DNA from: Crambe crambe
Lineage: Eukaryota; Porifera; Demospongiae; Poecilosclerida; Crambeidae
Length of the DNA stretch: 64,000 nucleotides
Direction of reading: 5' to 3'
Assembly (NCBI GenBank): GCA_963924555.1
Contig: OZ004595.1
Span: 1,426,001 to 1,490,000, forward strand
Positions 1-64,000 of the stretch are shown one piece after another. The first letter of the stretch is position 1. Each line of letters opens with the position of its first letter. The notes under the pieces are model-generated. The model saw only the letters and a list, made by a program, of their open reading frames with translations. It made no database searches and was not told the origin of the DNA. Position numbers and translations under genes: made by a program.

Positions 1-58
1 ATAAGGGCTAAGGGATTGTATGCCGCTAAACACAAAAATAATGAACCTTACTTTTGAT

Positions 59-2875
59 TCAAGTTACATATTTTTGTGAAATAGTTGTTGCAATTTCCTG
101 ATCTATAACTTGCACTGCATCTCTCAGAGAGATCCAAGTAGGACGAATGGTCACACGTTTCAGCCAGAGTTTAAGTATCTCACGCAGACAGTCATGTGCT
201 CCGTCATGATAGTCGTGCTTGATGGTAGACAGTTCATCTGTTGGTAGGTCCAGAAAGACACCAAGGTTCTCCCACTTGGATGCAATGGGGTACAAAATAC
301 GAAGGGCCTCGTTGAGTGTCGGTGCTGCTGCACGACTCTGTGATAGTTCCGGAGAATTACTGCTTTGTGAAAGGGAAAGGGAGTTTTGTGTTTGTAGAGC
401 ATGTGGAATATGATGTCGCAGAGATGAAGTTGGAGAATCATGAGCTCTTGCAAGTGACGGAGAGTTCTGTTGAGGCCAGGGGCCTACATTGAATGCAGAA
501 ACATCTTGATAACTTGGTGGTGTTTGCTGGATGTAAGTTTGAGAGGTGCTTGGTTGAAGCATGTGTGGTGTCTTCTGCATCAGTTGTCCATGGGGCTCAG
601 AATACAACTGGGACAGAGATGGGGAGGGATTTGGATGAGATGAGAAGGAAGACCACAAAGATGAACCAGATTGATCCATTGCATCTTGACGGTGCATTCC
701 TTGCACAAAAGAAGTATAACAATAGTCATCATAATTATATATGACTTGTACACTTACTTCCAGAAACTGCAGAAGCAGGTAATGTGCATGGTGGCAAGAT
801 ACCATTAGTGGTGAAGTAAGCCTCATCTTGTGTTTCACTTACAGTAGCTCCTTTGATTGTGATCTCACAAGTGAACCTCTGACTCTTCACTTCATCAGAA
901 TTATTTACAGTGTAGAGAACTCTTGGAGGACAGGTCTTGAGCTCTATTTTTTCACGGAGTTTTTTGAGCTCGTCTGGTTTTGCTACTTTCAGTGGGTGGG
1001 GTTGAATATCCTTTAGATTTACCTACAAATAGAGAATGGTGATAGTTAGAGATAAGCAGTGAATACTGATTTTTTTGGAGCCTTAAATTTTTTTCCCCAC
1101 ACACTAGCTATAATGAATTATTACCATAGGAGTTGTCTTAGATTGCACAGCACAATGATCATTATCACACACTGCTTTCAGTTTAAGACTGTTCTCACAT
1201 GAAGTGATAGAAAGCATTGCCATCTCAACTTCTGATTTCAGTACTGTCTTTTCAGCTTGGTCCCGACATATCTATTACAAAGTAATACAGACTATAGTTA
1301 TTTCAATCATCAAGCTCACAAGCTCAGTGCTATTAGTAACTGAAAAACTAACTTGTATTGCTCCAGGACAATTCAAGCATACAAATATAGCAAAGTGTGA
1401 AACCACATTCAGTGCTTGGAAATTCCTCTCTGCATGCTCAAACAAAAGGGCGGCATACTCAACACTATAACGGTGGTATTTCTTTTCAGGAAGACTATCG
1501 CTACAAGTTGAGTCGCGAGATCTCTTGGACCGTTTAATCTGTCTGCTCAACTTAGCTTGTCTAGATAAATCAGCGGTGCCTCTCTCAAGACTTCTGGACT
1601 TCTCGTAACGAGGCATCTTTTGGGGTGAGGTATCACAGCTATTATCATTTTCTTTTTCATCATACCCACTTTGTCCACCATCACTTGACATTCTGAAAAT
1701 TTGCTGGTGAGACTCAGCACTGAAACTTCGGGAAAATGGCGGACAAGATTCAGTACTGAAGCTTCTATCTATTCCTAGTGAATAACTGTCTTCATCAAAA
1801 CTTGATGGACTTGATGAAGGGTTATCATCATCGAGATGAGCTTTATTTAAAAAGTTAGTGATGGAAGAAGCTGATGATGCAGATGATGATCGATCTCTAT
1901 CAACATGGCCCAGTGCTGCACACAAAATACAAAGGTCTTTGGTTTTGAAAGAGAGGCTAGGAGAATCTGATAAAATCTCAGGGTGAACATATGGCTTGAA
2001 ATTATACCAGCCTTGTTCTGTATGCCTGTGGTCTGCCCGTAGTATAGTGACTTCATTACATTTTTTGTATTTGGGCAATATCAAACAGTGCTCCATGGTT
2101 ATATTAATTGGTCTACTGAAGGAGCTTCCAGCTACAGTGACTATTACAATGAAATCAGAAGCCAAGAGGTGATTTTTGCCAATGGAGAATGGACCATAGC
2201 AGCAAATTCCTACTTCTAAAATGACCTCTTCACCAACTGGAACAGCAAATGGGGGGACTTCAATCGAAAATCCAAAACGTTCGAGACTAAAGAGTTTTCC
2301 TTTTGAATCAAAAGAAACTTGGATGGGCTCTTCAACGTAATGGAGGTGTGGCATGTGTGGGGAACCTAATGTGATAAAATTGTAATCAATGACTATAATG
2401 GATGGGTGGGTGGGGAGAGGGCTAACTAACCACTCGTGGATGTAGTGGTTGCTTCTGATAGAGAGGGCGGCATATCGCCAGACTCAGGAGAGTCTTCCAC
2501 TTCAGGATCTAGAACTTTGGAATATTTCTTCTGAATGGCTTTGATATCATCAGTGTACTTATGACTGATGGTACTCTGCTGATCAAATTCTTCCACAGCT
2601 TTGATTATGGAGTTTATGACGGGGATGTCTTTATCTGAGGACTCTCCATGAGCTAGGAAAATGCACTCCACGAATCCCAAGAAAGTTTCAAAGCTACGAT
2701 TCCTCAGCAAGCCTTCTAGCTTCTTCATGCCATTTCTGCTTTTCAAATGAGGGATGTCAGCTTCAGAGATTACATTTTTGTTCTTAAGGTCTTGGAGAGT
2801 TGCTTCAGTGATCTTGTAACTCTTTGTAATGACAGAGGAGAGGGAATTGAACACATGGTGGTGGGGCTGAGTCAT
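59..2875 (-). CDS. CARD-like / ZU5 / UPA / Death domain protein
   Basis: Five exons, in minus order: 2875-2431, 2365-1320, 1271-1125, 1022-843 and 766-59. All junctions are GT-AG and phase-compatible, giving about 841 aa. The start is ATG at 2875. Residues about 5-95 form a helical bundle with a CARD-like pattern (NKNVISEADI...KLEGLLRN). Residues about 155-300 are ZU5 (FGFSIEVPPFAVPVGEE). Then comes a Ser-rich disordered linker of about 140 aa, a UPA-like region (about 440-606), a Ser/Gln/Pro-rich stretch and a C-terminal Death domain (WENLGVFLDLP, DCLREILKLWLKR). No signal peptide or membrane segment is visible, so it is probably cytosolic. ZU5-UPA-Death is the UNC5/PIDD tail, and ZU5-UPA is also the FIIND of NLRP1/CARD8. 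The end of ZU5 reads SLSFKTKD, not the HFS/SFS seen at self-cleavage sites, so autoproteolysis is doubtful. The CARD call is weaker than the ZU5 and Death calls. Confidence 0.82.
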
Positions 2876-3092
2876 GATCCTGAATTCTAAGGGGTCTGGC
2901 TTGCGAGACTATCATTTAAAAATGTCGATGGAAACAAATTTCATGTAGTCATGTCATCGATAAATCGATCCGCCCCTGGAATCATGCGCATAATGCGCGC
3001 GTGTGCTTACCAACGCGTGATACTCACGTGCGCATACATACCAAGTAGGTAAAGCATCGTCATTCAGCTGTGCATGCAAGGTATCTTCGATA
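2876..3092. promoter_or_regulatory. Compact divergent promoter between two signalling genes
   Basis: Only 217 bp separate the start codons of the minus-strand CARD/ZU5/Death gene and the plus-strand kinase/claw gene. The interval must hold both promoters and both 5' UTRs. It carries CpG-rich alternating purine-pyrimidine motifs (CATGCGCA at 2983-2990, ACGTGCGCATA at 3026-3036) that resemble NRF1-like sites. No clear TATA box is seen. Co-regulation is inferred. Confidence 0.6.
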
Positions 3093-6000
3093 ATGAGTCA
3101 AGGGCGTCCTGCGTTCAAAGATGTTAAGAAAACTGGTTCACTTACGACACATAAAGGCTATGACTACACCTACTCAAAGTACATTATTGGCCAGGGATCT
3201 TTTGGGAAAGTCTTCTTAGGGTGGACAAAGGTAAGAGCTGACATGCCACACCTCCTTTCAGCCTGACTCGACTGCACTGCAGGATGGAAAAGATGAGGTT
3301 GCTGTCAAAGTGATAGATCGGAACTGTTTGAAACAGGACCCAAAATTGAAGGAGAACCTGGAACGCGAGATAAAGATTCTGAAGCTTCTCCGCGGTCACG
3401 AGTATGTCGTTCAGATCCTTGATGCCAAGGTAAGCTTGTAGCTAACCAGTAGTTAGCAACCATGCAAGTGAAACTCCACACTCCATGGGTGCTAGTGGAT
3501 ACCTCATAGATGAATTTTCCATACTTTGAACTGAGCTCTCAATACTTAGCAGTTTGATATTGTTATCTGTCTGTTCATCTCTCTTTCTGTGTGTGTCTGT
3601 CCATCTTTTTTCTGTGTATCCTTGGAATTGTCCTCTGGTTCATATGTACTCCCTCCTCCTTTCCGTCTCGCTAAGGAACCGAGTAAGGACAACGTGATAA
3701 TCATTACCATGGAACTGTGTGACTATGACCTCGACAATCTCATCAAGCAAAGTCCCTTCGGACAGGAGGAAGTGGTTCAGTTTCTGTATCAGCTCGGTTA
3801 GTGAGTAACGGTTTTGGTTTTGGTTCATTTAACTCTAGCGATTTATGGTTATGTACAGAGTACATTAACAGTCCCAAGTAGATATCTTGTTTTTAAATTG
3901 GTTTCTCAAACAATGCTTTGATGGAATCTTTCCAAAAACTTAATGTGTTCTATAATGGTTGGACACTCTCCACACTCCCCAAATCTATTATTAAGAGCTC
4001 AAATAGGAAGTGAAGAAGTCGAAAGTAAAATGTGTTTCTCTGACTTGGACTCTTGCACATATTCAATGTGTACACACAGTTGTGATGGTCTAGCTAGTGA
4101 TTCTTGTACCTAGTGATGCCTGTCTATGTAGTATGGGGACATATGGCTATGCGTGTGGAGTCACTGGGGCAGTATATGGTTTGCACTCTGGGCTTAGACT
4201 GTGAGCTTGAGCTTTTTCTACATTTAATAGTTCAATGACATAGTCAAAGGACCAGCTGCTGTTATATTTTTATCATTCTCTGCTTATTATTCTCAGCTAA
4301 CATGATAAAAATTCAATAGAATTAGTTCTCATAAAATTAGCTTATGTAAAGCCTTAGGGAAATAGTGTTTATGACTTCAGGTATTGGCATGCTATAATAT
4401 AATATCCATAGGCGTATGCATGTGCGTTGTCTAGATAACGAGCGTAGCTATATAAGGACGTTTCTGTGTGCATTTTTTGTATCACCCTGATGAAGGCTAG
4501 AGTATTCTGGTCGAAACGTTGGTGGTTTGTTTCATAAGCTAATTTTATGAGAACTAATTCTATTGAATTTTTATCATTATTTAGCTGAAGGCATGAAGGC
4601 ATTGAGGAAACAGAATATAGTCCATCGAGACCTGAAGCCTGGTAACATTCTCATCAGAGAAGACCCAGGAAGAAGCAGAAAGAGAGTTGTAAGTACAAAC
4701 AAGTATTAGTCAGTCAAATGTTAAGTATGACTCACCCATTCCACTCTTTCTTTGTAATACATATTTTATAGTTCAAATTGGCTGATTTCGGATTTGCTCG
4801 ACATTTTAAGGACGATCATGACAAGAATGTTATGATGAAGAGCTTGGCCGGCACTCCTGTGTACATGGTAAGTCAACGTATGAACAGCTCTTACTCTGTA
4901 CTGTCACAGAGCTTATGATAACAACCTGACACCTGACAATATTGGCATATGTCTGGTCATTATTTGTTTATCAGGACAAAAGTACTGGTCAAAATGCACA
5001 CTGATGCAGGCCTGCAAACTGTACATCATGTCCGGTCAATATCAATTTCTTATCATAAGCACTGCTGTCAATATCTCATGTAGGCACCTGAAGCACTGTC
5101 CTGTGTGTTCTACAAGGGAAAGGTGAGACTGAAACTTTATTCGTACATAGTAAATGCCAAATTTACTAATTTTTATTGATGTGTGCAGCATTATGATGAT
5201 AAAGTGGATATTTGGTCAATTGGAGCGTTGCTGTATAAAGTGATTGTTGGAGACTGTGGATTCTATGCTGTGAGTTAGTCCCTGCAGTTAATGATGTACT
5301 GGGGTTCCACTCTATGCTGTGAGTTAGTCCCTGTAATAATTACAGTTAATGATGTACTGGGGTTCCCCTCTATGCTGTGAGTTAGTCCCTGTAATAATTA
5401 CACAGTTAATGATGTACTCTATGCTATGAGTTAGTCCCTGTAATAATTACAGTTAATGATGTACTGGGGTTCCCCTCTATGCTGTGAGTTAGTCCCTGTA
5501 ATAATTACACAGTTAAAGATGTACTCTATGCTATGAGTTAGTCCCTGTAATAGTTAATGACTGGGGGTCCCCCAGATATTTACATGACACTGTTTTGCAG
5601 AATCTCGAGAAGATTCTTGACTACCTAAAGCACAAGGGTGACGCCATAGCCTTTGAATACACCAAGAGGGAGCTACGTTATGTCAGGGAACTACCCAACT
5701 CTGTGAATGAAAGGCTGGATGAGTGAGTGCATGATAATTAAGGGGCTGGGGCAATTTCCCCTTTCCCTGACAATTATTTGTTTGTTTGTTTGTTTGTTGT
5801 TTGTGTTTTAAAAGGCCGTTTCGTCAGCATATGAATGAACTTCTCCGCAAAATGCTAAAGTTTGACCCCAGAGAACGCATGTCTTTCCAAAAGTTTTTTG
5901 AAGCTGTTGATGACATCATAAGAAAGAAGATTGAAGTGATCAATGTCTTGCATGGAACTTCCTTCAAGATCATAGCTGAAGATGCTAAAGGGTGAGCATG

Positions 6001-9000
6001 AGAAGGCTAGTCCCTTTACCAATTATGAGCATGAGAAGGCTTGAAGTCCCTTTACCAATTATGAGCATGAGAAGGCTTAAAGTCCCTTTACCAATTATGA
6101 GCATGAGAAGGCTTGAAGTCCCTTTACCAATTATGAGCATGAGAAGGCTTGAAGTCCCTTTACCAATTATGAGCATGAGAAGGCTTAAAGTCCCTTTACC
6201 AATTATATGAGCATGAGAAGGCTTGAAGTCCCTTTACCAATTATGAGCATGAAGCTTGAAGTCCCTTTACCAATTATGAGCATGAAGGCTTGATGTACCT
6301 TTATCAATATTATGACCAATGTCAAGATATTACTTTACCGATTATGACATGAAGGCTTGTTATGAATATATCTGTGGGAAGGGCTTTTTTCAGAAACTGT
6401 TTTCAGAAATTAAAAAAAAAAATTACATTTTGATTTCCTGTAGAAATGTATTATACATTGATGTATGTTTCAGTCTCAGTTTTATAATTTTCAGAGCTGA
6501 TATTCTAGTTGAGAAGGTCAATGCTCGATGGCAGCTTCATTCTGAAGAACAGATCATTTTCTCCACAGCATGCCCCCACTTTATCGCCTCTTACAAAACC
6601 CTCTCAACTTCTGAGTTTGAAGAGCTGCTGGAGAGAGCAGGTGGTTCCCATGGTCACGCCAAGCTCTATGTCTTGCCCATCCAGCAACTGAAAGAAACTG
6701 ACTGCAATCCAGACACTTCCTGCTTTGAACCTCTCAGTGAGTTTGTGACGGAGACACTACAGGGTTACTTCTCAGTTGTTACCACCTACCCTTGTCACTA
6801 ATTATTTTTTCCAGGATTTGCCATCGAAAATGGTCAACTGATCAAACTAATGACTGAAGTGAGTTAATGGTATAACATAATGTATATTTTTGGTGGGGGA
6901 TTGCACATATTAACATTGTCTCCCCCTCCCTCTCACCTCCCTCTTCTCCTCTCCCTCTCCCCTCCCTCTCCCTCTTCTTCTCCCCCTCTCCCTCTCACCT
7001 CCCCCTCTCCCTCTTCCCCTCTCCCTCTCCCTCTTCTCCTCCCCCTCTCCCTCTCCCCTCCCTCTCTCCTCTCTCCCTCCCCTACCTCTCCCTCTTCTCC
7101 CCCTATCCCTCTCGCCTTCCTTCCTCTCTCTTAATTTGCAGCAAAAATTTTGTGATGAAATAATATACATGATCGACAGTTTGAAGCTGCAGCAAAAGAT
7201 GCAACTGAAGGGACTGGAGAAACTGGTTCAGTTCACAACGAGTGAGATTGGACAGTCAGAAGAGTGCTCTAAACTGATCGAGGATGTCCACCAAACACTG
7301 GCTAGAGTCTCTCTCACTGCTGAATGGCTGCAGAAAGAGTTGACCATCTTCGATAGGACTGACAGTAGGCTCTATGTGTTACTGACTCAGCTGGAGGAAA
7401 GAAAAGTGGAGGTATTGAAAGTTGCTTTTCCAGGGATGACTTTAGCTTCATTTTGTATTCCTCTTATCCGTCCCCTCCCTCCCTCCCTCCCTCCCTCCCT
7501 ACTCTTTCTTCTCCCCTTCCCCCTCTTCCTCCTCCCCCTCACCCCTCCTCCTCCTCCTCTCCCTCCTCCCTCCTTCCTTCCTCCCTCCTCCTCCTCCTCC
7601 TCTCCCCCTCCTCCTCCTCCCCCCCTCATCCCTCCTCCCTCCTCCTCCTCCTCTCCCCCTCATCCCTCCTCCTCCTCCCCTCCCCTCCCCTCCTCCTCCT
7701 CCCCTCCCCTCCCCTCCTCCTCCTCCCCCTCTTCCCCCTCCTTCCCTCTCTCCCCTACTCCTCCCGCCTCCTTCCTCTTCAGGTCCAACAACTAGCAACA
7801 GAGTTGAAGACCAGATTCATTCCCACACTGGGGAAAACGTTCAGCCTGAAGGACTACGAGAAAAGGTTGCTTGATGTCACCCACAAAGCCAAAGGACTCT
7901 CCAAGCTTCAGGTACGTAATGCATAAACCCTTCAAATATATCTGATAGCCTCAAAATGTGGATCTTTCATCACCTCATTCATGCACATATGTACCTGTCT
8001 CTTATAACTTCATCAACCTGATACATAGCCTCTCTCTCTCTCTCTCTCTCTCACTCACTCACTCTCTCCTTCATCATAAATTATGGGATGAAATGCTATA
8101 CTATCCAGACAGTCCTTCCACCTCACCTCCTCGACCTTTCCATCCTATCTCCTTTAATCTTCTCTCTCTACTCTAATTTTACCACCTTCTCCCCTGCCCT
8201 GATAACTCCACCTGTGTGCATCTTTCTTCTGACAGAGAGACGCGATTGTTGGAACATGTCAGGAGATTTATGACGAGTGTGTGAAAATCATACACGAGTC
8301 CACAGAGAAGATCAAGCTCCAACTCATCCCTTTCATCGAGGCCCTCAGGGGCATGCAGTCACTGCACGAGAAGTCGGCTCACATCCTGAACGTGACTGAA
8401 CTTCTCAGTGAAGTGATGAAAGAGAGAGAGCTAATGCTGATGCTAGCTGCTGTGAGTAACAGTGATTTCGACTGTATGTACTGTGGATTTCAGGATAGTT
8501 GTCCCTAAGGAATGAGAAATAGGTAGTGGCTTACGAAGACCTAAGAAACCTGATCCTATAGAATCCTGTATCCACCTTTGTACATGACCACATCCAATCT
8601 AACCAGCTAAATAGAGTGTTTCTCCTTTCCATAGAACAACAAAGGAACCTCAGTTCCTCTTCCCGATAACATTGGAGATGCTGCTCTTCCACGGCCTGAC
8701 GATGCAGCTCGTGGTGATGGTCCTCTTTCTCCCACAAACCAGTCAACACTGGAGAATATCATCAAAGGACTGAAGAGGGAGCTGCAGACAGTAAAGAGGG
8801 AACTAGCTAACGAGAAAGTAACGACCCGGGAACTCAAGAGGCAGTTGAACGAAGCCACCAGCAAGCAACGTTTGAGACAAGAGAAGGACGAGGTACCAAT
8901 GGAGGAGAAGACGCTGGAAGTAGCCAGTGTGGATCAGGTAGCTTTGGCTGTCGGCGAAAGTGACTCTCAAGTATTTGAAGATCTCACGAAGCAGTTGAAG

Positions 9001-11256
9001 ATTTTCTGCTCACAAGCGCAAAGGATCACTTTTCCTGCTATGTATGCATGTAATAATAGTGTGTTATTTATATGTTCATATGTAATAGGGTCTCACTAGT
9101 GAGTGTATCACTATTCAATTCCTCATCGTTTCCACTCAAAATATTGAGACTTAGTAGGGTTTTATTACAAGACCCATCCAGATAAAAGTGTGGTTACTAT
9201 AGAAATACAGTTAATAACCTCCAAAAGAGGACAACCTCTCTACAAAGGACAAAAGATTAGGCTCCAAGTGTGTCAATTGTTGTGAAGTTTTACTATTGGT
9301 AATGTGTTATAGGGTACTGGTGTGCATTTGATTTCTGTGTTTCGTTGCAGGCCTGGAGCAGGCTTATTTAGTCCTGATTTGACTGGCATGGAGGAAGACT
9401 TGAACACTCAGCAGCTGTTGACAATGGCGCAGACGTTAGCAGAAACATTGCGTTCTAGCATCCCATCACTACAAGGTATGGAAACTGTTAATAAGTCACA
9501 GAGGGGATGTGATACTATTGATAGGGCTTCTATGTAGGAACAGTACTCATGGAGTAGTATGCAAATAGTTTACTAGAAGTAGTTTACTAGTATGCAAATA
9601 GTTTACTAGATATAGTTTACTAGAAGTAGTATGCAAATAGTTAGTTTACTATAAAGCATCAGTGTTATCAGATTCGGGGATTTATACAGAATCTCTAGTT
9701 TTTTGGAGTAGAAATAGAATAGAATAATGAAAAATAAGTGTTGATTAAAATTAATATTAAAGTAGGTTAAGAATTGAGAAAGTTATAGTGAATGATCAAG
9801 GGGCAAGGTGAATACAAATAGTATAATATACAGTATAGTATACAGTCTAGTATACAGTATAGTATACAGTGTAGTTTACTATTTTATTTTTCATACATAG
9901 GTGGTGATTTGGTGAAATTTGGAAACCCTGAAGAGTGAGTGTGGGATATAACAGAACAGTGTATATGTGTGTGTAGCCATCATACCATCCCTATTACGTC
10001 AAACCTTCTCCCAAGTATAGTTTGACTCTTCTGGTTTCAGTCCCACTAACCATATGCATATGCATAACAATGAGTCCAGAGACACTACACATCCACCCAC
10101 CACCCCTGCATGATGCCAGCCCATTCCTAAGTGCTGAGTCATGGACTGGCCAGCACACTCTTGAAGAATGAACCCATACAATCAAGTCACTTTGTAGTGA
10201 TGATGCCAAGGTTCTTGCTTCTGTTACTAAACTTGTGGGAAGTGGACTCAGGAAGTGTGTGTAGTGTGTCTTATGCAACCTTGAGTACAGTACAAGAGTG
10301 TCTGTTTGATTCTCCATAGACATCATGGTTTGTGAAGTCAGTGCAAGTGTATGGAAGGTCTTCTATTTGTGGTCACGTCACTATCCTGTGTGTACCTGAG
10401 CATGTGATAAATAATACAGTCCATATTACCATTACATTTATTATTTCGTTGTTGAAATATCCTTTAAATGGAGATGAGATAAGAAATCATGGAATTCAAT
10501 CACTTATGGTGAAATGATTTGCAAATGCTTTCTTTAAGATTTTCAATTGAAGGAGGATTCTAGCCCCCAAAGTGGTACAATTCTTATGCTAGCTACTTTT
10601 ATCTCTACTTGTTCACATGACTTCAAGTTTGAAAAGCTGTGTAATAAATACATGAATTAGGGTCAAAAGGTATCATCCAGCTGCTGTGACAATAGCTTGT
10701 GGATTTGTGTATTTTCATTGTCAACATAAGCAGTTGCTCACGTATTTGGTTGAGTGCATGTGTGATTTCTTTACCTCTTTGGTTTAATGCAGTTACAAAG
10801 AAGGAGATGTGGCTATCTTTACTCAACTTGAGACAAAAGGACCAAGACCTGTTATAGCAATTCTTCACTTGGGCTGGCCTAAGCCGTACATGCTCCTGGA
10901 CGTAAAATGCTACAAATTACTCAAAATTAACCCCAGAAAAATGTGTGTTCTCTCTCTCTCTCTCTCTCCCTCCCTCCCTCCCTCCCTCTCTCTCACTCTC
11001 TCTCTCTCTCTCTCACTCACTCGTTACTTCTTATTTTGCTTGCAGTCCAGACTTCTTCTTCGCACGACTTTCTGAACCCCCACGGAAAATGAAACTAGAG
11101 GAACATCGGCCCACAGCAGAAACTGTTGGAGAGAAAACCGGTGACTTCTATCGCGTGGGTGCCAATCCAGTGGACTTGAAATTCTGCAACGACTTCTCCC
11201 TCCTTCGACGTCATCACCATGCGCCTTCACCAACCAAGCCCAAGAGAGGTCTTTAA
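3093..11256 (+). CDS. ULK/TBK1-type kinase fused to ubiquitin-like, coiled-coil and FIP200/ATG11-type claw domains
   Basis: Nineteen exons: 3093-3230, 3283-3429, 3676-3796, 4585-4688, 4772-4867, 5084-5122, 5189-5269, 5601-5722, 5815-5991, 6495-6736, 6815-6858, 7142-7411, 7783-7911, 8236-8451, 8635-9041, 9351-9475, 9901-9934, 10793-10942, 11046-11256. Phases agree throughout (950 aa). The kinase spans about residues 30-313: GQGSFGKV loop, VAVK lysine 55, HRDLKPGN at 149, LADFG with D175, YMAPE at 205. It has all catalytic residues and looks ULK/TBK1-like. A ubiquitin-like fold follows (about 320-405), as in TBK1 and at the FIP200 N-terminus, then coiled coil (about 430-800). The C-terminus (about 831-945) matches the FIP200/ATG11 claw: EGDVAIF, KPYMLLDV, DFFFARL, GDFYRVGA. 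It may be an autophagy-initiating kinase carrying its own scaffold. The weakest junction is the donor after 10942 (GTGTGT). Confidence 0.8.
4267..4578. mobile_element. Short inverted-repeat element in kinase intron 3, with a hammerhead-like core
   Basis: Two 35 bp arms (4312-4346 and 4533-4567) are perfect reverse complements. The outer flanks both contain TTTTTATCATT (4267-4277 and 4568-4578), a possible target duplication, although this sequence is also part of the longer inverted repeat. Inside, CTGATGA (4487-4493) and GAAAC (4513-4517) bracket a 7 bp hairpin with loop GTAT, which resembles a hammerhead ribozyme core. The right end lies only a few bases before the 3' splice site of exon 4 (AG at 4583-4584). 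A deleted relative is at 42454-42539. It carries no coding capacity, so it is non-autonomous. Confidence 0.65.
5255..5560. repeat. Minisatellite repeating the exon 7 donor site
   Basis: The last bases of exon 7 plus its splice donor (CTATGCT|GTGAGTTAG) recur about every 50-60 bp near 5311, 5371, 5421, 5477 and 5527. The spacer is TCCCTGTAATAATTACAGTTAATGATG-like. Some copies read ATGAGT and so lose the GT. The array fills most of the intron. Confidence 0.85.
5990..6310. repeat. 36 bp minisatellite at the exon 9 donor
   Basis: About eight imperfect copies of a roughly 36 bp unit (GAGCATGAGAAGGCTTGAAG plus TCCCTTTACCAATTAT) begin directly at the 5' splice site of exon 9. The first copy supplies the donor GTGAGC and later copies read ATGAGC. 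Because the unit is a multiple of three, it creates long open frames on both strands that are not coding. Confidence 0.88.
6903..7136 (+). repeat. Pyrimidine-only (CCCTCT)n intron tract
   Basis: Almost pure C/T sequence of irregular CCCTCTCC units fills kinase intron 11 up to its acceptor (AG at 7140-7141). It acts as an oversized polypyrimidine tract and has triplex-forming potential. The proline/serine-rich open frames in it are compositional artefacts. Confidence 0.85.
7470..7782 (+). repeat. Pyrimidine-only (CCT)n intron tract
   Basis: Kinase intron 12 is a C/T tract of CCT and CCCT units running to the acceptor at 7781-7782. No coding meaning is seen. Confidence 0.85.
9476..10792 (+). 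other. Kinase-gene introns 16 and 17
   Basis: Apart from the 34 nt exon at 9901-9934 this is intronic. 9540-9895 holds AT-rich direct repeats (GTTTACTAG, TATAGTATACAG) and a piece of a dispersed repeat with the motif GGTTAAGAATTGAGAAAGTT (9770-9785) that recurs near 25888 and 28123. I see nothing gene-like in 9935-10792. Confidence 0.6.
10950..11025 (+). repeat. (CT)n/(CCCT)n microsatellite before the last kinase exon
   Basis: CT and CCCT repeats lie just upstream of the final acceptor (AG at 11044-11045). Confidence 0.85.
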
Positions 11257-12316
11257 ATAACTGACACATACAGTAGTCTAATGGCTCCAAGCAGAAATGT
11301 TCACTTACTGTTGAAACTAGTACTATAGAATTCAAGTAGATTATAAATCAGCTATTTTTCTACTTTTTCTACTTTTTGACATCTTTTTAATAACTTTGTG
11401 TGTCATATAATTTAGGTTTAAGTAATTATTGTATTATTATAATCTACTTCGACTAATAACTTTGTGCGTATATATGGACATCTTTATATTTATATGAGAT
11501 TTTTTGAACAGTTCACAAATTTTGCCAAAACCACGAAATATTTAACCCACAAATTTCATGTTGTACAGTATCATGATTGAAACTTGCGTCTTTTGTGTGA
11601 TCCTGCCAGTTCTGCAGCTGCAATTATGTTGGCCTCCCATTTTTACGATCGATACACTGATACCTGTGACGTCAAGTAGAGTTGAATGTGTTGGTGAAAT
11701 AATTATTGTGATGGAAGTGGAAGCCTTATAAGGGTGGTGGCACATGCTGCCCACGCATGGTCACAAAGTGCTATATAATGATTGGGACTTGAAACTCCAT
11801 AATGATATAACACTACCACACATAACCCAAGGTACGAAGCTTTACCAATGGCAGAACAATTGCTTGAGTGGCTGCATGATTTTTTGCTTATCATTATTCT
11901 CTACAAAATTTACAAAAGCTTTTGTTGATCTCTAGCTAATTTACTTTCTTACTTATTCTCGTGATATCCATGACATGGTTTGCTCTCTGAAATTCTGGGC
12001 AAGATATAAATATATCCTGTAATTTTGTTCACCTATTCAGGTAATGCTCTACATTGTTTTTGGAAATATATGGGTAGTGATTACATTCTTTGTGACCACA
12101 CAGTTACTATAATATGTGCCACCACCCCTAGTTCTAAGACTTCTTTGTAAGGTATTGCGTGCACCACAATCCTTTAAAAAAAAGAATGTGCTTCTTGCAA
12201 AATACGGTATATAGTGGACACTGCTAATTACCCCGTGCGTGCATGCGCAGCAAGGGATAAAGTGATCAGGCTTGGTGTCCTGATATATATACAGGTGTCC
12301 TGGTATAATAATGATT

Positions 12317-12447
12317 ATGTATAGCACAAAATTTTTGTGGTTTTGCAAATATTAATAGTGAACCATTATATATAAATTCCCTTATTATTTTTTCAAAAAC
12401 CACGAAATCCACACAAAATTTTACCCACGAAAATATTGCGCTATAAT
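12317..12447. mobile_element. Palindromic MITE-like element
   Basis: The ends are imperfect inverted repeats (TATAGCACAAAATTTTTGTGG at the left, its near complement ending GCGCTATAAT at the right) around AT-rich DNA with CCACGAAA boxes. The same family occurs at 26873-27031 and, as a half element, near 11513-11575. Confidence 0.65.
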
Positions 12448-12653
12448 TATGGTACGTAGTGTATGTGTGATGTATTTGTACAAAAGAAAAATCTGAATGG
12501 CACCTTAGCGGTAGACTTGCGTTGTGAAGTGCCAGAAGAGGCTTCTACATTCACTTTATAGACAGCTTTAGGGTCCAGTGGCAATTTCTGCACTCGATAA
12601 TGCTTTAAAGCGACTTTTGCACAAGCACTGCATGCAAGACCAGCCACACCCAT
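12447..12653 (-). CDS. Uncertain short open frame or exon
   Basis: The minus strand encodes about 68 aa from ATG at 12653 (MGVAGLACSACAKVALKHYR...). The amino-acid composition is ordinary and not repeat-derived, and a possible 3' splice site (CCAGTAG) lies just upstream. It could be the last exon of a small gene or a chance frame. Its 3' end runs into the MITE-like element. I recognise no family. Confidence 0.2.
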   Translation of the reverse strand: MGVAGLACSACAKVALKHYRVQKLPLDPKAVYKVNVEASSGTSQRKSTAKVPFRFFFCTNTSHIHYVP

Positions 12654-12806
12654 CGTAATTTTATTCACTCCGTACCTACTGGCATGTCATAAAAATTGCA
12701 TAGGGTATGAAATCTCTGATCACTCTTATGAGATTCAATTTATATTGGCAGTATATATGGTTTGGTTTCCTCTAATAGGGTAGGGAGGTTTTTTGCACTG
12801 TGTCCT

Positions 12807-13010
12807 GAGTTCACTAAGAGAGGTTCCCACTGTACAACTGCTCCAGTTGTAGGTGCTAGACGTATCCAAGCCCTTGATTGTGTCCTTAATATAGAGAGTT
12901 CACTAAGAGAGGTTCCACAATCTGTACAACTGCTCCAGTTGTAGGTGCTAGACGTATCTAAGCCCTTGATTGTGTCCTTAATCTAGAGAGTTCACTAAGA
13001 GAGGTTTCCA
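12807..13010. repeat. Tandem repeat of about 90 bp, 2.3 copies
   Basis: Units start GAGTTCACTAAGAGAGGTT at about 12807, 12897 and 12987 and contain a conserved GTACAACTGCTCCAGTTGTA palindrome. Confidence 0.85.
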
Positions 13011-13607
13011 CCACAGTGCCATAAACCATCAGATATTCTACCTCTATAAACTAATAAAAGAGGTGTATCATAAAGGTTTTGAAAATCTATGAACCAAAGC
13101 TGTAGCTACAACTTCAATTTTAGCAAACCATAATAATAATTTTTTCTAGTATGCAAGTTCCATCCATATGGTAAGGACATAACCTTGTGCCCGTGGTATG
13201 TGGATGCTTCTATTTCAAAGACAGAGAGGTATTGGAAGCAAGATTCGATTGATCAGGCCCGAAATTGAAACGTAATCCCCCAAGCATCATAAGACACTTT
13301 CTCAAGTTACTGATTGATAGCCACATAATAATTAACCTTGTTTTTCCCAAAATATCGGTCAGGCCTGTGCCTGACTGGCCTTACCTGTTCCACCACCTAT
13401 GAAAGGTCAGCACTCATGAATTGCCTAACAAGGAAGAGTCGTAGTACTGGAAAACAATGTACTGCAGACATTTAAGGCATTCTATAATAACATAGTTATT
13501 ATAATGATTGCTACATAATAATACATTCTGCTGATATTAGAGAGTCAATCTGCATTTAGAGAGAGAGAAAACAAGTCCTTTATCTCTAGCTAATCTCAAA
13601 ATCTACG

Positions 13608-14447
13608 ATGGGCTCTGTAGTTTTCATAATGTTATTGTTGTTCTCTGTGGCCAGTGCTACCACTTCCTGGGACTCTCGACTTCCAGTTTCCGATCCAATT
13701 GCTTTTGTTCGCAGCATTGAACTGGCAGAACCAAGATTCAGCATTCCCAACGAGCTCCGGAATAGAACCCGTGCAAAACTTGGAACTCCTCCTGACCACA
13801 AAAAGGAAGGGTATGTGGTGGGTGGGGCCATCACTGCATTCACAGAGAGTGTGACTGGAATATCCAAGCAAGATATCCTTGATTCGACCCTTTTTGCCCA
13901 GCTGGCAGCCGATAGGAAGTATGATCGTGAAAAGGATACTGTCGACTGGTACAGTTACTACAAATACATTCTCGGAAATATAGGTTTTGTCATCGAGTCT
14001 TTTAATTTCAACGAGTATCAGTCAAAAGGGAATTCTTTTTCCATGGATAAAGTGGTGGTTGAGATTTTAGCTTCTATTGCTACTGGCGACTCTGTGGCCA
14101 TAACCGCAGCCGTTCTCGATGCAATGAGAGGCATGGCAGACAGCGATAATCGAATCACGCTCTTTAGCCAACAGAGTGCCACAACCACATCAGGCAACTT
14201 CCAAATTTATCCATGCGAGCAAGCAAGCACTGGTGAAGTCTCAATGGCACTGGGAGCATTTTATTTTAAAGCTTCCAGCCACAAGACAAATTTCCTCTTT
14301 TTCAGCTATGGGAGCTCTAGCACCCATTTCTACAAAGGAGCACAGAAGACAGTGTTGAATCAGAAAATCTATGCTCAAGTGAGGTCAGATGTTAGTGCCA
14401 AACTTGGAAATAATGCTGTGAACTTGGTTGCTTCAATTGAACTGTGA
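13608..14447 (+). CDS. Secreted intronless protein of an unrecognised family (paralogue A)
   Basis: A single open frame of 279 aa starts at ATG 13608. The first 18 residues (MGSVVFIMLLLFSVASAT) form a clear signal peptide, so it should be secreted. It shares with the protein at 17849-18616 the core Q-x-D-I/V-L-x-S/Y-LFAQLAAD, a W-x-x-Y/F-x-x-Y/F-x-Y-I/V-L-x-N-I-G-F/W-V motif and a C-terminal tail ending in similar strands. There are no disulphide-rich modules. It has no introns although nearby genes have 5-31 exons. A hairpin and AATAAA signal follow the stop. I do not recognise the function; horizontal origin or retroposition are possible. Confidence 0.8.
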   Translation: MGSVVFIMLLLFSVASATTSWDSRLPVSDPIAFVRSIELAEPRFSIPNELRNRTRAKLGTPPDHKKEGYVVGGAITAFTESVTGISKQDILDSTLFAQLAADRKYDREKDTVDWYSYYKYILGNIGFVIESFNFNEYQSKGNSFSMDKVVVEILASIATGDSVAITAAVLDAMRGMADSDNRITLFSQQSATTTSGNFQIYPCEQASTGEVSMALGAFYFKASSHKTNFLFFSYGSSSTHFYKGAQKTVLNQKIYAQVRSDVSAKLGNNAVNLVASIEL

Positions 14448-14544
14448 TAATATAATTATTCTTATTGGGTTTTGTCTTTCACGAGAATTTATTGCTGGAA
14501 AACATGATTCCAACTGTTGTGGCCATAGACCCATCCAATAATGA

Positions 14545-14574
14545 CAGATGTGCGACTTGAAAGTCACACATCTG
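14545..14574 (+). terminator. 3' UTR hairpin just before a poly(A) signal
   Basis: CAGATGTG-C-GACTT and AAGTC-A-CACATCTG pair with one C/A mismatch around a tiny loop. AATAAA follows at 14577-14582. The hairpin sits about 100 nt after the stop of the secreted protein gene. Confidence 0.6.
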
Positions 14575-14698
14575 CCAATAAACAATTATATCGGGTTGGA
14601 TAGCGCCAAAAATAATGAGATTGTTACACTAGTGCGCATGTGCTAAGCTTAAATAGCATGATTTCCGGCCAGCGATCGCAGAGTTGTGGTCGGCTAGA

Positions 14699-14706
14699 TA
14701 TAAATA
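14699..14706 (+). promoter_or_regulatory. TATA-like box of the kinase-kelch gene
   Basis: TATAAATA lies 27 bp before the ATG at 14733, implying a very short 5' UTR. The octamer TGCGCATG is about 65 bp further upstream (14633-14640). Confidence 0.4.
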
Positions 14707-14732
14707 AAGAACAACCAAATAGCTAGTTATTG

Positions 14733-17249
14733 ATGGATCCTGAATTTTCTTACTCCTCCATTGAGCTCAATAAAGAAGACACCATCGGTTCGGGATCATA
14801 TGGAGCCGTCTACAAAGCCAAATGCGATAAACTAGAGTGTGCAGCAAAGTTGCTACACTCAACTTTGTTCGATTCTCGTGATCAAGATACTGACGGTCAG
14901 CAGCCTGTCAGCACAGGTCACCATCACAGGACACCCTTGAATCGCTTCAGGCAAGAATGCCAGTTCCTGAGTCGCATCAACCACCCCAACATCGTCCAAT
15001 ATCTCGGCACATGCGCAGACCCTGATTCCCATGGATTTGTACTCCTGATGGAGCTCATGGAAGAAAATCTCACACACTTCCTCGAACAGGCATCAGGACC
15101 TCTTCCTCTCCACATCCAGGTCAATATTGGTCATGACGTGATCTTGGCTATCAACTATCTTCATTCTAATAATATCCTCCATCGTGACCTGTCCAGCTAT
15201 AACGTTCTACTCACAGCCAGCCACCGAGCGAAGGTGGCCGATTTTGGAATGTCTTCCATTTTAGGAAACACAATGGGAAACATGTCTCGTACATTGTGTC
15301 CAGGAAATATAGTGTACATGCCTCCAGAGGCACTGGACGAGCCTCCACTTTACGAAAAGAGTCTCGATTTGTTCTCGTTTGGTGTACTCCTTGTACAAAT
15401 ACATTCTCGAGCTTTCCCCCACCCGACTAACCGGTTCAAAACTGTGAAAGTCATGCAACCCATTTATGGTGAAGTTGATGCCAAGATACCTGTGCCTGAG
15501 GTGGAGAGACGCAGGGCTCATATTGAGATGATTGACAGGGATTTTCCGTTCTATCCCATCGTTATCGAATGTCTCAGAGATTCTGAGCGAGAGCGACCTA
15601 CTGCTAGTCGCATCTGTGAAGAGTTCGAACTAATCAAGTCCTCTGATCCATACAGAGAGAGCAAGGAGAAGATGAATGAAGATTCGTTGCTTAGGGAGGA
15701 AAATAGGAGATACATCGAAGAGATTGAACGTTTGCGTGAAAATATTGAAGAGATGGAACAGCAGATGTCTTCGACTGAGCAATTGCTTCTGATACGTGCA
15801 CGAGAGCTTGAAAAGTCTATAAGGACTAATGAAGTGCTTAGGCAGAATGAAGAAGAAGCTAAGATGTGGAAGCAATCCTGTCAGGATATGGAATCTCGAA
15901 TGAAAGATTTGCTAAGAAGCTTTCAAAGTGTGTCTGCAGAAAATGCACGATATAATGATCAGCTTAAATTGCTTGATGACACCGTTATTGACCTCCAGAC
16001 TATCATAAGAGATAGAGAAGATTATATCATCACCACCAAGGCTCGCTTTAATGCTGAAAATCGGAGGATCCAGGAGCGTTTGGAGCAGGGTCGTGACATG
16101 TTTGATGGAGGAATGGATCATGTGACACATGAAACCCCCAATGGATGGATAGATAAAGGTAAGGATACCAGTTCAAAAGTCCATGAGCTTGAGAAGAAGT
16201 TGAAATTGAAAGAGGAGGAAGTGAAAAACTTGAAAGAAAAGATTGCTGACAGAGACAAAAGTATCGAGAAATTGGAGCACCATTGTCAAGCGTTGGAATT
16301 CGCAAAATTAGAAGTAAGGGCGAAGTCACCACCGAAATCACCATTTCCTAAGCCTATAATAAAGCCAAGAGCCCATCTGAATGTGCAGTTCAACTGGGAA
16401 AAGGGACTCAGTGCTCCCTGTTCCATGCAAACGGGATCTACTGCTGTTTACGAAGGGAAGGTTTACTGCAGACCAGCAAGTAGTGAAAACATCTATGAAC
16501 TGTCCTTTCAGGGTGGCATGAAATGGAGACTGGTACAGAAGTGTAGCAACAGTGCCTGTACACTAGTCACTGTTGACAACTTCCTCACAGCTGTTGGAGG
16601 AAAAGGGAGCAAGACGTTACTGAGCTTGATCAAAAGTCCGCATGGTGAGGAATGGCGAGAGATATTTCCACCAATGAGCATTGAGCGCTTCAACGTTGCT
16701 GCCACTTACAGCAATAACACACTGGTTGTTGCTGGAGGATTCATGGGAAGGGGATGGAATAGTATTTCGTGTGTGGAAGTGTTTGATGCTACGACCCATG
16801 TTTGGTCTACAGCCAACCCACTGCCTTATTCCATCTACTCTGCATCGGCTACAATTTCCAATGATTGCGTCTACATTGTTGGCGGATACTTTGAGAAAGA
16901 CCGCAAGAATTCCTCTATTTTGGCATGCCCACTTCGCACTCTCACATCCGAGGAATCTCTGGACTCTTCCGCTTGGTACAATATTTCCGATCTTTCCATG
17001 TGGCACTCAACGTGCATTAACATTAGGGGGAAGCTGGCAGTGGTAGGCGGTGCAGTGCACGACTCGCATAGTGGCACAGTCTGCACTTACAATCTGAATG
17101 CAGATAATTGGACCACGGTGTCCAATCTCCTGCTTCCCCGTTCCGAGTGTCACGTGGCTGTCGTCAACAACAGGAAGATTGTAGTAATTGGAGGAAATAC
17201 GGACAAGGGCGTGACAGACAATGTTGAGATAGGTGACATTATTCTGTGA
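14733..17249 (+). CDS. TKL-type kinase with coiled coil and kelch repeats
   Basis: Intronless, 838 aa from the ATG at 14733. The frame is also open one codon upstream, but that codon is TTG. The kinase domain (about 12-305) has the glycine loop GSGSYGAVYKAK, lysine 39 in CAAKLL, HRDLSSYNVLL, VADFG and YMPPEAL. All core catalytic residues are present, but the catalytic loop has SS in place of the usual K/A-x positions and APE is PPE, as in many TKL/Tyr-like sponge kinases. Residues about 310-540 are Glu/Lys-rich coiled coil. Residues about 550-838 hold five kelch-like blades (AVGGKG, VAGGFM, VGGYF, VVGGAV, VIGGNT), a probable protein-binding propeller. No signal peptide or membrane helix is seen. 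The coiled coil may dimerise the kinase. The substrate is unknown. Confidence 0.88.
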   Translation: MDPEFSYSSIELNKEDTIGSGSYGAVYKAKCDKLECAAKLLHSTLFDSRDQDTDGQQPVSTGHHHRTPLNRFRQECQFLSRINHPNIVQYLGTCADPDSHGFVLLMELMEENLTHFLEQASGPLPLHIQVNIGHDVILAINYLHSNNILHRDLSSYNVLLTASHRAKVADFGMSSILGNTMGNMSRTLCPGNIVYMPPEALDEPPLYEKSLDLFSFGVLLVQIHSRAFPHPTNRFKTVKVMQPIYGEVDAKIPVPEVERRRAHIEMIDRDFPFYPIVIECLRDSERERPTASRICEEFELIKSSDPYRESKEKMNEDSLLREENRRYIEEIERLRENIEEMEQQMSSTEQLLLIRARELEKSIRTNEVLRQNEEEAKMWKQSCQDMESRMKDLLRSFQSVSAENARYNDQLKLLDDTVIDLQTIIRDREDYIITTKARFNAENRRIQERLEQGRDMFDGGMDHVTHETPNGWIDKGKDTSSKVHELEKKLKLKEEEVKNLKEKIADRDKSIEKLEHHCQALEFAKLEVRAKSPPKSPFPKPIIKPRAHLNVQFNWEKGLSAPCSMQTGSTAVYEGKVYCRPASSENIYELSFQGGMKWRLVQKCSNSACTLVTVDNFLTAVGGKGSKTLLSLIKSPHGEEWREIFPPMSIERFNVAATYSNNTLVVAGGFMGRGWNSISCVEVFDATTHVWSTANPLPYSIYSASATISNDCVYIVGGYFEKDRKNSSILACPLRTLTSEESLDSSAWYNISDLSMWHSTCINIRGKLAVVGGAVHDSHSGTVCTYNLNADNWTTVSNLLLPRSECHVAVVNNRKIVVIGGNTDKGVTDNVEIGDIIL

Positions 17250-17848
17250 TCTGTTCATTTGTGTAACTAATATCATGGTTATGTAGGCATGCATCATGAT
17301 AATTATGGCTTCCAACATAGCATTTAATAAGTTATGCCAATGGTATAACCACAAAGATTCCTACCATTGATACCTTACTGTAGTTGAGGGTGGCCTCGTA
17401 CCCATTTTTTTTTCCACAAGGGTATGAGGCTAAGTAAGGTAAGTGTGCAGTAAATGAATCCTTATGGGGGAGGGGAGAGAAGAAGAGGGAGGCTCTTAAA
17501 AGGTAGCTTCATCACAATTATTATTAGAGCGTCAAGAAAGAATGATTAATACTCCCTATGATAAAAGTGTATTCTGAATGTCTTTTAAGTAGACATTGAA
17601 GCATAACACCACCTGATTCTATTGTTTGGTGAGTGCAACTAATTACTATTTTGTCAATAACAATTTGTATTGTGTTTATATATAGTCATGAAGTAGTAAT
17701 AGTTAATACTAAGCTATACTGGTAGTATTGGCTGTAGTCATAGTAATCTGTTGCTGTGTGTATTTGTACCTGTACTAGGAAGTCATGAGCCAAAGCAACA
17801 CCAAACCTGGAAGTGTAGCTAACTAGCTAGCTATATACGGAATATAAA
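17250..17848. other. Intergenic spacer
   Basis: No gene is seen. An inverted repeat (GGCCTCGTACCCAT ... GGGTATGAGGC) lies at about 17391-17431. The remainder is AT-rich. Confidence 0.6.
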
Positions 17849-18616
17849 ATGGCTGATTTGGCTGAAGTATCAGCAACAGAGGCTATTAATAAGCCTATGC
17901 TGAGTGGAATATCAGCTAACAGGAAGAAAAATGGAGGAGGAAAAGATGAATCAATTCAATGCTATATCAACTCGGGAGCAATTGTACTGTTTTCTTCAAC
18001 TGCGAGTGAGCAGAAACAGCAAGATGTCCTTTATTCACTTCTCTTTGCTCAGTTAGCTGCAGACAAGAGAAATAACCGCCAAATGTATCCCCAAGACTGG
18101 TTTGATTATTTCAGTTATGTTCTTCAGAACATTGGCTGGGTTTTGACCAATACAAGTTATGAGGTACAGGTTTCAGATACTGTCTTTGTGACTTCAAGTT
18201 TGGCCTTGAAACAGATGGCACGAAACGGCACTTCTGATGAAAATATTGAGAATTTTCGTAGAGTTTTGAACCTGCTACATGATCTCCCTGAATCTGATAC
18301 AAGTGTTGAGCTTCTTTATGATAATACTTATAATAGGAGCACCTTTGCCACAAATGTCATTTTAGTGTCACCAGAAATCTCATTGAAAGGAGAACTGAAA
18401 TTCAACTTAATCATGATTGCTTTCAAACCATTGAGAGAAGTTGCATCTAGGTATTTGTTCCACATCTATAGTACTAAGAACGTGACCTTTGATAAAGCAA
18501 GAGCCAGTGAAATGGTGCTGAATGAAGCCATTTTTGAAAAAGCCCGAGCAATGATAGTTGAGAAACTTGGAGATAAAGTTAAAACTATGATAAGTGAAAT
18601 TAAGATTTCCATTTAA
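17849..18616 (+). CDS. Signal-less paralogue of the unrecognised family (paralogue B)
   Basis: Intronless, 255 aa, ATG at 17849. Unlike paralogue A it starts with a polar stretch (MADLAEVSATEAINKPM) and has no signal peptide, so it is probably cytosolic or exported differently. The shared core is clear: QKQQDVLYSLLFAQLAADK, then DWFDYFSYVLQNIGWVL. The C-terminal half keeps the strand pattern and the ending EKLGDKVKTMISEIKI, against AKLGNNAVNLVASIEL in paralogue A. The two copies flank the kinase-kelch gene on the same strand, about 3.4 kb apart, consistent with a local duplication. Function not recognised. Confidence 0.78.
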   Translation: MADLAEVSATEAINKPMLSGISANRKKNGGGKDESIQCYINSGAIVLFSSTASEQKQQDVLYSLLFAQLAADKRNNRQMYPQDWFDYFSYVLQNIGWVLTNTSYEVQVSDTVFVTSSLALKQMARNGTSDENIENFRRVLNLLHDLPESDTSVELLYDNTYNRSTFATNVILVSPEISLKGELKFNLIMIAFKPLREVASRYLFHIYSTKNVTFDKARASEMVLNEAIFEKARAMIVEKLGDKVKTMISEIKISI

Positions 18617-18660
18617 GTATTGTAACAGCATAATTATTATAAAGAGTGATAATCATTTAG

Positions 18661-20160
18661 CTATAAATAAGGGAATGTATTCATTTTTCTCAATTGGTTA
18701 CGTTTTTTGATCACAACATCAGATTGAGTCAACACTCCAGCTCTTGCCCTTTGAACCCCAGGCAGGGGAGGAGGTATCTCGGGAGCTGATTCAACCAGCG
18801 CCTTTATTTCAGCAGTGACTAGTTCTTGTGCTCCCACTGGTAGGATACCAGCTTTTTGATATTCTTTTATTTCCGGTGGCAACACAATGTTCTCAGCTGA
18901 TTTTTTTTCAACCTGATCTTGAGTTCTTGCATTTGCCACTAGTTTTACGTTGTCTGCTTCCAACAGTTTATCTAAAGCTTGAAATATCTTCTCACTAGGA
19001 ATAGTAGAAGTTAAGTCCTCTTCATCCTCCTCACTAATATTGACGCTCTCACCTGCAGATATATTCGATTCTGCTGTGGTTACACTCAATTCTGGTTCCA
19101 GAATGAGACTATCATTTTCCCCCATTATGGATGTCTCACAGCTTGTGAGATCCTTTTGAGTTGAATTCGATATATGCAAGTGACTATTAAGATTTTGTTC
19201 CATCTTTGCAGCCTGATGACGAATACGTCTTTTTTTAATGGAGTTTTTCAGTATTTTTCTTTGTGGTCCCTTGACAATTCCTACCCCCCTCTGACGGATA
19301 TTCTCGGACAGGCCCAGGGCCTCGACTCTGGCTTGATCCATGTCTTGATATTCACCATCCTTGTCATTTGTCCCTATTTCTTCATAAATTACAAGTTCTT
19401 CATACTCTGAACCTGAACTTTCTTGCTGCTTATCAGACAGATGTAAAGAAGCCAACTCAGGTAGTGGATCGAATTTATATCTTGCTTTTGGCAATATTGA
19501 GGAATTTACATCTTGTGTCGTGGAATGGACTAGAATACTATCCCAGTAGTCACTTTCGATCATTGAATCAGACAAACTGTTCATTTCATGACCTTTAGAC
19601 TCTTCACTTGTGGCTTGTTCTTCGGGGCTGTCCGAATCATCTATTGCTGCAGCATCAATGTAGATCTGTTCCATTTTGTTTGATCTTGACTGTGATGATG
19701 CATGACATGACTCCTTTAGTTCTAGATCGTAGATTTCTTCAATTTCTTTCTTCTTCCTTAAGATGTGCATTTTGATAGCTTCGGGATGGTAGTGCATCTT
19801 ATCTTGCTTTATAGGTGGAGCTCTTGTTGGTCCAACGATAGCATAGTCATAAATATCTTCAAAGCATTTAGATGTACCGCATTGCATTACAGGGATGATG
19901 TAGTCGTCTTCTGAAGTGGATTTTTTGCTAGAGTGTCCATCAACAGATTCATTGGTCTTTGATTGAGGTTTGCCAGGGGAGAACCTCTTCTGTAGCCTCT
20001 GAACGTCTTCAAAACAAGCTGGAGAGGCTTCATTCCGGAGTAAGAGAGGTTCAGCAGAAGTATTTTCCAGCATATGGCTTGATGATGTTGACTGATTGTT
20101 TCCTTGCAAATCAGGAGGGGGCGTGGCTGGTACTTTGCAAGCAACAACAGTCTCGTCCAT
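18661..20160 (-). CDS. Disordered protein rich in YxxI/L motifs
   Basis: Intronless, 499 aa, ATG at 20160, convergent with paralogue B (44 bp between stops). It is mostly low-complexity acidic/serine sequence without a recognised domain. It has many tyrosines in YxxI/L/V context: DDYIIPV, IYDYAIVGP, EIYDL, QIYIDA and the doublet EYEELVIYEEIG. It also has a basic patch KNSIKKRRIRH and a proline motif EIPPPLPG. Such features fit a phosphotyrosine-docking adaptor, but this is inference; the doublet spacing does not match a canonical ITAM. It is divergent from the RasGEF gene, whose first exon starts about 260 bp away. Confidence 0.75.
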   Translation of the reverse strand: MDETVVACKVPATPPPDLQGNNQSTSSSHMLENTSAEPLLLRNEASPACFEDVQRLQKRFSPGKPQSKTNESVDGHSSKKSTSEDDYIIPVMQCGTSKCFEDIYDYAIVGPTRAPPIKQDKMHYHPEAIKMHILRKKKEIEEIYDLELKESCHASSQSRSNKMEQIYIDAAAIDDSDSPEEQATSEESKGHEMNSLSDSMIESDYWDSILVHSTTQDVNSSILPKARYKFDPLPELASLHLSDKQQESSGSEYEELVIYEEIGTNDKDGEYQDMDQARVEALGLSENIRQRGVGIVKGPQRKILKNSIKKRRIRHQAAKMEQNLNSHLHISNSTQKDLTSCETSIMGENDSLILEPELSVTTAESNISAGESVNISEEDEEDLTSTIPSEKIFQALDKLLEADNVKLVANARTQDQVEKKSAENIVLPPEIKEYQKAGILPVGAQELVTAEIKALVESAPEIPPPLPGVQRARAGVLTQSDVVIKKRNQLRKMNTFPYL

Positions 20161-20419
20161 ATCTATAGTCTAGACTCACTGTCTATAGCTATGCTAGCTA
20201 ACTATCTCTAGACTCCTTGTAGCTACAAGTTACCAATGGCATTTCTTCTCGGCTCTGCTTAGCAAATAGAGAATATGTTTAACTTTTCGCTCACCCACGC
20301 CTCAATTAATTATAAATCTTGCGCATGTAGATTTACAATGATGTCATTGTTGCTATTAAAATTAATTACCTACTTCCACGTTTAAAACTTGAAAGTTGAG
20401 CGCCTGGCTTGCTACAGTA
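20161..20419. promoter_or_regulatory. Divergent promoter region
   Basis: The interval lies between the minus-strand tyrosine-motif gene and the probable first exon of the plus-strand RasGEF gene. It contains TGCGCATG at 20320-20327. No obvious TATA box was chosen. Confidence 0.45.
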
Positions 20420-20506
20420 CACACTGCACTCTCCCTCTCGATCGAGTGTTTGATTGGTGTAGAGAGAAGTTTGCTGTCGTACAAAGCCAAGTCAGACGCT
20501 GAAAAG
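20420..20506 (+). other. Probable non-coding first exon of the RasGEF gene
   Basis: A less AT-rich stretch ends in GAAAAG|GTGAGC, a strong donor, with no long frame. The next convincing acceptor in a suitable context is GCACCTAG just before ATG 28712. The start of the exon is a guess and the pairing is inferred. Confidence 0.4.
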
Positions 20507-23500
20507 GTGAGCTAATGGAGTGATGTCTAGCCATAGCTAGCTAGTTACTATGGGCGTACAATTCAGTCAAGTACTTTCTAGGTTGTTGTCTGGAGGCGGT
20601 TGCCAGGTGGCTATCTAAAAAGCACAGCCTTCCACTTGAGAGAAGTGGTTATGTTGTACAATGGTTTGGCTAGAAGCAAATTAATTGGAAGGAGTAGGTT
20701 AACAAGCTTCTTTTTTCAACATAGTAGTTGGTTAACACTTGGTATGCTCAAATTTAAACCTAAAGTGCAAATGAGTTAGACCTGTAGCCAAAAGATTATT
20801 TACAATTTTTTTTCTTTCTTCCTACTAGAGGTCTTATTGGGAATCTTCCCATGCTAGCATTGTTTACCTCACAATAGAGACTTAAAGCAAAAGATTTGAG
20901 AACTGCGTGTGTCATAAATAAAGTACAGTAGTTGAGATGGTACAGCTATAGTTCCATCATAATACGGTAACAGATATTAGGTGTCCTCAGCTTAAGTATT
21001 AATTGCCCATTGGCACATGCTTGTAAACATTCTACCATGATGGTATCAGTAAATATATTCAGATGCCATTGACTAACAGTAGTAGCTGTGTTCATGGAGA
21101 TTCTGTTATGGTGGGTTTTGTTGGAAGCTGAGGCCAGGCACTAGGGATTTAATACAGGGAAACTGGGCTAAGACAGCTTTGGTAAAGTTGTTTTTCGATG
21201 TAATGCATGGTTCAGAGTCTTGTGTATAGGTTTGCTGTACAATATGACATAATGTTACTTGCAGGCAGTATAATGTCATTTAGTTAAGATCTGAAGTACA
21301 GGCAGAAAGTCTGGCGTTTTCCAACTTCCTATAATTATAGTGCAAAACCTGATGGTTCCACTGCATGTCCAGTAGTACAAAGATGAGTACGAGTTCATAT
21401 ACATCGAGTAAGAGAGAGAGAGAGAGAGAGAGACTTAGTACAAAGGTGAGTGAGTTAATTGTGTGAGTATGAGAGAAAACATAATTAACAAGAAGGGGGG
21501 GGGGGGGGGGGGGGGGGGGAAGAGGAGGTTTGTTTAGTCTTCAATTAGTCACAACTACAATGCAGAGAATTTTTAGCATTAATTTTGGGAGGATGACTGT
21601 GTACCAGGAAGTGGAACGTTTATGTATCAGTTCCTGGTCTCTATTATGAATACATCCATTTGGACAAGTAGTTCCTTCTTAGACATAATGAGAGGATATC
21701 CTTTTAGTGTGTGCGTCAGTATGAATGATTCCTATAAAATTATCCTGCCGTTTTCAAGAGACATTTTCTTCTCCTTTTAGTCCAGTAAGCTGGATAGATG
21801 ATATCAAAGGAACCTCAGTAATCCATCCCCACTATCTTACTTCAAACCCAATGGCGCTTGGTTTTTTTGGACCCTTGGGAAAGGGCAACTATAGAGCTAT
21901 TCAGCTCTATAGACAGACTTAATTAAGGTCCTCCTTATCCATTTATAGGATGGCTCCCTTAATTAGAGCCCAGACTCAGACAACCATAATCCAGCCCATT
22001 GTGTTAAGGCCAACAATAAGGGGTTGTGTTTAACTGAGATGAAGGGGAAATGGTTACTTTTTGAAGAAAGCTTGTTTGGGAGTGACTCTTTGTACATGTA
22101 TCTTGAGTGACCTAATCCACCACAGACTCTTGAGTCCAAAGTGGTCTCCTATGACCACTTACTTCCCCACTCTCCTAACCAGAAGCTTTTCTTCTGGGGT
22201 TCAGCCACAGTCCACACTCACCACTTCAGTGAGATCAGACTTTAACCACTAGCTCCTCTAAGGCTAGACATAAGCATTGTATGAGAGACTGCCCAAGGAG
22301 AGGGAAAAGAGAGAGAAAGAGGTATAGTCTCATCCCAGGTATCTCATATCCCATAAATATGCCCTTTATCTCTTGCTTGACCACCACTAATTTACCGTGG
22401 GACTTCTCTGGGTACTATCTGGGTACTATCGACTTGGGCTAACCACAGTTATTATGATAATATATATTGGTCCTGACCTCTATACCTAAATTCTTCAATG
22501 TGGTGTTGAATAAATTCAGGAAAATGCTAACCACTATTACTATTCAATCAAAAATTTTCTCTATGGGCCTATGTATCGAATTAGAGCTCTTTTTTTTTCT
22601 TCCAGTTCTCCATATCCAACCAAAATTTTGCTTTTGCTGTTAGTAATATTTCTAGCTCAGCCAAGTGGATTAGAATTATAGCTCTCTGTTGATGGTTATA
22701 AAAAATGCATGGATTGAAACTTAACTCTCATGCACAGTGATTTAGTTGTAAAGACAAAGATAAGGTTGATAATGTGGCTTATAAATGATGGTTGTATGAA
22801 AATGTGTGGAATTAAAAACGCAATGAATTTAACCCAAAAAGACTTTAGCTTCTTTGTGATATCATTCTTGCCTAAATATCATTCATGGTACGTGAGTTGT
22901 GATATATAGAAGCCAAAACATGCAGTTCTTAGTTCTATTTAGGGGACAAGGTGTTATTGAGATGTTGACAAAATATCCTAGTGTATTAGGTTAATCTTGC
23001 CATTAGAAATGGTAATATCGATTGATCAAATTCTATTAACACGTTCTTTGTCAGCATTTAACAGGGGAACACCTGGTCAAGTCTCAGGGTCAGCTGTTAG
23101 TACTGTACTGTGATAATTATTTATATTAATATCGACAGTATTCTTATTGTTAAACTTTAAATTTTTGTTCTAAATTATCCATGATGGAACCGCCAATAAG
23201 GGACCCTCCAAGAAAAGGAAAGGATGCTCTTTTGGGCCCCTTTCCCATAGCATTAGTACATTTTTAACCTCTCCCAAAGTGTCCTTTACTCGGAGGTTCA
23301 CTGAATGCAAATTATGGTAGTGTGGATGTGAGAAAGCTACTGGAGATTACCAACCAATATTTAAAGAGTACCGAATGTCTAACCATTTTTGCTTGTGAGC
23401 TACCAAGCATCTAATGGAGTTATTAATTTCAAACTGTTCTCAAGTAACTGATAGAGTGGTATAACAGGTGCTCGCTTGTCGAAAGTCAAGTTTTGATTGA

Positions 23501-24101
23501 GTGTTTAAAATTATCTCGCGAGTAAACTGAAGCAGGTCACGAGAACCATAGGTCAGGTTAAGATAAGTATGAATTGAAGGTTCAGAATCTGTACAATAGC
23601 CAGTTCCATCTCCAAGGTTGTGTGGATAACGATAGGATGGATTCCTAGAACAATAGTGGGGGAAAAAGTAGAATAGAGGGTGAGCCAAGTAGTCCAGGTC
23701 TCAAAAACTTCATGTTTTTTTGCCTAATAATGTTTTGGGAAAGAAAGGTTATAAGTTGGTGATGAGAAGGGTTAATTTGCTACAAGGAAAGAGAGGGTTA
23801 CTCTTAATCAATGGCCAATAATTAATTAATTAATTAATTAATTAAAGGTGCTCTGTTTGTATCTGATTTAAGAAATTATTGCTCCTTAATTGAGTTTATA
23901 TCTGCTGGGACCACCTGTGCAGTTTGTTGTCTTGTAGTGTCTTTCTGGCGTGGGGCCTAGTAGTACGTGAGGCCAAGTTGAATAGACACTTCATTATATC
24001 CCATAGTTATTCTATTAATGCTCCCGAGCTTGCATGTTAGCACGCACGTTAGCACCCTTTGCAGGAAATTACAGCCAATGTAGGTTTATCTGCTCCTAAG
24101 A

Positions 24102-24102
<1 letters not shown>

Positions 24103-24164
<62 letters not shown>
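24103..24164 (+). repeat. (CT)n microsatellite
   Basis: About 30 CT dinucleotides in the large first intron. Confidence 0.95.
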
Positions 24165-24166
<2 letters not shown>

Positions 24167-24784
24167 CTTCCACCCCACATGTAGAGCGAGCTACTGTCCT
24201 TAGTGTTGGTAGAATCGAGTGACAAGCAATTTAAGGACTAATCAGATTAGCCTCATGACATGTTCACACTTTGTCCGGCTACTTTAGGTTCTCATTCAAT
24301 GAAGCAAGCCTAAAACTGACCCCAGGGAATATCATCCCAGTAATGAGCTGTGACTAATTAAGAATTATTAATATTCATAGTGAAATATTACTTTATTGGA
24401 ACAGCTAGCGGATTGATATACAAGTTATCATCGTTTGCTGCTTTATTTGGGCAGTAATAATTGGATATCTTGTTTCCCATGTTCTTTTTTGGTGGAAAGA
24501 GGTGCTTATTGCTTTGGCAGTCAAAGGCCAATTGATATGTGATGATTCCAAACATCATAATGACAGGGCAAGACACAATTGATTGACGAGCAGAACTTTG
24601 TCTGATATCACCGTATAACTCCATAATATTTATTTCAAACAGACCTTTGGTCAGCCAAAAAATTTAATGGTCTGAAATGACCAATGGTCAGTACTAACAC
24701 ATGCGTGCAAATCATATAGCCGTTCCCTGAACCCCCAAAACCTTTATTTTTGAAGCAATAATATGTATCAATTAATTCACTCCT

Positions 24785-24962
24785 GAATTAAGGACACCTC
24801 CTTAATCAGGACACCTCTAATCAGGGCACTCCCTTAATCAGGACACCTCCTTAATCAGGACACCTCTAATCAGGACACTCCCTTAATCAGGACACCTCTA
24901 ATCAGGACACTCCCTTAATCAGGACACCTCCTTAATCAGGACACCTCCTTAATCAGGACACC
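24785..24962. repeat. TTAATCAGGACACCTC tandem array
   Basis: About ten 16-18 bp units (AATCAGGACACCTCCTT, variants ACTCCC). The AGGACACCTC core also appears in the 57 bp minisatellite at 35500-35935 and in scattered fragments near 9230 and 45735. Confidence 0.9.
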
Positions 24963-26872
24963 TTCTTAAAGACCACTGCTGGCAGGAATTTGGTAGAAAA
25001 TAATGCATTTCATCGGTGTGTGGTGTGTGTGTGTGGGAGGGGATTTTGAAGAAGCTTTCATGATCCATAAGAATTGAGTAGGAGTTTTTAGTTAAGACAG
25101 CAGCCTACCGTCAACCCAGGTATCTTTCCAAGTGTTGTGTCAACTCAAACATGCCAGAATGGTGCACCTATAGATTATCATTCTCTAGCTTGTATATGTA
25201 GCAGCCTTCTTTCATCATTGCATGCGCTATCTTTCCAAGTGTTGTATTAGCACAAACGTGCCAGAATGGCGTGCCTATAGATTATTATTCTCTGGCTTGT
25301 GTATGTAGTGGCCTTCTTTCATCATTGTATCATTGTATGCGGGTACTGAATAAAAGAAAACACGATGACTGTTTATGTTCAATATAATACATAGCAGCTT
25401 ACTTTCATCATTTTATGTGTGTACTGGATGAAAGCAAACACTGGGGACTGTTTATGTCCACAATACCGGGAATTGTTGTGGGCAAGTGGTCCAGTGTGCA
25501 TGGAACCAGCTGCATGAAAAATCTGAGTCTAACATTTCAATATAATCAACAACTGAACTTGAAGAGAGATTTTTTAGTATTTGTATAGTAAACTTCATTG
25601 TAACTTTAGAGCTTTGGAAGTTTCGAAACCTGCCGAAAACCTGCTGGAGAATCATTAATTGACATTCTTCAATAATAATAACATCCCATATTTGACATCT
25701 TCTCGATTCCTTGCATAGGAGAGCAGAGATAGATTTTGTGGTTTCCATTGTTCGAATCAGAAATTTGACTTGATTCATTGAGCGTTCACTATACATGCTA
25801 TCAATTCTTGACCAAATTTCACATTAAAAACAGCAGAAGAGCTGATCACTTCCTCTATGAGCTGATTTTTGGAATTTTGAAATTTGGTTAAGAACTGAGA
25901 AAATTAATGAATGATATAAGGAATCAAGTGAACACAAATAGACCATTTTAAAATAGCTGGAAGCTAATGTACAATTCCTCAATCTATTTTCACTGGTCCA
26001 TGCGGGGTGGGTGGGTGGGTGTTCTGAATCAGTTCTCACCATGTTATCAAGTTTGACAAGAACCAAAGCAGGGTGGTTTCACCTTTTTTGGACTATTTTG
26101 CTGTACATAGTGTTTGCTCAATTTGGAGTCTCTCAGTGAGATGAGGACAAGCAAGTATCAGAGAATATCAGTCTCCGTTTTTGGACCAATCTGTATTTCA
26201 AAACACCAACAAAACAAAGTATTTCAACTCATTGGGAATAATCTTTCGATCTTTAGTTACACAGTGTGTTCTCTAATGTTAGACACAAGTTCCTCTTCCA
26301 TTGCACTGAAGAGGGTGTCATACCTTTTTGGGAAAACAACACTTAGACCTCTTTGGTGCCTCTGATGGCTTCCATTTAACATTGAATTCACAGCATAATT
26401 ATTGACTTATGTGCTTATCTATGTATATGAGACAAACAGAATTCCAAGATATAGTTGGACCAATAGCACCTATTCCAGCTATTTCGTCCTGTCTAAAGCG
26501 ACCACTACCTCTCTCTATTAAGCCTGGCCCTTGCATTCCGAGATGCAGCCAACCGTTTACCCCTGGCTATTAGAAACATCATGTTGTCTACAGCTAAGAA
26601 TATTGTTTATTGCCGTTTCTTGCTTATTTGTCTTCCCTCAGATCCAAAAAGGTTTTGGCCATCCTCCATTAGTGTAATGGGGGGTGCTCAATAGTCTGGA
26701 GCTTTTCACCCATTCATATTTTTCCAGGAAAACATTAATGATATAGTGCTTTGTGTCGGAAATTTATTCTTGTATAAATGTGTGTCTATAGCCACGAAGG
26801 CTTGCTTATCTGAAAAAGGGGGGAAAAGCAGTCGGTAATCTTTTCGGTAGTTTAAACAAAAACAATAGCAGC

Positions 26873-27031
26873 AATACCGTGTAGTGCAAAAATTTCGTGG
26901 GTTAAAATTTTCGTGGATTTCATGATTTTGAAAAATAATACATGAGAACGAGGGAATTTATATGGTTCACACATCAATATTTGCAAAACCACGAAAAATT
27001 TGACCCACGAAAATTTTGCGCTATACGGTAT
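26873..27031. mobile_element. Palindromic MITE-like element
   Basis: AATACCGTGTAGTGCAAAAA at the left and its near complement ending GCGCTATACGGTATT at the right form inverted ends of about 50 bp with CCACGAAA boxes. No coding capacity. Confidence 0.75.
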
Positions 27032-28711
27032 TGCTACTAATAATATTTATGGATGCTGCTGCTTATTTTTGTTTAAAAAAAAGGAAAAGTCATGCTCTTA
27101 TTAAAGGTGACCTGAGGCTTATTAGGACGACCTGAGGCTTATTAGGACGACCTGAGGGATGGTTAGCAATACGTAGTTGTGTGTGGGGAGGACAACAGCA
27201 GGGTTTCACGACTCTGCTGAGTGAGCTTAAGTTTGTCATTAAAGATGTCCATTATTATCATAGCACCTAGTTTCTGGAGAATGTCTTTTGGGTTGTTATT
27301 GTTCACCTTGATGTATATGGTTGTTGATGTCAGTTACTTGTGTGATAATTAAGGTCACCAGATGTCGACGACTCTCAAGTTTACTGCTTAAACTTAGTGT
27401 CAAAGTGTTCATCAGAAATGTGTCACTTTACAGCTCAAAAACTGTGTTATTACAAGAACCGAACAAAGTAGCAAAGAAACCCGTTTCACTGACTTCCTCA
27501 GCCTGTTTGACGGGAGTTTTGATAGATTAATACAGTAGCAGCTCAAGCTTCTTTTTGGATAAGCCTTCTGTCAAGAATCATGACAAATGTTTTATTTCCC
27601 TGTAAATTCTTTTGTTGTGCTTGCTCCTGTCTTGTCAAAGTACCTGTTAGTATTAAAATAAAGTGGCTTTTTTTTTTAGCTTCTTAAAACCCTTTGTGGC
27701 ACTGCTATAGTCTCATTGTCCAAATTAGAATTACATGTAGTTTGAACAATCCATCTCAAGGTATTATTCTCAGTCCTTGGTGAAATCCTGTATGTGCTTG
27801 TCTTGTTTATCCCATGTACACCGAGTGATCCATTGGCACGTTATCCCGTGAGAACTTCTCTAACTTATCAGGAAACAAACTAGGCAGGTGTATAGATCCC
27901 TGTACTTACCTACCTACACAGTTCATCTCAGTTCATCCAAACGAAGCCATGTAGTCTATTTCTATCTAGTGGCTAGACACTCCCTAATTACTCCAATACT
28001 GATGTTTTATTCTTGTTCTCTCTTTGGAATCGCCATGGTTTCGCCCCATGAAATCAATAAAGAGCTACTGAGAAGCAGAGAGGGTGGATAATCAACTCTC
28101 TGTTGATGCATTAAAAAAAATTGGTTAAGAATTGAGAAAGTTCTAGCAGTTATAGTGAATGCAAATAGACTTTAAGGTGAAACGGGGGTCACCCTGGTAC
28201 CCCGGGAAAACACTGTTTAGTGGTGTATGCAACACAGTGATAACACCATTTTGGGATGGGCATCGTGATGTCAACATGCCCTCACTTGATAGCATCCTCT
28301 AGTCAAGTGGTGAGTTAGAACTCCCCTATCCCTTATGCTTGCAGGAATCCCTTGAAAGGTCAAGCGGTGGGTTTGACCTCCCTATCCTTATGCTTGTAGG
28401 AATCCCTTGAGAAATTGACCTCCCTATCCTTATGCTTGCAGGAATCCCTTGAAAAGTTGTGCAAGGATTCTGCACACGCAACCAAAATTAGTTTTTGAAG
28501 GGGTTAATTATTGCATGCTGTGCACATGCTCATCACATGAACTTGCATATGTAATAATTAAACAAACAACTTTGGCAATATTATTGAAATTGAATTTTAA
28601 TTTATATGTAGGTCCATCCTTTGAAGACAGGCTATAGAGCACCTTTAAGAACTCATCTTGTCAAAAATTGAGATTGTCTTCCTCTGATATGTGCACCTAG
28701 AAAGACCAAAA

Positions 28712-47300
<18,589 letters not shown>

Positions 47301-48817
47301 GTTTTGGGACTCTTTTTTAAATTATATATTTTCTTCAGAATTTGTTGTAAACTTTTCTCTGTGTTATTCTGTTGTTTATAATTTATTTTTTCATATTTAA
47401 TATTATTGATCATTGTTATAATTGTTATAATATCACTTAACAATAACTATTTTATCATACATGAACAGACCAATACAAGTTGGTTTTTTTTTTTTACAAG
47501 TCATAGCTACTTTTATGCAATGATTGACGGTTATGGTTGCCTAGCTATGTTGTGTAGGTGTTTCAAACAACTTGCTTGTATGTAACAAGCTGAACTACTG
47601 AATTTTGGTTTGATGCTTTTCTGTTGTGATCAGCCCAATGAAGAATTGAAGATTCAAGATCATGTCCTTTATCTTTATTAGTGGGAACCCATGCAACTCT
47701 CTTGATCTACAATCAGATTAGGGACCTCAAATGCACTTATTACAAGGGGTGAAGTGACAGGGAGATTACTTGTTGCATGGGTGCTTGACACGTGTGAATT
47801 GAGAATTAACCACTATTATGCTGAGATCTATGAGCCAGGGAAGTTGTCTTTTTTAGGGGGGTCAAAATTTAATGGCTGGGATAGGATTATGGTGAAGAGT
47901 GGCTTTGATAGAGAGGTGGTCTCATGCAGCAGAATGATCCGATTAGACAGGTTTTACTACACTGAAATGGTCGAAGAGATCACAGCTGGCTGAGGTGTGT
48001 GTGTGTGTGCCAGACCATTTCAAGAAAATGGCCTGTGGCTTTAATAGGTGATGCTATTGTTATGACTCTACCAGATAAGGGCTTTTCGGCAGAATATCGT
48101 ATGACATTAAATTTAATGATTACAACTAGCTTGTACACACCTTTTGTTGTAATTTTCCTACAGGAGCAAGTGTATGAAAATAATTATTTTTAACAAACAA
48201 TTATTTTTAACAATTACAGGTGGCTATCCTAAAGATGGGAAGTCAAGATGATAATTATTATGACATATTTATTTCTGGCCTTGTAATTTTGCCATGTTGA
48301 AACAAATTTCCCTTACTTGCGGTATATACTTGGCTATACGTAGCTGTGACCTCCATTAGATTCTCTAGCTTGGTTGCATTATTAGCTTTGAGTGTTATAC
48401 ACTGAACATGTCCCCCTGGTAACACTCAAATATTTTGTTTACTGAAAATAGCGATGGGGCTGGCTAATTATCTTGCTGGGAGTAATGTGGGTTCTCAACT
48501 CAGGACATGAAAGGGGGACAACCACCCTGAAGTCTAAAGTACAACCTTAATTCTTCTAACAAAAAAATTATTTAGAAAAAGTTGCCCACAAGACCCTCTT
48601 CTTTGAGTCCCGGCTGGGAATTATAAGAACTTTGCACCTTGAGTATTCCATTAAATTTTTTTTTTAGCCTTGTACCACCAATACACCATGGAAGAAAAAT
48701 AAATAAAAACGGGCTCTGGCTAAAGCTGACCTCTGGCTCCACTCTAATCATAATATTACTAGCATAGGCATCTGATTTTATTTGTTTGATTATTTTGTTT
48801 TTGTTTTGTTAATGTGA

Positions 48818-50730
48818 GTGGATCAAGTTGTTTCAGTGATAATTCAATGGTGCATTAGAGGCCCAGAATGCCCCTGGGGTTATTTACCTAATTATTAGGG
48901 GCACATAATATTATAATGGTATTTTCATGAGGAATTCCACTGTATTGTTGCAGGATAAGCCATACAACTTTGAAGAGGTGCCTGCCCTTCATGAGAGCAT
49001 TACAAAGTTCCATTTCCTGGACACTGATGTGTTGTATGATGTTTCCCTGCAGAGAGAACCAAGGTGAATAACAGCTATAAAAAGTAATCTTTTAAAAGAC
49101 TAGAATGTCTCGGCATTACCACCATGTGTATTGATTATTTCACTGTAAAATTAATGTAATTGTTATGACTGTATCTGTGATTCACCCCATTCTTTTTTAT
49201 CCAGGGATAAAGGAAAGTGAGTTTCGGGACTCTTTTTTTAATTATATATTTTCTTCAGAATTTGTTGTAAACTTTTCTCTGTGTTATTCTGTTGTTTATA
49301 ATTTATTTTTTCATATTTAATATTATTGATCATTGTTATAATTGTTATAATATCACTTAACAATAACTATTTTATCATACATGAACAGACCAATACAAGT
49401 TGTTTTTTTTACAAGTCATAGCTACTTTTATGCAATGGTTGATGGTTATGGTTGCCTTGGCTATAATAGTCATTGTTGTGTAGGTGTTTCAAACAATTTG
49501 CTCAGAGCTTGTAACAAGCTGAACTACTGAAATTTTGGTTTGATGCTTTTCTGTTGTGATCAGTCCAATGAAGAATTGAAGATTCAAGATTGTGTCCTTT
49601 ATCTTTATTAGTGGGAACCCAACTCTCTCGATCTACAATCAGATTAGGGACCTTATTACAAGGGGTGAAGTGACAGGGAGATTGCATGTGGGTGCTTGAC
49701 ACGTGTGAATTGAGAATTAACCACCATCATGCTGAGACCTATGAGCCAGGGAAGTTGTCTTTTTTAGGGGGGTCAAAATTTAATGGCTGGGATAGGATTA
49801 TGGTGAAGAGTGGCTTTGATAGAGAGGTGGTCTCATGCAGCAGAATGATCCGATTAGACAGGTTTTACTACACTGAAATGGTCGAAGAGATCACAGCTGG
49901 CTGAGGTGTGTGTGTGTGTGCCAGACCATTTCAAGAAAATGGCCTGTGGCTTTAATAGGTGATGCTATTGTTATGACTCTACCAGATAAGGGCTTTTCGG
50001 CAGAATATCGTATGACATTAAATTTAATGATTACAACTAGCTTGTACACACCTTTTGTTGTAATTTTCCTACAGGAGCAAGTGTATGAAAATAATTATTT
50101 TTAACAAACAATTATTTTTAACAATTACAGGTGGCTATCCTAAAGATGGGAAGTCAAGATGATAATTATTATGACATATTTATTTCTGGCCTTGTAATTT
50201 TGCCATGTTGAAACAAATTTCCCTTACTTGCGGTATATACTTGGCTATACGTAGCTGTGACCTCCATTAGATTCTCTAGCTTGGTTGCATTATTAGCCTT
50301 GAGTGTTATACACTGAACATGTCCCCCTGGTAACACTCAAATATTTTGTTTACTGAAAATAGCGATGGGGCTGGCTAATTACCTTATCTTGCTGGGAGTA
50401 ATGTGGGTTCTCAACTCAGGACATGAAAGGGGGACAACCACCCTAAAGTCTAAAGTACAACCTTAATTCTTCTAACAAAAAATTATTATTAAGAAAAAGT
50501 TGCCCACAAGAAGTTACACGACCCTCTTCTTTGAGTCCCGGCTGGGAATTATAAGAACTTTGCACCTTGAGTATTCCATTAAAAAAATTTTTTTTAGCCT
50601 TGTACCACCAATACACGATGGAAGAAAACAGAAAAATAAATAAATATTTAAAAAAAACGGGCTCTGGCTAAAGCTGACCTCTGGCTCCACTCTAATCATA
50701 ATGTTACTAGGATTGGCAGCACAGGCATCT
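48818..50730 (+). repeat. Segmental tandem duplication, copy B, with spare terminal RasGEF exons
   Basis: It duplicates copy A with few differences. The copies of exon 30 (48954-49063) and exon 31 (49205-49220) keep their splice sites and encode the same residues; the one exon 30 change seen (ATA to ATT) is silent. They could serve as alternative last exons. The relic of exon 29 (about 49612-49680) again has an internal deletion, and the unknown frame recurs at 49686-49904 with a few amino-acid changes. Confidence 0.88.
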
Positions 50731-50960
50731 GACACTTTTCATGGTTTGTGGAAATGATTGAAATGATAGTTAATGTTTTCAGCAATGGTATCTGCAAGTT
50801 CTGTGAATGATGACATGTTTCCTCTGGTAAAGTATTTGCTAATCACAAAAATTAGTGGAGTTACTCTGAACATCTTCAAAACAAAATAGTCTTATCAGTC
50901 TAGATCTTCACTAACTTGAACATGTTCCCAAAGTCAAGCTTTGAACTTTTGCGGCTTAAA

Positions 50961-51000
50961 TGCGCATGCGTAATACTACAAATCATCTATTGCACATGCG
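50961..51000. promoter_or_regulatory. Palindromic TGCGCATGCG promoter motifs
   Basis: TGCGCATGCG at 50961-50970 and TGCACATGCGC at 50991-51001 lie 70-110 bp upstream of the mosaic-protein ATG. They resemble the NRF1 consensus and match octamers upstream of other genes in the window. Confidence 0.45.
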
Positions 51001-51018
51001 CGGTGCTGATTTTCAGCT

Positions 51019-51025
51019 TATATAA
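51019..51025 (+). promoter_or_regulatory. TATA box of the mosaic secreted protein gene
   Basis: TATATAA lies 44 bp before the ATG at 51069, a suitable distance for a short 5' UTR. Confidence 0.55.
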
Positions 51026-51068
51026 CGTTGCATGCTAACCATTCCAAATCACTCATCAGAGAGGCACC

Positions 51069-54000
51069 ATGGCGTACGTGCTGAGACTTCTCTGCATCAT
51101 GGTACTTGGTTGTACCAGTATAATTGCTCAGCCTGGGTGAGTTAGCTATTAAATGTGCAATATTGACAGCTGAATTATTATTATAAGCAACATAGTTTTT
51201 GCAGGCAGACAACAGCAAACTAAAGTTTCAGCTACTATACAATTATTATATTTTCTGCAGTGTGATGTACAGGACTGTTATTCATAGTGCTTATCGTGTA
51301 GGCCATCGAACACATCACTATTATGTGTACTGCCCTTGGGGGTGGTGGTCAAGATGTCGTCGGTAAGAATAGCTATTAGTTGTGCATGACAATTGTGTTT
51401 GTATATTGGGCAAGCAAAATAAGCCCTCATACTATTCATTATGTATTGGTAAGGTAGATAATGAGACATGGGAAATGTAAAAAAAATTGTAAGACAGGAG
51501 TCATAGCTAATACATATAGTTACTCTATCCCACAGTAACAAATCCAGTTACCATTATTAACAGTGCTTCTTGATAGGTCGCTATGGCTATGTTCTAGACA
51601 CTTTGACCAATATTACAATTTAAACGAGTCATGACCATTGAGTTATAACCTGAGAGTCAGCTCGCTTGCTTGCTGAATGACAGTTGCATTCTACCTATTA
51701 TACTCTAGCTAGTTACTATTGATTGTACAGTGGAACCTCGTTTTAATATCCAGGTTTGGAAATAGTTATATATTAATACATGCACTACAAGCATGTGTAA
51801 TGGATTTTTTTATTATTTTGCTTTGCACAGGCACATAATTAGACGTAGCAGCTACACTGTTCTAGGCTGTTATTGCTAGCTATGAAAGATACATCAACAC
51901 AGCATAACCACAGCACTATTATTTTATACTTCAGTTATTTGTTGTATATTTACCTCTTTAATAATAATCTCAGTTCTCGGAGATACACTGTTGTGGAGAG
52001 TTATTCTTATAGCACTAGAGTGCTGACATGTCAGAGTGGATATACTAAAATTAGTGGATATCCTTTTTGCCGGCGTAAGTGTTGAAGATAATACTGGAAA
52101 TAGCTTATGTTTTATTCTATATAGCACGGTGCCCCCGTGGTTGTGTCCATGGTAGGTGTGTGTCTCCCAATACTTGCAGGTGTCATTATGGATATAGATA
52201 TGGAGGTGCAAGGTGTGACACAGGTATAGCTATAGAACCAGAATAACTTGCACAGTATAGATCTTGTGTTTTCTGTTTGTTAGCAATCTGCTCTCCTCCA
52301 TGTATCTACGGTTCTTGTGTTAGCCCTAATCGTTGTGCATACTGCCATACTGGATTTACAGGTCCACTCTGTGGTACAGGTATGACTGTGTTGTTATAGC
52401 TGCAGTATGAATGTAGCAGCACAAACTTTGCCTTAGTAACCACTCAAATTTTCTTCCTATTGGCCTGTGTAACTGAGACAGTATGAATGCTATAGAACTG
52501 TAAGCTCTTGCAAGCCATAAAGCTGCATGAAAAGAAGGAACCAAAAGAAAATGCCATTGACAAGTGTGTCAATACTTACCAGTTTACAGTGTACACGTAC
52601 ACATTAAGCCTATTAATTTTGGTTCCAATCATTTTACTTTTTTATGATTTAGACATAAATGAGTGTAACCAAAGAAACATCTGTGGTTCTAATAGCAGAT
52701 GTGATAATACTGTGGGGAGCTATCAGTGCTTGTGCAACAATGGATACTCACTGAATCGGACGGATCGGACTTGTAGAGGTATTGCAAAGTTGGTAAAGGG
52801 TCAGCTATGCCACTAATTCGTTTTTTATTATTATTGGAATAGACATAAATGAGTGCCTTTCAAATAATGGTGGATGTAATCACAACTGTATAAATACACA
52901 AGGGAGTTTCAGGTGCTCATGTAGAACTGGATATGAGTTTCGACCAAGAAGCACTACCAATTGCCAAGGTGTTGTTATGATAAAATATGTAGCCAGCATG
53001 ATTTTCACACACTCTGTATTACAGACATGAACGAGTGCTTGACAGCCAATGGTGGTTGTGCTCACAACTGCACTAATATACCAGGTTCAAGAGTATGCAG
53101 TTGTAACAGCGGATTCAGATTGGAGAGTGATGGAATGGGTTGTTCAGGTTAGCTAGCCAGCCAGTGCGTGAGAAAAAGCAGTAAAACCACACTAACACTC
53201 ATAGCTACCTACCATCCTTTGCAGCTCCTAGTTCTTGAGCTATAAATATTTCATTTGGTCTCCACAAATTCTCTATTTTATGTTCAAAATTAATGTTATT
53301 ATTAGATGACATAGATGAATGTGAAGAACGTCTCCATAATTGCACTGGGATTGCCAAATGTGTAAATGAAAGAGGGTTCTTTCGCTGTACTTGTCCTGAT
53401 GGTTATGCATTAAATAAGAACTTCTCTGGCTGTGATGGTGAGTAATTTTATATCAAATTTAGTCTTGTGAGTTGAGCTCCAATAGTGGTGATGATCTCAG
53501 TATCACCCCTTCCATCAAATGGAACCCACAACCACATGAAGAAGGGACATCTTTCTACTAATTCCTTTTTTTTTCTTCAGATATTGATGAGTGTGCTCTG
53601 GGCCTCTCAGGATGCAATCAGATCTGTAACAACACAATCGGCAGCTTCCAGTGTTCTTGTAATGAAGGATACAAACTGAGCAGTGATAATTTGACATGTG
53701 TAGGTGAGTCAGTATTGCAACAGCTTAGATGGTTATACCAAACCAATTTGAAATACTAGTATGCTCCACCCAAGCTCATAGTCAGTGGTGGCCAATAGCA
53801 AAAGCTTATAATTATGACATCACTTATTTATAATTATGACATCACTTTATGACATCACTTATTTATAATTATAACATCACAATTATGACATCACTTATTT
53901 ATCTTAATACTCTTATTAGATATTAATGAGTGTGAATCAGAGATAGACAATTGTCATCATCACTGTGTCAACACTGAGGGAAGTTTCCAGTGTGAATGTT

Positions 54001-57000
54001 CAAGAGGTTTCTCTCTAACCACTGATCAAGCCAATTGCATTCGTATGTTCTTTGCCTAAAATTGTAAAGTTTGTATAAAAATAATGAGAGTATTTTTTAT
54101 AGCTGACCGGTGTCCCTCATTAATCCAGCCCTTGAATGGTCAGTTTGTGCGTCCCTGTGACAATCGGACAGGTGGTAGGTGTGGCTTTAGTTGCAATCGT
54201 GGCTACACCCTCAGAGGCAATAGCTTGCGAGTATGTACTCCATTCGGGACTTGGACTGGAACTGATACAATCTGTGAGCCTCTTCTTTGCGTGCCTCTAG
54301 AAGCACCAGAAAATGGAGCCATCTTGCCACCATGTAATCAAGAGTTTATGTCATCTTGTTCGATTATTTGCACCATTGGGTACAAACGTCAGGGACCAGA
54401 GAAACAAACCTGTCAAGTTAGCTCCAGAAGTGGTGTTGAATGGACTGAAGCACCTCAGTGTATTGGTAAGTTTGAAATATATACATATATAGCTAGCTAG
54501 TGTGTGCTAAATAACCTTCATACTTCATTATCTTGCATAGAGACGAACCCCTGTGACCCCAATCCCTGTGAAAATAACGGCATTTGTTCAACAGCTGAGA
54601 AGATGAGTATTGAAGAACAATCCTTTCAATGTAATTGTGATCAAACAGGCTTCGAGGGCCCCACCTGCAACAGGGGCATTGTGACCACACCCTTCATCCC
54701 AACTTTGATTGAGAATGAAGTGAGTATGTTCAATATCAGTGCAAATCCTCCAATGGATCTGGTTATCGGTCTCAGTGCTGGCCGTGCGGTGGAAGTACAA
54801 CCTCGTACTTTAGTTATAAATCGAACCAGTCCAACTGCTACCTTCGAGATGATGGGAACAAGAGCTGGACATTATGCCTTAACATACGAAGTATCTGGTC
54901 CTATTTCCGACAGATATGAAATGCCTGAAAATTCACCCATTTTGGTATCGAGAAGAAGAAAGTCAAATGAAATTAATCGATACTTCAAATTAACAGGAAT
55001 GAAACCTGGTTTATTGACTGAAAGTTGTTGCTCTTCGACAAGAGTAGGTTTCACATACAGAGAATGCCCAATGTCAACAGATGCTGTTGAGTTTCGTTCA
55101 ACCTGCATTTGGTTATCGAGTGGTATTGAGTATAAAACAAGTGGTATAGTCTTTGCCCAGTTCAAGAGCTTGAGTCTACCCCTGTCCATTAGTGGAGTGA
55201 AAATTGAGTACGATAGTGGAATAATTTCTAGCAGTCTCTCAGATAGGCCAATCTCCAGCTGCAAGCAATGTCCCAAAAACCGAAATAGAGATTTGAGCAT
55301 AAATATACTGAAACTTAAAGGTTGTTACTACCTTCCATTCAATTCTGGAGACGTGGAGGATTTTTTGAAGTCACGTTCTCTTGCTAATACTTATCTCGAT
55401 CGCATAAAGAACTTGCTTCCTTCATGGCTGTCAATTTCACTTCCCACAAGAGAAACAACTGCTATATCTTACGATGGTATTGATTTTGCAGCTCAACTAG
55501 TCGAGCAAGGTGACGTTTCTGATATCAGTGGATGTGAACACATTGTAGCAGATGATCCTGGTCTGTATGTTGTCTTACGTTACAGCCATGACTTCACGAT
55601 ATCTGTTGAAGGAGAGACGGCAAGATACAACTCATCCGCTTTGTCAAATAATCCTCCCGTGTGTATTGCAGTCAACCTTTGTAAAGAGATGGCATCACCT
55701 GTGTACAACAGTCTTCCTGCTAATCTGCAAGAAGCGATCCGTCAACTTCCACTGATGGAGCCATACAATCGTGAAGGCTGGGAATTTAGAATTGAGGGTG
55801 TGACATTCTACAACACTTCCAGGAAACTAACCATCTCAGATATGTACTGGAACGGACTGAACCTTAAGACACCAGAACTACCTGATTTCGATATTAAGAT
55901 GGCCATCACTGCTTCAATGCCCTACGTCTCGTCCCCACGTCGACATCTGTCCATAAGCATTGATTATTCAGGATCACTCTCACGGGTTTTTCAAGATGGA
56001 GAGGTAAGTTTTTAAAAGTCAATTCTGCTACAGCTGTGTTATAATTATGATGCAGAACCAAAGAGGATACCTTAATGGTGATACCACTCTTACCATGTTA
56101 CTGGAGATTGATGGAAAATCGAATAATCTACTGCTAACTAGTAGTGTACCAGCTATTCTCTCTATAGAAGGTGAGCCTAATATTAGTTGCTATAACACTG
56201 ATTGTGAGAGTTGTAAAACATCATTTCAGAAAATCCTGTAAACATGTGCACTCAAGGACTCTCACTTCAAACAAACTATTTCCCACGTTCGAATCAAACC
56301 TTCTTCTCGACTCTGTTCTCCCTGGAAGAGAAAACTCCTGAATGTGAAATAGATATCTTCTTGAACATCGATCATTCCCTTACGTTCCATGGCTTGAGTA
56401 TGAGCTTGAATCACGGATGCCCACGAATTCGGCTTGATCGCCTTCTCTTCTCACAGATGGATCACAAAATTTACATGAACGAGATGAACAGTCCAATGAG
56501 CAGCTGCTACGGGGCACCTGATCCTGAGCTTCTTATTCAAGATCAAATCATGATAATCCACTCTACCCTGAGAAATATGAATTCTTTATCTCTTGGTAAA
56601 TTCATCACCCTCAATCAGCCAATGGGATTGCCTGCTATGACTACAGTCTATTCTGCTAGCACCTTGGGCTACAAAGCACAACTACATTCCACTGTTATAT
56701 CAATACTGGGTGCTATGATCGATTCCCCTATAATGCTGAGTGACGGTTTATTCAGGTTTTCGTCAACTGCCAGGCTGTATGGCACATACGATGCCGAAGT
56801 CAGAGTAACAGGACCAACTAACACCCCTTGGGACAGAATGGCATTAGGAGTGAGTGTTCAGCTTGGTGATGAAACAGTAACTGATGTTGAAGAGTATGTG
56901 CAAGAATATATAAAGGTAAATATCATTGAAAAGGCAAAAACAAGAGAAATGAGAGCTCAAATGACCGTGGATCGAGCAGAAGGACAATTAAATGCACTCG

Positions 57001-60000
57001 AGAAGGAGTATTCCATGCGAGATGAAAACTTCAAAGAAGCGAACCGTTCTTACCAGCAAGCTTTAGCCATGATAGAGTCAGCAAAGGATAATCTAGCTAG
57101 TGCTGAAGAGATCTTCAAAAATGCCAGCAGTGATCTCCAGTTTGTAGAATCACAAGTCGATAATGTCTGTAATGAAGATGATTGCAAGGATGTGGAAATC
57201 AAAAGACAAGAATGTTCTGTCTGTTACGAAAATCTATTTAGAAATGTTCAAGAAATTTGTTACCCTCTTATAAAGACGTTTGGCTGTTCAACAGTGGTAG
57301 TAGGATCACAGCAAGTACCTTGTGGGCGTCGTTATGTATATCATTGCCGTCGTTATTGCAGACTTATCTTCTTCTTCATCCCCATCTATTATTCTTGCAG
57401 GACTTCATGCCATTGGATAGGTGAGACTCGATTCTGTTATAGAGAAATTAAAACGATACATTGTGGATATCATTATGAAGTAAGACCATCAATTTGTTCT
57501 AGGCAAGTTTTAGTTCGTATTCCTACAGTGTGCTGCCAAAATGTTATTGCCAGTGTTGAGAATACTCCATGCAAAGAAGAATGCAGAAATGGGCGACGAT
57601 TAGCTATCCAAGGGCTCCAGCAATCAAGAGAGGACTTGGCTGCACCCTTCAGGACACTTGAAAATGCTCGAAGAGACTATTCCACAGCACACAATACCTT
57701 ATCACGAGAAACCGTTCGCAAAGATAATGCTGAAAGAATGAGGAACCAATTATTGCCTACACTCGAAGGTGCCAGGAATGCCAAACATCTCAGTATTCAA
57801 AACAGAATCAAAATTCTCCAAGATATAGAGAAGGATCTGAGGCTAGCAAGTCAAATACAAGGGGAAATTGAAGGTGACAAGATTTTTAAGATTATCAGTG
57901 CATCTTTCAATGTGACAATAACTCGAGAGTCACCTACTCAAGTGTCAATCCCTGTACAATATGAATCTGAGGTTCTACAACGTAACAGAGAGGTGGTGGT
58001 CACCTTCGACTTCATTGCATCAAAAGAGATAAATCTGCGTAAAGTCACCAATGATATTATTCGAGATCTTTTTAACACTTCAAGGGTCAGGAGATCTCTT
58101 GGTAGATTCCCAAGACAAGTTGATCAAGGTGGAGCTGAAATGGTGGAAAGACCTCAGAATCAAGTCCAATTTGAGGAAAACTGTATAACTTCTACACTCG
58201 TAAAGAACTTCATCATAGAATTTGATTCAACACTCAAATTATCGAGCAAAAGGGATGAAGATGCAAAGATCAAGCTGGAAATGTCTATTCTCGAGCTCCT
58301 GGAAAAGATGGAGATGTTAAATGACACATATAATATCAATCTTGAAGCACTTGAAACATTTTATAATGGAACTTCGATTAACTATACAAGTGTGCAAAAT
58401 CAGGAATCCGATGACTATGATCTATACATTCAACAACTAATCCAAATAGCTACTAACACAATCAAAGATATCGACAGTTCAAGCTTCGTCATGTGGCAGA
58501 CATCAACGGAAGTGCTCTATGATGACATTGATTCAGTCATTGGTTATCCATGCAGCGGATTTACTGACTGCCTAGAAGTCATGACAGATCAAGCAGAGAA
58601 GCTTGTTGCCGATTTACCAGCTTCCCCAGAAAAGGCGCAACTTGAAAGAGCACTTAAAAGATCTTCGTCTAATTTAATAACATTGGCTACTTCAATGAAT
58701 TTGAGCTTACCAGATGCAATTGAAATCGTATCAATATTCAAGAATATTACAGAATCGAACCTCATAAACAGTTATTGGTGTAGCTCTCCTCCTGAGATTA
58801 CTGAGCAACCTCCAATCCAATTCAACGTCTCTTCGAAAAGTGTCTTGATTCTGAACTGTTCTGCCAGATCTTTGCTTCCCATGACTGTCCACTGGAGGAA
58901 GGAGGGGTCACCCATTCCCAACGCTCACAACTCCACATTAAGAGTTGAAAACGTGCAGCTATCAGAGAGTGGGAATTACACTTGTGTCTTCAGCAATGCA
59001 GTTGGAGCCAACGAATCACTCGTGACTGAGGTCCAAGTGTACGAACTCCCCGAGTTCTTCTCCGTGCTTGAACCTTTGACAACAGCCGTGGGGAATGAAA
59101 GTGGGGCAAATTTTGCCTGCAATGCCAGTAGCTTTCCATACCCCAGTTGGAAGTGGTACTTCAAATCAGACCTCTCTGATCCGTGGATTGAAATTCCTGA
59201 TGAAATAATCAATGAACTGACCATTATTTCTCCACAGTTTAAAGACCAGGGGTGGTACACTTGTGAAGCGTATAATTTCCACGGCTACAAGAGAGCGGAA
59301 CCTGTGTATCTCACAGTTCTTTCCAAAACAGTCAGTCAGCTCAGCATGGGGGTTAGATTCGTGCTTTCTCTTGATACTGGTGATATATCTAGTGGATTAT
59401 TTGGTGGAAGTGGTGATACCATCTGTTGCTCTATTGACAATCTAACAGAAATTGTTTCAGATTTTCTTACAGATCAGATTGGAATGGGCAAAGCCTCTGC
59501 TGAATCTTTGAACATCACTTTCGACTCCAGTGCTATGGAGTATTCTGTGTCTTTCATAGCCGTGAGCAAGAACGTTACAGACAATAACACTCACTCCACT
59601 ACCTTAAACAAAATTCAAAACCAAGCACTGCCTTCTCGTAGGGACGTGCAGCGAGTGAAGAAGTCTCTCCAAGGTATCTTTGTTCGGAGAGAGATCTCCC
59701 TAACGTGTAACAACCACGAGTTGGAGTTCAAGAGGAATTCTCTCAATTTTGACATATTCACATACCTCTGCCCGCGAGGACAAGAGCTAAGCTCAGACTT
59801 CCTGTTTTGTGGTAAGTAATATACATGGCATGGCTGGCTTGGAGAAAGAAGCTACAAATTATTTTTGGAAATACCTTAATAATATCAATTAGGGGGGTTA
59901 TTATTTCACCAGTTCTGATAAAGAAAATGAAAAAAATCTGCCTGAAGACTTACAGACCTTAACTCTCTTTATAGTTAGCTGCCCTCCGGGCCAATACCAA

Positions 60001-62051
60001 AAGGTGACTGAAGGTGTACGAGTCTTCAATGGAGAAGGGTTGAAAGAGAAGTACCCAGTCTGTCGCAACTGTCCAGTCAGCACATTTGCAGATGGCATGG
60101 GGAGAAGTGTGTGTCAACCATGTCCCATCTACCATCAAACTACATCCTCAGGCTCAAAATCTCTTCAAGACTGTTATGGTTGGTGATTGAATTAATTTTG
60201 TGTAATGGGATTCTCAATAACTAATGATAGGGTCCCCCCCTTATGCAATTCCTGTATGATCAAGATGATAGATGTTACTTGTACTCATGACTAGTGCATT
60301 GACCATTAAATTTCTGTCCTTTGTAAAGAAGTTATTCTCTCTTGGAGATGAAAGTGTATCAGCAGTCATCTTTTATGCATTGTATTTGTTTTGCCCTCTT
60401 ATATCAGAAGGTCCACTGTGGCTATAATAAACTTTACAATGGCTAGTAAGTGGCTTGTAAGCTAGCCCACATGGCTTAGCCACTAGCCACAGCAGTGTAT
60501 TATCTGGTGGTTGTTTTACTAAATTTTAGCTACCATCAGATCAGTGTTAGGACTAATGTTATATTAAGCATCAAGGAACAAACAACAGACACGTTCATTT
60601 TTGTGATATAGTTGATCCTCTGCTGATCGAGTGTAGTGCTGAAAGTGCTGGGAGCCAGGTCGAAATTGACTGCAAAACAAATAGGCCGTCCATTTCCACC
60701 CTCTGCTCCTTTGATGGAGGCTTGGAACACCAGTGTACGTTATCCTAATCAGAGTGAGGTATATATCCAGGTCATGTGACACTGCCAGGGGGTGGGGGGG
60801 GGGGGGGGGGGGGGGGTGAAATTGATGTCCTCCACCACAGCCACCTATAGCACTCTAATCACAAAAAGTGGGCTAAACCACATCCTTTTGAAGATCATGC
60901 ATGAAAGGATGTATGTTTTTATTGCCCCACGAAATTTATACAGTAACTGTGAAACTGCAAGAAAACCATCTTTCTTCCCTGATCACATGCATGGGTAGCT
61001 ATGCACTCCTATAATATTATGGTGGTTAGAGTTATATTAATTCAAACTACAGGTGAATATCCAGTCGTGATCAATGAAAGAAACAGCTTCTCCCATGGGA
61101 ATCATTCGCTACTCTTCCACATTCGAGATAATTTAGGCTTCACAGCCAGGACCACTGTCAGTTTTAAGCTCACAGATGAACAAACTATTACTAACAGTAA
61201 GAAATTAGCTGATAATAATTTTATGAGTGCTAAAGTTTAGCAATTTTGTACTTCACTTCATTATTACTCATGTCATTATTATCGAATGCTTGTTAATATG
61301 GCCAGAATCAACCCTTATTTTGCCCACATGCAGCTTCATCTATGGTGCCTAAGCTTGGAGTACACTTTATCAACAGGAGTCCACGTGTAGGTTTGAATCG
61401 AGTGGAAGCTGACTTCATTCTGACCAGGCCAGCAGCTTCCATCACCTGTCAGTTGAAACCAGGAAGGAGGGCCAATACTGTGAGAGACTGTGAGTTGATA
61501 ATTATGTTGATAAAATGTGTTATCAATCCTGAATGTGGTACTGCTGCTACTACATCATGTTTTTCTTCACAGGTTCATCTGGCCATGTTTTATACTCTGA
61601 CCTTTACCCTGGTAAGTACACCCTCCGTGTGACAGCCATCAACTATAAGAAAGAAGACAGGGCAATTGTGAGAAGACGCTTTGAAGTTCCTCCTTCTTCC
61701 GATTTCTGCACCCTTCACTTGGTTGATAATGGGGTGGAGGTTGAAGCAATCACTGGAAATGTCACCATTGATTTTGATGGAGTGGGACCAGTGGAGGGCT
61801 TTCAATGTTCTCTGGACAAAGCACAATACTCACCATGTAAGATACAGTGTATGTGTTGATATACGTAGAGCCAAGTACTTTTTTCTTTACCAAACACCAT
61901 TCTCAGCAAGAATTAATAATAATAAATATTCATAGGTATGCCACCAGTGGAATTCAGTGGTTTGACAGAAGGTGATCACAGCCTGGTGATTGATCCCCAA
62001 GGTTGTCACAGAAATAGCCGAAGGAGGGCCCAAATCAAGTTCGAAGTGTGA
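51069..62051 (+). CDS. Large secreted EGF / Sushi / Ig mosaic protein
   Basis: Twenty-one exons: 51069-51136, 51261-51362, 51974-52074, 52125-52223, 52284-52379, 52653-52778, 52843-52968, 53025-53147, 53306-53437, 53581-53703, 53920-54042, 54103-54465, 54541-56003, 56056-56170, 56230-59811, 59975-60178, 60612-60734, 61053-61196, 61334-61489, 61573-61836, 61936-62051 (about 2,582 aa). Signal peptide ([15 protein letters not shown]), aromatic/Cys segment, two EGF-like ([12 protein letters not shown]), six calcium-binding EGF (D-I-N/D-E-C), two Sushi, one EGF, a large unrecognised region, Cys-rich insert (about 1366-1510) between coiled coils, RVRR site near 1673, two Ig domains (about 1907-2085), a GCC2/GCC3-type Cys module, and C-terminal CSxDG-type repeats. 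No membrane helix is seen near the stop. Introns between modules are phase 1. It is probably a matrix or adhesion/recognition protein; no orthologue is recognised. Confidence 0.85.
60789..60818 (+). repeat. Long G run
   Basis: About 29 bases, G with one T, in the intron after 60734. It may form a quadruplex or be an assembly-sensitive homopolymer. A similar 24-G run is at 21496-21519. Confidence 0.9.
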
Positions 62052-63094
62052 TAAAACCTCACCCAATTTATTTTGCTTCTAGTTTTACTATAATTGTGGA
62101 TAATGACCTGCTGATCTAGTATGATACTGTAATGACCTGCTGTTCTATTATAATTAGTATGATACTGTAATGACCTGCTGTTCTATTATAATATGGTGTC
62201 TTACAAAAGTGTGAAGCTAATCACAAGTAAGCTATAACAACAAAAATAAAAATTTAATTGTAAACATGAATTATCTAACGAAAATTTTTCTAATTTATGG
62301 TTGCATTGGTTGTATTACACTGATTGCATTGGTTGTATTACACTGATTGTGTTGTTAAATTCGTTGCAATAATTCCAAGCAAAGTGAATCGCTTTTTAAT
62401 GACGATCGATGATGACCATGCAAGGCATACACTCTGCACCATATCCAGTGATCATTGTTTCAGACTTAGCTGGCTTCTACCGCTTCAAAACAATAGCAGC
62501 TGCAATTATAGAATAAGGATTTTCTTTACCATATCAATGGTGGCTATTTCGGTAAACGACGATAATTGCATTATGCTCTATGGAGATTGTGCAACAAAAT
62601 GGCCATGGACTGTTGACATGGTAAAAAGATGCAGCTCTATCTTCAGCATGTTGGCCTTCTTAAGATACGTATGCTGCTTTTCCATTCAATCATAAGTATA
62701 GGTGTTGTCCAAGCCACCCACCCAGTAACATTTTCTCCAGCATCAACTACATGTATAGGACATCACGGCTCTTAAGTTGCATTTTTACAGAACCAGTTAG
62801 CCATCCACCTCTTTCTGTTCCCAAGATAGCATTTCCCCCATTAATTAATTATTTAAGAATGTAAGTTTGGCTGTACAAAACTAGCAATTGAAATGAGTCC
62901 TTTTTTTTAATCAGTTTAATTGAAATCGTTATGATGATTATATAATGGTATTGAGTAAGTCACAATGCTTTCAAAGATGACTTTCTGGTTTTTGGACATC
63001 AAGATAGCTACTGACTGAGGCCAGTCTTTGTTTTGTGGATCTAAAAGGTAAGTATTCATGTTCACAGCTACCTAATTACCTTGGAGTTTGATAT
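62052..63094. other. Downstream intergenic region
   Basis: AATAAA at 62245-62250 is a candidate poly(A) signal for the mosaic-protein gene. A short tandem repeat (AATGACCTGCTGTTCTATTATAA) lies at 62099-62195. An open frame at about 62324-62695 has no recognisable protein character and is not called. Confidence 0.5.
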
Positions 63095-64000
63095 TATAGT
63101 TGAAGCCTGCCTTTTTACCCTGGTGGGCCAGGGGCTTCAATAGGGAGATAAGGAGACTGAAGGTGTGATTGGGACATGGAGTTTGTAAACATAATAATAA
63201 TTATAATACTGTAGGCTGTAGCTAATAAAGCCATTTACAATCTCAGATTCTTGTTCAGCTGACATAACATTTACAATCTAATAGCCACCTGCTCTTCATA
63301 CTCTGGTGATAAGATTGTTTACCTTGACTGTGTTTGTATAGTGGTTAATTTGTACATGTCTGACTTGACCTTCACTGATAATGGGAACCCTATTGTCCCT
63401 GATCTGGTTGTAGATCAGTCCACGCTCGGAGAAGTTGATCAGACCATCAGAGAGGAAATTGGTATACATTAGATATTTCAGTCACTGCAGACACTATTGG
63501 GACCCAGAATGCCCTGGGGTTATTACTTAATTACATAATTAGGGGTACATAATTTGTATTTCATTCATGAGGAATTCCACTGTATCGTTGTAGGATAAAG
63601 CTGTACAACTTTGAAAAGGTGCCTGCCCTTCATGAAAGCATAACAAAGTTCCATTTCCTGGACACTGATATTTTGTATGACATCTCCCTACAAAGAGAGT
63701 GAATAACAGCTGCTTAAAAAGACTAGATATCTCAGATTCTATTATATTTACCACTGTAAACAATAGCATGGTGCTCTGTGATTTTGCCTCATTCTTTGGA
63801 TAAAGGAAAGTGAGAGTCAGAACTCTAGCTATTTTGTCAGAATTTGTTATGAACTTTTGTGTGTGTATTCATTATTTTATTGATCAATGTTGCAATTATA
63901 TTTTATAATAATATTATATTAATTCATGAACTACATGAACTACCAATACAAGTTTTTTTATACAAGTTGTTGCTATTTTTATGTAGTTAGCTGGTAAGAT
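63095..64000 (+). pseudogene. Broken RasGEF 3' fragment with internal inversion
   Basis: The region matches the RasGEF gene from intron 28 to beyond exon 30. The match begins with GGGCCAGG..TTGGGACATGG (about 63126-63180) and continues through CATGTCTGACTTGACC to the exon 29 start. From 63392 to about 63461 the sequence is the reverse complement of the middle of exon 29. The exon 30 copy (63595-63702) has an extra A after GATAA that shifts the frame to an early stop, and it lacks the end of the exon with its donor. It is therefore non-functional as a RasGEF. It continues to the window edge. Confidence 0.85.

Follow-up and report, generated by a model that had tools for sequence, protein, structure and literature searches.

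A gene of the sponge Crambe crambe very probably encodes, in a single polypeptide and in this order, a Ser/Thr kinase, a ubiquitin-like domain (ULD), a helical scaffold, a short coiled coil and a C-terminal claw. The kinase-claw gene, as we call it, belongs to all four sponge classes, is present in two copies in this genome and is no one-off fusion. We found no earlier description of a protein with all these parts in the open-access literature; as far as we have seen, this is a real, conserved and new architecture built from known parts. The gene, its domain order, the catalytic residues and the sponge-wide conservation were computed here, as were the claw fold and the IKK/TBK1-like architecture, the last two on a relative.

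The window is the whole stretch of 64,000 nucleotides of C. crambe DNA that was analysed. An earlier note, made from its letters, had proposed 19 in-frame exons between 3093 and 11256, and rebuilding the gene reproduced the coordinates, the exon count and the frame, with the first exon at 3093-3230 and the last at 11046-11256 (+). GT-AG boundaries were present in 18 of 18 introns, and the spliced coding sequence is one open frame of 950 codons plus a stop. In-frame stops lie in 16 of the 18 introns, so that retaining any of these would disrupt the protein; no such stop occurs in introns 12 and 18. The coding span divides as follows, where P0001 is a relative described below.

3093..11256, + strand: kinase-claw gene, whole coding span, 19 exons, 950 amino acids plus stop.
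3093..5991, + strand: N-terminus and Ser/Thr kinase domain, exons 1-9 (PF00069 at residues 31-311, E 1.7e-55; catalytic residues; the TBK1 kinase domain is the best VIA-align match of P0001).
5815..6736, + strand: end of the kinase and probable ubiquitin-like domain (about residues 316-412), exons 9-10 (weak family-profile match to ubiquitin; hhalign of the junction; strands plus a helix modelled for P0001).
6495..8451, + strand: predicted helical scaffold like the IKK/TBK1 scaffold/dimerization domain (about residues 413-642), exons 10-14 (P0001 model aligned to TBK1 and IKKbeta; Foldseek).
8635..9934, + strand: linker and short coiled coil (residues 643-830), exons 15-17 (exon map; the equivalent region of P0001 has pLDDT mostly <50).
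9901..11256, + strand: C-terminal claw of FIP200/ATG11 type (about residues 829-930), exons 17-19.

The full-length protein was searched against 5.8 billion proteins, with about 8000 candidates scored and 120 listed, and a profile search was run likewise. Nine relatives headed the full-length search, from 887 to 250 bits, and the next protein scored 203 bits. They are P0001 (918 amino acids on a 2885-base contig, 50% identical to the window protein over 98% in this search and 52% in a further comparison); P0002, which lacks the N-terminus; P0003 from Amphimedon (32% identity over 97%); P0004, whose gene name, Em0015g1136a, we read as Ephydatia muelleri; P0005 from Dysidea avara; P0006 (854 amino acids on a 2837-base contig); P0007 from Corticium candelabrum; P0008 from Sycon ciliatum; and P0009, an incomplete sequence that ends before any claw. 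From the profile search came, in addition, a relative in the glass sponge Oopsacas minuta (P0121) at 432 bits; the protein after it (215 bits) has ULK-type Pfam domains. Sponges comprise four classes, and with Corticium (Homoscleromorpha), Sycon (Calcarea), Oopsacas (Hexactinellida) and Dysidea (Demospongiae) all four contain the fusion, which the earlier note had suggested seeking in other sponges. The domain order of the orthologues is that of the window protein. P0004 has the kinase and ULD and a C-terminus that is not readable as a claw, through model error or loss. Neither other carriers of PF10377 nor named relatives from outside the sponges occurred among the 120 proteins listed per search, where more distant relatives would not appear. 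A query with the tail only (residues 315-950) returned no homologue at E 0.001 among 7998 candidates, whereas the full-length query did find relatives.

The contigs of P0001 and P0006 are so short that they leave almost no room for introns, and we therefore take them to be cDNA assemblies. Both run from the kinase start to the claw in a single frame, so relatives support the one-chain fusion claimed at the outset, with no split into two transcripts on these contigs. A second kinase-claw copy lies on C19 (L039) and retains kinase, ULD, helical and claw exons; its claw exons match the family profile, of which this copy is not a row, at 7.3e-14 and 3.1e-10. Kinase matches on C13 and C17 (L040 and L041) were rejected as other kinase genes, as they match the family no further than the kinase and the residues directly after it.

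The kinase domain is complete, as the earlier note had it, with K55 (VAVK), D151 (HRD), D175 (DFG) and the activation-loop S194 all in place. The ULD stands on indirect evidence. This segment of the window protein has no Pfam match of its own; in P0006 there is a match to PF14560 at E 0.002, which falls short of the cut-off; and the profile of the family mid-region hits designed single variants of ubiquitin at 0.002, while its match to natural ubiquitin is convincing only when repeats are summed. No TBK1, IKK or FIP200 chain is found among the best 60 of the 95 matches to that profile. The profile of the kinase-ULD junction aligns with IKK/TBK1 over 80 columns (hhalign 94%, E 1e-7), and the full-length model of P0001 (mean pLDDT 69.8) has strands and a helix at the ULD position.

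Foldseek searches with this model placed IKKbeta, an IKKbeta mutant, TBK1, IKK1 and IKKbeta at ranks 1-5, over 676-693 columns. VIA-align superimposed 496-539 residues on TBK1 entries and 514 on IKKbeta, with an rmsd near 18, and TM-scores (target) were near 0.4; the scaffold parts are of low confidence. Such values fit long, bent helices modelled partly at low confidence, so the comparison speaks to architecture, not detail. Pfam holds models specific to TBK1 or IKK, and hmmscan with these (ULD, coiled coil, NEMO binding) gave no match, which divergence could explain. On the predicted fold of P0001, the order of kinase, ULD and helical scaffold is that of TBK1, IKKepsilon, IKKalpha and IKKbeta, and by architecture the protein is best described as an IKK/TBK1-type kinase with a claw. 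To our knowledge, no IKK or TBK1 carries a claw.

Could it then simply be the IKK of the sponge NF-kappaB pathway, in which a claw-like docking tail takes the place of the NEMO-binding tail and autophagy has no part? Public names lean this way: NCBI calls the Amphimedon, Sycon and Oopsacas relatives IKK-beta-like, while Corticium is named TBK1-like and Dysidea uncharacterized, and none of these five names mentions a claw. IKKbeta is also the top Foldseek match, serines of sponge NF-kappaB could serve as IKK sites according to one study (PMC13042239), and the divergent frames next to the gene contain ZU5 and Death domains. Against this, the claw is specifically FIP200-like, a domain we do not know from IKKs or TBK1, and in its kinase domain the protein resembles ULK more than IKKbeta. 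We consider a purely NF-kappaB role a plausible but not a likely account, and favour an IKK/TBK1-type kinase whose claw would tie it to autophagy or innate signalling.

By sequence, the nearest kinase domains are those of ULK1/2 and Atg1. Identity of the window kinase is 34-40% with ULKs, 27-29% with TBK1 or IKKbeta and 27-32% with RSK, so that TBK1 and IKKbeta stand no closer to it than RSK does; ULK1/2 are its best PDB sequence matches, and no TBK1 or IKK is among the best 60 of 216. In a tree of 29 taxa (23 of 221 database proteins plus six others, P0009 excluded, with few TBK1/IKKs), the sponge family itself has 100% support, with the window kinase placed as for a demosponge, and branches beside ULK at 74% ultrafast bootstrap, a weak value from a small sampling; TBK1 comes next outside and IKKbeta further out. 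These data would suit a ULK-type kinase fused to FIP200-like parts, in effect a hard-wired ULK1-FIP200 complex and no relative of IKK/TBK1. In other organisms, ULK/Atg1 is partnered by a FIP200/Atg11 scaffold (PMC7337493, PMC7511232). The domain content and activation loop point elsewhere. The kinase-ULD-scaffold order fits IKK/TBK1 by fold, and at the TBK1 S172/IKKbeta S181 position (window S194) 11 of 11 family kinases have the Ser that TBK1 and human IKKbeta also have, whereas 11 of 11 ULKs have Thr there. This serine is not exclusive to IKK/TBK1, since 3 of 3 RSKs have it. The ULKs among the listed homologues have a C-terminal PF12063 or PF21127 domain; Pfam finds no PF12063 (MIT/EAT) in the window protein, and we know of no ULK with a ULD, scaffold or claw. 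We regard a ULK fusion as unlikely. Tree and identity are on the ULK side and architecture and serine on that of IKK/TBK1; the kinase domain may descend from either, and we retain the architectural description.

The claw is clear from the family profile and from the predicted fold of the P0001 claw, which is FIP200-like. The Pfam claw model matches the Corticium and Sycon relatives. The C-terminal 133 residues of the window protein match, by themselves, no Pfam family and no PDB chain, so the claw is not confirmable from the window sequence alone, and a profile of the four demosponge-type claws (window, P0001-P0003) misses FIP200. In a leave-group-out profile test the window claw reached 2.4 where the best of 300 shuffles had 2.7; P0003 gave 0.45 and P0002 0.0041, with P0001 outside the best 20. 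In the reverse test Oopsacas gave 5.4e-5, Dysidea 0.0017 and P0006 3.6, the human claw reached 0.76 where the best shuffle had 0.28, Corticium and Sycon fell outside the best 15, and an unrelated protein of 1693 residues (P0156) reached 0.0032 by summed weak stretches. As the window's own claw and the four-claw profile miss, and the window scores only at the level of the best shuffle when groups are left out, the link from the window to FIP200 runs through the relatives and the fold. The claw alignments exclude P0009 (no claw) and P0004 (C-terminus unlike a claw); A2 and A6 do not contain Oopsacas, which was found later.

FIP200 (RB1CC1) is not known to carry a kinase, and the coiled coil at its centre is very long. 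The window protein shares with it and ATG11 the C-terminal claw, by the family profile and the relative's fold, and differs in possessing a kinase and in a linker plus coiled coil of only about 190 residues. Seven residues of the human FIP200 pocket were mapped onto the window claw, of which six differ and R1584 is kept, as it is in 4 of 10 sponge claws. Mutation of N1517, R1573, F1574 or R1584 hurts binding of the p62 FIR (PMC6477179); N1517, R1573 and F1574 are not kept in the window, the alignment around 1573/1574 being uncertain. Since six of seven pocket residues differ, the binding partner may differ too and could be, for example, an innate-signalling adaptor.

The Pfam ATG11 claw model has 11 matches elsewhere in the C. 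crambe genome, 9 of them over the cut-off. Ten of the 11 (L009-L018) were rejected as FIP200 claws because all are the same repeat-like sequence, with frames reading ...FKEGDMVLVFLP...; these frames, spread over several contigs, presumably are retroelement integrase C-termini. Matches of this model to such an integrase-like repeat can lead to claws being called falsely in animal genomes. It follows that EGDVAIF, part of the signature on which the earlier note had called the claw, is not diagnostic alone; the claw itself was upheld by the family profile and by the C-terminus of P0001, which matches a claw fold. The C-terminal domain might still be a generic small beta-barrel, integrase-like or OB/S1-like, whose likeness to the claw is coincidental: the Pfam model picks up the repeat frames, most pocket residues differ, the window's claw group does not reach FIP200 by sequence, and the human claw is itself of OB fold (PMC6477179). 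We think this very improbable.

Possible poly-A signals (AATAAA or ATTAAA) are found at 10643, 9744, 9756 and 6409, inside introns 17, 16 and 9, so transcripts without the claw could exist. That the gene model is wrong and a kinase gene is followed by an unrelated claw gene is extremely unlikely: although these signals and the origin of the transcript-level support in relatives' contigs rather than C. crambe cDNA would allow it, the entire chain is present on two cDNA-sized contigs, the second genomic copy keeps the claw exons and relatives in four sponge classes keep the domain order.

A separate TBK1 gene is found on C5 (L060), with a best exon 55% identical to human TBK1 and further exons at 36-56%, and pairs with human TBK1 in the kinase tree. 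Because the two genes coexist, kinase-claw is an addition to TBK1, not its replacement. The claw profile has one match at this locus, at E 0.6, within a 9.9 kb stretch that may not hold the whole gene. ATG101 exons are present in the genome; a search for the ATG17-like family gave 7 matches with 0 over the cut-off. Neither the human claw nor the ULK C-terminal family matched anywhere in the genome, results uninformative about absence. The search for a ULK orthologue gave many kinase matches, of which two short ones at 40-43% identity are candidate exons.

These features suggest a mechanism by analogy. The scaffold would make a dimer, as in TBK1 and IKK, and the claw would dock this dimer on short, possibly phosphorylated, peptide motifs of receptors or adaptors that collect on cargo or on a danger platform. 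Crowding there could let the kinases phosphorylate one another at S194 in the activation loop, and then their neighbours. In human cells, TBK1 and FIP200 are separate chains that receptors and adaptors, NDP52 and NAP1 among them, bring into contact; in kinase-claw a link of this type would be covalent. Published work on the separate parts supports this: the FIP200 claw binds p62 (PMC6477179), the adaptors of TBK1 connect the kinase with NDP52 and make its contact with FIP200 more stable (PMC11564117), and the activation of Atg1 by Atg11 works mainly through dimerization of Atg1 (PMC7511232). The dimerization, peptide ligand, autoactivation and role in autophagy or innate signalling are thus drawn from known systems, and the protein may be the hard-wired selective-autophagy device that the earlier note envisaged. 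Taken together, the architecture and this mechanism of claw docking and autoactivation are moderately likely to be right.

From a 9 Å map, Shi et al. describe FIP200 as a composite of an N-terminal domain that is itself TBK1-like and an Atg11-like C-terminus, and see in TBK1 the FIP200 N-terminal domain with a kinase attached, a relation that they call structural and presumably evolutionary (PMC7337493). The sponge-conserved chain combines a kinase, a TBK1/IKK-like scaffold and a claw, which makes this idea testable by phylogeny. It is conceivable, but doubtful, that kinase-claw preserves an ancestral single chain of which both animal partners are reduced versions: TBK1/IKK would have retained kinase, ULD and scaffold without the claw, and FIP200 would have retained ULD, scaffold, coil and claw without the kinase. 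If so, danger-kinase signalling and the initiation of selective autophagy would be products of one ancestral protein, as the likeness of TBK1 and FIP200 hints. The gene is also a natural experiment on what a claw gives a TBK1/IKK-type kinase, whether location, clustering or substrate choice, and may reveal how the link between danger signalling and selective autophagy arose.

Several other frames were observed in the window. At 59-2908 on the minus strand, a head-to-head neighbour comprises a Death domain frame (59-838, Pfam 2e-5), a ZU5 frame (1275-2483, Pfam 3.8e-4) and a frame at 2426-2908 with no Pfam match; the three probably form one gene. This gene probably starts some 220 bases away from the start of kinase-claw, so a shared promoter is possible. 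Downstream, 14727-17249 (+) is a single open frame of 840 amino acids with a kinase and kelch repeats, and a kinase-family search of the genome gave at least 127 matches. It is flanked by frames at 13590-14447 and 17831-18616 (+), which have no Pfam match and share, by eye, a FAQLAAD-like stretch. Repetitive open frames occupy both strands at 35496-36035, where a short tandem repeat is visible by eye.
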